From NCBI GenBank assembly GCA_002688095.1, contig NZCA01000004.1:38341-88656 (forward strand): a stretch of DNA of 50,316 bases, given 5' to 3'. The DNA is from Nanobdellota archaeon. Lineage in GTDB: Archaea > Nanobdellota > Nanobdellia > SCGC-AAA011-G17 > ARS1403. Numbering within the stretch: position 1 is the first letter of the stretch; the number at the start of each line of letters is the position of its first letter. Below are positions 1-50,316 of the stretch, one piece after another. The notes under the pieces are model-generated. The model did no database searches and was not told the origin of the DNA. It was given only the letters and a program-made list of their open reading frames with translations. A program made the translations under genes and the position numbers.

Positions 1-314
1 TCTAATTCTTTTCCCGCTTCCTTTATAGCATCAGAAAATACCTCAGTCACTTCTGGTTTCTTTTCCCAATAAGCTATGACAGAATGGTCTACTCTTTCTT
101 TACATATCTCCTTACTTAACCTTACTTCTGCTCCTCTCAAGCTTTTTCTGTCAAATTCCTTTGCAGCTATGAGCTGCAAATATTTCTCAGGATCGTGCTT
201 AGGGGGTCTTCCTCTCGGTTTTCTAAGCTTATTTCTGGTTTTCTTAATAAGAATATTCACTTTCATAAAGAAAAAGTTTATATCTTCCACTATACTATGC
301 CATCTATTATACAT
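1..314 (-). CDS. Probable transposase, N-terminal part (3' end beyond window)
   Basis: About 104 residues are visible before the window edge. The sequence has a basic stretch with the motif GRPPKHDPEKYLQL, then KEF..KSLRGAEV, then DHSVIAYWEKK. I associate this pattern with the N-terminal DNA-binding part of DDE-type transposases common in DPANN genomes, but the catalytic domain lies outside the window, so the family is not proven. The start at 314 is preferred over an in-frame ATG at 266 because GAGGTG lies 6 nt upstream of it. A strong hairpin overlaps that site. It faces the same way as the truncated thymidylate-synthase-like fragment, which suggests it is the interrupting element. It could also be an unrelated helix-turn-helix protein. 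Confidence 0.5.
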   Translation of the reverse strand, partial: MYNRWHSIVEDINFFFMKVNILIKKTRNKLRKPRGRPPKHDPEKYLQLIAAKEFDRKSLRGAEVRLSKEICKERVDHSVIAYWEKKPEVTEVFSDAIKEAGKEL

Positions 315-320
315 ATATTT

Positions 321-355
321 CACCTCTTTTCTCTGTTTCACAGAGATTTGAGGTG
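321..355 (-). promoter_or_regulatory. Hairpin that buries the ribosome-binding site of the transposase
   Basis: On the minus strand the outer arms CACCTC and GAGGTG and the inner arms TCTCTG and CAGAGA pair around a 5-nt loop, separated by a symmetrical AAA/AAA internal loop. The 3' outer arm is the GAGGTG ribosome-binding site 6 nt before the ATG at 314. The mRNA would therefore hide its own site. Insertion sequences are known to use such structures to block translation from read-through transcripts. That role is an inference here. Confidence 0.6.
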
Positions 356-364
356 ATTTAAATC

Positions 365-508
365 TTATTTATTAGACACACTCCCCGGATAAGAACCTTT
401 ATCAACTTTAGATTTTCTACCCACGTCAAGAACATCATGAACTGCTTGAAACCATAAATCTGGAAGATCTCGAGCTTCTATAAAATGAGGTTTTAAATTT
501 CCTGACAT
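365..508 (-). pseudogene. Truncated thymidylate-synthase-like N-terminal fragment
   Basis: A 47-residue frame reads FIEARDLPDLWFQAV and then VDKGSYPG before an early stop at 365-367. Both patches resemble the start of archaeal thymidylate synthases (an IEARDLPDAW-like segment followed by a GSY.G segment). A full enzyme needs more than 200 residues, so this is a remnant. The similarity ends close to the hairpin and the transposase gene, which fits disruption by an insertion sequence. An AT-rich TATA-like stretch lies about 30 nt upstream of the ATG at 508. The family call is from memory of the motif pattern only. Confidence 0.5.
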
Positions 509-583
509 AAAACACTAAAACAAAGAAGTAATTTAAATAGATAATTATGATGGAAGATATAATTCAAAAAGTTTATAGGAAGG

Positions 584-592
584 TTTATATAT
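584..592 (+). promoter_or_regulatory. TATA box for the small RHH gene
   Basis: TTTATATAT lies about 30 nt before the ATG at 621, at the usual archaeal TATA-to-start distance for a leaderless or nearly leaderless transcript. Confidence 0.5.
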
Positions 593-620
593 TTTAAAGT
601 ATTTAATAATATGAATAAAT

Positions 621-761
621 ATGAAGACCAGATTTACCTTAACAATAGATGAAAAATTATTAGAACAGTTTAAAGAAGTTTGTAGTAAATATGGGTATAA
701 AATGTCTCCAAAGGTTGGATTATTAATTAAAGATTTTATTGAAAATGCTAAGAAATTATAA
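621..761 (+). CDS. Small ribbon-helix-helix protein
   Basis: 46 residues: a basic beta strand (MKTRFTLTID) followed by two predicted helices, the layout of an Arc/MetJ/CopG ribbon-helix-helix DNA-binding protein, which binds DNA as a dimer. A TATA box precedes it. Its 3' end overlaps the following LAGLIDADG gene by 17 nt if that gene starts at 745, so the two are probably co-transcribed and this protein may regulate the nuclease. No toxin gene is adjacent. Too short for a more specific assignment. Confidence 0.6.
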   Translation: MKTRFTLTIDEKLLEQFKEVCSKYGYKMSPKVGLLIKDFIENAKKL

Positions 762-2112
762 GGTGAAAAAAATAAAATTTGATAGGAGAAGAAAAACAAA
801 TATTGGAAAGAGGGAATTAAGTGAGTTATATCTAGATAAAAAATTAAATTACAGACAACTTACAGCACACTTCAAGTGTAGTCGCAATACAATTTCTTAT
901 TGGATACGTAAATATAACTTACCTGTTAGAAATCAGTCTCAAACTATGAAACTTTTTGTGAACAGACCTGAAAAAATTTCTAAGAAAGAGTTATATGATC
1001 TTTACGTTATCCAAAAATTGAGTATTACTGAAACAGCTAAAAAATGTGAATGTAAATATGATACGATTGTTCGAAAACTAAGAAAATATGGGTTTGCAAA
1101 TAAATTTTCTAAAGGGAAAAAAGTAGAAATCTCTAAAGAAGAAATTAGAAGATTATATATTGGTAAAAAACTAACTACCTATGATATTGCTGAAAAGATG
1201 GGGTGTTGTCAGGCCAGCATATGGAAAAAGCTTAAATTCTATAAAATTAAGAGGAGAGATTCCTGTAGCTCAGATTATTTTAATATACCTTCTAAAAAAC
1301 TGCTAAAAGAATTATATATTAAGAAAGGGCTGTCTACCTGGAATATTGAAAGAAAATATGGCTATTCTCGAAGTACGGTTCATACTCATTTGAAGAAGCA
1401 CGGATTAATTAGGAGCAGGGCTGAAGCTCATAGAAGATATCCCCGAAAAGATTTTAAGGGAAATACTTTAATGAAAGCTTACATGATTGGTTTCAGAATT
1501 GGGGATTTGAGAGTTAGGAAAATATGGGAAAATAGTGAGACAATTCATGTTGATTGTGGTACGACAATTCCCGAACAAATAGAACTAATTAAAAATTTAT
1601 TTGGAAAATATGGTAGGATTTGGATGAAAAAAATAAAAAGTAGGAACGACAATTGTTATCAAATTGAAGCGTTATTGAATGAATCCTTTTCTTTTTTATT
1701 GGATAATAAAGTTCCGAAATGGGTATTTGGTAGGAAAGACTGTTTTTCTGCTTTTCTAGCGGGATTTACAGATGCTGAAGGAACCATTGGGATCAATATG
1801 AAGATGGCTTATTATAGTCTTGTTAATCAGGATAAAGAATTACTCATAAAGATTAGAAACAAACTTGGAAGCATGGGTCTGATAATCCCAAAATTAATAC
1901 TGGGTTCTAAAAAAGGAAGTCCAAGAATCAGTAAAAATAGAATTTATTATAGTAATAAAGATTGCTGGTCTATGAGGGTTCATAGAAAGGACTCTATGTT
2001 AAAACTTTTAAACAGCCTAGAACCTTATCTCAAACATTCAAAAAAAACAAAGAATTTAAAATTAGCTAAACAAAATATCATGGAAAGAAATGAGAAATTC
2101 GGAGTTAGATGA
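745..2112 (+). CDS. LAGLIDADG homing endonuclease with four N-terminal HTH repeats
   Basis: About 455 residues. The first ~225 hold four similar helix-turn-helix repeats, each beginning K-E/L-L..LY...KLS/T and ending in a recognition-helix-like segment (examples RQLTAHFKCSRNTISYWIRK and IERKYGYSRSTVHTHLKK). The C-terminal half has two LAGLIDADG-type helices, a degenerate AYMIGFRIGDL and a good FLAGFTDAEG. This fits a free-standing homing endonuclease with a tandem DNA-binding module. The start is uncertain: TTG 739, ATG 745 or GTG 763 are in frame, and I chose the ATG. Its stop overlaps the MetRS start by 4 nt (ATGA), so it is wedged directly against an essential gene. Degeneration of the first motif may mean reduced cleavage. 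Confidence 0.75.
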   Translation: MLRNYKVKKIKFDRRRKTNIGKRELSELYLDKKLNYRQLTAHFKCSRNTISYWIRKYNLPVRNQSQTMKLFVNRPEKISKKELYDLYVIQKLSITETAKKCECKYDTIVRKLRKYGFANKFSKGKKVEISKEEIRRLYIGKKLTTYDIAEKMGCCQASIWKKLKFYKIKRRDSCSSDYFNIPSKKLLKELYIKKGLSTWNIERKYGYSRSTVHTHLKKHGLIRSRAEAHRRYPRKDFKGNTLMKAYMIGFRIGDLRVRKIWENSETIHVDCGTTIPEQIELIKNLFGKYGRIWMKKIKSRNDNCYQIEALLNESFSFLLDNKVPKWVFGRKDCFSAFLAGFTDAEGTIGINMKMAYYSLVNQDKELLIKIRNKLGSMGLIIPKLILGSKKGSPRISKNRIYYSNKDCWSMRVHRKDSMLKLLNSLEPYLKHSKKTKNLKLAKQNIMERNEKFGVR

Positions 2113-4970
2113 TGAAAGAAAAAAGACTAATAACCGTAGCACTTCCATATACCAATAACATTCCTCATCTGGGCAATATTGTAGGGAGTCATTTACCAGG
2201 AGATATTTTCGTTCGATATTGTCGGTTAATGGGGCATGATGCTATCTTAATTGGAGGTACTGATGAACACGGAACGCCCATAACTGTAGAAGCACAAAAA
2301 TATGGTATAACACCTAAGCAACTAAGTGATAAATTTTATAAAATTCACAAAGAAATTTATGATTGGCTAAATATAAGTTATGATAATTTTTCCAGAACTT
2401 CAAAACCAATACATCATAAGACTACTCAAGAATTCTTCTTAAAAATGTACAAAAATGGCTATTTAACTGAAAAAAAGATACAAGTTCCCTTCTGTGAAAG
2501 TTGTAATCAATCTCTTCCAGATAGATTTATTGAAGGAACCTGTCCTAATTGTGGGTATGAAAAAGCAAGGGGAGATCAGTGCGAGAATTGTAGCGACCTA
2601 TTGGAACCAATAGAACTTAAAGAACCTCGTTGTGCAATATGTGATTCTAATAAAATAAAATTTTTAGAAAAAAAACATTTATTCTTTAGATTAGATGAGT
2701 TATCAAAAAAATTAGAAAGTTGGATTAAAAAGAATAAAACTTGGAGAAAAAACGTTAAGAATATTGCTTTAAGCTGGATTAAAGAAGGTCTAAAACCAAG
2801 AGACATAACTAGAGATATGGATTGGGGTGTAAAAATTCCGATTAAAGGTTATGAAGGCTCGGTCGTTTATGTCTGGGGTGAAGCGGCCATCGGATATATT
2901 AGTTCTACAAAAGAATGGGATAAAAATAAATGGAAAGACTATTGGAAAAGTAAAAAATCTAAAATTTATCAGTTTATTGGGAAAGACAATATTCCTTTTC
3001 ATACCCTTTTATTCCCAGCCGAACTACTTTCTATCAAGGATAATTATAATTTACCCTATAATGTTGTAGGATTACAATATCTAAACTACGAACGAGGAAA
3101 ATTTTCAAAAAGCCAGAGAAGAGGTGTTTTTTGTGAAAATTTGAAAGACTCCGGATTGGGGCCAGATTATTGGAGGTTTTATTTGACTTTTGTAATTCCT
3201 GAAACTAAAGATAGTGAATTCTTATGGAAAGATTTTGAAGAAAGGATTAATTCAGATTTAATCGGTAATTTTTGTAATTTCATTAATAGAAATTTAAGTT
3301 TTAGTTATCAAAATTTTGATGGAAAGATTCCTTCTGCTGTTGTTAAAGATAAAACTATACAAAAAAAAATAGTAACTCAAATTGATAGAGTAATTGATTT
3401 ATTTGAGAAAGTGGAATTAAGATTGGCTTTGGAAGAAATATTAAAGTTAAGTGATTTGGGGAACAAATATTTTCAAAATAAAGAGCCTTGGAAAACCAAG
3501 GATAAAGAAGTTTTATTTATTTGTGGGAATTTGAGTAAGATTCTGGCTTTATTGATTCAGCCTTATCTTCCAGACACTTCTAAAAGAATATTGGAAATGT
3601 TAAACTGTAAAGAAAAAGATTGGAAAGAGGTTAAGAAATTTAATTTGAAAAATCATAAAATAAAAAAACCAGAGATATTATTTAAAAGATTAGAAGAAGA
3701 ACAAATTAAAGATATTAAAGAAAAGACCTCTCAAGTGAGTGATGTTTTTAGTAAAAAGGTAGAACCATTAAAGGAAGAAGTTGTAAATCAAGAAATAGAA
3801 GCCTTTTCAATCAGTCCTAAACTAAAAAATAAGGGAATGAATGTAGAAGTGGCTTTATTCAAAGACGTGAAAGTCTCTAATGAAAATAAAGAACTAAAAA
3901 AGGAAATAAAGGAAACTCTTGAAAATATAAAAAATAAAAAGAATATTAAGGATGATATTTTTGAAGGTTACAAGGAGTTTTATAAAAAAATAGGAGAAGA
4001 CCATCTTATGCCTGCTTCTCAAAATCTTCTTGATCTTATTAAAAAAAATGGAAAACTGCCGAACATTAATACTGTTGTAAATGCTTACAATATAATTTCT
4101 GCAGATACCCTTTTAGCTGTGGGGGCGCATGATGTTTCAAAAATTAAAGGTGATATTCGTTTTGATTTAACTGAAGGATCTGAGATCTTTATTCCTCTGG
4201 GGGAAAATAAACCTATCAAAATTAAGGAAGGAGAGTATGCATTTAGAGATGATGAAGAAATATTATGTAGGTTAGATGTAAAACAATGTGATAAGACCAA
4301 AATTACGAAAGATACGAAGGACTTCGTGGTCTATGTCCAAGGGAACAAGTATGTAAAGGATAAAGCTGTTAAGGTGGCTTTGGAAAGAATCTGTAAGCTA
4401 ATTAAGAAAACATCTGGAGGAGAATATAAAATTCTAACAGAAAATAAACTGGTAGAACCTCCTTCTGGGCAAGTTAAATTAGAAGATAAAATAAGTTTTG
4501 AGGATTTTGATTTTCGCGTTGGAGAAGTAAAAGGTGTTAAAGATCATCCGAATGCAGATAAACTATATATTTTGAAAATAGATTTGGGAAAATTGCATGC
4601 AGATAATGTACAAATAGTATCGGGATTAAAAGATTGGTATGATAAAAAAGATTTAATTGGAAAGAAAATTATAATTTTAAATAATTTAAAAGAAGCTGTT
4701 ATTAGAGGGATTGAAAGTCAAGGCATGTTATTAGCAGCAGGGGATGGGAAGGATTTAGGTTTGTTAACTGTTAAGAAAAGTAGAAATGGTGCTAGGGTAT
4801 TTATAGATTTAAGAGAAAAATCCAAAGAACAAGTGGAAATCGAGGATTTTTTGGGATTAAAACTAGTTACTCGAGATGGGAAAGTTATTTATAATAAAAA
4901 GGTCTTAAGAACTGAAAAGGAAGAGGTTAAATTGGATAAAAAAATAAAAGACGGGGTGGGAATTGAATAG
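2109..4970 (+). CDS. metG: Methionyl-tRNA synthetase with internal B3/B4 domain and C-terminal tRNA-binding domain
   Basis: Charges tRNA-Met with methionine. 953 residues. Class I core: ALPYTNNIPHLGN (HIGH region, residues 12-24), four CxxC zinc-knuckle pairs at about 129-180, and KFSKSQ (KMSKS variant) at 331-336; helical anticodon domain to about 530. After a linker, residues ~568-780 look like a B3/B4 domain of the PheRS-beta/COG3382 type (NAYNIISADTLLAVGAHD, then GDIRFDL, then RLDVKQCDKTKITKDTK). Residues ~797-900 are an EMAPII/Trbp111-type tRNA-binding OB fold (FRVGEVKGVKDHPNADKLY). MetRS normally has no B3/B4 domain; B3/B4 domains hydrolyse mischarged tRNA in PheRS, so an editing role is a possible inference. 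ATG at 2109 or 2112. Confidence 0.95.
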   Translation: MMKEKRLITVALPYTNNIPHLGNIVGSHLPGDIFVRYCRLMGHDAILIGGTDEHGTPITVEAQKYGITPKQLSDKFYKIHKEIYDWLNISYDNFSRTSKPIHHKTTQEFFLKMYKNGYLTEKKIQVPFCESCNQSLPDRFIEGTCPNCGYEKARGDQCENCSDLLEPIELKEPRCAICDSNKIKFLEKKHLFFRLDELSKKLESWIKKNKTWRKNVKNIALSWIKEGLKPRDITRDMDWGVKIPIKGYEGSVVYVWGEAAIGYISSTKEWDKNKWKDYWKSKKSKIYQFIGKDNIPFHTLLFPAELLSIKDNYNLPYNVVGLQYLNYERGKFSKSQRRGVFCENLKDSGLGPDYWRFYLTFVIPETKDSEFLWKDFEERINSDLIGNFCNFINRNLSFSYQNFDGKIPSAVVKDKTIQKKIVTQIDRVIDLFEKVELRLALEEILKLSDLGNKYFQNKEPWKTKDKEVLFICGNLSKILALLIQPYLPDTSKRILEMLNCKEKDWKEVKKFNLKNHKIKKPEILFKRLEEEQIKDIKEKTSQVSDVFSKKVEPLKEEVVNQEIEAFSISPKLKNKGMNVEVALFKDVKVSNENKELKKEIKETLENIKNKKNIKDDIFEGYKEFYKKIGEDHLMPASQNLLDLIKKNGKLPNINTVVNAYNIISADTLLAVGAHDVSKIKGDIRFDLTEGSEIFIPLGENKPIKIKEGEYAFRDDEEILCRLDVKQCDKTKITKDTKDFVVYVQGNKYVKDKAVKVALERICKLIKKTSGGEYKILTENKLVEPPSGQVKLEDKISFEDFDFRVGEVKGVKDHPNADKLYILKIDLGKLHADNVQIVSGLKDWYDKKDLIGKKIIILNNLKEAVIRGIESQGMLLAAGDGKDLGLLTVKKSRNGARVFIDLREKSKEQVEIEDFLGLKLVTRDGKVIYNKKVLRTEKEEVKLDKKIKDGVGIE

Positions 4971-5020
4971 AACCCTTTTAGGAAAGGCGTTCGCGGAAAA
5001 ATTGGGTTCATCAAAAAAAA

Positions 5021-5200
5021 ATGGCAGAAGAAGTTAAAACTGAAGTTCCGAGTAATTTAAGTGGATATAAATTAGAAAGATCTGGGGGTGGGATGATTAA
5101 AAAGCTAATTATTTTAATAATAATTATTATAGTTATCCTCTGGTTTGTGAAAAGAGATATCTTAATTGATGTTTGGAACTGGATATTAAGTTTCTTTTAG
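5021..5200 (+). CDS. Small single-pass membrane protein, unknown
   Basis: 59 residues. A polar N-terminus of about 25 residues is followed by one very hydrophobic segment (KKLIILIIIIIVILWF) and a short aromatic tail. Starts 50 nt after MetRS on the same strand, so it may be the distal gene of that transcript. The intervening DNA has a weak inverted repeat GAACCC/GGGTTC at 4970-5009. No family recognised. The evidence is an intact frame with a typical one-helix membrane-protein pattern. Confidence 0.5.
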   Translation: MAEEVKTEVPSNLSGYKLERSGGGMIKKLIILIIIIIVILWFVKRDILIDVWNWILSFF

Positions 5201-5237
5201 AAACTTTTATTAATCCTCTTTTTGAGATCTTTCTATT

Positions 5238-5657
5238 ATGAAATTTAAACAAATTAAGAATAAATATTTTCTAAGATTAATGAAAGGAGAGAAGATAATA
5301 GAAACCTTATTGAAATTTTTAAAAGAACAAAATATTAAAGCCGGATTTTTTAATGGTTTGGGGGCAATAAGCCACGTTATTCTAGCCAATTATAACTTAG
5401 AAACTAAAGAATATATTGAAAAAGAATTTGAAGGCCAGAGAGAAATTGTGAGTTTTCATGGTAATTTAAGTATGATGGATAATGAACCTTATGTGCATGC
5501 CCATATGGCTGTTGGAGATGATGATATGAACATGAAAGGAGGTCATTGTAAGGAAGCTATAGTGGCGGCTACTTGTGAAATTGTTTTGATTGATTTGGAC
5601 ATTGATATTTCTAGGTATAAAGACGAGGAAATAGGTTTGAATTTGTTTAATTTTTAA
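5238..5657 (+). CDS. PPC (DUF296/PD1-like) domain protein
   Basis: 139 residues, the usual length of a stand-alone PPC domain. The hallmark histidine cluster is seen in VHAHMAVGDDDMNMKGGH, with three His that bind metal in this family, preceded by the FFNGLGAISHVILANYN segment. Prokaryotic members form trimers and are often annotated as DNA-binding, but the biochemical function is unsettled. An AT-rich TATA-like element lies about 28 nt upstream (near 5204-5212), suggesting a leaderless message. Its stop overlaps the converging phosphatase stop by 4 nt. Confidence 0.85.
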   Translation: MKFKQIKNKYFLRLMKGEKIIETLLKFLKEQNIKAGFFNGLGAISHVILANYNLETKEYIEKEFEGQREIVSFHGNLSMMDNEPYVHAHMAVGDDDMNMKGGHCKEAIVAATCEIVLIDLDIDISRYKDEEIGLNLFNF

Positions 5658-6244
5658 CTTTCAAGTTCTGCACCATCTAAACCAAGAAGTTTAAATTTTT
5701 TGTTTGTTTTTTCTATCTCTAAAATTGCACAATCTCCCAAATATTTTAGTTCTCCAAGTTTCAGTAATTCCCTTGTTATTGTACTTATGGGCCCTCCATG
5801 AGAAATAATTGCAACAGCCTCATTGCTTTTATCAGTAAGATCATTGAAAACACGAATTATTCTTTTTTTAAAAGAAGAGTAGTTTTCAGACCCTTGGACA
5901 TTATGATTTAATTTGTCTTTTTGTAATTTGTCTACTTCTTTAGGGTATTTTTCTTTAGCTTTTGATTTAATTAGACCAGTTAGGATCCCATAAGCATTTC
6001 TTTCTCTTAAATCCTGAATTTTGATTAATTTAAGATTTAGTGATTTTGATACTATTTTTGCAGTTTCAGTTGCTCTTATTCTGGGACTGTGATATATTAT
6101 TTCAATGTTTTTGTCTTTTAATTTGGAAGCTAATTTTCGAGATTGTTGTTCGCCTTTTTCAGTTAGATGGTCTTCATAATCCCCACCATATCTATCTTCA
6201 ATATCTCCAGTAGTTTGTCCATGTCTAATCAAAAATATCTTCAT
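5654..6244 (-). CDS. Histidine phosphatase (phosphoglycerate-mutase-like)
   Basis: 196 residues. Catalytic features: FLIRHGQT at the N-terminus (phosphorylated His), PRIRATETA (Arg contact), a downstream GSE acidic residue and ISHGG near residue 150 (second His). The substrate cannot be read from sequence; members remove phosphate from sugars, nucleotides or cofactors. The start at 6244 is chosen because an upstream in-frame ATG at 6307 would make a nonsense N-terminus reading straight through tRNA-Ile. The ATG lies only 5 nt after the encoded CCA of that tRNA, so tRNA 3' processing would leave an almost leaderless mRNA. Confidence 0.88.
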   Translation of the reverse strand: MKIFLIRHGQTTGDIEDRYGGDYEDHLTEKGEQQSRKLASKLKDKNIEIIYHSPRIRATETAKIVSKSLNLKLIKIQDLRERNAYGILTGLIKSKAKEKYPKEVDKLQKDKLNHNVQGSENYSSFKKRIIRVFNDLTDKSNEAVAIISHGGPISTITRELLKLGELKYLGDCAILEIEKTNKKFKLLGLDGAELES

Positions 6245-6249
6245 TTTAA

Positions 6250-6326
6250 TGGTGGCCTCGAGGAGATTTGAACTCCCAACCTTTCGATTATCAGTCGAAT
6301 GCTCCACCAGATTAAGCTACAAGGCC
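6250..6326 (-). tRNA. tRNA-Ile (GAU), CCA encoded
   Basis: A full cloverleaf folds on the minus strand: acceptor GGCCTTG/CGAGGCC, D stem GCTT/GAGC, anticodon stem TTCGA/TCGAA with loop CTGATAA (anticodon GAT), T stem GGGAG/CTCCT, discriminator A, then encoded CCA. The first 15 nt overlap the 3' end of the upstream LAGLIDADG gene, whose stop codon TAA lies in the D arm. The phosphatase gene begins 5 nt after the CCA. There is no intron. Confidence 0.93.
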
Positions 6327-7130
6327 ATAATAAGAATTAATGTCTGTTTTTCCTTTTAAAATGTTTCGTCTTTCAATGATATTTGTATCTGGGGGACAGA
6401 ATCCAAATTTCTTCCATACTTGATATTTAGTTAAATGTTTGGTTGAGTTGAATCCAATTTCCTTGAACCAGAGATTTAAGTTAGATAACCCGTTTAAATC
6501 CACTGTGTTAATTTTTAACTTCTTTCCTTTTCTATAGGTAATATAATTCTTTAAACTATAAAGACCGAAATGGAGTTCTTTAAGTAGGTCAACTACTGAT
6601 TTGTGCATAAATTCACTTTCCGTCGCGAAAGTAATTGCGGAGTAATAATGTTTTTGTCTATATCTCTTTTTAAAAGTTAAACAGAATTCCGTATCTGCTA
6701 AACCTTTTAAAAAATATTTTTTTATCTTTATATTCGAATTTAAAATAATTTTGGGAATTTTGCACCCTTTCTTTGATCCTAATGGCAATTTTAAAGATTT
6801 ATTAAAAAAAGTTAATATTGCTTTTGAACGAAAATATGTTTTTAAAGAAGAGTGATTTTTTCTTTTATCTAAAATTAATTTGGTTTTTTTATTGAATAAT
6901 TTCTTAAATAAAGTTCTGATAATTTTCATATGAAATTCTTCCTCATCTATTAAATGCCCAGTATATGAAATTAAATAATCAATTGTTTTTCTCTTGTACA
7001 TATTCATACTTCCATCTCCTAGGTGTAAGCCCATAAGATAAGCCAGATCAGAAGTTAATTTTGTTGGAAGTTTTATTTCATTTCGAATATCCTTTGGAGA
7101 AAATTCGACTTTAGATAAGTCCAGTTTCAT
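6312..7130 (-). CDS. LAGLIDADG homing endonuclease between tRNA-Asn and tRNA-Ile
   Basis: 272 residues with two LAGLIDADG helices, LAYLMGLHLGDGSM near residues 29-42 and YFLKGLADTEF near the middle, each followed by a basic beta-rich segment: a single-chain two-motif homing endonuclease. Acidic residues are present in both motifs (D of GDG, D of ADT). The last codons run into tRNA-Ile and the stop is in the tRNA D arm. A TATA box (GCTTATAAAG, 7151-7160) sits about 25 nt before the ATG, so it is probably leaderless. It may use the tRNA or its flank as target; that is inference. Confidence 0.82.
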   Translation of the reverse strand: MKLDLSKVEFSPKDIRNEIKLPTKLTSDLAYLMGLHLGDGSMNMYKRKTIDYLISYTGHLIDEEEFHMKIIRTLFKKLFNKKTKLILDKRKNHSSLKTYFRSKAILTFFNKSLKLPLGSKKGCKIPKIILNSNIKIKKYFLKGLADTEFCLTFKKRYRQKHYYSAITFATESEFMHKSVVDLLKELHFGLYSLKNYITYRKGKKLKINTVDLNGLSNLNLWFKEIGFNSTKHLTKYQVWKKFGFCPPDTNIIERRNILKGKTDINSYYGLVA

Positions 7131-7150
7131 GATATATTATAAGGTTTTTT

Positions 7151-7190
7151 CTTTATAAGCGCTACGCGTACGTGTCGTTTATGTCGTTTA
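7151..7190 (-). promoter_or_regulatory. Promoter with tandem repeats upstream of the LAGLIDADG gene
   Basis: Reading the minus strand, two perfect 9-nt tandem copies of TAAACGACA (7173-7181 and 7182-7190) precede an 8-nt palindrome TACGCGTA (7163-7170) and the TATA box GCTTATAAAG (7151-7160). Repeats just upstream of a TATA box are placed like an operator or activator site. No binding protein can be named. Confidence 0.5.
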
Positions 7191-7205
7191 ACATTGAGAA
7201 AAAAA

Positions 7206-7312
7206 CGCCTCGGGCAGGACTTGAACCTACGACCTTATGATTAACAGTCATATGCTCTACCTATTGCTCGGGCCGGAATACAGGACTCAAAAACCCTCTG
7301 AGCTACCGAGGC
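7206..7312 (-). tRNA. tRNA-Asn (GUU) with a D-loop intron
   Basis: After removing 34 nt (7264-7297) the RNA folds perfectly: acceptor GCCTCGG/CCGAGGC, D arm GCTC-AGTAGGTA-GAGC, anticodon stem TATGA/TCATA with loop CTGTTAA (anticodon GTT), T stem GTAGG/CCTGC, discriminator G as expected for tRNA-Asn. CCA is not encoded, unlike the neighbouring tRNA-Ile. Without removing the insertion the D loop would be far too long. Confidence 0.92.
7264..7297 (-). other. 34-nt archaeal tRNA intron in the D loop of tRNA-Asn
   Basis: In the precursor the exon GCTC pairs with an intron GAGC (4-bp central helix). It is flanked by 3-nt bulges AGA and AAT, then an intron helix GGGTT/GGCCC that includes two G-U pairs. 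Cutting each bulge after its second base gives exactly the expected mature D loop. The outer exon helix is missing, so this is a relaxed bulge-helix-bulge motif of the kind the archaeal splicing endonuclease accepts in some lineages. The position is in the D loop, after base 15, not the usual 37/38. Confidence 0.85.
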
Positions 7313-7388
7313 TTAATTAAAGAACTAAATATTTTAGGTTAAAAAGCTTTCCCTATAAGAAACTGCTTTTATTCAGAAAGAAGGGGAT

Positions 7389-7667
7389 TTAATATATCGG
7401 GATTATGATTGGGAAGGATTCTGGAGGCGGAGCCTCAGAATAGATGCAGGCTTCTAATTCACACCTTATCAATGTACTCCCTATTTGGACTGCCTTTTCA
7501 ATTTTCTCAGGGTTATGATGGATTCCGCCTGTGAGATTATGACCTTGGACAACTAAAGCAACATAATGGGAACACTCTAATCTTTGACATTCTCTAGAAT
7601 TTGGATAGTAAGAAAATATGGTTTTATTAGGAAAAATGGGTTTTTTAAGGGTTTCGTAGAGAAAATT
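7389..7667 (-). other. Open frame with no standard start codon; possible gene with a non-standard start, or a remnant
   Basis: The stretch 7313-7696 has no ordinary gene. One minus-strand frame is open for 92 codons to a TAA at 7389-7391 and reads like real protein in its middle (CSHYVALVVQGHNLTGGIHH, then EKIEKAVQIGSTLIRCELEA). There is no ATG, GTG or TTG before the motif-rich part; an ATT at 7637 lies about 33 nt downstream of an A+T-rich TATA-like element (7664-7677), so initiation at ATT is conceivable. I do not recognise the family. It could also be a decayed gene or a structured RNA, given the hairpin at its 3' end. Confidence 0.35.
7419..7440. repeat. Strong hairpin (inverted repeat)
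   Basis: Arms TTCTG+AGGC and GCCT+CAGAA pair over 9 bp with one bulged G and a GGA loop. This is much more GC-rich than its surroundings. It lies near the end of the unassigned minus-strand frame and may act in transcript ending or be part of an RNA. Confidence 0.5.
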
Positions 7668-7696
7668 TTATATTATATGAGAAAGTCTATATCCTT

Positions 7697-8449
7697 ATGC
7701 CCAAGGCAAAAAAAAATTTAAAAGATAAATTAAGTAGAATGGAAGCTATTCCTAGATTAAAGAAGAAAAAATTAAGATTAATTTTCAGACAATTAAATGA
7801 TATTAGAGAGGAATATAACAAAGATAGGTATGAAAAACTTAAAAAGGAACTTGCAGCTTTGTGCAGGGCTCAACAGGATTTGTCAAATGAATTTGCTAAA
7901 GTTAATAACTCAAGAATGGAAGAAAAACCAGATCATAAATATTTATTTTTATTTGTGAGTGCTATGCGTGCTCTTCTAAAAGGGGGTGAAACCTATAATA
8001 AGGGGTATAAGCTTAGAAGTCCACTTATTTTTGAGATGAGTCATTTGAAAACGAATTATGAAGAATTTACCCAGAAAATGTATACTGTAGAAGGTCATGA
8101 AGCTATGTCAAAAATAAAAGAACTTTATCCAAAATTCATAAATGTAGAATTTGGATTAAGTCGTATAGGATATTTATGTGAAGAAATAAGGGGTTTAGCA
8201 AGGCATGGTATAAGAATACTAAATTCTTTAATATCCCCCACATCTATACTTAAAAAAGAAGATAGGGGATATAGGGAAGCTGTAGAAGAAGCAAAAACAC
8301 ATACGGTCGCTAATATGGGATTAGTAGAAGATTTAACCGAGGAAACAGATGTAGAAAGAAATTTAGCTAGACAATTAAAAAAAGATTTTCTATATTATGG
8401 TACAAAAGGACAGCTTGTAATTGAAAAAATTAAAGAATTAAGGGGTTAA
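7697..8449 (+). CDS. Helical protein, unknown
   Basis: 250 residues, not recognised. The N-terminal third is very basic and predicted to form coiled coils (KKKKLRLIF, YEKLKKELAALCRAQ); the remainder looks helical, with no signal peptide or membrane segment. No catalytic motif stands out. A TATA-like sequence TTTTATATTAT at 7666-7676 lies about 25 nt before the ATG, so the mRNA is probably leaderless. The stop codon falls on the tail fragment of the displaced topoisomerase VI-A gene on the other strand. It was probably the neighbour of the original topoisomerase end before the nuclease gene was inserted. Confidence 0.7.
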   Translation: MPKAKKNLKDKLSRMEAIPRLKKKKLRLIFRQLNDIREEYNKDRYEKLKKELAALCRAQQDLSNEFAKVNNSRMEEKPDHKYLFLFVSAMRALLKGGETYNKGYKLRSPLIFEMSHLKTNYEEFTQKMYTVEGHEAMSKIKELYPKFINVEFGLSRIGYLCEEIRGLARHGIRILNSLISPTSILKKEDRGYREAVEEAKTHTVANMGLVEDLTEETDVERNLARQLKKDFLYYGTKGQLVIEKIKELRG

Positions 8450-8505
8450 TCTAAGAAATCTTCAGATTTTATTTTTTCTGGAAGGTAAGTATCTGTAATG
8501 AAACT
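8446..8505 (-). pseudogene. Displaced 3' tail of the topoisomerase VI-A gene
   Basis: On the minus strand the codons read SFITDTYLPEKIKSEDFLD and then stop. The intact topoisomerase VI-A gene ends SFISEKYLPEKIKNKDFID and then stop, 14 of 19 identical by eye. Upstream of this fragment the frame soon closes. It is therefore a detached duplicate of the gene's end, now separated from the working gene by the LAGLIDADG gene at 8546-9658. The two copies differ at many third positions, so they were not made by a recent local duplication; one may come from another species. Confidence 0.75.
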
Positions 8506-8545
8506 GGGGACAATCTATTTAAAGATTAAAGTATATAAAGATACC

Positions 8546-9658
8546 ATGAAAATCAATACATTAAAGCTTGTTCCTGAAGATTGGATTATTAAAGACCTTG
8601 GCAAAAATATAGAATTATGTTACAAAGCAACAAAGGGGAAAGGTCCAAAACCATTCATTTTTCCAAAATACATCCAAATAGATGAAAAATTTATAGAAGG
8701 AATTGGATTATTTTTGGGAGATAGTGATCTAAATAGAAAAGAAAAAAACCATATTACCTACTGTTCTAAAGATAAGGACATTGCAAATCATGCTTTAAAT
8801 TTTTTAAAAAAATATTTTTTTATAGATCTTAAAGATATTACTTTTACAGTCCAATATAGACAAGAGAATAAAGGATTAAAAGAAGAATGGTCAGATTATT
8901 TGGATATTCCTAAAGAAAAAATCCTAACAAGATTTTCAGATAGACATGGAAATGAGTGTATTCATATTCAGGTTAATGGTGCCGTTTTTAGAAAAATGTT
9001 TGAAATTATTATAGAGAATTTACTTAAGATGGATTTTATGGGCAATCCTCTGCTGAGAAGATCTATTTTAAGAGGTTTATTTGCTGCAGAAGGGAATATT
9101 GGAATTGATTATAAAGAAAAGAAAGACTATGTCTCTCAAATTACTTTTGATTTACATAGAAAAGAAACGCATATAGAAAAAATAATTACTAGTTGCTTAG
9201 ATGTAGAGGATGTAAGGCACAAAGTAGTAAATCGGGAGAATAGGAATAGTAAGGAGATTATAATTTTCAACTGGAATAATTATAAAAAATTCTGGGAAAT
9301 AAGATTATTTGATCTTTGTCAAAGAAAAAAGAATAAATTCTTGGATATTATGCATAATCTTAAGGTCTCTTGTTTTTTAGAAGATGGTTATCGTAAAGAA
9401 TTGTTTAACCAGCAGAAATTAAAACAGAAAGAAATTGCTAAAATGATTAATTCTTGGCAAGGTAATGTTTCTAAGACCTTGAAGGGCGAACTTGGGATTG
9501 TTATGGAAGGATTTTGTAAACTGAATAAAAGGGTAAATTACCCTAATCCCTTGGATAAACTCATTAAGATTAATATTGGAAGTTTAACTACTTTAGAGAA
9601 TAATGAAGAAAATAAACAATTTATTGAATATTTATACCGGGTAAAATCTAATCAATAA
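8546..9658 (+). CDS. LAGLIDADG homing endonuclease inserted at the 3' end of topoisomerase VI-A
   Basis: 370 residues from ATG 8546. Two LAGLIDADG helices are seen, FIEGIGLFLGDSDL and ILRGLFAAEGNI; the acidic residues D and E are kept. The C-terminal ~100 residues include an HTH-like segment (LKQKEIAKMINSWQGNVSKT). An upstream ATG at 8498 exists, but CTATTTAAAG at 8515-8524 is well placed as a TATA box for a leaderless start at 8546, and 8498 lies inside the displaced topoisomerase tail. The stop overlaps the converging topoisomerase VI-A stop by 11 nt. This arrangement fits a mobile gene that brought a replacement tail with it. Confidence 0.85.
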   Translation: MKINTLKLVPEDWIIKDLGKNIELCYKATKGKGPKPFIFPKYIQIDEKFIEGIGLFLGDSDLNRKEKNHITYCSKDKDIANHALNFLKKYFFIDLKDITFTVQYRQENKGLKEEWSDYLDIPKEKILTRFSDRHGNECIHIQVNGAVFRKMFEIIIENLLKMDFMGNPLLRRSILRGLFAAEGNIGIDYKEKKDYVSQITFDLHRKETHIEKIITSCLDVEDVRHKVVNRENRNSKEIIIFNWNNYKKFWEIRLFDLCQRKKNKFLDIMHNLKVSCFLEDGYRKELFNQQKLKQKEIAKMINSWQGNVSKTLKGELGIVMEGFCKLNKRVNYPNPLDKLIKINIGSLTTLENNEENKQFIEYLYRVKSNQ

Positions 9659-10736
9659 AGTCCTTGTTTTTGATCTTTTCAGGGAGGTATTTTTCAGAGA
9701 TAAAACTTATTCCCTTGCTACTTAAGGCTTGTATCTCTGCCTTAGCACCCAGTTTTTTAAGTGCTGCAAATTCTTTTTGCCATGCTTTGTTATCTTTAAA
9801 CCAGGCATAATTTTGAATTTGTTTTAATCTACTTAGATCCGTATCTTTGAATTTAATTAAATGCTTTTCAAGTTTGTATTTTTCAATATCATTTGTAGTT
9901 ATTCCTAAGAATCTAACAGAAGGAATAGCCATTTTTCCTGATATGTGGGCCAAGTTAATTGAGCCAAAGCGAATAACAGAATAGATGTAATGTCCCCAAC
10001 TGTCAAGGTCAGTCAATACATAAATAGGTAACTTATGCTCTTTAGTTAATCTTTGGAGTAATCTTCGTATACCTCTTGTAGTTTGACCTTGGGAAGACAT
10101 GATGATACAATTTTGTTTTTCCCAGAATTTATCTTCATGTAATCTTTCCCATACTGCAGCCTTCTCCATATATAAAATATATTTGGCTGTGACTTTTTTG
10201 AATTTAATATCTTCAACATTAGATGGAATGGACCAACCTCCAGAACCTAATTTAGACCAATCAATTGTATCCCCTTTATCTTCAATTACAACTTTTCCCG
10301 CAACAGAACCGTTTTTATTGGCATTTACATTTAATTGTTCCCGGCTTTGATCTGTTACTAATTCTAAATCTTCTATAACGGAATCAGATTCTGGTTGGTC
10401 ATCTACAAGATTTACTTTAGTTCCTGGAATTGTTCTCTTAGCCATGTAAAAAACATCCCTTAGAGAAGCGTGTTTACCATCTTTGATTAAATTATGACTA
10501 ATGGCGGCTACTTCTAAAGTTTGTAAGAATTTTTTAGCGTGAGCAATATGGAAAAAATATCTAGCAGAGACTTTACTACCTAATTGAACTGTTTTGGTTT
10601 TTTCATCAAATTTTATATTAGATAAGGCCCTTATCGGTATGGCTATCTCAGGGTTTTTCCCTTTCTTAATTTGTTTTACAATATCCTTACCTAGATTTTC
10701 TAGAGCCAAGAGTTGTTTGTTTTTCCCTTTTGCCAT
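9648..10736 (-). CDS. top6A: DNA topoisomerase VI subunit A
   Basis: The Spo11-like strand-cutting subunit of the type IIB topoisomerase. 362 residues, normal length. The catalytic tyrosine is Y97 in SLRDVFYMAKRT. The Toprim domain shows the glutamate in MEKAAVWERL and the acidic motif DLDSWGHYI. Translation starts inside the end of subunit B (50-nt overlap in another frame), so the two are translationally coupled. The last ~19 codons are duplicated on the far side of the LAGLIDADG gene, so the present C-terminus may be a replacement. The nearby sequence is otherwise continuous, so the enzyme should be functional. Confidence 0.95.
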   Translation of the reverse strand: MAKGKNKQLLALENLGKDIVKQIKKGKNPEIAIPIRALSNIKFDEKTKTVQLGSKVSARYFFHIAHAKKFLQTLEVAAISHNLIKDGKHASLRDVFYMAKRTIPGTKVNLVDDQPESDSVIEDLELVTDQSREQLNVNANKNGSVAGKVVIEDKGDTIDWSKLGSGGWSIPSNVEDIKFKKVTAKYILYMEKAAVWERLHEDKFWEKQNCIIMSSQGQTTRGIRRLLQRLTKEHKLPIYVLTDLDSWGHYIYSVIRFGSINLAHISGKMAIPSVRFLGITTNDIEKYKLEKHLIKFKDTDLSRLKQIQNYAWFKDNKAWQKEFAALKKLGAKAEIQALSSKGISFISEKYLPEKIKNKDFID

Positions 10737-13700
10737 GTTTTTTTACCTTTTTAGTGGAACTTGTCCTCTTTACTTCAGTTTTTTTTGTTGGTTTTTTAAT
10801 TTCTTTCTTTTCTTTGTGAACGTTCTTTTTTTGCGGGGTTGAAAGGGGCGCATCCCCTTCTTCTTCTGGAATTAAATCCTTTAAAGATTTTTTTAAGGTT
10901 TTAGTTAATTTAGATGTTATTTGGTCTTTATTTTCTTTAGTTAGTCTATTTAAAGAGGAAGCTATTTCGGGTATAAATTTTTCAAATAATCCTGCTCTTT
11001 CTTTTTGTTCTCTAACCCTAACTGTTTTTCTAATATGGGAGGCTAATTTTCTACCACATTCTTGAATAGCTAATTTAATTTGTTTAATAATTTCGGGATA
11101 ATGGGCTATGGCTTCTTTAGATTCGGATGTAAACGGAACCCAAACAGAGGCCATGTGAATTACAAGCAAAACAGGTCCTACAGGTAGTGCACCCCGTGAT
11201 TGAGACATATTATAGTTTCTCCAATTTGTTTCAATTACCGATTTTGTTATAGCGCAGGCGGATTGTTGATATTGCAAAGGAACCCTATTAGCAAATCTAA
11301 GCAAGGTCATTGATTTATCAGAAGGTATTTGTCCTCCAAATGCAATGCAAGTTTCTATTTGAAAGGGGTTACCCCTATAAACAGAAGCTGGACGAGTTAC
11401 GGAAGCAAAAAATTCTCCGGGGATTTCTTTTTCCATAGAAGTTTGAAGAGCTTCAGCTCCGATTGGAGATAAACAATTAGTAGGAGGGGCAATTAATTTG
11501 GTGTTTTGAATAGCTTTGTAAAGTTTTTCAGCGTGATCCCTATCTAACTCTTTTGGTTTCATGGAAGGTTTGAATTCTATCTGTTCACAAACTTTTTTTA
11601 CCGTTTTAGAACTTAGTCTTATGAATTCTTTTGTTAAGAAAGCAGTTAATGTTTTAGCAGAAGTAGATTTTAACATGGAAATAAAAATGCCTAGTTCAAT
11701 TCCATGAGGGTGAGGTTTAATTTCCTTAGGTTCTACAGGTAATTGTTCAGAAGCTCTTGGGTAATGGACACGTTTGTTTTCAGGATCTATATAAGTTAAT
11801 TCTGCATGAGGATTAGCAATAACAGTCTGTTTTAGATATTCATCTACACCTCTAATGCCTTTTTGATAGATAGCTTCCATCTCTATTTCTACATTTATTC
11901 CATGGTCTTGATCCCAAGGGACTTCTTTATCTACAAGAATTTCTGGTTCGTTGTTTTTAGTATCTATTTTTAATTCATAATAATGGGCGGGTTTGTTTTT
12001 TCCTATTTTAGAAATAATTCTAGCTGGTTTTCCAGTTGTTAATTGACCGTATAAAACAGCTGCAGAGATTCCAATACCCTGTTGTCCTCTTGTGTTGTGA
12101 CAAGAAATACCTCCAAGGCCCCCTACAAAATTCTCACAATAAGGAACAGATAAATCGTAAACGTGCTCGTAACCTTTTTTGATTATTTCAATTTCTTTTA
12201 CTTGTAATAAGGATAAATCTTTGTGTATTAGTTGTTGAACAATTCTTTTAGATCCAGGATTAATATTGCATGAAAATTCTTTTGATTTTTCAATATCTTT
12301 TCCATATACATTAATGGAGTAAGCTTTAGATGGAAACTTTCCTAGTCCTTTGTTAATTCTTGGTTGTATAGAGGCCAGAACTCCTTGCATTAGCCAAAGG
12401 TAAAGAGTTTCATTAGCTAATTTTTTACTTGAAGTAGTTAGCATTAATTGATTTCTATTTTTTGTATTATGTCCATCTCCTTGATACAATGCATCTAAGA
12501 AGGTTTGTCTTAATTCTTGATTTGTTCTAAATATGAATTCTGGAATCTTTTTGTTTTTAGCACCCTTTCCGCAGAGATTTTTTATTAATTTTGTAAAAAT
12601 ATTTCCAAATAATTTAATTCTTATGATGGTTTCTCGTGGTTCAATGGTGAAGTTTAGCCCGAAGATTCTTGAGAAATTTATTATTTCATTAACGAATTTA
12701 TCTTCCTGCTTTCCAAATGTTAATCCTATCTGTCTTTTATCAAAATGTCCTTCTGCTACATAAAATCCTAGAAATTTGATAAATTCCTTGGTTAGGGGAA
12801 GTGTGATTGGGACTGTTGTTTCTTTTCCGTGTTGATAGGTTTTTATTATACAATCCTTTACTTTATTTTTTAAGTTTAATTTGTAAATAAGATGGAGTGG
12901 TAAAAATTGCTTTGTCTCGTATTGTTTAAGGCTGTCATCTAAAATATCTATTCCTTTAATTCTATAGAATCTTCTGCTCTTTGAAGTTTTTTTATGAATA
13001 ATTTCTGCTTTTTCTTTGATATTTCTTATTACTTTTTCTGGAATGTTATAAACGTACATCCAATTCTTTTCTATATCTTTTAGTGAGATATAATCTAAGA
13101 TGTTTATTTCTTTTAGATTCTCTATTTCAGGAAGTTTTGAAGGAACTAAAAGTTTGTCTCCTTGTTTTAATTTTCTAGCTTCTACTTCTTTTATGATTCC
13201 ATTTTCAGAGGTAAATAAACTATGACAACCCGTTACTTTTATTTCTCTATTTGTAGCTAATTTTACTTTTATAATTTCATTTCTTCTTTTATGTTTAATT
13301 ACTTGGCTAACTTTCCTAAATTTATAAGAATGGGTACTTTTGTCAAAACAAGGGACTTTTAGATCAAATACTTCTTTTTCTCCTTCTTGGTTTTTAATAT
13401 AATTAGCGATTAAGTCTCCGATTGGTGAGAGTTCTATTTTTCCTTTTCTCTTTACCATAACTGGTTCGTCGTGTGTTAGAGACTGTGCTAGTTTGAAAAA
13501 TTTAGAACCATATAATAATCTGGCAAAGATAAAGGGGATTTGTTTTTTTACAATTCCCGGCCCGTTGTCAGTTATGGAAATCAAGTATCTTTCTTCTTGT
13601 AATTGTTTTATTTTTACTTTAATTATGGGAAGAATCTTGGCTTCTTGGCAAGCATCTAAAGAATTATCTACTGCTTCTTTTATAGTGGTTAATAAGGCTC

Positions 13701-13806
13701 TTCGAGGATTGTCAAAACCCAATAAATGTCTGTTTCTAGTGAAGAATTCTGAGACTGAAATTGACTGTTGCTTTTTTGCTAATTCGTCTGCAATAGTTTT
13801 TGCCAT
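10687..13806 (-). CDS. top6B: DNA topoisomerase VI subunit B, interrupted by an intein
   Basis: ATPase subunit of topoisomerase VI. The precursor is 1039 residues; after removal of a 463-residue intein the protein is 576 residues, typical for the family. GHKL ATPase motifs: EAVDNSLDA (about 44-52), DNGPGI (80-85), and the lid GSKFFKLAQ joined to TRGQQGIGISAAVLYGQL across the intein. The transducer domain follows, then a Lys/Arg-rich tail of about 70 residues that overlaps subunit A's start. ATP binding dimerises B and drives strand passage by A. Expression of active enzyme depends on splicing. Confidence 0.96.
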   Translation of the reverse strand: MAKTIADELAKKQQSISVSEFFTRNRHLLGFDNPRRALLTTIKEAVDNSLDACQEAKILPIIKVKIKQLQEERYLISITDNGPGIVKKQIPFIFARLLYGSKFFKLAQSLTHDEPVMVKRKGKIELSPIGDLIANYIKNQEGEKEVFDLKVPCFDKSTHSYKFRKVSQVIKHKRRNEIIKVKLATNREIKVTGCHSLFTSENGIIKEVEARKLKQGDKLLVPSKLPEIENLKEINILDYISLKDIEKNWMYVYNIPEKVIRNIKEKAEIIHKKTSKSRRFYRIKGIDILDDSLKQYETKQFLPLHLIYKLNLKNKVKDCIIKTYQHGKETTVPITLPLTKEFIKFLGFYVAEGHFDKRQIGLTFGKQEDKFVNEIINFSRIFGLNFTIEPRETIIRIKLFGNIFTKLIKNLCGKGAKNKKIPEFIFRTNQELRQTFLDALYQGDGHNTKNRNQLMLTTSSKKLANETLYLWLMQGVLASIQPRINKGLGKFPSKAYSINVYGKDIEKSKEFSCNINPGSKRIVQQLIHKDLSLLQVKEIEIIKKGYEHVYDLSVPYCENFVGGLGGISCHNTRGQQGIGISAAVLYGQLTTGKPARIISKIGKNKPAHYYELKIDTKNNEPEILVDKEVPWDQDHGINVEIEMEAIYQKGIRGVDEYLKQTVIANPHAELTYIDPENKRVHYPRASEQLPVEPKEIKPHPHGIELGIFISMLKSTSAKTLTAFLTKEFIRLSSKTVKKVCEQIEFKPSMKPKELDRDHAEKLYKAIQNTKLIAPPTNCLSPIGAEALQTSMEKEIPGEFFASVTRPASVYRGNPFQIETCIAFGGQIPSDKSMTLLRFANRVPLQYQQSACAITKSVIETNWRNYNMSQSRGALPVGPVLLVIHMASVWVPFTSESKEAIAHYPEIIKQIKLAIQECGRKLASHIRKTVRVREQKERAGLFEKFIPEIASSLNRLTKENKDQITSKLTKTLKKSLKDLIPEEEGDAPLSTPQKKNVHKEKKEIKKPTKKTEVKRTSSTKKVKKHGKREKQTTLGSRKSR
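12094..13482 (-). mobile_element. Intein with LAGLIDADG endonuclease in topoisomerase VI-B
   Basis: Residues 109-571 of the precursor. It begins SLTHDEPV with Ser as first nucleophile, has a block-B-like TGCHSLF, two LAGLIDADG helices (LGFYVAEGH about 346-354; FLDALYQGDG about 436-445), block F YEHVYDLSVP and ends ISCHN with Thr as the +1 extein residue. All residues needed for splicing are present. It is inserted in the ATP-lid motif between KLAQ and TRGQQG, a strictly conserved site. It has both splicing and nuclease blocks, so it is a complete mobile intein by inspection. Confidence 0.93.
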
Positions 13807-13858
13807 TGATTTTTTAGAAATGGAAATGGTTAATAAAGTTTTGTTTTAAATAAGATTC

Positions 13859-14979
13859 ATGATAAGGCGAGTTTTAATTGTGGGGGGGGTCCTGCGGGAG
13901 CAGCTTGCGGTATTGAAACTGCTAGAAATGGTCTAGAAACTATTATTTTTGAGAAGGGGGAACATGGAAGGGAAAAAGTTTGTGGAGAAGGATTAATTCC
14001 TGATGCTCAAAGAGCTTTAAAACAATTAGGTGTGTTTGAAGAAGTTGAGAAAAGAGCTAAAAAGATTTCAAAAGCCATAATTTATGGATGGAAAGGGGAA
14101 GAAATTCCCGTGGATATGTCTTCTATGACCTTACAAAGAAAGAAATTAGACCAAATTTTAAGAGATGAAGTTGAAAATCAAGGAGGTATTATCTTGTATG
14201 AATCTCCAATAAAAGAAGTTGAGATAAGAGAGAAAGGTGTGGATGTTAAAGATATAAGTGGTAACTCTTATGAAGGAGATATTTTAGTTTTGGCTACTGG
14301 TGCAGATATTAAATTAGCTAGTAGTTTGTGTTTTGAATTTTCAAGACCAGAGGCTTTTGCAGTTAGAGGATATATACCAAATAAAGAAGATCTTAGAGAC
14401 TTGCTTTTTTGGATGGACGATGAACTTTCTTCTGGTTATTATTGGGCATTTCCTTGTCCAGGGAATGTTATTAATGTAGGAGTTGGAAATTTTGGATTGG
14501 AAAAAGTAAAATTAAAAAAATTATTGGGGGGATTTGTAAGAGAAAATTTTGATGAGAGGTCTGTTTTAGATATGAAAGGCGCTCCAATAAGGTGTGGGTT
14601 AAGAGAAGGTCCTTTTTATAGTGATAGAGTGGTTCTTGTTGGAGAAAATGTTAGTACTACTTATAATCTAACAGGCGAGGGAATTGGGAAGGCAATGGAG
14701 TCGGGTATGTTGGCTGGAGAGGTTATTAACAAAATAAAAGACCATTATTCTGAAAGGGGTTTGAAGGAATACTGTCTTGGATTAGAAAAAACTAAGGGGT
14801 TTCATGAAGCTTATACTTTTGCCTTGGGCCTAATGTCTAGACCTGTTAAGAATTATTTATTCACTAAACTCCTAAAATATTCCTCTAAAGCAAGAAAAAC
14901 ATTGGCTTTGATTGTAAGAAAAGATGCAGATCCTGGAAAAGTCTTTTCTTTTAGGGGTTTTATGAAAAATTTACTTTAA
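13859..14979 (+). pseudogene. Geranylgeranyl reductase family protein, frameshifted in a G tract
   Basis: FAD-dependent reductase family that saturates isoprenoid chains of archaeal membrane lipids. The frame starts MIRRVLIVG, meets a run of eight G (13882-13889), and the protein continues in another frame as GGPAGAACGIETA, VCGEGLIPDA, and later GENVSTTYNLTGEGIGKA, all expected. Nine G would give the family's VGGGPAG dinucleotide motif. From 14032 on, the frame is open to 14979. One missing G is either a real mutation, a phase-variable tract or a homopolymer sequencing error. The rest of the gene shows no decay, which favours error or a very recent change. Confidence 0.85.
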
Positions 14980-15480
14980 AGAATGCATTTTCTCTTCTAA
15001 AGTTTTGTAAACAGGACCATGAGGGGCTCCAGATAAGATATCCTGGATAGCAAGTCGGGCAATTTGAACATTTTCTACTTTGCCAATAATACTTACGGTT
15101 TTACCATAAATGGATATATGAATGTCACACATATTTTCGATAAATTTTCTACATTTACCTTTGGTTCCAATTAAACGAGATTTAATTCTTTTTAATTTGT
15201 CTTTGGATTTTCCTGCAAAAGAAGTTATGTCGATTAATTCAAAACAATTTTCTTCGTCTAATAAACTTAAAGCCACTTCTGGATTAAAGCCCCGACCAAT
15301 TGCTTTGATAATAAGTTCGGTTTGAAAAACAGCCATAGAGGTGCCTTGAATATCAACTAAACCCTCCTGAGAATCAATTTTTAATTTTGTTTTTGTCTTT
15401 TTCTCTAAGAGTCTTTTGGTTTTGCCTTTAACACCCACTAGAACTGCGATTCTCGCCTTAGGAATTTTTAATTCTGACAT
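14971..15480 (-). CDS. Dim2/Pno1-like KH-domain RNA-binding protein
   Basis: 169 residues with two KH units: the first around VGVKGKTKRLLEKKT and the second around LIGTKGKCRKFIE, both with GxxG loops. This is the archaeal homologue of Pno1/Dim2, which binds the 3' end of small-subunit rRNA during maturation. The ATG immediately follows the TAA of aIF1A, so they form one transcription unit, an archaeal pairing often seen. The usual neighbour Rio kinase is not here. Its 3' end overlaps the reductase gene on the other strand by 9 nt. Confidence 0.88.
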   Translation of the reverse strand: MSELKIPKARIAVLVGVKGKTKRLLEKKTKTKLKIDSQEGLVDIQGTSMAVFQTELIIKAIGRGFNPEVALSLLDEENCFELIDITSFAGKSKDKLKRIKSRLIGTKGKCRKFIENMCDIHISIYGKTVSIIGKVENVQIARLAIQDILSGAPHGPVYKTLEEKMHSLK

Positions 15481-15825
15481 TTAAAATTCTTCTATTTCTT
15501 CTAATTGTTTTAAATGACCCTTTCTTTTTAACCAATCAATTTGACTTGGTCTGTATTTGAAGACGATGTCTCCTTTTTCATCTCCACCCAAGTCCCATTC
15601 CTCTACTAGAACCAAGTCACCTTCTCTAACCCATAAACGTCTTTTTAATCTTCCAGGAATACGACAAATTCTATTTTTTCCGTCTAAACATCTAACTCTC
15701 ATTCTGGAAGCCCCCAATCTTTGGTCCACAACACCAAAATGTTGTTTTTCTCTTGGTAATTTAACTCTACTAATCTCTCTTTGGAGTTGTTCTTGTTTTT
15801 GGGCTAATTCTTTCTTTTTGGACAT
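15481..15825 (-). CDS. Translation initiation factor aIF1A
   Basis: 114 residues. OB-fold of the IF1/eIF1A family: RMRVRCLDGKNRICRIPGR, then RLWVREGDLVLV and a C-terminal segment KGDIVFKYRPSQIDWLKRKG, all typical of aIF1A. It binds the A site of the small ribosomal subunit during initiation. The N-terminus is longer and more basic-helical than in many archaea (KELAQKQEQLQREISRVKL). It is followed with no gap by the KH protein. Confidence 0.94.
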   Translation of the reverse strand: MSKKKELAQKQEQLQREISRVKLPREKQHFGVVDQRLGASRMRVRCLDGKNRICRIPGRLKRRLWVREGDLVLVEEWDLGGDEKGDIVFKYRPSQIDWLKRKGHLKQLEEIEEF

Positions 15826-15880
15826 ATTTCAACCTTTTCTAAAAAGCTTGAGCAAAAGAAGGAATTTTGGTTTTATAAGT

Positions 15881-16588
15881 TTATTCTTTTAATCTTAATA
15901 ACAAAGTGTATCTGTAAACATCTTCGCCTTCTTTTCTACCCTGGAGGGTTTTGGATACTTTAGTTTCGATATCAAATTTCTTTTTGACTTTAGAAATAAC
16001 GTGTTTTAAATATTCCTTGGAAGTAACATTCAAATCATAACCAAACTTTTTTTCTTCTAATTTTGTTATGAATATTTTATTGTTATGTTTTAAATCATTT
16101 TCAATAAATTTTAGTAATTTTTCACTTTTGGGTCTTATTTGAAGGGTAGCTTCAAAGTAAGAAGATTTTCTTTTTTTACAAAGATTACACAAAGAAGAAT
16201 CTACTTTAACAGTAAATTTATGGGATTCTACAGATGGAATGTCGTTTATGGTGCCATGAATTATAACTTCTGTTTCTACAGGTTTTTTTGTTAAGTTAGG
16301 ATTAATTTCAAGAGAATCTATCTGGGTATGGGGAGCAAATTTTAATTTGTCGGGAAGAGAATCTTTGATTATTTTTCTTAAGTTTTGTTTACCTTCTTGA
16401 GAAAAAGCCGGTTGCCATTTATTCTGGTGCAAGTAGGATTTGCATGCAGGACAAATAACCAAATTTAGATCTTTATATTGTTTTAACAAGGGATTGTCTT
16501 TAGCAAAACAGGATTGACAAAAATTATTAACTAAAGGGGTTGTTTTAGTTTCTAATTTACCGCATTTAGGACAAAATTTTTTATTCAT
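15881..16588 (-). CDS. NMD3-like ribosome maturation protein
   Basis: 235 residues. Two CxxC zinc pairs at the N-terminus (CPKCGK, CQSC), another CPAC, and a later CNLCKKRKSSYFEATLQIR match archaeal NMD3 (COG1499). NMD3 in eukaryotes is the adaptor for large-subunit export; archaeal members probably act in late large-subunit assembly or stability. It follows DUF424 by 1 nt, in the well-conserved order aIF2-beta, DUF424, NMD3. The shorter length is consistent with lacking the eukaryotic export tail. Confidence 0.88.
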   Translation of the reverse strand: MNKKFCPKCGKLETKTTPLVNNFCQSCFAKDNPLLKQYKDLNLVICPACKSYLHQNKWQPAFSQEGKQNLRKIIKDSLPDKLKFAPHTQIDSLEINPNLTKKPVETEVIIHGTINDIPSVESHKFTVKVDSSLCNLCKKRKSSYFEATLQIRPKSEKLLKFIENDLKHNNKIFITKLEEKKFGYDLNVTSKEYLKHVISKVKKKFDIETKVSKTLQGRKEGEDVYRYTLLLRLKE

Positions 16589-16589
16589 T

Positions 16590-16874
16590 TTACACTATTA
16601 AAGCATGAGGGATGTTTTGGATTTTAATTATGTGTGTTTTAGATATTAAATCATGTTTTAAGGCAAATTTTATGGATTCTTCTCCTACAATGTTTAAAGA
16701 AGAGGCTTCTTGGATTTCTTCTAAAACTTTTTTCTCATCTAATTTTTTTCCTTTGTAAAAAAATTCAGAAATGTCTAATTGTAAATCTTTAGTTTCAAAT
16801 TTCTTTCCTATCAAAGTTTCATCACACAAAGAAACAATTTTTCTATCTTCGGTTTGATGGATTTTTGTTAACAT
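16590..16874 (-). CDS. DUF424 family protein
   Basis: 94 residues. Motifs VSLCDETLIGKKF, LDISEFFYKGK, NIVGEESIKFALK and the ending IPHALIV match the archaeal DUF424 family (COG2412), small conserved proteins of unknown function. The ATG abuts the aIF2-beta stop and NMD3 follows after 1 nt, so it is translated from the same transcript. Its constant linkage to initiation factors suggests a role in translation, but that is context only. Confidence 0.85.
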   Translation of the reverse strand: MLTKIHQTEDRKIVSLCDETLIGKKFETKDLQLDISEFFYKGKKLDEKKVLEEIQEASSLNIVGEESIKFALKHDLISKTHIIKIQNIPHALIV

Positions 16875-17276
16875 TTAAGCTCTGACAGGGTGTTTAGCAC
16901 CACAAGCTGTACATTTGATTAATAAGATGCCATCTTCCTTCATTAATTGGGTATCAGGTTTGTTACAATCTTTACAAAGAACGTAAATTTTAGCATACTT
17001 TTCTATTTTTTCATTAATTTGTTTAGAACTAATTTTTCTTCCAAAAACCAATCTAGAACCTTTTAAAGTTCCGGGAGTGGCTAGTTCTTTTAATAAAAAT
17101 TTGAGTAAATGGTCTGACTCTCGTCTTAGAGCATCTGCCACTTGTTGAAAATTAGTTATGATTGTTTTATTACCTTCTATATGGCCCTTCACAGTAGGCA
17201 TCTCAAAACGTTCTTTCTTTAGAACAGATTCTGGTATGTGTTTAATACCTTCTTCCAACATTTTTTCATAATCCAT
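16875..17276 (-). CDS. Translation initiation factor aIF2 subunit beta
   Basis: 133 residues, normal for archaea. The core segment FQQVADALRRESDHLLKFLLKEL and the zinc ribbon CKDCNKPDT ... CTACGAKHPV identify aIF2-beta, part of the heterotrimer that brings initiator tRNA to the ribosome. It is the first gene of a tight cluster with DUF424 and NMD3, 31 nt after the OB-fold gene. The gamma and alpha subunits are not in this window. Confidence 0.96.
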   Translation of the reverse strand: MDYEKMLEEGIKHIPESVLKKERFEMPTVKGHIEGNKTIITNFQQVADALRRESDHLLKFLLKELATPGTLKGSRLVFGRKISSKQINEKIEKYAKIYVLCKDCNKPDTQLMKEDGILLIKCTACGAKHPVRA

Positions 17277-17307
17277 AATATATTCTCCAGAATAAGGGTT
17301 TTTAAAT

Positions 17308-17994
17308 TTAACCTAGGATTTTAATCTTACTAGGTTTGGGTTCATATATTTCTCCAAGTTTGATTAATTCTTCGATTACGGGTTGAACTTGTTGCTCTGT
17401 TAAACCAGATTTGGTTATGACTTGATTTAAATCAGCCCCATCTCCATCATCCAAATCTTTGATTAAATTTAGGATTTTATCTCCGGATTCGTTTAAGGAA
17501 GAGGAACTCACCCTCTCTATCCCGGCTTCTGCTCCACTTTGTGTTTCAGTAGGTGTTTCTTGAATTACTGTTTTTTCCCCACTAGAATCTAAATTGAAAT
17601 TTTTTTGAAGTTCCAATTTTCTTATTTTAGTCCAAATAGGGTCCATTTTCTTAACAACTTCAATAGTTACAAATAATTGTTCATTGTATTTCCTAGGTCT
17701 ACCAATTAATAAAACAGGATCTCCTACATTAATATCTGTGGCTTTTCTAATATCTTCATTAAAAGCACGGGCTTGGATGGTAGAAGTGGAATCATCTAAG
17801 GTTAAAGTGATTAGAGATTCAGAAGTTTGTTTATCTATTACTGTAGCAATTAAATTTATTCTGGAAACATGATTTTCATTTATATTTATATAATTCGGAT
17901 TCCATCCTTCTTGTTGGATAAATTCATTTTTTAGTAAAGTGACTATTGGAACCTTGTAAGCTACTTGTCTGGCTTGTTGTTCTTGTTCTGGCAT
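17308..17994 (-). CDS. RPA32-like OB-fold single-strand DNA-binding protein
   Basis: 228 residues from ATG 17994. N-terminal OB fold (HVSRINLIATVIDKQ, LITLTLDDSTSTIQARAF, VGDPVLLIGRPR), then a low-complexity acidic/Ser linker (about 150-175) and a C-terminal winged-helix-like domain (LNQVITKSGLTEQQVQPVIE, ELIKLGEIYEP). This is the layout of RPA32. An earlier in-frame ATG would lie inside mcm and is rejected because the chosen ATG starts 1 nt after the MCM stop. Coupling with MCM supports a role in coating unwound DNA at the fork. Confidence 0.82.
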   Translation of the reverse strand: MPEQEQQARQVAYKVPIVTLLKNEFIQQEGWNPNYININENHVSRINLIATVIDKQTSESLITLTLDDSTSTIQARAFNEDIRKATDINVGDPVLLIGRPRKYNEQLFVTIEVVKKMDPIWTKIRKLELQKNFNLDSSGEKTVIQETPTETQSGAEAGIERVSSSSLNESGDKILNLIKDLDDGDGADLNQVITKSGLTEQQVQPVIEELIKLGEIYEPKPSKIKILG

Positions 17995-17995
17995 T

Positions 17996-20008
17996 TTAAA
18001 CTTTAGATATTTGACCTCGCTTAGGTTCATAAATGCTTCCATCTCTTTTTAACATTTCTACAGCTTCTGTTACTTTTTCTTCTTCAATACCTTGTTCAGA
18101 AGCTTCTAAGATTAAATCATCTATTGGAATTAATTTCCCTATTTTTTTCTCTAAATCATTTATTAGTTCTCTTATTTTTACAATTTTTCCTCTTTGAGAG
18201 GCAGAGATTCCAGTAGATATTCTATCAATATCAATTTGTCCGGTTTCGTAATCAAATCCGACTTGCATTAAACATCTCTTTAAAGTTTCAATTGCCCTTT
18301 GAGCATCTTTTTTAGTAACTGTTTTGGATAATCTAACTCTGGCAGAACCTTCAGCTAATCTAACTAAAGCTTCTAATTGTCTAGCAGATATAGGAATAGG
18401 TTTTACCATATCTTCGCCTGTTCCAGGCATATTTCTTAAACCAACATAAAAATCTTTTATTTCTTCTACAGCTTCTTTAGTCAATTTGGGATTGGTTTTT
18501 TGTCTGGCATAAGAGATATATTTTTTTAAGAAATCAGAATCAAAAGTGGATTTTAGATCGTCTGGTTTTTGTTGTAGGTTTAAAACATGAGTTGCTACTT
18601 TGGTGTCAAATTCTTTTGAAGGCAAATCTTTAATCGGAAATATTAAATCAAATCTATTAATTAAAGTTGAAGGCATATTGATTTGTGCAGCGATAGGAGT
18701 ATAAGGATCAAATCTTCCCAATTTAGGATTAGCAGCTGCTAAAAGTGTGGTCTTTGCTTTCAGTGTGGCTTGGATATTGGCTTTACTAATTGTAATAACT
18801 TGTTGTTCCAAGGCTTGATGTAAGGCAGAAGTGTCTTCGGGATTTATCTTATCCATCTCGTCGATGATGCAAAATCCACCATTGGCTAGAACAAAAGCCC
18901 CGGCCTCTAGAGCCCAACCTCGCATAAATTCATCCTTAACTACTGTAGCGGTTAGTCCAGCTCCAGATGCACCTTTTCCAGAAACCAATCTGGCTTTAGG
19001 AGCAATTTTTGAAACAAATTGAAGCATTTGAGACTTGCCTGCACCAGGATCTCCAATTAATAAGACATGCATGTCACCTCTTCGTTTGGTTCCATCATCA
19101 TGTTCTTTTTGAACTCCCCCCATCAATTGTAAAATTAAAGCAGCTTTGACGTCTTCGTGACCATAGATAGATGGAGCGATAGAGTCTTGAATTTTTTGAT
19201 AAAGCTTGGGATCTTTAGAAATTTTTATAATTTCCTTTTCTTCCTTTTTAGAAACAGAGGTTTCCTCAAAAGTTTCTTCTACAGGTTCTATAAAATTAGA
19301 TTCCATTACTAAATCATACCTTGTGGAATGTCCTCCTGTTCTCAATGGAACAGGAACTTCTTTTACAGTTCCAGAAATTTTAACTTTAGAACCGGGAGTG
19401 GTACGTTTTTCCATTTTGGGATCAACTAAATCTCCCTTAAGGAAAACAGCTAATCTTTTTGGTTGTTCTCCTCCTTCTAGATTTTCGGGGGCTTCTTCCA
19501 AAACTACACGTTGAGCATCGATTAATTCCTTGGAAATTAATCTAAATCTGCCCCTTCTCCCACATGAACAACGAGAAGGTTCTTTGAATTGAGTATCTAT
19601 TTGTAAAATATTTATAGTATTTCCGCAAGAAGGACATTCAAATTTAGCAGAAGTAACTTGGGGTCTAACATCAGAGGTTTGTCTAACTAGCCCCTCTATA
19701 GAAATAAATTTATCCAAATGTTCGGATCTTATATCTCTTATTCTAACTGTGTTTGTAACAGGTAAATTATGAAATCTGACCCTTAAGTCTTTAGAAGGAA
19801 TATCAAAATTGTCTAAAGATAATTCTGCAGCTTTTAGAACATTTTCAGGATCTTCTAACAATAAATCAGCTAGTTCAGGATCGTGGACTAATAATTCATT
19901 AAAATCGAAAATAGCTGATATTTCTCCTTTAGCTATGACTTCATGTAAGTAATCCTGATAGTTTTCAAAAAAGTCTCTAAACTTTTCTAATTGTTCTTGA
20001 GTCTCCAA
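17996..20008 (-). CDS. mcm: Replicative helicase MCM
   Basis: 670 residues, full-length archaeal MCM. N-terminal domain with zinc ligands C125, C128, C147 and C149 (CPSCGN, CSCGRR); AAA+ core with Walker A GDPGAGKS (319-326), Walker B IIDEMDK (381-387) and the arginine-finger region INRFDLIFP; C-terminal winged helix ending EPKRGQ. Forms the hexameric 3'-5' helicase at replication forks. Nothing suggests inactivation, and no intein is present although MCM is a frequent intein host. Leads the run MCM, OB-fold protein, aIF2-beta. Confidence 0.97.
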   Translation of the reverse strand: METQEQLEKFRDFFENYQDYLHEVIAKGEISAIFDFNELLVHDPELADLLLEDPENVLKAAELSLDNFDIPSKDLRVRFHNLPVTNTVRIRDIRSEHLDKFISIEGLVRQTSDVRPQVTSAKFECPSCGNTINILQIDTQFKEPSRCSCGRRGRFRLISKELIDAQRVVLEEAPENLEGGEQPKRLAVFLKGDLVDPKMEKRTTPGSKVKISGTVKEVPVPLRTGGHSTRYDLVMESNFIEPVEETFEETSVSKKEEKEIIKISKDPKLYQKIQDSIAPSIYGHEDVKAALILQLMGGVQKEHDDGTKRRGDMHVLLIGDPGAGKSQMLQFVSKIAPKARLVSGKGASGAGLTATVVKDEFMRGWALEAGAFVLANGGFCIIDEMDKINPEDTSALHQALEQQVITISKANIQATLKAKTTLLAAANPKLGRFDPYTPIAAQINMPSTLINRFDLIFPIKDLPSKEFDTKVATHVLNLQQKPDDLKSTFDSDFLKKYISYARQKTNPKLTKEAVEEIKDFYVGLRNMPGTGEDMVKPIPISARQLEALVRLAEGSARVRLSKTVTKKDAQRAIETLKRCLMQVGFDYETGQIDIDRISTGISASQRGKIVKIRELINDLEKKIGKLIPIDDLILEASEQGIEEEKVTEAVEMLKRDGSIYEPKRGQISKV

Positions 20009-20059
20009 TTTACACCCCCTTCTTTAGAAAAAACCAATTAATATATAAATTTTTGTGGC

Positions 20060-20602
20060 TTACTTTTTCAGCTTTCGTAAAACAACTATTAGTTTATCTA
20101 CTGCTTCATTTAATTTAGATTCGGATCTAGTTCCAGTACAAACTATTTTTCCGTTACTGAATAATAAGAAAGTAGCCCTGGTACCCGGAAGTTTGTAAAC
20201 CAACCCTGGAAATTGTTCTGGTTCGTATTCGGTGTTTTCTAATTCCATAGCTAAAGAGTTTAAATTCAGGTCCATACCAATGGCTCCGGCTGCAACCATA
20301 TTTTGAACATTTACTTTTGGAACTGTTTTGATTCTGATTTTAATTTTAGTTAGATTTTTTATGATAGCTTTAATAGATTCCTTGACTTTTCTCATGGATT
20401 TAGCTCCAGTGGAGACTATTTTTCCTGAGGAGAATATCAAAGCAGAAGTTTTCGGTTCTCGAATTCTCATTACTAAGCCAGGGAACTGTTCTGGATTATA
20501 TTCTGTGTTTGGTAGGGTTTCGGCAAGTTTAATTAATGGGATATCTTGTCCCAGAGAAGCTGAACAAACGATATTTACGATTTTTATTTCTTTTTTGACC
20601 AT
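20060..20602 (-). CDS. tbp: TATA-box binding protein
   Basis: 180 residues from ATG 20602. Two imperfect repeats of the TBP saddle: NTEYNPEQFPGLVMRI with SALIFSSGKIVSTGAKS, then NTEYEPEQFPGLVYKL with ATFLLFSNGKIVCTGTRS. This is the general transcription factor that recognises the TATA boxes seen across the window. The in-frame ATG at 20635 would add an atypical leader and is not preferred. No acidic C-terminal tail is seen (ends RKLKK). Confidence 0.97.
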   Translation of the reverse strand: MVKKEIKIVNIVCSASLGQDIPLIKLAETLPNTEYNPEQFPGLVMRIREPKTSALIFSSGKIVSTGAKSMRKVKESIKAIIKNLTKIKIRIKTVPKVNVQNMVAAGAIGMDLNLNSLAMELENTEYEPEQFPGLVYKLPGTRATFLLFSNGKIVCTGTRSESKLNEAVDKLIVVLRKLKK

Positions 20603-20670
20603 TTTATTATTCCAATGTTCCTTTATAAAGAACAAAGAGTTTATAAAGGCTATGATAAATTTTAAAGTAG

Positions 20671-23457
20671 TTAATTAAAATTAATTTCAAATTCTTTTTC
20701 TTTTATTGTTTCTTTTGAGGAATGTTTAAAATTTTTATCTGAAGATGGAGAAATTGTTAGCTTAGAGGCATTTACTTTTTCTTTTAGTTCATCTTGATAG
20801 TGATCTAAGAATTTTTCTTTTGTAACGATGGTTAAATCAATTTTATCTTCTTTGTTTAACTTGGCTTTTTTTCTTAAAGATTGGATTTTTCTTGTTAACT
20901 CGCGAAGGTAACCCTCGTTTTCCAATTCTGGAGTTAATTTTGTATCTAAATTTATTGAAGGTTTTCCGGTTTTGAAAGTAACTTGCTTAAGATTGGTTTG
21001 GGTTTTTATAATTTCTACAAAATCTTTTAGTGGTTTAGGGTTTTCATTTGTAATTAAAACATTTGGTAAGGGCCAACGTACATTTATTTGGGAGGAATCT
21101 CTTTGAGCTAAAATTTCTTGGATTATTTCCTTTACAACAGTCATATTTTTTTCTAAATCTTCATCAATTAATTTTTTATCAGCTTCTGGCCAAGATTCTA
21201 AGAAAATAGATTCTTTTTTAGTTAAGTCCTTGTAAAGTTTTTCTGTCATGAAAGGTAGGAATGGAGAAAGTAAGGTAAGTCCATCTAGATAAGAGTTAAA
21301 TAAAGTAGCTTGAACTTTTGAATCACTTAAATTATCTCGAATTAATTGCCCATATGTTCTAGATAAATCTTCGACTAGGAATTGTTTTAGTTCTTGAATG
21401 GCTTGATGGGGTTGTAATTTGTCTAAGTATTTTGTGACTTTTTGTTTTGTAGATTCTCTTCTGGAAATTATCCATTTAGCTGCAACATCATCAGTTCCAG
21501 TTTTAGGAGATTTACAGTAAAGATTAACATAGTTGCCTAAATTCCAGATAACATCCAAATTTCTTTTAACTTCTTTAGCCGGAGCATAACCAAAATTTAA
21601 GTTAACTGAAGGATTTTGGGTAGAATACATCCACCTCATAACATCTGCTCCCATTTTTTCTACCGCTTCATCAAACCAAATAGCATTTCCAGCGGATTTA
21701 TGCATGGGTTCACCTTTTTCATCATGAACTTTTTCATTTAACAAGACAGATTTGTAAGGGATTGTATCTTTTAGAGTGGTGGACATGAATAACATAGAAT
21801 AAAACCACAATCTAATTTGTTCTCGCATTTCAGTTATGAAGTCTGCAGGGAACCATTTTTTCCAATAAGTTTTATCTGTTAGATAATTTAAAGTGGAGTA
21901 AGGGACTATGCCGGCGTCCAACCAACAATCCCCGATATCTGGAATTCTAGAGGCTTCTTTTTTACATTTTGAACATTTAATCTTAATTTCATCTATCCAA
22001 GGTTTATGTAATTCTGGGAGGGAATCAACTTGTTTAGGATCTACAGCTAATTTTTTTAATTCCTCTTTTGAACCTAAAATTCCAGTATGACCACAACTAC
22101 ATTCATAAAAAGGCAGAGGAAGTCCCCAATATCTTCTCCGGGAAATATTCCAATCCCCCATATTGTCTAACCAGTCCTGCATTAATTTTCCGCTGTGTTC
22201 GGGATACCATTTGACTTTTTTCGCATTTTCTTTCATTAAAGGTCTTATTTCTTCAGAAGAAATGAACCATTCTGAAACTAATCTGAAAACTAATTCTTCT
22301 TTACATCTCCAGCAAACTGGGTAACGATGTCTATAATTTTCTGTTTTGTATAAGAAATTATTTTTTTCTAAGTCTTCTATGATTTTTTTGTGAATATGTT
22401 TAACATTTTTTCCAGTTAGCCAATCAAAACCTTCGATATAATCTCCGGTTTCATCTATTGGAGCTATCTTAGGAAGGTTTTCTTTTTTTGCTAATTCGTG
22501 ATCTTCTTCCCCACAACCAGGAGCCATATGTACAATTCCTGTTCCTTCTTCTTCGCCAACTTCTTTCCAGGCAATTACCTTATGTTTAATGTCTTTTAGA
22601 ACTGGAAGATAATCAAAAGGTCCAGAGTATTCTAAACCAATTAATTTTTTTCCTTTTACAGTTTCTAATTTTTTATAATTTTTTAGAACTTTGTCAGCTA
22701 CTTTTTCTGATAAATAATAAATATTTCCATCTTGTTCAGCTTTTATATAATTTAATTGAGGATTTACTGCGGCTGCTACATTAGCTGGAAATGTCCAGGG
22801 CGTGGTAGACCAGACTAATAAATAATGATTTTTAGTGTTTTTAATTGGCATTTTGAAATAAACAGCTTCGTGTTCCATTTCTTTGTAAGAATCGGCTAAT
22901 TCGTGTTGGGCTAAAGATGTACCACAACGTAGACACCAAGGCATGACTTTTGTTCCTTTGTATAACCAGCCTTTTTCATGACAGGTTTTAAGAAAATGCC
23001 AGATATGTTCAATATTATAATCATCCATAGTGTAATAAGAATTATCCCAATCCATCCATTGTCCTAATCGAATAGATTGTTCTATTTGGATTTTAGAGTA
23101 TTTTTCTACTCTTTTTCTACAGGCTTTAGAGAATTTATCTAAACCGTATTCTTCAATTTCTTTTTTAGAGTTTAATCCTAAGTCTTTTTCTACTTCTACT
23201 TCTACCCACAATCCCTGACAATCAAAGCCATTCTGGTATCTTTGGTCAAATCCTTGTAGGGCTTTGAATCTTTGGTAAAGATCTTTGTAAGTTCTACCCC
23301 AAGCGTGATGGACTCCCATTGGATTATTTGCAGTCATAGGACCATCTATAAAGGACCATTTCTTCCCGCGGGAGTTCTTTTTTCTTAATTTACTGAAAAT
23401 CTTGTTTTTTTCCCAAAATTTTAGTATTTCCTGTTCTACTTCCTGTGGGTTATACAT
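20671..23457 (-). CDS. ileS: Isoleucyl-tRNA synthetase
   Basis: 928 residues. Class I synthetase with the NNPMGVHHAWGR segment in place of canonical HIGH, the NGFDCQGLWVEVEVEKDLG segment, the CP1 editing region (WSTTPWTFPANVAAAV, EEGTGIVHMAPGCGEED), GDWNISRRRYWGLPLP, a zinc site CSCGHTG / CSKCKKEA, and HKSAGN in place of KMSKS. The editing residues T-rich TTPWT and the D of the CP1 pocket region seem kept. The signature variants are of the type seen in CPR bacteria and DPANN archaea, suggesting shared ancestry or transfer. Followed by TBP. Confidence 0.94.
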   Translation of the reverse strand: MYNPQEVEQEILKFWEKNKIFSKLRKKNSRGKKWSFIDGPMTANNPMGVHHAWGRTYKDLYQRFKALQGFDQRYQNGFDCQGLWVEVEVEKDLGLNSKKEIEEYGLDKFSKACRKRVEKYSKIQIEQSIRLGQWMDWDNSYYTMDDYNIEHIWHFLKTCHEKGWLYKGTKVMPWCLRCGTSLAQHELADSYKEMEHEAVYFKMPIKNTKNHYLLVWSTTPWTFPANVAAAVNPQLNYIKAEQDGNIYYLSEKVADKVLKNYKKLETVKGKKLIGLEYSGPFDYLPVLKDIKHKVIAWKEVGEEEGTGIVHMAPGCGEEDHELAKKENLPKIAPIDETGDYIEGFDWLTGKNVKHIHKKIIEDLEKNNFLYKTENYRHRYPVCWRCKEELVFRLVSEWFISSEEIRPLMKENAKKVKWYPEHSGKLMQDWLDNMGDWNISRRRYWGLPLPFYECSCGHTGILGSKEELKKLAVDPKQVDSLPELHKPWIDEIKIKCSKCKKEASRIPDIGDCWLDAGIVPYSTLNYLTDKTYWKKWFPADFITEMREQIRLWFYSMLFMSTTLKDTIPYKSVLLNEKVHDEKGEPMHKSAGNAIWFDEAVEKMGADVMRWMYSTQNPSVNLNFGYAPAKEVKRNLDVIWNLGNYVNLYCKSPKTGTDDVAAKWIISRRESTKQKVTKYLDKLQPHQAIQELKQFLVEDLSRTYGQLIRDNLSDSKVQATLFNSYLDGLTLLSPFLPFMTEKLYKDLTKKESIFLESWPEADKKLIDEDLEKNMTVVKEIIQEILAQRDSSQINVRWPLPNVLITNENPKPLKDFVEIIKTQTNLKQVTFKTGKPSINLDTKLTPELENEGYLRELTRKIQSLRKKAKLNKEDKIDLTIVTKEKFLDHYQDELKEKVNASKLTISPSSDKNFKHSSKETIKEKEFEINFN

Positions 23458-23541
23458 CTTATTAATTACCTGAACCTAAATTTAAAAAGGTTTTCATGTA
23501 GAATATAAATATATTTAAAGCAAGTCTGAAACTTTTTAGTT

Positions 23542-24492
23542 ATGGGGGATTCTAGTATTTGGATAGAGAAATTTAGACCTAAGAGTTTTAAAGAAGTTAT
23601 AGGTCAAGACAATATAGTAAATAGGATTAAAGCGTTTGTAGAACAGAAAAATCTGCCACATTTATTGTTTTCTGGGCCTGCTGGTGTTGGGAAAACTTCT
23701 TTGATTTTGACCGCAGCTAGAGAATTATACGGAGATTCTTGGAGAAATAACATTATGGAGACCAATGCTTCAGATTCTAGAGGTATAGATACTGTGAGGA
23801 AGGAAGTTAAAGATTTTGCCCGGACTAGAGCTATTGGAGATGTGCCTTTTAAAATTTGTATTTTAGATGAGGCAGATGCTTTAACTCGAGAAGCCCAACA
23901 GGCCTTGAGAAGGACAATGGAACAATATTCTAGCATTTGTAGATTTTGTTTAATTACTAATTGGAGTAGTAAAATAATAGATCCTATTCAAAGTAGATGT
24001 ACGATTTTTAGGTTTAAGCCGTTAGATAAAGAAAGTGTAAATCAAATAGTGGATAATATTGTGAAAGAAGAAAAATTAAAATTAGATGATAAAACTCGAG
24101 AGGCTTTATTTTATGTGAGTAATGGGGATGTTAGGCGTTTAGAGAATGTTATGCAAAGTTGTAGTACTTTAAGTAAAAATATTAATGAAGAGCTAGTTTA
24201 TGAAATTGTAAGTAGTGCCAAACCCAAAGAAATTAAAGAAGTTTTAGATTTGGCTGTAAATGGGAACTTTGTAAGTGCTAAAGAAAAGTTATTGGATGTT
24301 ATGTTAAAACACGGATTAAGTGGATTAGATATAATCAAACAGATTCAAGGAGAAATTTGGGGTTTGGAATTAGAAGATGAAAGAAAAATTGAATTAGTGG
24401 ATAAATGTGGCGAGGTAGAGTTTAGAATGATTGAAGGTAGTGATGAATTTGTTCAATTGGAAAGTCTTATTGCGAATTTTATGAAGAAGTAG
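23542..24492 (+). CDS. rfcS: Replication factor C small subunit
   Basis: 316 residues. AAA+ clamp-loader ATPase: WIEKFRPKSFKEVIGQ at the start, Walker A GPAGVGKTS (45-53), Walker B ILDEADAL, ALRRTMEQYSS, the SRC motif (IQSRCTIFRF) with the arginine finger, and sensor 2 GDVRRLENVMQ. Loads PCNA onto primed DNA with RfcL. TATATTTAAAG near 23510-23520 is a well-placed TATA box for a leaderless message. An unknown minus-strand gene separates it from rfcL, and its end overlaps that gene by 14 nt. Confidence 0.96.
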   Translation: MGDSSIWIEKFRPKSFKEVIGQDNIVNRIKAFVEQKNLPHLLFSGPAGVGKTSLILTAARELYGDSWRNNIMETNASDSRGIDTVRKEVKDFARTRAIGDVPFKICILDEADALTREAQQALRRTMEQYSSICRFCLITNWSSKIIDPIQSRCTIFRFKPLDKESVNQIVDNIVKEEKLKLDDKTREALFYVSNGDVRRLENVMQSCSTLSKNINEELVYEIVSSAKPKEIKEVLDLAVNGNFVSAKEKLLDVMLKHGLSGLDIIKQIQGEIWGLELEDERKIELVDKCGEVEFRMIEGSDEFVQLESLIANFMKK

Positions 24493-24877
24493 ATTCTTTT
24501 AAAAACCAATAACCCCCGGTACCCCATCTGTCTATTGAGACCCGAGGTTCACCTTTAGGCTTCTCTTCTGAGGGATATTCTTGAGTCCAAGATCTTTGAG
24601 CCCCAAATTTTACTTCCTCTTCCCTAATCTTTCCCTCAAAATGATAAAATCTAGTAAAACTATCACTTTTTACCACCATCTGGCCACTAGTTGAAGAAGG
24701 CGCAGAGCTGGAAGAAAAAACTCCATAAACATCCAGATCCCATACTACAATGGTCCCACGAGATGTTTCTGTTTGAGAAGGATCTCCCGGGACAGGATTG
24801 TTTTTTATAAAATCAGATATCAAATTCTGTAAAGAGTAATCTCTTGGAATGGCTGATTTGGTTTCAGATGAATTCAT
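24479..24877 (-). CDS. Small protein of unknown function
   Basis: 132 residues, family not recognised. Polar, rich in Ser, Glu and Trp/Tyr (VVWDLDVYGVF, RWGTGGYWFLKE), with no signal peptide, membrane segment or known motif. It lies between rfcS and rfcL on the other strand, and its 3' end overlaps rfcS by 14 nt. The start ATG is divergent from rfcL with about 50 nt between, enough for two archaeal promoters. The composition looks like real protein, but expression is not shown by the sequence. Confidence 0.55.
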   Translation of the reverse strand: MNSSETKSAIPRDYSLQNLISDFIKNNPVPGDPSQTETSRGTIVVWDLDVYGVFSSSSAPSSTSGQMVVKSDSFTRFYHFEGKIREEEVKFGAQRSWTQEYPSEEKPKGEPRVSIDRWGTGGYWFLKESTSS

Positions 24878-24928
24878 ATTATTTCAGACAATACAAATCT
24901 ATAAAAGCATTTCCAATTTTCAAAGATT

Positions 24929-26083
24929 ATGATTGATAAATATACTCCTACTAAATTAAATGAAATTATTGGTCAAGATGTTAATAAAATTTTAGAATGG
25001 TTAGAAAATCCTAGAAAAAAAGCTTTGTTAATTCATGGTCCAGGAGGGATTGGAAAAACAAGTGCAGTTTATGCTTTGGCTAAAGAAAAAAAATTTGAAA
25101 TTTTAGAGATGAATTCTTCTGACTTTAGAAAAAGAGATCAAATAAAAAATATAATTGGGATAGCAAGTCAACAACAAAGTTTATTTGGGAATAAAAAATT
25201 AATTTTGATTGATGAAGTAGATGGGATAAGTGGAAGAAGCGATTATGGCGGGTTGGCAGAGTTAAGTAAAGTTATAGAAAAAACAAAACATCCAATTATT
25301 TTAACGGGAAATGAAATTTCTGGAAGTAAATTTAATACCTTAAGGAGAAAAGTGGAGTTATTAGAATTTAAATCCGTGGATTATTTAGAAATATTTACCT
25401 TGTTGAAAAAAATTTGCGAAGAAGAAAAAATAAAATATGATGAAGGGGATTTAAAAAATTTGGCGAGGAAAAATGGCGGTGATGTTCGAGCCAGTTTATT
25501 GGATTTGGAAAGAAGTATATTTGAAAAAAAATTAAATTTAGAAGGCGATGATCGAGAGTATAAAGAAAAAATCGAGGAAAGTTTATTGAGAGTTTTCAAA
25601 AGTAAAGATGTTAATATTTTGAAAGAATCTTTTTCTAATTTAAATGAAAATTTAGATGAGATTTTTATGTGGGTGGATGAAAATTTAAGTAAAGAATATG
25701 ATAATGAAAGTTTGATTAAGGCTTATGATAAATTAAGTAAGGCAGATGTTTACAAGGGAAGAATTTTGAGAAGACAATATTGGAGATTTTTAGTTTATCA
25801 ATCCGCTTTAATGAATGTAGGGATTGGTTTGAGTAAGGAGACAAAGAAAGTTGGATTTGTAGATTATAAAAGACCTAGTAGAATTTTAAAAATGTGGATT
25901 GCCAAACAAAGAAATACAAAAAGGAGAAATATTGCAGAAAAATTTGCAAGTAAAACCCACATTTCTAAGAAAAAAGCGTATCAAGAATTACCGGTATTAG
26001 TTAATTTTTTAAAGAGTGAAAAAGTTTCAAAAGAATTAGAACTAGATGATGGAGAGGTCAACTGGTTAATGGAGAGGAAATAA
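24929..26083 (+). CDS. rfcL: Replication factor C large subunit
   Basis: 384 residues. KYTPTKLNEIIGQ, Walker A GPGGIGKTS (37-45), MNSSDFRKRDQI, Walker B LIDEVDGISG and GDVRASLLDLE are the RFC-L pattern. Opens and loads the PCNA clamp with four small subunits. It is shorter than many archaeal RFC-L proteins and ends GEVNWLMERK with no evident PIP box or long charged tail. TCTATAAAAG (24898-24907) is a TATA box about 25 nt before the ATG, so probably leaderless. Confidence 0.93.
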   Translation: MIDKYTPTKLNEIIGQDVNKILEWLENPRKKALLIHGPGGIGKTSAVYALAKEKKFEILEMNSSDFRKRDQIKNIIGIASQQQSLFGNKKLILIDEVDGISGRSDYGGLAELSKVIEKTKHPIILTGNEISGSKFNTLRRKVELLEFKSVDYLEIFTLLKKICEEEKIKYDEGDLKNLARKNGGDVRASLLDLERSIFEKKLNLEGDDREYKEKIEESLLRVFKSKDVNILKESFSNLNENLDEIFMWVDENLSKEYDNESLIKAYDKLSKADVYKGRILRRQYWRFLVYQSALMNVGIGLSKETKKVGFVDYKRPSRILKMWIAKQRNTKRRNIAEKFASKTHISKKKAYQELPVLVNFLKSEKVSKELELDDGEVNWLMERK

Positions 26084-26088
26084 ATGAG

Positions 26089-26445
26089 TTACCTACTTTT
26101 CTGTTGATATTTTTGAAATAATTCAGTATATAGTGGTTGAAATCTATCTAATTTATGTCCTTCATTTAAGGAAAACACAGCACCACCCCAACGAAAACCA
26201 CAATAAGAATTAATCCAGAAATCTAAACTACCATCTTTATCATCGTCAGTTAAAAGCAATCTCCCAGGACCACCTCCCCTCTCAAACATCAAACAATTTT
26301 TGGTTTCGGTAGGCATAAATCCTTTAATGTTCTTTTCTCTAAATTCTGTTTCTTTTTGTTTAACTAGAGAAAATAGTAGGGATGTTCCAACTAAGTAAGC
26401 AGATAAACCTGCACCAAGGATTACATTTCTTAATTTTTTATTCAT
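26089..26445 (-). CDS. Membrane-anchored small protein, unknown
   Basis: 118 residues from ATG 26445, preceded by a clear ribosome-binding site GGAGG (complement of 26454-26458) 8 nt upstream. This decides against the in-frame ATG at 26460, which would overlap it. The N-terminus has one hydrophobic helix (VILGAGLSAYLVGTSLLFSL). The rest faces outside or inside and holds a LTDDDKDGSLDFWI segment resembling a calcium-binding D-rich loop, plus two cysteines. No family recognised. Confidence 0.6.
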   Translation of the reverse strand: MNKKLRNVILGAGLSAYLVGTSLLFSLVKQKETEFREKNIKGFMPTETKNCLMFERGGGPGRLLLTDDDKDGSLDFWINSYCGFRWGGAVFSLNEGHKLDRFQPLYTELFQKYQQKSR

Positions 26446-26531
26446 TTTTCTATCCTCCATTAATCATTATCAAATAGTAATTTTAATTTATTTAAGTACT
26501 TATCTTATTATAATTTACCAAAATACGAAAG

Positions 26532-26561
26532 GTTTATATATAAGTTTACCATTATAGTAAA
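26532..26561 (+). promoter_or_regulatory. Promoter and palindromic operator of the Lrp-like gene
   Basis: TATA box GTTTATATAT at 26532-26541 is followed by an inverted repeat with arms TTTAC (26545-26549) and GTAAA (26557-26561) that runs up to the ATG, covering the likely transcription start. Another TTTACC lies just upstream of the TATA box (about 26515). Lrp-family proteins commonly repress their own gene from such sites. Confidence 0.55.
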
Positions 26562-26562
26562 T

Positions 26563-27075
26563 ATGTTAAAAACACCTAAATTAGAATTTGGAGAAAGGGT
26601 AAAATTAGATAGTAAAGATAAAAAGATATTGGAATTGCTTCAAACAGATGGAAGAATGCCTATAAGTAAAATTTCTAGGAAAACAAGTATTCCCAGAGAT
26701 AGTGTAAAATATAGAATCAGAAGATTGGAGAAATTAAATGTGATTAGGTTTTATCATGCTTTTTTGAATCCGGCTAAATTAGGTTATCCCATGTATTCCT
26801 ATACTACCTTTAAATTATATCATTTAGATGAAAAAAGGGAAAAAGAATTTATTAATTTTTTAAATTCTATAAAGCAGGTTGTTTATATCTCTAAAACAAC
26901 TGGTGCTTGGGATGTGGCAATTGGCATATGTGCCAGAGATTTTAAAGACTTTGATGATGTTTTAAGAGAAATCAGAAGTAAATTTGCAGATGAAATAAAA
27001 GATATAGAAACAGGATCTGTAATTCAGGAATTTAAAGGTGACTACATGGCGGATTTGATTGAAGAAAATGAATAA
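26563..27075 (+). CDS. Lrp/AsnC-family transcription regulator
   Basis: 170 residues. N-terminal winged helix LDSKDKKILELLQTDGRMPI and KISRKTSIPRDSVKYRIRRLE, then a C-terminal RAM-like sensing domain (VVYISKTTGAWDVAIGICAR, DFDDVLREIRSKF). Binds DNA as dimers and higher oligomers, often with an amino acid effector; the effector cannot be read here. A palindrome lies over its own start, suggesting autoregulation. The following nuclease gene begins inside its last codons. Confidence 0.9.
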   Translation: MLKTPKLEFGERVKLDSKDKKILELLQTDGRMPISKISRKTSIPRDSVKYRIRRLEKLNVIRFYHAFLNPAKLGYPMYSYTTFKLYHLDEKREKEFINFLNSIKQVVYISKTTGAWDVAIGICARDFKDFDDVLREIRSKFADEIKDIETGSVIQEFKGDYMADLIEENE

Positions 27076-27940
27076 TAGAATAAAAACATTAAAGAGTAAA
27101 AAATTTAGGGAATTGAGAAGTAAATTACAAAGAGAATATTTCAAGAAAAACCCAGAGAAGAAAAAAGAAATTTCTAAAAAGCTTAAAAAAACTATGAGAA
27201 CTCCAGAGATGAGAAAAAAGAAAGCAGAGGATTTGAAAGCGTTTAGGAAAAAGAATTCTTTGAAATGGAAGGAGATAGAAGAAAAAAGGATAGAGGTTAT
27301 CAAAAGCAAAGAATATCGTAAGAAGAGGTCTGATCTTATGAAAAAATATCATAAAGAAAATCCTAAAGCGAGAAAAAATCAAGGAGGGAAATTGTCTCAA
27401 TGGATTAAGAATAACCCCGAGAAATGGAAAAAAGCGGTAAAAAAATCTGCAGATACTCGTTGTTCGTTGGAATTCCGAAAGCAAACTTCTCTAAAAGTAA
27501 AAAGTTTTATCAAAAACAATCCTCAATTTAGAAAAATATTAAAAGAAAGGGCAAAAAATATGTGGAAAAATGAAGAAAGTGTGAAGAAGATGATTAAAAC
27601 CCTTAAGATAAAACCAAATAAATCCGAACTAAAATTAATGCAAATGTTAAAAGAGAATAAATTTCCCTATAAATTTGTGGGTGATTTCAAAGTTATGTTA
27701 AATGGGAGAAATCCTGACTTTATCCATACTGACGGAAAGAAAAAACTAATTGAACTCTTTGGTGATTATTGGCATACGGGCGAAAGGATAAGTGCAAAGA
27801 ATGAAAAGGAACATGTAAAGGATAGAAAGAAACATTTTAGAAAATTGGGATATGATACTTTAACAATTTGGGAATCTGAACTGAAGGGATTCAATAATGT
27901 TGTTGAAAAAATTGAGATTTTTGAAAATAGACTACCATAA
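27068..27940 (+). CDS. Probable homing endonuclease: NUMOD-like repeats plus Vsr-like nuclease domain
   Basis: About 290 residues. The first two thirds are extremely basic, with repeated units of the form FR..RS.LQ.EYFKKNPEK and YRKKRSDLMKKYHKENPKA, like NUMOD3 DNA-binding repeats of homing endonucleases. The C-terminal ~100 residues (NKSELKLMQMLKEN, NPDFIHTDGKKKLIELFGDYWH, KHFRKLGYDTLTIWESELK) match the Vsr/EDxHD nuclease fold, with D of NPDF and E of IELF as likely metal ligands. The ATG overlaps the end of the Lrp gene by 8 nt. No intron or intein contains it, so it is free-standing. Biological target unknown. Confidence 0.75.
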   Translation: MNNRIKTLKSKKFRELRSKLQREYFKKNPEKKKEISKKLKKTMRTPEMRKKKAEDLKAFRKKNSLKWKEIEEKRIEVIKSKEYRKKRSDLMKKYHKENPKARKNQGGKLSQWIKNNPEKWKKAVKKSADTRCSLEFRKQTSLKVKSFIKNNPQFRKILKERAKNMWKNEESVKKMIKTLKIKPNKSELKLMQMLKENKFPYKFVGDFKVMLNGRNPDFIHTDGKKKLIELFGDYWHTGERISAKNEKEHVKDRKKHFRKLGYDTLTIWESELKGFNNVVEKIEIFENRLP

Positions 27941-27980
27941 TTTTATAAAGGGTTCTAAATTTTCTTAGGCTGGTGATACT

Positions 27981-28289
27981 ATGGAAATAAAAGATATTGA
28001 AGTCCGCCAGGGAAAAATAGATGTTTCTGGCGAAATCGTGAGTAAAGAAGAACCTAGAGAATTTGATAAATTTGGAAATAAAATAAGGGTTTGTAATTGT
28101 GATTTCAAAGATGATTCTGGAAATATTAAATTAACCCTATGGAATGATGAGGTTGAGAAGGTAAACGTGGGCGATATTGTTAAAATTACCAATGGTTATT
28201 GTAATGAATATCAAGGGGAAAAACAATTAACTGCTGGGAAATTTGGTCAATTAGAAATTGTTAAGGCTGAGGAAGTTAAGAATGATTAA
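27981..28289 (+). CDS. Short OB-fold single-strand DNA-binding protein
   Basis: 102 residues, one OB fold: KIDVSGEIVSKEEPREF, NKIRVCNCDFKDDSGNIKLTLW, VNVGDIVKITNGYCNEYQG, QLTAGKFGQLEIV. This resembles archaeal/SOSS-B-type minimal single-strand DNA-binding proteins or a lone RPA fold. A GGTGAT ribosome-binding site lies about 6 nt before the ATG. The stop overlaps the converging unknown gene by 14 nt. It is distinct from the two-domain OB protein next to MCM, so the organism has at least two such proteins. Confidence 0.78.
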   Translation: MEIKDIEVRQGKIDVSGEIVSKEEPREFDKFGNKIRVCNCDFKDDSGNIKLTLWNDEVEKVNVGDIVKITNGYCNEYQGEKQLTAGKFGQLEIVKAEEVKND

Positions 28290-29469
28290 CTTTTCTTCTT
28301 GAATATTTTTCTTCAACCAATTCCAAGAAAGCATCTACAAAATGGGGATCTGCACAGAATCCTCTTTCTCTTTTTATAGTTCTGGTTTCTGCAAGGGCGT
28401 TCAGGGAACTGCCATGTCTTTCTACAGAACTTACAAATCTTTCTGCTAAATAGAGTGCTCCATATAGGGGGGATTCAATGTTTCTAATTGTGAGGTTGCC
28501 TTGTTCCTGCATCCCCAGATATTCAGCTTCTTTGTGTAATAATCCGCTAGCATCTTGCGAACGATTTATATTGGTAGGTAAGTAAACATAGCGATTCCCC
28601 GCTAATTCTGCTTCTCTTCCATCCCTTCTAGAATGACGGTGGGACATAATTTCTATCTCTTGATTAGTTATCCCATCAATGTTAAATTCCTCATCACCTT
28701 TCCCTACCTTAAATAATTTCAAAGGAATTAAAAAATCCCTATATCTGTAAGGTTCTCCCTCTTTATCTAATTTTAATAACTCGGCGCCATAGTCAGAAAC
28801 ACCGGATAATAAAGAAGCTACAGTTAGTTCTCTTAGCATATTTTCATCTCGTTCTCCTGCTCTGTAGGCGATAGCATTTGCCCAAGTAGTTACCTGAAAA
28901 GCATGTTCAAACTCGTTTTTGTTTGAGGAAAAATAAAGAAGAATGATCGGATTATCACTAAAAGTGGGCCGGATTATATTCTGATAAACAGTAGTGTTGA
29001 ATTCATCTGAGATCAAGACTCTTTCCAATTTTTTTTGTTCTTCAGATTTTTGAGCCAAGGTTTTTTCTTCAAAATTAATAGATCTTACTACAGCTCGAAC
29101 CTGTTGATTTAACTTTCTGATTTCTTTTATAGCCCCTTGCCTATAACTTTGAGCCAAGGGTTCAATGATTTCGAGAGTCTGTACTGCTTGCCCAAATTTC
29201 CCAAAGAAATCTGCCTTTTCTCTTTGATTGCGGAATTTCCAAACTTTTAGGGAGCGATTGAATCTCCAATCAAGATTATAAGTTTCTGGATTTGCAAGCC
29301 TTTCCAAAGAAGCCCCATCTACATCAGATCCGACACCACATAAAAGAGCTTCCTGATTGGTATAACCTACCCCTTCAGCATAGACCAAGACTTCTCCAGA
29401 GGCCAGTCTTGTACCCAATGTTTCAATACGTATCTCCTCGGTGGGAGGAAGTTCATCTAATAAAGACAT
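28276..29469 (-). CDS. Degenerate HD-GYP-like domain protein
   Basis: 397 residues. No signal or membrane segment. Residues ~190 onward follow the helix order of HD-GYP phosphodiesterases: FEHAFQVTTWANAIAYRAG, LTVASLLSGVSDYG where a functional enzyme has LLHDIG, MSHRHSRRDGREAELAG, and the closing ALYLAERFVSSVERHG ... GFCADPHFVDAF, like the AD.YDAL..R / FDP.VV.AF ends. The HD pair and GYP residues are missing, so it is probably not a c-di-GMP phosphodiesterase and may act as a binding or scaffold protein. The fold assignment is by pattern only. Confidence 0.5.
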   Translation of the reverse strand: MSLLDELPPTEEIRIETLGTRLASGEVLVYAEGVGYTNQEALLCGVGSDVDGASLERLANPETYNLDWRFNRSLKVWKFRNQREKADFFGKFGQAVQTLEIIEPLAQSYRQGAIKEIRKLNQQVRAVVRSINFEEKTLAQKSEEQKKLERVLISDEFNTTVYQNIIRPTFSDNPIILLYFSSNKNEFEHAFQVTTWANAIAYRAGERDENMLRELTVASLLSGVSDYGAELLKLDKEGEPYRYRDFLIPLKLFKVGKGDEEFNIDGITNQEIEIMSHRHSRRDGREAELAGNRYVYLPTNINRSQDASGLLHKEAEYLGMQEQGNLTIRNIESPLYGALYLAERFVSSVERHGSSLNALAETRTIKRERGFCADPHFVDAFLELVEEKYSRRKVNHS

Positions 29470-29536
29470 AGTTAATCCTCTAGAAAATTCTATTTTTAAA
29501 GGTTACTATTGTTAAGTTATAAAGTATATATTAGGA

Positions 29537-30388
29537 TTATATCATTAGAGACTTTAATCTTTCAACCCTTTTCTCTGTTGGTGGGTGGGTCATAAATAGG
29601 CTTAGAAGTTTTTTTCCTCTAAAAGGATTTACTATAAATAGGCTGTTTGTAGAGTCTGTGCCCATTCGCATAGGGGCTTGTTTGCCATAATCTTCTAGCT
29701 TTTCTAAGGCGTTAGCTAAAGGTGCGGCGTTATGGATAAACCTGGCCCCGGTTTCATCCGCGATAAATTCTCTAGATCTGGAAATAGCTAAATGAATTAA
29801 GGTAGCGGCCAGGGGGGCAACAATAGCCAAAATTAATAAACCAATTACATTGTTATCACCATCTCTATCTCCCCCTATCCCCCCAAATATAGCCCCCCAA
29901 CGAGCCATAAAGGCGACGTAAGAAATAACAGAAGCAATAGTAGCTGCTATAGTGGAAATTAGCATATCTCTGTTTTTGTCATGGGCAATCTCGTGAGCAG
30001 TTACACCTTTTAACTCTTCTTCGGAAAGTAAATCTAAAATACCTTGAGTATAACCTAAAACAGCTTTCTGGGGGTTCGGACCTGTACAGAAAGCATTTGG
30101 ATTCTCTGAAGGGACGATATAAATTTTGGGTTTGGGGACATTTGCTAATTGCGAGACTTCTTGAACCATTTTATGTAGGTCTGCATATTCTTCTAAGGAA
30201 GCTTCTTTAGCTTTGTACATCTTTAAAACTAATTTATGAGAGTAAAAGTAAGAACCAACGTTCATTACAATAGCAAATACAAAAGCAAGAGCCAAACCAG
30301 AATAACCGCCAAGTAATTGGCCTATGGCTAATAAAATACCAGTTAAGATACCCAAGAACAAAACAGTCTTTAATTGGTTATTTAGCAT
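29537..30388 (-). CDS. htpX: HtpX-like membrane zinc metalloprotease
   Basis: 283 residues. N-terminal pair of membrane helices, zinc site HEIAHDKNRD (HExxH), two further membrane helices (LISTIAATIASVISYVAFMA and LLILAIVAPLAATLIHLAI) and the third ligand in FIADETGA. This M48B peptidase degrades damaged membrane proteins with the catalytic site facing the cytoplasm. The C-terminal FMTHPPTEKRVERL is typical. It runs divergently from the small membrane protein gene at 30471. Confidence 0.95.
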   Translation of the reverse strand: MLNNQLKTVLFLGILTGILLAIGQLLGGYSGLALAFVFAIVMNVGSYFYSHKLVLKMYKAKEASLEEYADLHKMVQEVSQLANVPKPKIYIVPSENPNAFCTGPNPQKAVLGYTQGILDLLSEEELKGVTAHEIAHDKNRDMLISTIAATIASVISYVAFMARWGAIFGGIGGDRDGDNNVIGLLILAIVAPLAATLIHLAISRSREFIADETGARFIHNAAPLANALEKLEDYGKQAPMRMGTDSTNSLFIVNPFRGKKLLSLFMTHPPTEKRVERLKSLMI

Positions 30389-30470
30389 AATACTTTATAG
30401 AAAACAAGTTTTAAAAAGATAGCGATAGATTTATATAAAAGAATTCTATTTAAAAAGTCAAGGTGATAAT

Positions 30471-30854
30471 GTGGTAGCTACAGAGATTGTTGTAACAACA
30501 ATTTTGAAGATTATATTTTCTGTTATTTTAGCTTATGTTGCAATAGCATTTATACTTCCCATGATTCGGGCCTTGGTGAAAGAAATTATTGAAGAACCTA
30601 GTGCAGTGAGTGGTTTTATGTCCCTCCTAGTTATAGTGGTTTATGTTTTTTTATTTAAAGAAATAATTAAAATTTTGACATCTCTTCCGGTGGATGCTCC
30701 AGCAGAGGGTGCAGAAGCAAGCAAACCTTTGTTAAGTTATTTATCTGTTTTAGAACCAGGGATTGGAATTTTAGATCAATTGCTTCCTTATGTTGGATGG
30801 GTTTTATTAGGCTCTTTAATTGCATTTGGATTGAGACATTATTTCAAGAAGTAA
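30471..30854 (+). CDS. Three-helix membrane protein, unknown
   Basis: 127 residues from GTG 30471. Three hydrophobic segments (about 8-32, 47-65 and 104-121) with a small loop rich in Ala/Pro/Glu between the second and third. A TATA-like TTATATAAAA is at 30431-30440 and a GGTGAT ribosome-binding site just before the GTG (close spacing). It lies 31 nt before the HerA-type ATPase on the same strand and may be its membrane partner, though that gene has its own TATA box. Family not recognised. Confidence 0.65.
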   Translation: MVATEIVVTTILKIIFSVILAYVAIAFILPMIRALVKEIIEEPSAVSGFMSLLVIVVYVFLFKEIIKILTSLPVDAPAEGAEASKPLLSYLSVLEPGIGILDQLLPYVGWVLLGSLIAFGLRHYFKK

Positions 30855-30885
30855 GTTTATATAAAATAAAATTCTAGTTTAAGTT

Positions 30886-33318
30886 ATGGCTTACGATATT
30901 ATAATAGGGAGAAGTGAAGAGGATAAAAAATTATTTGGAAAAGAAGGGACTGTTTTTCTAGGGAAGACTTATGTGCAGATGGGAAGGATTACGAGTTTAG
31001 CTAATCCTGTTTATTTAGATGTGGCGAGAAATCATACTATTTTAGTATGTGGCAAACGTGGATGTCTTACAGAAGACACTTTTATCTTTACAGATAAAGG
31101 ATATAAAGAAATAAAAAAATTTAATGAAAATAAAGACAAAATATATTCATTTAATAAAAAAAATAAAAAATTTGAATTAGAAAGAGCAAAACTTATTTCT
31201 TATGATATAAATGAAGAACTCTATGAAATAACCTTAAAAGATGGTCAAGAATTAATTGCTACAGCAGAACATCCATTTTTAGTTAAATCTAATAAATTTT
31301 ATTCTTGGAAGATTGCTTCTGAAATAACTGTTGAAGATAAAATTGTAAGTTTAGTAAATCTTCCAGAGACTAAAAATAAAGAAGGTATTGGTAAAGAAAT
31401 GGCTCGGCTTCTTGGATTTATACTTGCAGATGGAAATTTGTTTGTTCAAAAAGGCAGATTTAAAGATGGTAAGGGATATTGGTATAATGGCACCAAAAAA
31501 AGATTAAGAATCTTTAATGCACAAGAGGAAGTACTTATTTGTGCTAAAAAAGATTTAGAAAAGATATTCAACATTCAAGCAAAGAGATATAAAAGAGAAA
31601 AATACAATCATGAAGTTATTGAAACAAAACAGCAGAGGGTTGTTGATGAATTTGTTAAACTGGGAATTCCTGTGGGTAAGAAAGATAGTGTAATTCGTGT
31701 TCCAAAAAAAATATTTTCGTCTCCCAAATCAACAATTGCTCAATTTCTTAAAGCATTAATTTCTTGTGATGGAACTGTTGATAAAAAAGGTTCTAGAATT
31801 CAATATTATTCTAATTCAAACTTATTTTTAAAAGACTTGCAACTTCTATTAAGTTACTTTGGTATTCATGGAAGAGTTAGAAATAAAAAAGTAACCTGTA
31901 ATGGTAAAAAATTCTTAAGCTATGTGTTAGATATAATGGACTATTCCTCTTTGAAAATATTTGAGAAAAAAATAAGTTTATTTTCTGAAGAAAAAAGATC
32001 CAGACTTAAAAAAAGAAACTTTTGGAGAATCCCTAAAAGAAAATCTACAGAATATATTTCAGAGAATTTATTTTTTGAACCCCTAACTAAGATTTCTAAG
32101 AAAAGGTATAATACAAAAGTGTACGATTTAAGAGTTCCTAAAAATCATTCATTTATAGCTAATGGAATTATATCCCATAATTCAGGTAAGTCTTATTCTA
32201 TGGGGGTTATGACAGAAGGTGTGATTGATTTTCCTGAAGAAGTGAAGAATAATATGAGCATTATCATTTTTGATACCATGGGGATCTTTTGGACTATGAA
32301 ATATAAAAATGAAAAAGATGAAATGTTATTAGAGGAATGGGGTTTAGATTCTAAAGGTTTGGACATTGATTTGTTTGTACCAAAGGGTTATTATCAAGAT
32401 TACAAATCTAAGGGGATTCCTGCGGATTACGAGTTTGGTTTACAACCCAGGTTATTGAATGCGGCAGATTGGTGTGGGGTTTTTAATATTGATATAAACA
32501 GTGATGAAGGAGTATTAATAGCTAGGGTTTTGAAAAAATTAAGTGGGGACTATAGTGTAAATGAGATTACCTATCATTTGGAAGAAGATCAAAAAAGTGA
32601 CGAAAGAGTCAAAGAAAGAGTGCAAGGGATGTTTATTTCAGCCAATACTTGGGGTTTGTTTGATGAGGAAGCTGTGGATTTAAGCAAAATAGCTGAGAGA
32701 GGAAGGGTAAATATCATTGATTTGAGTTGTTATGGTCAGATTACAGGGAGTTGGAGTATTAAATCTTTAGTGGCGGGAATAGTGGGTCAAAAATTATTAG
32801 CAGACAGGATTATCGAGAGGAAAAGAGAAGAAGTAGAAAATATTGAGAGAGGGTATAGTTTGTTTAGACAAGAAGGAATTAAAAGTAAATTGCCTTTGTT
32901 ATGGATCTTTATAGATGAAGCCCATAATTTTTTACCTAAAGATAAAGAGACTCCGGCTACAAATGCTTTGATTTCTTTATTAAGAGAAGGCAGGCAACCC
33001 GGAATAAGCATGGTCTTAGCTACCCAACAACCAGGGAAAGTGCATGATGATGTTATAACTCAAAGTGATATTGTGTTATGTCATAGAATAACTGCGAGCC
33101 AGGATATGGATGCTTTAAATTCGATGATGCAAAGTTATATGGAGAAAGGTTTAACCCAAGCAATTAATGATTTGCCTAAAGAAAAAGGGGCAGGAGTTAT
33201 ATTGGATGATGTATCTGAGAGGATTTATCCTTTAAGGGTTAGACCCAGAATTAGTTGGCATGGTGGTGAAGCTCCAAGTGCATTAAAAGGAAAGAAAAGT
33301 TTGGAGTTAGGGTTTTAG
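30886..33318 (+). CDS. HerA/VirB4-like ATPase interrupted by an intein
   Basis: Precursor 810 residues, mature 437 after removal of a 373-residue intein. The Walker A loop is GKRG | SGKSYSMG, split by the intein; Walker B is LLWIFIDEAHNFLP; then LREGRQPGISMVLATQQPGKVHDDV and a Gln/Arg-containing sensor region follow. This is the HerA-FtsK class of hexameric pumping ATPases, which drive DNA resection (with NurA), DNA transfer or secretion. No NurA gene is adjacent; membrane-protein genes are, so a transport role is as likely as repair. TATA box at 30856-30865. Confidence 0.9.
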   Translation: MAYDIIIGRSEEDKKLFGKEGTVFLGKTYVQMGRITSLANPVYLDVARNHTILVCGKRGCLTEDTFIFTDKGYKEIKKFNENKDKIYSFNKKNKKFELERAKLISYDINEELYEITLKDGQELIATAEHPFLVKSNKFYSWKIASEITVEDKIVSLVNLPETKNKEGIGKEMARLLGFILADGNLFVQKGRFKDGKGYWYNGTKKRLRIFNAQEEVLICAKKDLEKIFNIQAKRYKREKYNHEVIETKQQRVVDEFVKLGIPVGKKDSVIRVPKKIFSSPKSTIAQFLKALISCDGTVDKKGSRIQYYSNSNLFLKDLQLLLSYFGIHGRVRNKKVTCNGKKFLSYVLDIMDYSSLKIFEKKISLFSEEKRSRLKKRNFWRIPKRKSTEYISENLFFEPLTKISKKRYNTKVYDLRVPKNHSFIANGIISHNSGKSYSMGVMTEGVIDFPEEVKNNMSIIIFDTMGIFWTMKYKNEKDEMLLEEWGLDSKGLDIDLFVPKGYYQDYKSKGIPADYEFGLQPRLLNAADWCGVFNIDINSDEGVLIARVLKKLSGDYSVNEITYHLEEDQKSDERVKERVQGMFISANTWGLFDEEAVDLSKIAERGRVNIIDLSCYGQITGSWSIKSLVAGIVGQKLLADRIIERKREEVENIERGYSLFRQEGIKSKLPLLWIFIDEAHNFLPKDKETPATNALISLLREGRQPGISMVLATQQPGKVHDDVITQSDIVLCHRITASQDMDALNSMMQSYMEKGLTQAINDLPKEKGAGVILDDVSERIYPLRVRPRISWHGGEAPSALKGKKSLELGF
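31063..32181 (+). mobile_element. Intein with LAGLIDADG endonuclease in the P-loop of the HerA-like ATPase
   Basis: Residues 60-432. Starts CLTEDTFIF, block B ELIATAEHPFLV, two LAGLIDADG helices (ARLLGFILADGNL and FLKALISCDGTV), block F KVYDLRVPKNH and ends GIISHN, with Ser as the +1 extein residue (S of SGKS). All splicing nucleophiles are present. Sitting in the ATP-binding loop, it makes the protein inactive until spliced. Insertion between G and SGKS is a favourite site for inteins in P-loop ATPases. Confidence 0.94.
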
Positions 33319-33528
33319 GATTTTAATCCCCAGTTCAGTTTCTATTTCTTTAATTTTTCTTACCATTGTTTCTGGGAGATTTTGTTTCTTTGTTAATTTT
33401 TTCACAATATCCACTAAAATCTGATCTGGCACTCCTGCTTTAATGGTTTTTTCTAAATTAGTTATGGCCTTTTCTAATAGGGTTAAGATTTCACGTCCAT
33501 CAGATCCTTTTTTTGCCATTTTATTCAT
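33307..33528 (-). CDS. Small helical protein, unknown
   Basis: 73 residues (70 if the ATG at 33519 is used). Predicted all-helical and charged (EILTLLEKAITNLEKTIKAG, TMVRKIKEIETELGI). No membrane segment or motif. It overlaps the end of the DUF2391 gene by 8 nt with the first ATG, so the two form one unit, and converges on the HerA-like gene with a 12-nt overlap. Function unknown. Confidence 0.6.
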   Translation of the reverse strand: MNKMAKKGSDGREILTLLEKAITNLEKTIKAGVPDQILVDIVKKLTKKQNLPETMVRKIKEIETELGIKILKP

Positions 33529-34084
33529 GTCCTATCAAATCAGCTGCACTTGCGCCAATTATAGCAGGTATGGATACTGCAGCGACTTGCTTATATATTA
33601 AAATTGCGGAAGAGTGGGCTGTAATCCCATATATGTATAATACAAAGAAAGTAACGGATAAAGCTACAATGTAAATCAAAGTTATTCTGGCCGGGATGAA
33701 AGATAAAAGTCTGATTTGTTTGACTTTTTTGAATCCAGCTGCATAAATGAAAATTAATCCAACTACATAAGCCACTATTAATAGCCAAGATGCTCGAGCT
33801 GTTGTTAAATTATCTGCAAAATGAGCGCCTTCTAAAAAAACAAAATGCGAGGTAACACCAATAAAAGAACCAATTAAAGCCTTGCCAAAATCTTTAACTG
33901 TTATTTTCTTTAAAGGAGAACCCTCCAAATCTTTTTTGATTTCTTCCAAATCTTCTTCTAGATCTTCATCAGAATCAGCTTGTTCACGTTCTCTTCTTAA
34001 AATAGAATCTAATTTTTTTTCAATTCTTTTTAAAATTGGGGGGGTGATTTTTTTCTTTTTGGAAGATTTCTTCTTTTTTGGCAT
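33521..34084 (-). CDS. DUF2391-like integral membrane protein
   Basis: 187 residues. The first 60 residues are basic and acidic coiled coil (KKKKSSKKKK, REREQADSDEDLEEDLEEIK), then four hydrophobic helices. The conserved FGKALIGSFIGVTSHFVFLE and the end VSIPAIIGASAADLIG are the pattern of DUF2391 membrane proteins of unknown function. The small helical gene follows with overlapping codons. It stands divergent from the barrel-like protein gene. Confidence 0.7.
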   Translation of the reverse strand: MPKKKKSSKKKKITPPILKRIEKKLDSILRREREQADSDEDLEEDLEEIKKDLEGSPLKKITVKDFGKALIGSFIGVTSHFVFLEGAHFADNLTTARASWLLIVAYVVGLIFIYAAGFKKVKQIRLLSFIPARITLIYIVALSVTFFVLYIYGITAHSSAILIYKQVAAVSIPAIIGASAADLIGHE

Positions 34085-34164
34085 GAAGGTAAATAGAGTG
34101 AGGAATTATTTAAATGTTTTTAAAGGAAAGATTTAAAAAAGCGTTTTTACTTTAAAGTAGTAAG

Positions 34165-34773
34165 ATGAGTAAAGCCAAGGTTATTGGAAGTTTAGCATTA
34201 TCAGCATTAGAACTAATTCCGACAGGCAGTGCCTTGGCCCAAAGTAAATTTTCTGGTTCTGTAGGTTTGGGGGGTTATTTTCCTTCTACCGAAGTTATGG
34301 GTAAGGGGGGGATTCCTTTTGGAGTGGATTTAAGAGGAGATCTTGGAAGAAAGAGGTTGGGTGTATGGGGTGGTCTTGCCTGGTTCGGAAAGACTAAAAA
34401 AAATAGAAGTGAATATAGATATAGGGGATTGGGAGACGGGGAAACGAGAGGTTCTCATTTATTGAGGATGAGTGGAGGTATAAGGGTAGGAAGTCCACTT
34501 AGTCATTTATGTTTTGGTGCATTTGGTGGAGAGCAAGATAATTATTTTGAAACAAGGGATTTGAGATGGGGTAGTTATGAGATAGATAGAGAGCATGATT
34601 TCAGTACATTTTATGGATTGACCGGGGGATTTAGTGTGGGTGGAAAATTTAAAGAAGGGGATCCTTATGGCTTATTTTTGAGAGGAGAATTTGACTATTT
34701 ATTACACAAAATGTATGATGAACCTGTATGGGGTGTAAAATTTAGTGCAGGTGTGAATTTTACTTCACCTTAA
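34165..34773 (+). CDS. Secreted beta-barrel-like protein
   Basis: 202 residues. Signal-peptide-like start (SLALSALELIPTGSALAQ, ending in ALAQ). The rest is Gly/aromatic-rich, with alternating strands (FSGSVGLGGYFPSTEV, LGVWGGLAWF, FYGLTGGFSVGGKF, YGLFLRGEFDYLL) and a last strand VWGVKFSAGVNF with terminal aromatic residues, as in outer-membrane beta-barrels of Gram-negative bacteria. Archaea of this group have no outer membrane, so a secreted or surface beta protein or a transferred bacterial gene is possible. Function not assigned. Confidence 0.55.
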   Translation: MSKAKVIGSLALSALELIPTGSALAQSKFSGSVGLGGYFPSTEVMGKGGIPFGVDLRGDLGRKRLGVWGGLAWFGKTKKNRSEYRYRGLGDGETRGSHLLRMSGGIRVGSPLSHLCFGAFGGEQDNYFETRDLRWGSYEIDREHDFSTFYGLTGGFSVGGKFKEGDPYGLFLRGEFDYLLHKMYDEPVWGVKFSAGVNFTSP

Positions 34774-35512
34774 AGTCTATACATACTCGAAATTTTTTTG
34801 GAGAGTATTGACCGACTTTCACAACTCTTAGAATTTGAGGTTTACATAAGAGTCTTATTTTTTCTATTGACTTTGAGGGGATGTCTTCCAACCTCTGGAA
34901 ATCGTAAAAATGGATAGTTCCGGAAGGTTTTAATTTTTTAATTGCTAGGTCTAGATAAGAAGCAGCGTCTCTGGGAAGGGGCATAATAATTCTGTCAAAT
35001 TTCTTTTTTATCTTTGGAATAACTTTGGAAACATCTCCTTGAAATAGTTTTACATTGGTTATTTTATTTAATTCTAAATTTTCTTGAGCAAATTTATGGG
35101 CTTTAGGATTTATTTCTATTGCATGAATTTCTTTAGCTGGAGAAAGTTTGGAGACAGTGATCGGATAAACCGCTATGCCTGAGAACATGATCAAAATTTC
35201 CTCTCCCTTTTTTACTAATTTAGAAATTCTTAATCTTTCGTTAGATAACCTTTGAGAAAAGTAAGTTTGATCTATATTTAATTTGAAAGTGCAATTATTT
35301 TCTTTATGTATGGTTGTTTTGGATTTTTTTCCTGCTAAGATTTTTGTTTTTTGTAATCGGTACTTACCATAATGGATTCCGGTTTTAACAACAACGGTTT
35401 CTAGATTTTTGAAGTTTTTTAATAATGTTCGGGCTACTTTTTTAGGTTGTTTAGTTTTTTCTGATAAAATAGCTATAGAACCAATAACATCAAAAGAGGA
35501 AGGGAGTTTCAT
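34760..35512 (-). CDS. Trm5/Met10-like tRNA methyltransferase
   Basis: 250 residues. N-terminal FDVIGSIAIL, substrate segment IDQTYFSQRLSNERLR, SAM-binding IMFSGIAVYPI and EINPKAHKFAQENLELN, and catalytic-type MPLPRDAASYLDLA match Trm5/Taw2 enzymes, which modify G37 next to the anticodon (m1G or wyosine-type). The normal Trm5 catalytic N is not obvious, and the protein is somewhat short. It overlaps the barrel-like gene tail to tail by 14 nt. Trm5 versus Taw2 cannot be decided here. Confidence 0.85.
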   Translation of the reverse strand: MKLPSSFDVIGSIAILSEKTKQPKKVARTLLKNFKNLETVVVKTGIHYGKYRLQKTKILAGKKSKTTIHKENNCTFKLNIDQTYFSQRLSNERLRISKLVKKGEEILIMFSGIAVYPITVSKLSPAKEIHAIEINPKAHKFAQENLELNKITNVKLFQGDVSKVIPKIKKKFDRIIMPLPRDAASYLDLAIKKLKPSGTIHFYDFQRLEDIPSKSIEKIRLLCKPQILRVVKVGQYSPKKFRVCIDFKVK

Positions 35513-35598
35513 AATCTTTTAAGAAATTGAGGGGTTATAAATTTTACCAAAAGATTTATATAATTTTGAGAGGTATTTTAGATAAAAAAGGTGACTTA

Positions 35599-36735
35599 AT
35601 GAAAGGTAAAACTCTAATTTTAAGCATATTTGTGTTCTTGGTTTTAAATGTGAGTGTTTTGGCTCAAGGTTTGTTTGATTATGGAAGGGGTTTTGGTGGA
35701 AGAAGTTCTGGATTTTCAAATCTAATCACGGATACTTTGGATTTTATTTTTGGCGGCATTGTAGAACCTTTGATGGATGCGGTTAGGTTTAATAATTTTC
35801 ATGCAGCGATTAAATTAGCTTTATGGATTATCCTTTATATTGTGTTAGCTTGGTTGGCGGGGAATTATTTTGGAGATAAAGTTCCTAAAAAATTATCAAA
35901 GGTGATTGCGGTGATTGCTGCGTTTATGGGTGTAGTTTTTATTCCCGAGAGATTATTAGAAGTTTTATTTAGAGATTTATTAGGTGGTCTTGTAGGATAC
36001 TTGTTATTTACCCTATTTATAGTACTACCCATATATTGGTTGTATAAATGGAGTAAGGATTCTGAGAATAGAACTGTGAATTTAGTGAGTGCAGGCGGAT
36101 TTTTCTTAATGATGAATTTTATTACCTATCTAAATAGAGAGGTGGTTTTTGAATTTAATTATGGCATTATGCATAATTTAGCAAGTACAACTGTGATGTT
36201 GGGTACTTTAGCAGCTTTAATTTTCTTTTTCCATAGATTGTTTAAAGGTTTAAAGAGCAAGGGTGGAGATGAAACTCCAACTAAGAAAAAAGAAGAAGAT
36301 AAGTTTGCAGGTGCAAAAGCTTTAGCTAATAAATTAGTAAATGAGCTTAATAAAATTGGGGAGCATCTAGATCAATTAAGTAATGACCCGGATGGTTTGG
36401 CTAATGATTTATCTAGACATCACAATCAACTAAATGTTATAAATAGGACCTTTATGACTCATTTAAATAGCGGGGTTCATAGATTGGAAAGCAATCTTAG
36501 TAAAGCAGATGCAAAGGATTTAGCTTCTGAAATAGTTCAAGAATATAATGATTTACATGATTCTGTAGAAAGATTTACCCCTGTTAGGAAGAACCTAGAT
36601 GCACATTTGAGAAGGTTGAGATCGAATCAACCCCTGGATCAAGGTTATTTTACAGATTTAATTGGGAAAATTGGAGAATTGGATTCTGAAATTAAACAAT
36701 TAGTGAAGTCTTTATTAAAAATTAATTCACTATAA
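35599..36735 (+). CDS. Polytopic membrane protein with cytoplasmic helical tail (tandem paralogue 1)
   Basis: 378 residues from ATG 35599, preceded by GGTGA 4 nt upstream; a TATA box lies at 35554-35563. Signal-like first helix (TLILSIFVFLVLNVSVLAQ), then about six membrane helices, followed by 130 residues of charged helical tail (LANKLVNELNKIGEHLDQLS). The helix order LALWIILYIVLAW, VIAVIAAFMGVVFIPE, LFTLFIVLPIYWLYK recurs in the next gene, so they arose by duplication. Family unknown. Confidence 0.7.
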   Translation: MKGKTLILSIFVFLVLNVSVLAQGLFDYGRGFGGRSSGFSNLITDTLDFIFGGIVEPLMDAVRFNNFHAAIKLALWIILYIVLAWLAGNYFGDKVPKKLSKVIAVIAAFMGVVFIPERLLEVLFRDLLGGLVGYLLFTLFIVLPIYWLYKWSKDSENRTVNLVSAGGFFLMMNFITYLNREVVFEFNYGIMHNLASTTVMLGTLAALIFFFHRLFKGLKSKGGDETPTKKKEEDKFAGAKALANKLVNELNKIGEHLDQLSNDPDGLANDLSRHHNQLNVINRTFMTHLNSGVHRLESNLSKADAKDLASEIVQEYNDLHDSVERFTPVRKNLDAHLRRLRSNQPLDQGYFTDLIGKIGELDSEIKQLVKSLLKINSL

Positions 36736-36774
36736 TAAAAAAATTTATAAAGGAAAGGCTATTATTTAAGAACA

Positions 36775-37905
36775 ATGGCAAAAAAGAGGTCTAGTAAAAG
36801 GGTTGCTTCAAGACGTGGAACTGCTTCTAAGAAGATACCCAATCCATTTAATTCTTTTTCATTTGGTAATATTAATTGGAGTGAAAAAAGTTTATTCATT
36901 GGATTATTATTAGTCTTAAGTGTAGTTGCATTTGGTAGTGGATCTGATATGAGTGCTGTGACTGGTGCATTTGCAGGAGTAACTGGGGCTGGTACTACAA
37001 AAGATATAACAACTGCGGTAAGTGATGTTTGGGGAATTGTAGATGGTCTGATAACACCTTTATTTGGTATTGTGGGTGCAACAGGAGGAGAACCAAATAC
37101 TTTAGTCATTAAATTAACTCTTATTATTGTATTATATTTGATCTTAAACATGGGATTAAAATCTATGTTTGACGGGAAAGGCAGTATTATTGCCGGTCTT
37201 ATTTCATTTTTAGCAATTGCCTTTGTGCCTGATAGTTTTATAACTCTTTATATTGGCAAGTTATTGCCTTCGATTGTAACGTTTATACTTAGTTTCTTAA
37301 TTATTTTTGTGGTACTATATTTAATCCACAAGATGTATCCAGAAACCAAATGGGGACATTTATTGAAAGGTTCTTTGTATGCAGTGGCACTTCAATTAAT
37401 CCTTATTTTAAAAACAGAGCTCCAAAGTGTCACAGAAGCAAGCTTGTTCGCAGGTATTTCAAAATGGGTCTTTATTGCTTTGATTACATACACCATCTTC
37501 AAACTATTATCCGAATTGGTCAAATTAGGAACCAGTAATAAGGAAATGGATTTAGGTAAAATTGGAGATGCAGCAAACAAACTTGGAAAGGGTGTAGATA
37601 CTGTAATGGGTATTCCAAGTAATACTAAAGCCGCTTATAGAGAAGGCAGATGGGGGGACAAAAGAGAAGTCCTAGCAGGTATTGAAGAATATGTTGATGG
37701 AGAAAAAACTAACCCTTCTTGGGCTGGTATGGTTGGATTCCTAAATAAGAAATTGGGAACTAAAGGTGAGAAAAGCATTTTAGACAAGTATGGTATGACT
37801 AAGAAAGACTTCGATAAATTTAAGAAGAAATTAGATAGAGCTCAAAAAAACCCTAAAATTCAGAGTCGAAATAGAAAACAAGACAAAAACAAAGCTTGGG
37901 GTTAA
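36775..37905 (+). CDS. Polytopic membrane protein (tandem paralogue 2)
   Basis: 376 residues. Basic N-terminus (MAKKRSSKRVASRRG) then a first hydrophobic helix and about five more, with the block order of its neighbour (LTLIIVLYLILN, LISFLAIAFVPD, SFLIIFVVLYLIHK). A soluble charged C-terminus of ~130 residues follows. An ATTTATAAAG-like TATA box lies about 25-30 nt before the ATG, so it has its own leaderless promoter. Pairs with the previous gene, perhaps as a two-subunit membrane assembly. Function unknown. Confidence 0.7.
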   Translation: MAKKRSSKRVASRRGTASKKIPNPFNSFSFGNINWSEKSLFIGLLLVLSVVAFGSGSDMSAVTGAFAGVTGAGTTKDITTAVSDVWGIVDGLITPLFGIVGATGGEPNTLVIKLTLIIVLYLILNMGLKSMFDGKGSIIAGLISFLAIAFVPDSFITLYIGKLLPSIVTFILSFLIIFVVLYLIHKMYPETKWGHLLKGSLYAVALQLILILKTELQSVTEASLFAGISKWVFIALITYTIFKLLSELVKLGTSNKEMDLGKIGDAANKLGKGVDTVMGIPSNTKAAYREGRWGDKREVLAGIEEYVDGEKTNPSWAGMVGFLNKKLGTKGEKSILDKYGMTKKDFDKFKKKLDRAQKNPKIQSRNRKQDKNKAWG

Positions 37906-38915
37906 AAGTCACCTAAGCCTTTTTGTTTATTTTTTTCTTTATTTTTTTTATATTTTTCTAATAAATTATTGATTCTATCTTCTGAAAAATCATGCTTAGT
38001 TACTAGAAGTTCTTTGATTTTAGTTTCGTCTATTTTCTTCCAAGATAATTGATAATTTTTCATGACTGGCATAGATTTGAATATAGCATAAATTTTTTTC
38101 CAGTCAAAATTGGTTTCTACTGTTTTGAATAAAGCATCAAATTTCTTGAATTGACTTACAAGGTTTAAAGATTTTTTAGGTCCTATTCCAGGAATCCCTT
38201 TAGGATTATAATCAGTTCCGGTTAAGATACCCATCACTATTAATTGGTCTTGATTTATGTTTAAATGTGATAAAACGTCTTTAAGTTCAATTAAATGGGG
38301 TTGGATATAAACGAAATTTCCTCCTGGAATCTTTCTAGTCTGAGATAAAGTTAGATTAGGAATTGTTCTAGGACAGCCATGGAGTAAACAATCAGCGTCT
38401 GAACTTGCAAATGCGTACAAATCCTTACGTTCAGTCATAAAAGCCCCTTGGGCGTCAGATTCACTTGGAGATTGGATTACAGGCAAGCCTAAAGCTTTAA
38501 TTAATTCTTTAGATTCTTGAATCATTTCGTTATCTAAATAAGTGGTTTGTTTAGAATATTTAGACATAGATTCAATATCTTGTTCTTTTCTAGCTTGTCT
38601 ATAAGACTCGTGAGCTTTTTCTTTTCGGTCTCTTCTAGCTTGTTGAGTGCCTGCTTTTAAGTCAGGGGGTTTTCCATCAAAGATAAAAGCTAATTTTATT
38701 CCTTTTTGCATTAAATTTAAACTTCTATGAAAAATTCCAGACAAATGAGAAGTTACATTTCCTGAAGAATCCATCAAAGGAGTGCCGTCTCTTTGTCTTA
38801 TACTAGATAAAAATTGATAGAGAACATTGGAAGCATCTACTCCAATCTTTTTATTCTTTAAGTCTTCCCATTCAATTGTTCTTACAGGCAAAATACCTGG
38901 TAGCTTTACTCCCAT
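37902..38915 (-). CDS. fen: Flap endonuclease FEN1
   Basis: 337 residues. N-terminal KKIGVDASNVLYQFLSSIRQ, internal FDGKPPDLKAG and the SESDAQGAF segment (a variant of EAEAQAA with Asp as second acid), SSDADCLLHG, and the helix-hairpin-helix GIPGIGPKKSLNLV. It cuts 5' flaps during Okazaki maturation and repair. The C-terminus QKGLGDF is a minimal PCNA-interacting box. The stop overlaps the membrane-protein gene by 4 nt in a converging arrangement. Its own ATG lies 82 nt from the divergent nuclease. Confidence 0.96.
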   Translation of the reverse strand: MGVKLPGILPVRTIEWEDLKNKKIGVDASNVLYQFLSSIRQRDGTPLMDSSGNVTSHLSGIFHRSLNLMQKGIKLAFIFDGKPPDLKAGTQQARRDRKEKAHESYRQARKEQDIESMSKYSKQTTYLDNEMIQESKELIKALGLPVIQSPSESDAQGAFMTERKDLYAFASSDADCLLHGCPRTIPNLTLSQTRKIPGGNFVYIQPHLIELKDVLSHLNINQDQLIVMGILTGTDYNPKGIPGIGPKKSLNLVSQFKKFDALFKTVETNFDWKKIYAIFKSMPVMKNYQLSWKKIDETKIKELLVTKHDFSEDRINNLLEKYKKNKEKNKQKGLGDF

Positions 38916-38997
38916 GTATAAATTAAAGAAAAAAAGAATTTTTAAAGGTATTCAAAAGATTTATATGTAACTTCTAATTTTTTTCAATTGAATAAAA

Positions 38998-39654
38998 GTG
39001 GTGATAAGGCAGATTGGTTTTGACCATAAAGGGGGTTGGTACCATTATCGGATTCATACATTGAAGACAAGTGAGTTATGTAAAGATCGGTTGTTTGAAT
39101 TAAGACAATTTTTAGAAGAAATGTTCAAGGATTGTCCGCATCACTATTTCCAAAGGGGACCCCGGAGTTCTACTTTAAAATTTAAATTAGATAATTTGGA
39201 TTTGAAACATGTTAAAAACCACGATTTATGTGATTGGACTTCTCATGGGTTAGAACAAAATAGGAGTATATATAAAACAGCACATAGTAAAGTGCAAGTA
39301 TTTATGCTGGAAAATGACGATAAGACTATTGCTGTTGAGATTCCTTTATGGTTAAAGCCGGAGGAAGTAGAATTTTATCAAAGTTTGTTTAAAACCAACG
39401 AACCTTTAACAGGGCATATTGATTTATTGAGAATTGAAGGGAATAAGATTTGGGTTTTAGATTATAAACCTAAAGCAAGATTAGAGAAGTTTGCGGCTAC
39501 TCAAATTTATTTTTATGCTTTGATGTTGAGTAAAAGGATTAAGATTCCATTAGAAAAGTTTAGATGTGGTTATTTTGACGACCAGGATTGTTATTTGTTT
39601 AGACCAGATGAATGTTCTATTCCTAAAATGAAGAATATTTCGGATTTCTGTTAG
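38998..39654 (+). CDS. PD-(D/E)XK nuclease family protein
   Basis: 218 residues from GTG 38998 (a second GTG follows directly). C-terminal motif GHIDLLRIEGNKIWVLDYKPKA contains the D and D-x-K residues of PD-(D/E)XK nucleases, and FAATQIYFYALML supplies the Q-Y motif of the RecB/Cas4-like group. The N-terminal half holds two CxxHH/CxW-like patches (KDCPHHYF, HDLCDW). It lies between FEN1 and PolB, so repair or replication is likely. Cas genes and CRISPR arrays are absent. Overlaps the PolB stop by 4 nt. Confidence 0.75.
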   Translation: MVIRQIGFDHKGGWYHYRIHTLKTSELCKDRLFELRQFLEEMFKDCPHHYFQRGPRSSTLKFKLDNLDLKHVKNHDLCDWTSHGLEQNRSIYKTAHSKVQVFMLENDDKTIAVEIPLWLKPEEVEFYQSLFKTNEPLTGHIDLLRIEGNKIWVLDYKPKARLEKFAATQIYFYALMLSKRIKIPLEKFRCGYFDDQDCYLFRPDECSIPKMKNISDFC

Positions 39655-41948
39655 AAATTAGATAAAGAACTTTGTTTATTGCCTTTTAATAATTCTTCAA
39701 AATTTTTGTTAAAAAATACCAGGACAGAATCAGCTATGGGTTGAATCTGTTTTTTTATGTAATGGTCGTAATCTATTTTATGTTTGAGTTTTTGGGTAGG
39801 TTCGGGACCATCTTCGGTAATGACATATTCAATTATGTTCGAGTCCATCTTGTCTAATTTTTGTGCGGCTTTGACGTGTTGGGCATTTATTGCATAGGAC
39901 TTTAGGTCTTTTCTTATGGCTTTTCTATAAATCAATAAATCATCATATTTGCCTTTTCTAATATCTTCTACGAATTTTTTTATGTAGTTTGTAACTGTTT
40001 TTTTATGGAAAATTAAATCTAATAATTCTTTTTGAAATTTTTTAGACAAGTCTGTCCAATCTCGTCTTCTAGATTCTAAACCGGTAAATTCTATTTTTTC
40101 TTTTCCATCTTTGATTAATAATCCAGCATAACGTTTTTTAGCTCCAGTTTCAGAACCTCTGACGTGGGGCATCAAGAACATCTTGAAAACCTTTTCAAAT
40201 TCTAATTCTAAATAATTCTCGGAATTATATTTTTCTTTAATGTGTTTATCAAAGAAAGAATTGATGTCTTTAGCTAGTTTTTCTCCTAGTTTTTGAGACT
40301 TTTCATAAGAATCTATTTTTGAATTAATAAAAACAGAATCTGTATCAGAGTAAATAACTTTGTAGCCTTTTTCTTCTATTTTTTTGGCAGTTAGTTTTAT
40401 TAATTCTTGACCAGATTGGGTGATGGCGTTAGCCATGTCTGTGTTAAAAAATCTAAAAGAAGGGTTAGCCATAACTCCAAAGAAAGAATTTAATAAAATC
40501 TTGATAGCATATCTTGTTAATTCATCTTTTTGTTTTGCTACTTTTTCACGTTCTTTCATTAAAACTTCAATGATTTCAGGTAATAAGGCTGAGTTTCTTT
40601 TGAAAGCAGCTTTATTAGGTGCTATGATGTAACTTTTACCTTTTTTCTTTCCTACAAAAGCCAAAGGGTCAATATTGAAAGTTCTTATGATAGAAGGGTA
40701 TAGTGATTTAAAATCTAAGACTAAAAGATTTTCATATATCCCTGGAAGGGAATCCATAACATAGCCTCCGGTTATAGGAGATTCTTTTCTATGGAAAGTG
40801 GAAGAAGGGGCTGCTATTTGATTTTCTCTTAGTTTTCTTAAGTATAAGGAATCAAAAGAAGCTATGGAAGCACTTACACGATTTAAAGGCATACCTGTAA
40901 GAATAGACCTATGGATTGTTAAATCTAAAACTTTTGTTTTATCTAAAATATCTATAACTAGTTTGGAATCTTTTAAATTGTAAGCAATTAGTTTTTTAGG
41001 ATCTTTTTTGTAGAATTTTTCTATTTCCTGTCCTTTATTGTAATCGTCTATTAACTTATCCTGTTTAAGGAAATGTTTAGCTGCTGTAGAGAGTTTGTAA
41101 TTTTCTAATTGAATGAATGAACTCCTGATTAGATCTATAGCATCTAAAGCAACCCTTCCTTGAAAATCTGCTTTGGAAGTTCTAAAAAAGTCTTGTTCTA
41201 GTTGTAATTTACATTGTTGTTCGGTTCGACCCAAAACAAAAGGAATTTTGTGTTCTTTGAATTTTTCTTTTAAGAAATTTAAATCGAAATCTATGAAATT
41301 CCAGCCAGTTAAAATATCTGGGTCTTCATCTAAAATGATTTCTTGGAATTTTCCTAGTAAATCTTCTTCTGTTTTGAAACTTAAAGTACTTGGAACTTTT
41401 TTATTTGAAACTAGTAAAGAAGTTTGGAATTTTTTAGAATAAATAGAGAGGGAATAAAGGTCTTCTGCGTTTTTGGAAGTTTCAATATCTATAGAAAAGA
41501 CTTTTAATTTGGGATCAAAAGGAGAAGTCGGAGATAAGGTGGGTTCGTGATAAATTCTATCTATAATACCTGAGTCTTCGTAATCTCTATTTGGGATTTC
41601 TATAAAAGTTTTAATTTGATGGTCTATTAGGAATCTTTGGGGAAATCTAATATCTGCTTCATAGCATTCTACATCTTCTTTTTCTAAGTATTTTCTCAAT
41701 TTAGGGACTTCTGCAGGTAAATCTACTAAGACTTGGACTAATTTTTCCCCTTTGAAATTTTTGAATTTGGAAGCTTTGGAAGTATATTCCTTAGGTAAGT
41801 GTTTAGCATCTGAAGATTTAATGTAGAAGTAAGGTTGGTAGGAATTTAAAGTTAAAAAAGATTGAGAATTTTCTAGTTTTCCAAATAATAAAATCGTAGG
41901 CTTGTTGTTAATGATTTTATAAGTTTGATAAAGTATATAGCCTTTCAT
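39651..41948 (-). CDS. polB: DNA polymerase B (family B)
   Basis: 765 residues. Exonuclease motifs VFSIDIETS, NFIDFDLNFL and YNLKDSKLV (Exo I-III) and polymerase motifs DFKSLYPSIIRTFN, ILLNSFFGVM and IYSDTDSVF (A, B, C) are all intact, so it should copy DNA and proofread. C-terminal LSNF with QSSLSNF is a PIP-like box. The N-terminal domain is normal and no intein is present although motif sites in PolB are common hosts. No viral features; it is the main replicative candidate here. Confidence 0.96.
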   Translation of the reverse strand: MKGYILYQTYKIINNKPTILLFGKLENSQSFLTLNSYQPYFYIKSSDAKHLPKEYTSKASKFKNFKGEKLVQVLVDLPAEVPKLRKYLEKEDVECYEADIRFPQRFLIDHQIKTFIEIPNRDYEDSGIIDRIYHEPTLSPTSPFDPKLKVFSIDIETSKNAEDLYSLSIYSKKFQTSLLVSNKKVPSTLSFKTEEDLLGKFQEIILDEDPDILTGWNFIDFDLNFLKEKFKEHKIPFVLGRTEQQCKLQLEQDFFRTSKADFQGRVALDAIDLIRSSFIQLENYKLSTAAKHFLKQDKLIDDYNKGQEIEKFYKKDPKKLIAYNLKDSKLVIDILDKTKVLDLTIHRSILTGMPLNRVSASIASFDSLYLRKLRENQIAAPSSTFHRKESPITGGYVMDSLPGIYENLLVLDFKSLYPSIIRTFNIDPLAFVGKKKGKSYIIAPNKAAFKRNSALLPEIIEVLMKEREKVAKQKDELTRYAIKILLNSFFGVMANPSFRFFNTDMANAITQSGQELIKLTAKKIEEKGYKVIYSDTDSVFINSKIDSYEKSQKLGEKLAKDINSFFDKHIKEKYNSENYLELEFEKVFKMFLMPHVRGSETGAKKRYAGLLIKDGKEKIEFTGLESRRRDWTDLSKKFQKELLDLIFHKKTVTNYIKKFVEDIRKGKYDDLLIYRKAIRKDLKSYAINAQHVKAAQKLDKMDSNIIEYVITEDGPEPTQKLKHKIDYDHYIKKQIQPIADSVLVFFNKNFEELLKGNKQSSLSNF

Positions 41949-42002
41949 TCATTTTAGAATAGAGAAGATAGGTTTAAATAAGTTTTTAAGATTAAGAAAA
42001 GT

Positions 42003-42881
42003 ATGAATTTACGAGAATATAGGGAAGCGGGGAAAATAGCTGGCGAAATATTGGTTTACGGTAAGAAATTAATAAAAGAAGGAGAAAATATAGGTGAAGT
42101 GACTAAAAAAATAGAAAATAAAATTTTTAGTTCTAAAGCTAAACCAGCTTTTCCAGTTCAAATTTCTTTGAATAATGCTGCAGCTCATTGTTATTATACT
42201 CCTGAAATGGGAGAAGTGTTTAAAGAAGGAGATTTAGCTAAATTAGATTTGGGGGTGCATGTTAAGGGTTTTATTGCGGATAATGCCTGTACGGTCGATC
42301 TTTCTGGAGATGATAATTTAGATTTGATAAGAGCGAGTAAGGATGCTTTAAAAGAAGCTCTTAATTTAATGACCCCGGGTAGTAAATTAAAAAATATTGG
42401 GAAAGCAATTGAGGAAGTAATTGTGGGTTACGGTTTTAAACCTGTTAAGAATTTATCAGGGCACGAGGTCGAGGATTATAATTTACACGCGGGTATGAAT
42501 ATCCCCAATTATGATAATGGTAATGCTGCTGAGTTAGAAGAGGGTCAGGTATTTGCGGTTGAGCCTTTTGCAAGTACGGGGGCTGGGAAAGTAGAGGAAG
42601 GAAAAGACAGTGGTATTTACAAGGTGATGGGTTTAAAAAAAGTAAGGGTTGGAAGAGATGTGTTAAAATACATTTATGAAAATTTTAGAGGGTTACCTTT
42701 TTCTAAGACTTGGATAAAGGATTTTGATGATTTTAAATTAAATTCCGGTTTTAGGTTTTTAGAACAAAATGGGGTTATCCATAATTATCCGCAATTAATG
42801 GAAGCCAAGGGTGAGAAAGTGAGTCAGGCTGAACACACAGTGGTTGTGGGTGAGAAACCTATTGTGTTGACCAAGGTTTAA
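42003..42881 (+). CDS. map: Methionine aminopeptidase, type II
   Basis: 292 residues. Metal and active-site residues: NAAAHCYYTP (H62), KLDLGVHVKGFIADNA (D82 and D93), SGHEVEDYNLH, VFAVEPFAS and the final QAEHTVVV. It removes the initiator methionine from new proteins co-translationally; the insert between helices marks the type II archaeal/eukaryotic class. GGTTTAAATA at 41971-41980 is a TATA box about 25 nt before the ATG. It runs divergently from PolB. Confidence 0.96.
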   Translation: MNLREYREAGKIAGEILVYGKKLIKEGENIGEVTKKIENKIFSSKAKPAFPVQISLNNAAAHCYYTPEMGEVFKEGDLAKLDLGVHVKGFIADNACTVDLSGDDNLDLIRASKDALKEALNLMTPGSKLKNIGKAIEEVIVGYGFKPVKNLSGHEVEDYNLHAGMNIPNYDNGNAAELEEGQVFAVEPFASTGAGKVEEGKDSGIYKVMGLKKVRVGRDVLKYIYENFRGLPFSKTWIKDFDDFKLNSGFRFLEQNGVIHNYPQLMEAKGEKVSQAEHTVVVGEKPIVLTKV

Positions 42882-42933
42882 TTCTGGTTTAGGTTTAGAA
42901 ATCTTTATATAATTAAAGGGGTTTAAAGAAAAT

Positions 42934-43179
42934 ATGGCAAAAAGAGAACAAAATACAGCAGAAAATACCGAGGATATGAATTTTAATAATTTAATTGGAC
43001 ATTATTTTAAGGCACAAGAGGTAGCTAAAAAAACCTTGACAGAAGCAATTAATATGAAAAGTAGAATTTATGTCTTGATTGAGAAAGAAAGGGTGAGTAA
43101 AAGATTTAAGAAAATGGCAGACAAGAGATTGAATGGTATTATAAAGGCATTAGAGAAATTTACAAAAGCTAAAGTTTAG
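42934..43179 (+). CDS. Small basic helical protein, unknown
   Basis: 81 residues, mostly helical (LIGHYFKAQEVAKKTLTEAI, RLNGIIKALEKF), no motif recognised. Leaderless arrangement: TTATATAAT-like TATA box about 25 nt before the ATG (42904-42913). Tail-to-tail with Cdc48, 23 nt apart. It could be a small regulator or nucleic acid-binding protein, but nothing specific supports that. Confidence 0.6.
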   Translation: MAKREQNTAENTEDMNFNNLIGHYFKAQEVAKKTLTEAINMKSRIYVLIEKERVSKRFKKMADKRLNGIIKALEKFTKAKV

Positions 43180-43202
43180 ATTCTTCTATGTGTTTAAAAA
43201 AT

Positions 43203-45494
43203 TTATCCAAAGTAAGTCGGTACTTCTTTTCTTATTTTGCCCGCTCTTGCAGATTTAAAGAATCTTTCTTCCAACAATTTGTAAGCTTCTAAATCTTGTT
43301 CTGTTACACTAGACCTGGCTTTTTTCATAACTGTTTCAAAATGCTTCATAGTAACCTCTTTTGAATCTAGGTTTTCTCTTAAAGCTAATAATCCCGCTTC
43401 TTTACAAATATTTTCAATATCAGCTCCTGTGAATAACTCTGTTTCTTTTGCTAATTTTACAAAGTCCACATTTGAAGCGACTTTCATATTTTTCTTACTT
43501 ATTTCGAAGATATTTAATCTAGATTTTTCATCCGGAACAGGCACCATAACCATCCTATCAAATCTTCCTGGTCTAAGTAAAGCAGGATCTAACATATCAG
43601 GTCTGTTTGTGGCAGCTAGGACAATAACATCTTGTAATTCTTCTAAACCATCTAATTCCGAAAGTAGTGTATTTACCATCCTTTCAGATACACCTGTAGA
43701 ATCTTTTCCGGTTCTTCTTGGAACTAAAGCATCTATTTCATCAAAGAAAATGATTGCGGGTGTTAATTGTCGAGCTTTCTCGAAAATTTTTCTAATTCCT
43801 TTTTCAGATTCACCCACGAATTTATTTAATAATTCCGGTCCTTTAACTAAAATAAAGTTAGCTTCGGATTCATTTGCAACTGCTTTAGCTAAAAGAGTTT
43901 TACCACAACCAGGCGGACCATATAACAAGATTCCTCTTGGAGGTTTAACTCCCAGATTTTTAAAGGCTTTAGGATGTTTTAAAGGCCATTCAACTGCTTC
44001 TACGATAGCTTGTTTGGTTTCTTCTAAACCTCCAATATTATCCCATTTAATATTTGGAATTTCTACTAATATTTCTCTCATAGCACTGGGTCTAACTATT
44101 TTTAGAGCTTCTTCAAAATCTTTAGCGGTAACTACTAATTTTTCTAATAGTTTACTATCAATGGGTTCTTTTTCTCTTAATTTGATATCTGGCAATAATC
44201 TTCTTAAGACGTTCATAGCCGCTTCTTTAGCTAGGGCTGAAACGTCTGCACCCACAAAACCATGAGTTAATTCCGATAATTTAATTAATTTAACATCATC
44301 AGTAAGAGGCATATTTCTAGTATGAATTTTTAATATATTCAACCGTCCTTTTTGATTTGGAGCTGAGATTGAAATTTCTCTGTCAAACCTTCCTGGACGT
44401 CTTAAAGCAGGATCTATAGCATTGGGTCTGTTTGTAGCGGCAATTACAATTACTTTACCTCTGGATTTTAGACCATCCATTAAAGCTAATAATTGAGCCA
44501 CAACTCTTCTTTCTAATTCTCCATGAGTTTCTTCTCTTTTAGATGCGATTGCGTCTATTTCATCTATAAAAATAATACTGGGGGAATTTTTTTCAGCTTC
44601 CTCAAAAACCTCCCTTATTTTTTTCTCAGATTCCCCATAGTATTTGTTCATGATTTCAGGACCATTAATTAAAATAAAATTAGCTTCAGATTCATTTGCA
44701 ACAGCTTTAGCTAAAAGAGTTTTACCACAACCAGGAGGACCGTGTAAGAGAACTCCTGCAGGAGGTTCAATACCCAGTTTTTTGAATATTTCGGGATGCC
44801 TTAGGGGTAATTCTACCATTTCCCGTATTTTAGTTATTTCTTCAGTTAAACCGCCAATATCTTCATAGTTAACTTCAGGAAATGATTCCTCTGTAACTTC
44901 CATAGCCTTAGGATTAACTTTAATTTCAGTAGTTTCAGTTATAATAACTGGTTGTTTGGGATTAGCTTCAGCTACAACGAATTTTAAAGATGTAAAACCG
45001 AAATTATCTGAGAAATTTTCTTCAAATACATTAAAAATATCATCAAATAAAGGAGATTCAGCCAGGGTTCTTTTTCTTCTTCTTGTTCCACCTAATGCAA
45101 CAATATCCCCTTTAACAATAGCTCTGCCCAATAATCCCCGTTTGAAAACTTCAGGATGAGCTTGAACCATAACTCCTTTTTGAGCTGGTGCAATTGTAAT
45201 AGATTTGGCTTCTTTAATTTCAGCAGCACGGATTTTAACTGTTTCGCCGATACCTGTTTTAGCATTTCTTCTTAGGATACCGTCCATTCTAATTATAGAT
45301 TGACCGACATCAGAAGGATAAGCTCTATCAACTACTCCTACTGTGACTCGAGAACCTTCTATTTCGATCACATCTCCAGGTCTGACATTCAAAATCTTCA
45401 TGGTCTGGGTATCTATTCTAACAATACCCTTATAGGCTTCTTCTTGAAGAGCCTCCATTACTTTTAACGGAACATTTTCTTTAGTTTCTGCCAT
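43203..45494 (-). CDS. Cdc48/VCP-like AAA ATPase
   Basis: 763 residues from ATG 45494. N-terminal double-psi barrel domain ([23 protein letters not shown]-like), two AAA modules each with Walker A GPPGCGKT and Walker B ([10 protein letters not shown] and [10 protein letters not shown]), second-region-of-homology arginines in RRPGRFD and LRPGRFD. It unfolds proteins, typically with the proteasome. The start at 45494 is used because an upstream TTG would overlap the gene before it; that gene's stop is 1 nt upstream, so they form an operon. Proteasome genes are not in the window. Confidence 0.96.
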
Positions 45495-45495
45495 T

Positions 45496-45849
45496 TTAAT
45501 CAAAAAATCTCCTTTTCTTGAAAAAAATACTTAATTTTTCCGGCTCTTCTAAAGCCAGGAAAAGCATCTTATTTAACTTTTTCTGTATGTCGTCTTGATA
45601 GGAAATTATTTCTCTTGGAATAGAGATTGTGTAAGAGTTTCCAACCATTCTTAATTTAACTTGGTAAGATTTGTTTTTTAATTTGGAAAATTGATCTAAT
45701 TTTTGTTTGTCTTCAGGATGGAAATAGGTTTTATCACATTTGGGACATCTTAAAGCTCTAAGTCTACACCCATCTTTCTCAATCAATATTTTTTTAGTTT
45801 TGGTGTTACAGTTATCACATAAAACTGTAGCGTTAAATATATCTGTCAT
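45496..45849 (-). CDS. Zinc-ribbon plus AbrB-like domain protein
   Basis: 117 residues from ATG 45849. Zinc ligands CDNC and CPKC at the N-terminus, then a C-terminal segment [20 protein letters not shown] resembling the AbrB/SpoVT DNA-binding swapped hairpin. An in-frame ATG at 45891 would add 14 residues that look unlike the family. Directly followed by Cdc48 (1 nt apart), so it may regulate that transcription unit. The combined domain order is inferred from motifs only. Confidence 0.7.
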
Positions 45850-45945
45850 TTTGTATAACTTTTTGTGTATCCATGATGTGTATACAACCATTTAAAAAGC
45901 TTTCGATTGGAATAAGTTATTAAGTTTTGTTCTATTTAGAAAATT

Positions 45946-46578
45946 ATGATAAATTCGGGAAATGGTTTGTTTGAAAAGTTGGAAAGGGAAATAACTTGTA
46001 TCTATGGGGAGGCTACTTCAGGGAAGACAACTTTTGCGAAATTGGCAGCGATTGAACAGGCTAAAGCAGGAAAGAAAGTGGTGTATATAGATACTGAAAA
46101 TGGATTTAATGTGGAGAGGGTTAAACAATTAGCTGGAGAAAATTTTGAGAAAGTTTTAGAGAATGTGTTAATATTTAGACCGAGCCGATTTAGAGAACAA
46201 AACAGAATTATTAAAACACTGCCGAGTATGAAAAATATTTCTTTAATAATTATAGATACTATTGGAAGACACTATAGGGTTAAAGTTAAAGAAAGACCCG
46301 AAATCTATAACATGCATATGAATAAACAATTTAGTATTTTGAGTGGGTTAGCTAAAGAGGTTCCGATTTTAATTACAAATCAGGTGTATTCTAATTTAAA
46401 ATCAGAGAGTGTGAGTATGATTGGAGGGGAGAGATTTAAGAGTTGGAGTAAACGAATTATAAGATTGGATAAAGAACCCAGAAATATTGTATTTGAGAAG
46501 CCAGGTAAAGAGGGGATGGATTTTGAGATTAGAGAAGATGGGATTTTTAAGGTATTAAAAGAGCAGGTAGATGAGTAA
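45946..46578 (+). CDS. radB: RadB recombinase paralogue
   Basis: 210 residues. RecA-like ATPase core only: Walker A GEATSGKTTF, Walker B LIIIDTIGRHYR and the following VPILITNQVYSN and GGERFKSWSKR patches, with no N-terminal HhH domain, as in RadB. It assists or regulates RadA, which is not in this window. It converges with the MgtE-like gene, overlapping by 24 nt. Its divergent neighbour is the Zn/AbrB-like gene. Confidence 0.9.
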   Translation: MINSGNGLFEKLEREITCIYGEATSGKTTFAKLAAIEQAKAGKKVVYIDTENGFNVERVKQLAGENFEKVLENVLIFRPSRFREQNRIIKTLPSMKNISLIIIDTIGRHYRVKVKERPEIYNMHMNKQFSILSGLAKEVPILITNQVYSNLKSESVSMIGGERFKSWSKRIIRLDKEPRNIVFEKPGKEGMDFEIREDGIFKVLKEQVDE

Positions 46579-47112
46579 AGAGAAAATTAACATAGAACCA
46601 AGGTCTGCTATGGAGGTAGTTATTGGTATTAAGGTGTTATCGGGATCTTCTTTTTTCTTTATGAAATGATTGCCAGCCATAATAACAATTAAAGCTATTA
46701 AAGAAACCAAGAAGAAAGTAGTTAGAGCTGTTATGATTACAATTTTGATGTAGGGCAGGGGGGCAAAACCGAAGCCCTTCATATAGGCAATCAGGGAGGC
46801 TAGAGTGGAGACATAGAACGCTCCTATTAAGGAAATTCCTACAATTCGAGTATAGTGTTTTTTTAGGGCTTCATTCATGAACTTCTTTTTACTTAATTTA
46901 TTTTCATGATATAATGTGGCATAACGAGAAGCAAAAATGGTTCCAAAGTTTCCAACCATCCCGTTTAAGGCAGGAAATAAGATCAGTAAAGGGAGGATGA
47001 CGAATATTTTATCTTGGACTACCTCTAAACCAATTCCACCAAACGCACTTATGATGGATGCAAGTATTAAAACTCCCAGACTTTCTTTTAAGATTCTATG
47101 TTCGAGGTTCAT
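46555..47112 (-). CDS. MgtE-type membrane domain, half-size (unit 2)
   Basis: 185 residues. Five or so hydrophobic helices, with the family signature in the second: ILFPALNGMVGNFGTIFASR. This matches the transport domain of MgtE-type Mg2+ channels (COG1824-like), but it lacks the cytoplasmic N and CBS domains. It overlaps the preceding MgtE-like gene by 4 nt, and the two together equal a full two-domain permease. A divalent cation, probably Mg2+, is the likely substrate, as inferred from the family. Confidence 0.8.
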   Translation of the reverse strand: MNLEHRILKESLGVLILASIISAFGGIGLEVVQDKIFVILPLLILFPALNGMVGNFGTIFASRYATLYHENKLSKKKFMNEALKKHYTRIVGISLIGAFYVSTLASLIAYMKGFGFAPLPYIKIVIITALTTFFLVSLIALIVIMAGNHFIKKKEDPDNTLIPITTSIADLGSMLIFSLLIYLLF

Positions 47113-47648
47113 GTTAGTATAGTAATTGCGATTAAGATTGATAATATACTTTCAATATCCCCTATACTGGCTACATAGGGTCCCATAACATTATCAGGGT
47201 CGTGATGGTGTTTGTAGAGCCAGAGGGCCATTTTGACTGTTAAGGGGAATAAGAGAATGGAAGATATAGTGGCAGCTATTAAAGGAACCAGGATTAATTT
47301 AGGGTTATTATGCCCAAATATGAAATACGTAATGAGATAGACACTAACTCCCAGGATTAAACTAACAAAAAAGACCAAAATAAAAGAAGCAATTTTGTTT
47401 TCTTTGATTAATTTGGATTTACCATCTGTTTTGATTTTTTTAGTGTGGAGTTCGGTTCCAATTCTAGAAGCTAAAGAGCCAGCTATAGCTCCTTTTAATT
47501 CTAAAAAACCGGGAAGTAAAAGGAATAAACCGGGTAAGAGAAATAATTTGTCTGTAAATATGGCTAATAAAGTACCTGCAATCACCCCTCCAGTTATAGC
47601 AACTAACTGAGAAGAAAGTATTTCTGAAAATTCTCTTCTTTCAGCCAT
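47109..47648 (-). CDS. MgtE-type membrane domain, half-size (unit 1)
   Basis: 179 residues. Signature LLPGLFLLLPGFLELKGAIAGSLASR (here shortened in quoting: LPGFLELKGAIAGSLASR) is closer to the standard MgtE pattern than unit 2. About five membrane helices. Ends with the last 4 nt as the start of unit 2, so the proteins are made together and likely form a heterodimer. No CBS regulatory domain, so gating must differ from bacterial MgtE. Confidence 0.8.
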   Translation of the reverse strand: MAERREFSEILSSQLVAITGGVIAGTLLAIFTDKLFLLPGLFLLLPGFLELKGAIAGSLASRIGTELHTKKIKTDGKSKLIKENKIASFILVFFVSLILGVSVYLITYFIFGHNNPKLILVPLIAATISSILLFPLTVKMALWLYKHHHDPDNVMGPYVASIGDIESILSILIAITILT

Positions 47649-47684
47649 AGACTAGAAATTATATGTTTTGGGATATAAATGTTG

Positions 47685-48356
47685 CTATTTCCGTTTTAAG
47701 AACCAGAAAATAATTGCAATAACCAAAGAAACTGCGATTAAACCCAAGAAGAAAGAGTTTAAAGTGGTTAAAGGGATTTCTAACCAAGATTGGAAGCTAG
47801 TTGTTAAAATGGCTTGTAATTCTGCTGGGACTTCTTGTTCGACAGTTAGTTTTTCCATTATCTTTGGAATAAAAGAAGGTATGGAAGTAAAAGCAAAATA
47901 ACCTACTATGCCTGAAAGTAAAGCATTTACAGAGATTTTGAATATGGCTCCGTAGAAAGACAACATACCCACAAAATAGAATACCAAACTTAAGACAAAT
48001 AAGACTAACATCGGAGTAACTAACATATCTACATATTGTTCATAAGATTGTATTTCGGTTTTGATAGAAGAAATACCCATTTGATCTAGGGCCAATTCAG
48101 GATTATTGATTAAATCACAACCTTCTTGAGAGGGCATTTGATTACAAATTTCTTTTAGTTCTTCTTCGGTCATTCCAGAGGATTGAGCTAATTGATTTAG
48201 GATTAAATTAGAATTTGAAATTTGGGCTTTTAAGTCTGCTTCAAAGGTATCTACGTTTTCAACCATAGATGCTCCAAAAATAAAAATAAATAAGAGTAAG
48301 AAAGCTAAAGAAAAACACAATCCTCCAAGAGATCTACTTATGAACTTTAGCACCAT
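47685..48356 (-). CDS. Four-helix membrane protein, unknown
   Basis: 223 residues. One N-terminal hydrophobic helix (LCFSLAFLLLFIFIFGASMV), a ~70-residue extracytoplasmic loop with two cysteines (EICNQMP, EGCDL), then three more hydrophobic helices. The two Cys could form a disulphide. Its start overlaps the topoisomerase I end by 23 nt, so the two are translationally linked. No family recognised. Confidence 0.65.
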   Translation of the reverse strand: MVLKFISRSLGGLCFSLAFLLLFIFIFGASMVENVDTFEADLKAQISNSNLILNQLAQSSGMTEEELKEICNQMPSQEGCDLINNPELALDQMGISSIKTEIQSYEQYVDMLVTPMLVLFVLSLVFYFVGMLSFYGAIFKISVNALLSGIVGYFAFTSIPSFIPKIMEKLTVEQEVPAELQAILTTSFQSWLEIPLTTLNSFFLGLIAVSLVIAIIFWFLKRK

Positions 48357-50316
48357 TTTTCTTACTGTTGTTAATAGGTTCTATGTACCTACATTTTGGG
48401 TATTTAGGACAGGAAAAGAAAGAACCATATAAGCTTTTCCTTACAATTAGTTGAGAACTGCATTTAGGACATTTTCTTTTTTCTTTTAATAGTTTGGTTG
48501 GAACTTTTTTTGTTTTACATTCTAAATTAATACAAACAATTTGGGGTCTTTTACCTTTTTTTAGGATTAAAACTTCAGGATGGCCACAGACCTTGCAATC
48601 TTTCTTTGTGGGTCTGATTAAGGTGTTGCTGGGAATAGAGAAAGTGGTTTTACAACCTTCTTTGTATCTATCACAGGCAATAAATAAACCAAATCGGCCT
48701 TTGAGGATTCTTAAAGTGCCTTTTTTACATTCTGGACAAGGTCCTATTTTAGATTCTTGTTGTCGAGTTTCAATTGTGGCTTTGCCTAGGGCTTTCCCTA
48801 TATGTTCTTCATTTTTTTTAAAGTGTTTTAGGGTTTTTTTAAGATGATTTTCTGCTTTTTTTAAGACAGTTTCCTTTGTTTCTTTTTTATCCCGGATTTT
48901 TTCCATATCTTTTTCTAAAACCCTAGTCATTTCCTCATCTAAAATCTCTGGACAGTATTTTTCTAAAGTCTGGGCTGTTTTTAATCCCAATTTAGTTACT
49001 TGTAAGGATGTTTCTTTAACATAATCTCTTTGGTAGAGGGAATCTATAATGGCAGAACGTGTGGCTTTGGTTCCCAGATTTCTTTTTTCTAATTCTTTTA
49101 TTATGGTCGCAGGGGTATAACGTTTGGGAGGTTGGGTTTCCTTAGAGAGTAAATTGATTTTCTTAATCTTGATGATATCTCCTTGATTTAAACTAGGCAA
49201 GGTAATCTCGTCAAATCTAGCATACCGGCCATAGAAAATATGCCAGCCAGGTTCTATAGTCCGGGTTCCTTTAGCAATAAAAGGCTCTTTTTTAATGTCT
49301 GAGTTAATAGAAACAGATTCTCTTTGAGCGGGATCCCCAAAAGTGGCTAAAGTTCTACGAACGATTAAATCATAGATTTTTTTATCTCTTTCATTTATTT
49401 TTTTGGGATATAATCCGGTTGGGTGAATAGCGGGATGAGCAGGGTCTGTTTTTTTACCGTTATTGGGTTTTAGATCGGGTTTAGCTAAAAGTATTTCACA
49501 CAATTTGGTATAATTGGGTTGTTTGGCTAAGCTACGGATTACTTTCTTTAAATTAATTTGAGGGGGGAATTGATTGGAACTAGTTCTTGGGTAAGAGATA
49601 TAAGCTTTGGTGTAGAGTCTTTGAGCGATAGCTAAAGATTCCTTTGGAAGTATTTTGAAAATTTTGTAGGCTTCTAATTGTAAAGCTGTTAGATCGAAGG
49701 GGTTGGGAGGGGATTGTTGCTGGATCCTTTTAGTTACTTTTTGGATAATAGCTTTTTTCTCTCCTTTAATCTTGGTGTAAATTTTTTTAACTTCTTTTTT
49801 ATCCCAAAATTTGTCTTTTTTATGTCGGGCTTCGACATCACCAATAGCTTCTAGTTCCCAGAAAGGTTTAGATTTAAATTTTTTAATTTCTTTTTCTCTT
49901 TCTGCTAAAATTTCTAATGCCGGGCCTTGAACTCTGCCAGACGATAATATTTTGAAAACTTTTGTAGCGTTTTTAATGGCTAAAGTAAGTGCTCTCGATA
50001 GATTTATGCCAAATAACCAGTCTACTATGTGTCTAGCTTCTCCTGAACGTATTAAAGGGAAATCCAGATGTTTAGAAGCAGTTTGGTAAGATTCGATTAA
50101 TTCGCCCCTTGTTAAGGTGGAAAACTTCATTCTTTTTCCATCTGTTTTTTTTGCAATGAATTTCAGGACATTATAGCCTATAAGTGAACCTTCTAGATCA
50201 AAATCACATGCAACTGTAAATTTATCACATCTTTTAGATAAATCTTCCAAAGTGTCAACATATTTTTTAGTGAAATCTGCAGATTTAGATATTTCATAAG
50301 AAGGAGCCCATTCTGT
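48334..50316 (-). CDS. topA: DNA topoisomerase I, type IA (5' end beyond window)
   Basis: 661 residues are visible; the frame is open to the window edge, so the N-terminus is cut and a TTG at 50250 is not the start. The Toprim acidic motif is DFDLEGSLIGYNV, the catalytic tyrosine lies in AYISYPRTSSNQF, and three C-terminal zinc ribbons follow (CPECKKGTLR, CKVCGHPEV, CPKCSSQLIV ... CPKYPKC). It relaxes negative supercoils by single-strand cutting. Overlap with the small membrane gene suggests one transcript. Confidence 0.95.
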   Translation of the reverse strand, partial: TEWAPSYEISKSADFTKKYVDTLEDLSKRCDKFTVACDFDLEGSLIGYNVLKFIAKKTDGKRMKFSTLTRGELIESYQTASKHLDFPLIRSGEARHIVDWLFGINLSRALTLAIKNATKVFKILSSGRVQGPALEILAEREKEIKKFKSKPFWELEAIGDVEARHKKDKFWDKKEVKKIYTKIKGEKKAIIQKVTKRIQQQSPPNPFDLTALQLEAYKIFKILPKESLAIAQRLYTKAYISYPRTSSNQFPPQINLKKVIRSLAKQPNYTKLCEILLAKPDLKPNNGKKTDPAHPAIHPTGLYPKKINERDKKIYDLIVRRTLATFGDPAQRESVSINSDIKKEPFIAKGTRTIEPGWHIFYGRYARFDEITLPSLNQGDIIKIKKINLLSKETQPPKRYTPATIIKELEKRNLGTKATRSAIIDSLYQRDYVKETSLQVTKLGLKTAQTLEKYCPEILDEEMTRVLEKDMEKIRDKKETKETVLKKAENHLKKTLKHFKKNEEHIGKALGKATIETRQQESKIGPCPECKKGTLRILKGRFGLFIACDRYKEGCKTTFSIPSNTLIRPTKKDCKVCGHPEVLILKKGKRPQIVCINLECKTKKVPTKLLKEKRKCPKCSSQLIVRKSLYGSFFSCPKYPKCRYIEPINNSKKNGAKVHK

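Follow-up and report, generated by a model that had tools for sequence, protein, structure and literature searches.

A relaxed 15/16 intron in the tRNA-Asn gene of a Nanobdellota archaeon and its probable processing by an α-type splicing endonuclease

The window, a stretch of 50,316 nt from the genome of a Nanobdellota archaeon, carries a tRNA-Asn(GTT) gene with a precursor length of 107 nt (Table 1). The extent of the gene and of the 34-nt insert in its D-arm had been predicted exactly, and excision of the insert restores a full cloverleaf. The mature tRNA, read directly from the minus strand, is GCCTCGG TA GCTC-AGTAGGTA-GAGC A TATGA-CTGTTAA-TCATA AGGTC GTAGG-TTCAAGT-CCTGC CCGAGGC. Every stem is paired, with one G-U pair in the T stem, and the D-loop has 8 nt once the intron is removed. 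The spliced form reached a cloverleaf score of 30.5 in the scoring script, which is among the best tRNA scores of the genome. ARAGORN missed the locus in a default run and misread it as tRNA-Ser with the intron setting; the match of the Rfam tRNA model covers only positions 9–63. The gene is preceded by a putative BRE/TATA-like promoter, GGAAAGCTTTTTAAC, and a similar box lies upstream of tRNA-Asn in Woesearchaeota relatives. The tRNA genes were catalogued across all contigs of the host genome (a multi-contig draft of 605 kb in 15 contigs, 81% complete). A second intact tRNA-Asn gene, named in the original prediction as a sign that this copy might be a pseudogene, was not found in this assembly.

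Table 1. Features of the tRNA-Asn locus and related features elsewhere in the host genome (G000).
Feature	Position	Strand	Basis or remark
tRNA-Asn(GTT) gene	7206..7312	(-)	5' end 7312; discriminator G73 at 7206; no CCA encoded; sequence, cloverleaf score, partial Rfam match of 34.3 bits
Anticodon GTT	7243..7245	(-)	cloverleaf model
34-nt intron, tRNA positions 15/16, AG^AGGG...GAGCAA^T	7264..7297	(-)	excision scoring; identical junctions in 21 other genomes
GCTC, D-stem 5' strand and, in the precursor, central helix 5' strand	7300..7303	(-)	scoring, minimum-free-energy fold
5' bulge AGA, predicted cut after AG (7298^7297)	7297..7299	(-)	scoring
Inner helix h', 5' strand GGGTT	7292..7296	(-)	minimum-free-energy fold; covarying position in relatives
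Inner helix h', 3' strand GGCCC	7270..7274	(-)	minimum-free-energy fold; relatives
Intronic GAGC, copy of D-stem 3' strand and central helix 3' strand	7266..7269	(-)	scoring, minimum-free-energy fold
3' bulge AAT, predicted cut after AA (7264^7263)	7263..7265	(-)	scoring; outer side open
Exonic GAGC, D-stem 3' strand	7254..7257	(-)	partner of 7300–7303 only once spliced
Putative promoter, BRE/TATA-like	7338..7352	(-)	consensus match only
Putative terminator, seven T in a row immediately 3' of tRNA-Asn	7199..7205	(-)	sequence; inference
LAGLIDADG-like ORF between tRNA-Asn and tRNA-Ile	6312-7130	(-)	
tRNA-Asn and tRNA-Ile(GAT) tandem	6253-7312		
Topoisomerase VI subunit B with intein	10687-13806	(-)	Pfam intein splicing and LAGLIDADG domains
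Second LAGLIDADG-like ORF in the window	8498-9658	(+)	
Other free-standing LAGLIDADG-like members	C7:35590-36300, C2:9577-10647, C9:64268-65143		
tRNA-Lys(CTT), introns 30/31 and 37/38	C14:20075-20176	(+)	model
CAT tRNA, introns 15/16, 29/30 and 37/38	C14:15112-14947	(-)	model; A1-T72; C33 for T33

The precursor contains a bulge-helix-bulge (BHB) arrangement, in which a 4-bp central helix, GCTC/GAGC, lies between 3-nt bulges. Scoring and an unconstrained minimum-free-energy fold of the unspliced RNA both reproduced this predicted element, the latter with z = −2.8. The inner helix has 5 bp and the outer helix 0 bp, and the intron is therefore of the relaxed HBh' subtype and not of the strict hBHBh' type; the predicted lack of an outer helix and the location outside 37/38 thus proved correct. 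Shuffled introns gave a perfect central helix with an in-register inner helix of at least 3 pairs at a frequency of 3e-4, and of at least 5 pairs at 5e-5. Of the 58 excisions compatible with a good cloverleaf, the one described here has the top BHB score. No group I or group II catalytic core was found in the 34-nt intron, and the only Rfam match in the window is the tRNA. The non-canonical introns of Thermoproteales, Nanoarchaeota and Thaumarchaeota, including the HBh' introns of Marck and Grosjean, likewise combine a 4-bp helix and 3-nt bulges with a cut after the second bulge base; in the HBh' introns one flanking helix is also absent, the cloverleaf is restored and several introns can occur per gene. 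One review names the non-canonical sites 20/21, 22/23, 25/26, 29/30, 30/31, 45/46, 53/54, 56/57 and 59/60, in a list that ends in “etc.” (PMC4090602) and does not include 15/16; here, DPANN-type archaea share 15/16 as a conserved site in tRNA-Asn. The intron is real and conserved, and the relaxed archaeal intron type itself is already known.

The distribution of the intron was studied in 84,980 species genomes with a pattern in which the D-stem and D-loop letters were fixed and the isotype was left free. The architecture was matched in 21 other genomes, all of them in tRNA-Asn as judged by the CTGTTA anticodon loop; since the pattern favours AGTNGGTA D-loops, this specificity for Asn holds only among AGTNGGTA-type tRNAs. 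The matching records are labelled Pacearchaeota, Woesearchaeota, Aenigmatarchaeota, Diapherotrites or Forterrea, Nanoarchaeota, or archaea, and all are DPANN-type by title or kinship. The intron bodies vary and are 14–40 nt long. Nevertheless, complementarity at inner pairs 1 to 4 is kept in 22/22, 20/22, 19/21 and 18/18 distinct sequences, respectively, with GC, CG, AT and TA types all occurring. Column shuffles, which leave relatedness in, equalled this complementarity in at most 3 of 20,000 cases. The distribution is patchy: a strict search found the intron in 7/103 genomes of the order, and a sample drawn from the phylum had it in 9/371. Intronless relatives, suggested as a comparison in the original prediction, do exist, as nine genomes of the order and G003 have a tRNA-Asn with no intron between the D-stem and the anticodon. 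The patchiness may reflect either an ancient intron that was lost many times or its transfer between lineages. In the tRNA-Asn genes of three relatives (L104, L116 and L108), the D-loop exon together with the last bases of the intron, AATAGGTA, is complementary to TACCTATT or TATCTATT, the stretch at and just 3' of the anticodon, and a long-range pairing between the borders of two introns is possible.

Introns of the other tRNAs of the genome were predicted from sequence by the same scoring script. Canonical 37/38 introns were modelled in tRNAs Arg(TCT), Met, Gly(CCC), Thr(GGT), His, Val and Lys. Non-canonical introns were modelled in tRNA-Gln(TTG), at 15/16 and at a second D-arm site, and D-arm introns in tRNA-Pro(TGG) and tRNA-Val(TAC). 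The 15/16 introns of tRNA-Gln(TTG) and of the CAT tRNA share the AG^A...AA^ borders with tRNA-Asn, and that of tRNA-Gln(TTG) sits in a D-stem different from that of tRNA-Asn. The CAT tRNA with its A1-T72 pair is probably the initiator. The position 30/31 intron of tRNA-Lys(CTT) corresponds to the split site of tRNA-Lys(CUU) in N. equitans and Staphylothermus (PMC3218864). Among the relatives, G029 has three introns in tRNA-Asn (15/16, 37/38 and 53/54), and the tRNA-Asn of G040 (L103, start ~4898, plus strand) was modelled with four, at 15/16, in the anticodon stem, at 37/38 and in the T-loop. Each of the four has a central helix with bulges, one helix containing a mismatch, and the mature cloverleaf is perfect. 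As modelled, this gene exceeds the stated maximum of three introns per archaeal tRNA gene (PMC8450103, PMC4033280). A five-intron reading of the tRNA-Asn of G069, where the variable-region junction did not resolve, is not claimed. No literature specific to tRNA introns of DPANN archaea was found, subscription papers being outside the scope of the search.

Very probably, the locus is a working tRNA-Asn gene, and its 15/16 intron belongs to the archaeal, protein-spliced (EndA-type) class. This follows from the exact cloverleaf, the best BHB score, the spontaneous fold, the occurrence in 21 other genomes with covariation, the intronless orthologues, the status of the gene as the sole tRNA-Asn gene found, the presence of EndA and RtcB genes in the host genome and the like-bordered 15/16 introns in the same genome. 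In the pathway that we infer, GCTC of the D-stem in the expressed precursor would pair with the intronic GAGC copy, creating the central helix, two bulges and the inner helix. EndA would then cut after AG and after AA, RtcB would ligate the exons, and in the ligated tRNA GCTC would re-pair with the exonic GAGC to give the normal D-stem. If the tRNAs mature, the splicing enzyme must be permissive, because the intron is of relaxed type, no other Asn gene was found, and further tRNAs carry non-canonical introns. To this extent the predicted broad specificity stands; the loop determinants known to confer it were not found.

A single EndA gene was found in the host genome with PF01974, on contig C2. 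It encodes a single-domain α-type protein of 200 aa, which is not what the predicted broad specificity would lead one to expect. Residues Y136, H146 and K177 are invariant in an alignment of 12 sequences of relatives, and we take them to be the Tyr/His/Lys catalytic triad, with roles as in M. jannaschii EndA. With M. jannaschii EndA the host protein gives a gapless alignment of 148 residues; among solved structures, its best match is the N. equitans α chain. Profile alignment located, in the N-terminal domain of the S. tokodaii protein (2cv8), an insertion of 11 residues that follows Tyr-Gly and that we assign, from the alignment, to the region of the Crenarchaea-specific loop; this insertion is absent from host EndA. 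The ARMAN-specific loop is also absent by profile alignment, the host having Y59-V60 at that place with no insertion, in a single unit. In the order, PF01974 matched in 96/103 genomes, 93 of these 96 having just one match. Three genomes have an extra match: in two it is weak, and the third, with two strong matches, is listed as 6% contaminated. Seven genomes of the order, some listed as at least 90% complete, were unmatched; assembly gaps are the likely cause, since one of them, G029, bears introns.

Broad specificity has been tied to the Crenarchaea-specific loop of (αβ)2 enzymes or the ARMAN-specific loop of ε2 enzymes (PMC12397907, PMC6379350), whereas loop-less α4 EndA is reported to cut strict BHB only (PMC4033280, PMC6379350). 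The M. jannaschii α4 enzyme (1A79), for which strict specificity is reported in the same papers, is likewise a single α-type chain of ~180–200 aa with conserved Tyr/His/Lys positions and no loop insertion, yet the host genome has HBh' introns at several sites. The ARMAN-2 ε2 EndA (4FZ2), a broad enzyme of another ultra-small archaeal lineage, is a three-unit chain of 390 aa with extra residues around Y160-K161, the ARMAN-specific loop, in contrast to the one 200-aa unit of the host. The strict-BHB reports argue against a loop-less α4 enzyme here, unless that enzyme has a different specificity or is joined by a diverged subunit. There are two possibilities: the loop-less α-type EndA of the order may have a broader specificity than the related euryarchaeal enzymes, or a second subunit may have diverged too far to be detected. 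With limited confidence we favour the first, a single-gene α-type (α4) EndA that would accept HBh' introns despite missing the known specificity-broadening loops, as the most likely cutter; this is the least certain step of the pathway.

The principal alternative, which we consider less likely, is a real intron cut by a heteromeric EndA whose broad specificity comes from a diverged β subunit, as in Nanoarchaeum equitans or Crenarchaeota. The closest solved relative of the host α chain is indeed N. equitans α (3IEY), which comes from the broad (αβ)2 enzyme of another reduced archaeon, and with the genome 81% complete such a subunit could be encoded in the missing part. However, the second subunit that N. 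equitans possesses was not found in the host's order by PF01974, the single match per genome extending to genomes listed as 100% complete. A profile built from the EndAs of the order does detect the N. equitans β subunit NEQ261 (E 3e-17), so a similar chain would have appeared; crenarchaeal β chains are too diverged for the PDB profile search, and a subunit of that type might have escaped.

Other readings concern the intron itself. An excision in a shifted register, e.g., of 32 nt (GA^GGG...GCA^ATA), would leave a D-loop of 10 nt and a cloverleaf that is just as good, but its central helix is weaker (3/4 pairs), the 34-nt register is common to the relatives, and the AGTNGGTA loop that the latter leaves also occurs in intronless relatives; this register is very unlikely. 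Still less probable is a disrupted pseudogene with tRNA-Asn supplied by another gene. Such a gene could reside in the part of the genome missing from the 605-kb assembly, where none was detected, but the stems are intact, the promoter-like box and putative terminator are in place, and insertions at the same site show compensatory pairing in many species. An assembly or sequencing artefact, conceivable in a draft of 15 contigs, is refuted in practice by the same architecture in independent records of other species, and the covariation of the relatives' inner helices rules out assembly error as well as arguing against a pseudogene.

The positions of tRNA introns are considered to have co-evolved with EndA architecture, narrow α4 or α'2 enzymes being associated with one strict 37/38 intron and broad special-loop enzymes with scattered relaxed introns. 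The host's order seems to break this rule. Tentatively, the DPANN-type archaea of the order may perform relaxed multi-site splicing (15/16, 30/31, 37/38 and the T-loop, with up to four or more introns in a single tRNA-Asn gene) by a loop-less single-gene α-type EndA; this would represent a third, undescribed basis of broad specificity, and the 15/16 intron of tRNA-Asn would be an old conserved element. The window supplies a small testable substrate of 107 nt and the genome a small enzyme of 200 aa. The recurrence of one site in the same isotype in several groups also raises the question of whether the origin of non-canonical introns can be ancient and not recent.

The LAGLIDADG-like ORF next to tRNA-Asn is a matter separate from the intron. 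A role of this ORF as the driver of the 15/16 intron is unsupported, as its relatives in the host genome adjoin mostly intronless tRNAs, and G004 and G005, which have the D-arm intron, lack a copy at the site. Each of the four free-standing members of the family in the host genome lies immediately 5' of a tRNA gene of the same orientation (hypergeometric 1.3e-6 with the window copy left out). They end −15 to +37 nt from the start of the tRNA; three of them extend into it and use a stop codon formed there. Many relatives in the order (L130–L158) also have a LAGLIDADG-like gene next to a tRNA, often in a tRNA-ORF-tRNA arrangement. The tandem of tRNA-Asn and tRNA-Ile(GAT) is apparently ancestral (L064, L063 and L056 compared with L054, L055 and L057). 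It is interrupted by the ORF in G000, G038 and G001, and G002, G003 and G005 lack the ORF; in G029, the tRNA after the ORF may be an intron-containing tRNA-Ile. The window also contains a topoisomerase VI subunit B gene with an intein, and a second LAGLIDADG-like ORF lies nearby.

Follow-up and report, generated by a model that had tools for sequence, protein, structure and literature searches.

A LAGLIDADG nuclease gene between two copies of the topoisomerase VI-A 3' end in a Nanobdellota archaeon: a probable tail-replacing homing element

We analyzed a stretch of 50,316 nucleotides from the genome of a Nanobdellota archaeon (hereafter the window). In all probability (about 0.86), positions 8506-9707 constitute a tail-replacing homing element, in which a gene for a LAGLIDADG endonuclease is coupled to a donor-derived 3' end of the topoisomerase VI subunit A (topo VI-A) gene. 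The observations are the anatomy of the locus, empty sites in relatives, recurrence at nearly the same breakpoint in other genomes, and clades of the nuclease that are specific for their target genes.

Anatomy of the topoisomerase VI-A locus

The genome of the window contains one copy of topo VI-A (Table 1). The initial annotation, made from the sequence alone, had noted a second topo VI-A tail on the same strand about 1.1 kb off, with a LAGLIDADG gene filling the gap exactly, and both points were borne out. In an ungapped BLOSUM62 comparison over six frames of the whole 50-kb window, the displaced fragment scored 75 vs 26 for the next best match, and its frame is intact up to the stop. The nuclease stop and the topoisomerase stop overlap by 11 nt. 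At its other end, the nuclease gene starts 40 nt from the displaced tail, which overlaps the stop of the convergent neighbour gene by 4 nt. The two tails have 65% of their nucleotides in common over 19 codons, the differences at codon positions 1, 2 and 3 being 4, 2 and 14, respectively. The predominance of third-position differences indicates that both tails evolved under coding constraint before one of them was displaced. The donor tract of the attached tail may start about five codons farther upstream (SSKGI).

Table 1. Coordinates of the features at topo VI-A in the window and at the other loci described in the text
Feature	Location	Strand	Basis or remark
topo VI-A gene (target), intact, 362 aa	window 9648..10736	-	Pfam TP6A_N, Topo_VI_alpha, TOP6A-Spo11_Toprim
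Attached (replacement) tail, SFISEKYLPEKIKNKDFID*	window 9648..9707	-	last 60 nt nearer G001/G006 than G005/G002
Predicted gene for a LAGLIDADG homing endonuclease (370 aa); converges on topo VI-A	window 8546..9658	+	motifs, PDB profile, AlphaFold, Foldseek
Short leader ahead of the nuclease ORF, probably its promoter region	window 8506..8545	+	position only; starts of relatives align with ATG 8546
Displaced original topo VI-A tail, SFITDTYLPEKIKSEDFLD*, 19 codons and stop	window 8446..8505	-	score; nearest tail that of G005; neighbour overlap
Convergent neighbour gene, 250 aa, without Pfam family; marks ancestral end of topo VI-A	window 7697..8449	+	position and orientation as in G005, G002, G007
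Topoisomerase VI-B gene with intein	window 10687-13806	-	Pfam Intein_splicing, LAGLIDADG_3
LAG2, LAGLIDADG-like ORF, 272 aa	window 6312-7130	-	between tRNA-Asn-like gene and tRNA-Ile
tRNA-Asn-like gene	window 7214-7268		interrupted in 5' part
Tail swap at type III RuBisCO gene	G000:C9:73764-76208 (L083 4765-7209)		genome of the window
Convergent nuclease gene at RuBisCO	L083 4900-6006
Displaced RuBisCO tail, TKVYSQKHKELKSALAKW	L083 4765-4836	-
DGR reverse-transcriptase ORF of G008	L038 5585-6802	-	ends in frame with displaced topo VI-A tail
Duplicated SRP54 3' end of G035	L208 5718-12423	+

The protein encoded by the nuclease gene gave no significant Pfam match. It contains two motifs, GLFLGDSD and LRGLFAAEG, and in alignment A1 E182 is invariant and D59 nearly so, providing one acidic residue per LAGLIDADG motif. 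We take D59 and E182 to be the counterparts of the I-DmoI catalytic pair. A profile of the nuclease relatives matched I-HjeMI, I-AniI and 1dq3 in the PDB. The AlphaFold model (pLDDT 89.4, pTM 0.86) matched LAGLIDADG proteins in Foldseek at E values of 1e-5 to 1e-6, namely I-DmoI, I-AniI, I-Tsp061I and VMA inteins, and also WhiA; TM-scores were modest, about 0.3-0.38 with normalisation to the query. Judged from sequence and model, the ORF has the LAGLIDADG fold with its two motifs and is a LAGLIDADG homing endonuclease, presumably able to cleave DNA. An in-frame ATG upstream at 8498 was considered as its start and rejected, since it has no support from the relatives in alignment A1; the start is ATG 8546.

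The topoisomerase VI-B gene of this operon contains an intein that includes a LAGLIDADG domain, so that both topoisomerase VI subunits have been struck by homing elements. The window also holds the LAGLIDADG-like ORF LAG2, whose stop overlaps the tRNA-Ile. Homologues of LAG2 are located downstream of topo VI-A in G049, G037, G008, G021 and G002.

Empty sites, repeated events and the origin of the two tails

In G005, the closest relative (84% at the amino acid level), topo VI-A has no nuclease gene and overlaps a convergent 250-aa gene by 4 nt. G002 and G007 likewise have an intact topo VI-A that lacks the nuclease and overlaps a similar convergent gene, the neighbour being 250-273 aa long across the three genomes. 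The empty site that the initial annotation had proposed to look for is therefore present in three relatives, with topo VI-A directly against the convergent neighbour. In a five-sequence search, the neighbour protein of the window matched those of G007 and G002 at E values of about 1e-5 to 1e-7, and G007 was clearly linked to G003 and G002, with G005 only weakly linked. By these comparisons the neighbour proteins evolve fast. The homology of the G005 neighbour being weak, its equivalence to that of the window was judged by position, orientation, length and overlap. The displaced tail meets the neighbour as the intact gene does in G005, which argues that the fragment marks where topo VI-A once ended.

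The event was not confined to the window. G008, which belongs to another family, carries on a 536-kb contig an intact nuclease gene (52% identical), a diversity-generating retroelement (DGR), which mutagenizes at adenines, and a displaced topo VI-A tail, and represents a second event, with an element of 3.4 kb as compared with 1.1 kb in the window. The attached and displaced tails of G008 differ 1, 1 and 15 times at codon positions 1, 2 and 3. Its displaced tail is followed after 258 nt by the LAG2 gene. In G049, of the same family as G008, an intact topo VI-A is followed after 237 nt by LAG2 (58% identical), and G037 has this same gene order. G049 and G037 are the empty site for the G008 event. 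A third event was found in G003, from the family of the window, in which a displaced tail beside the neighbour gene is accompanied by a C-terminal nuclease relic; between the two lies a protein resembling the variable protein of the G008 DGR, a DGR-like relic. A divergent topo VI-A with a shorter displaced tail (score 47) occurs in G308, and homologous nucleases adjoin the 3' end of topo VI-A in G308 itself and in G121, G296, G244, G186, G194, G239 and G033. A second topo match in G041 was considered as a displaced tail and turned out to be a contig break. In G008, the reverse-transcriptase ORF of the DGR runs in frame into the displaced tail, so that the old gene end is now the C-terminus of the reverse transcriptase.

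In the window, G003 and G008 the displaced tails begin at positions only a few codons apart, which indicates a fixed cut near codon -19/-20. This bears on the possibility that an ordinary intergenic homing gene trimmed or duplicated gene ends upon insertion through error-prone repair, the tail being a by-product outside the mobile unit. Whereas most nuclease-adjacent loci have no displaced tail, as suits such a by-product, the near-coincidence of the starting codon in three genomes points to a fixed cut within the coding sequence, and the attached tails retain their full length and reading frame and have diverged at silent sites. We consider the by-product explanation highly unlikely.

If the attached tail replaced the original one, the displaced tail should be nearer to a nuclease-free relative than the attached tail is, a check proposed in the initial annotation. 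Such was the result: among 34 relatives the best match of the displaced tail is G005, with 46/57 nt, as compared with 41/57 nt between the attached tail and G005. The best matches of the attached tail are G001 and G006 (48/57 nt), though the gene bodies are only 62-64% identical. Over the last 60 nt of the gene, 50/60 are shared with G001/G006 vs 43/60 with G005/G002, the reverse of the gene-body affinity. When the two sets of relatives are contrasted, the difference amounts to +6 to +9 per 60 nt at the gene end; elsewhere in topo VI-A it has a mean of -7.6 (s.d. 3.3) and a maximum of +1.2. In control genes, tails being conserved, the contrast reached +4.5. Tail identity across 35 topo VI-A genes was dropped as a donor test, since 57 nt carry too little signal and control tails track body identity weakly. 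Owing to these two control results, we grade the foreign origin of the attached tail, from another species as donor, as probable only. The earlier argument from third-position divergence to a donor of another species is thus upheld in part: the reversed affinity of the gene end speaks for it, but 57 nt is short and the origin is probable, not proven. In general, tails of 14-34 codons are too short for firm phylogeny, and for the RuBisCO and SRP54 tails the relatives are too distant or the sequence is of low complexity.

The nuclease family at other genes and its DGR cargo

Relatives of the nuclease were sought in 371 and 378 related genomes and by a GTDB scan, and the junctions were read from MAG assemblies. 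Nearly all GTDB matches fell in Woesearchaeota/Nanoarchaeia MAGs, and two weak ones in Hadesarchaea. A viral origin of the elements was rejected, viral contigs giving one weak match. Members of the family adjoin the 3' end of topo VI-A, RuBisCO, SRP54, PEP synthase, glycyl-type tRNA synthetase (GlyRS), uS9, Hef-type helicase, LonB or GatD. A displaced tail was detected at five of them: topo VI-A, RuBisCO (in the genome of the window, as a second tail swap), SRP54 (G052), PEP synthase (G149 and G166) and GlyRS (G262). In G166 (L151) the displaced PEP-synthase tail forms the end of the nuclease ORF. The attached and displaced tails of a pair share 48-77% of their nucleotides overall, with differences mostly at third positions; for ppsA of G149 the differences are 11, 4 and 21 at codon positions 1, 2 and 3. 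The uS9 gene adjoins a nuclease of the same superfamily at its 3' end in four genomes (L144, L161, L174 and L156), and no displaced tail was found at these loci.

The association was quantified by counting tail copies within 5 kb. They were present for 8/30 genes pointing at the nuclease vs 3/147 other genes in the same loci (Fisher p = 3e-5), and two of the latter three are DGR repeats. No displaced tail was detected for 22 of the 30 nuclease-adjacent genes, a set that includes non-target neighbours, nor by scan or reading of the distal frames at G121, G033, G049 RuBisCO, G244 and G186. At such loci the tails may have been lost, may be too short for detection, or may not always be left.

In a tree of 32 nucleases, grouping by target gene is perfect. 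The tree requires 9 label changes, which is the minimum; shuffled labels gave a mean of 20.6, and 0/200 shuffles were as low. From this split, each nuclease clade appears bound to one target gene. These results weigh on a simpler scenario, in which a local duplication of the tail, such as unequal exchange within the lineage would produce, was followed by the arrival of the nuclease gene between the copies. Such duplications are common, need no donor and would give copies and spacing of similar appearance. The scenario requires, however, that the coincidence be repeated at topo VI-A, RuBisCO, SRP54, ppsA and GlyRS, each time with a member of one nuclease superfamily in between, and it leaves the diverged state of the attached copy and the target-specific clades unexplained. 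It is in our estimate very improbable.

Some of the elements carry additional genes. The stretch between the nuclease gene and the displaced tail contains a DGR (reverse transcriptase, variable proteins and template repeat) in G008 and G052, and with the relic of G003 three elements have a DGR or its remnant in that place. The reverse transcriptase belongs to Pfam RVT_1. All mismatches between template and variable repeats fall at template adenines, 13/13 in G008 and 18/18 and 18/18 in G052; both loci thus combine a reverse transcriptase with the adenine-specific repeat differences that define a DGR. A reverse transcriptase gene comes after the nuclease gene in G121, where no displaced tail was found. 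The window element has no DGR, and no related reverse transcriptase was found in the genome of the window. DGR loci in general were considered as carriers of tail swaps and rejected: 20 other DGR loci were scanned and lacked this anatomy, with one tail duplication, at SRP54 of G035, that has no nuclease. Since such reverse transcriptases occur in 44/103 genomes of the order and the 20 other DGR loci lack the arrangement of nuclease and displaced tail, we regard the DGR, on present sequences, as occasional cargo and not as the engine of the element.

In G035 about 160 nt of the SRP54 3' end are duplicated 5.2 kb downstream (89% nt identity). The insert between the copies has genes resembling AbiEi/AbiEii and none of this nuclease family, and a DGR is located just upstream of SRP54. 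This 5-kb insert lends some weight to the explanation that a site-specific integrase put the element into the topo VI-A 3' end and restored the tail, the integrase gene being lost later, as restoration of gene ends is well known for integrases. Reading of the ORFs in the 1.1-kb window element and the 3.4-kb G008 element, however, revealed no integrase or recombinase, tail copies that are only 48-77% alike are unlike att cores, and the nuclease is the constant component, in clades specific for the target gene. An integrase origin of the element is exceedingly improbable.

Proposed mechanism and comparison with known systems

For the tail-replacing homing element we infer the following steps from sequence. 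The nuclease probably cuts an intact topo VI-A about 19-20 codons ahead of the stop. Repair off an element-bearing copy, probably from another species, would join the recipient gene body to the donor tail and the nuclease gene. The old tail would be shoved beyond the nuclease gene and left as a non-functional relic beside its original neighbour. The replacement tail would keep the protein whole, and its silent-site differences should resist re-cleavage. The initial annotation had suggested that the element brought its own conserved tail so that the essential gene survives the insertion, and the empty sites, the repeat events and the native position of the displaced tail support this idea. A broader reading is that tail-replacing homing elements are a general selfish class in DPANN archaea, with target-specific clades that swap the last 15-35 codons of conserved genes and serve as vehicles giving otherwise non-autonomous DGRs interspecies transfer. 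We put this forward tentatively and think it somewhat doubtful.

Elements of this kind would matter in several respects. Alongside introns and inteins, they would be a third means by which a homing gene can reside in an essential archaeal gene, one that needs no splicing. Replaced tails would be short mosaic segments in conserved genes, phylogenetic markers included, and the recurrent DGR cargo suggests how DGRs spread among small-genome archaea. Each pair of native and attached tails is a ready-made cleavage assay. In the open-access full text we found no description of archaeal tail-replacing homing genes, nor of homing nucleases with topoisomerase VI or with DGRs; earlier reports elsewhere are possible.

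In gene-end logic the elements resemble phage 21 in icd, an integrative element that restores the 3' end of its target gene and leaves the old end at the far side. Phage 21 is driven by a recombinase and uses a conserved att core, whereas neither was found in the archaeal elements. With archaeal inteins and intron-encoded enzymes (I-DmoI, I-Tsp061I, VMA inteins) they share the fold and the two-motif LAGLIDADG core. Those enzymes avert damage by protein or RNA splicing, whereas here tail replacement would keep the host gene whole.

The initial annotation had pointed to fungal mitochondria. In Glomus and Allomyces, mobile ORFs combine an endonuclease ORF with a donor C-terminus and have displaced the native one by about 1 kb in the downstream direction; inserted and native tails in Glomus have 64-81% nt identity, and the native ones match relatives (PMC3630166). 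This anatomy, with one tail attached and a second displaced past the nuclease gene, matches what we observed. The fungal ORFs, however, are mitochondrial, reside in respiratory genes and are sometimes in phase with the host gene, whereas the elements described here are in an archaeal chromosome and their nuclease gene is often convergent. The mitochondrial parallel therefore holds for the anatomy, but yeast WHO elements are the closer analogue, and the phenomenon is wider than topoisomerase VI. In the WHO model a nuclease gene and a resistance-conferring 3' end move as one unit, and in Torulaspora and Lachancea each integration swaps the FBA1 3' end and pushes the old end outward, where the fragments decay (PMC7282813, eLife 2020;9:e55336). 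Both systems place a LAGLIDADG-superfamily nuclease gene beside the 3' end of an essential gene, with the displaced old end beyond. WHO proteins resemble inteins and have a zinc finger, and WHO elements mostly use one target gene, in eukaryotic nuclei, with a replaced 3' end of about 400 bp. The archaeal elements, in contrast, encode two-motif LAGLIDADG proteins without a detected intein splicing domain, use several targets with tails of 14-34 codons, occur in both orientations to the target and in some cases carry a DGR. Pfam detected neither intein nor zinc-finger domains in the window protein or the G008 protein (LAGLIDADG_3 only in the latter), and for this reason we regard the archaeal elements, by their sequences, as an analogue of WHO and not a member of that family. 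They would extend to prokaryotes a mechanism of yeast nuclei and fungal mitochondria.
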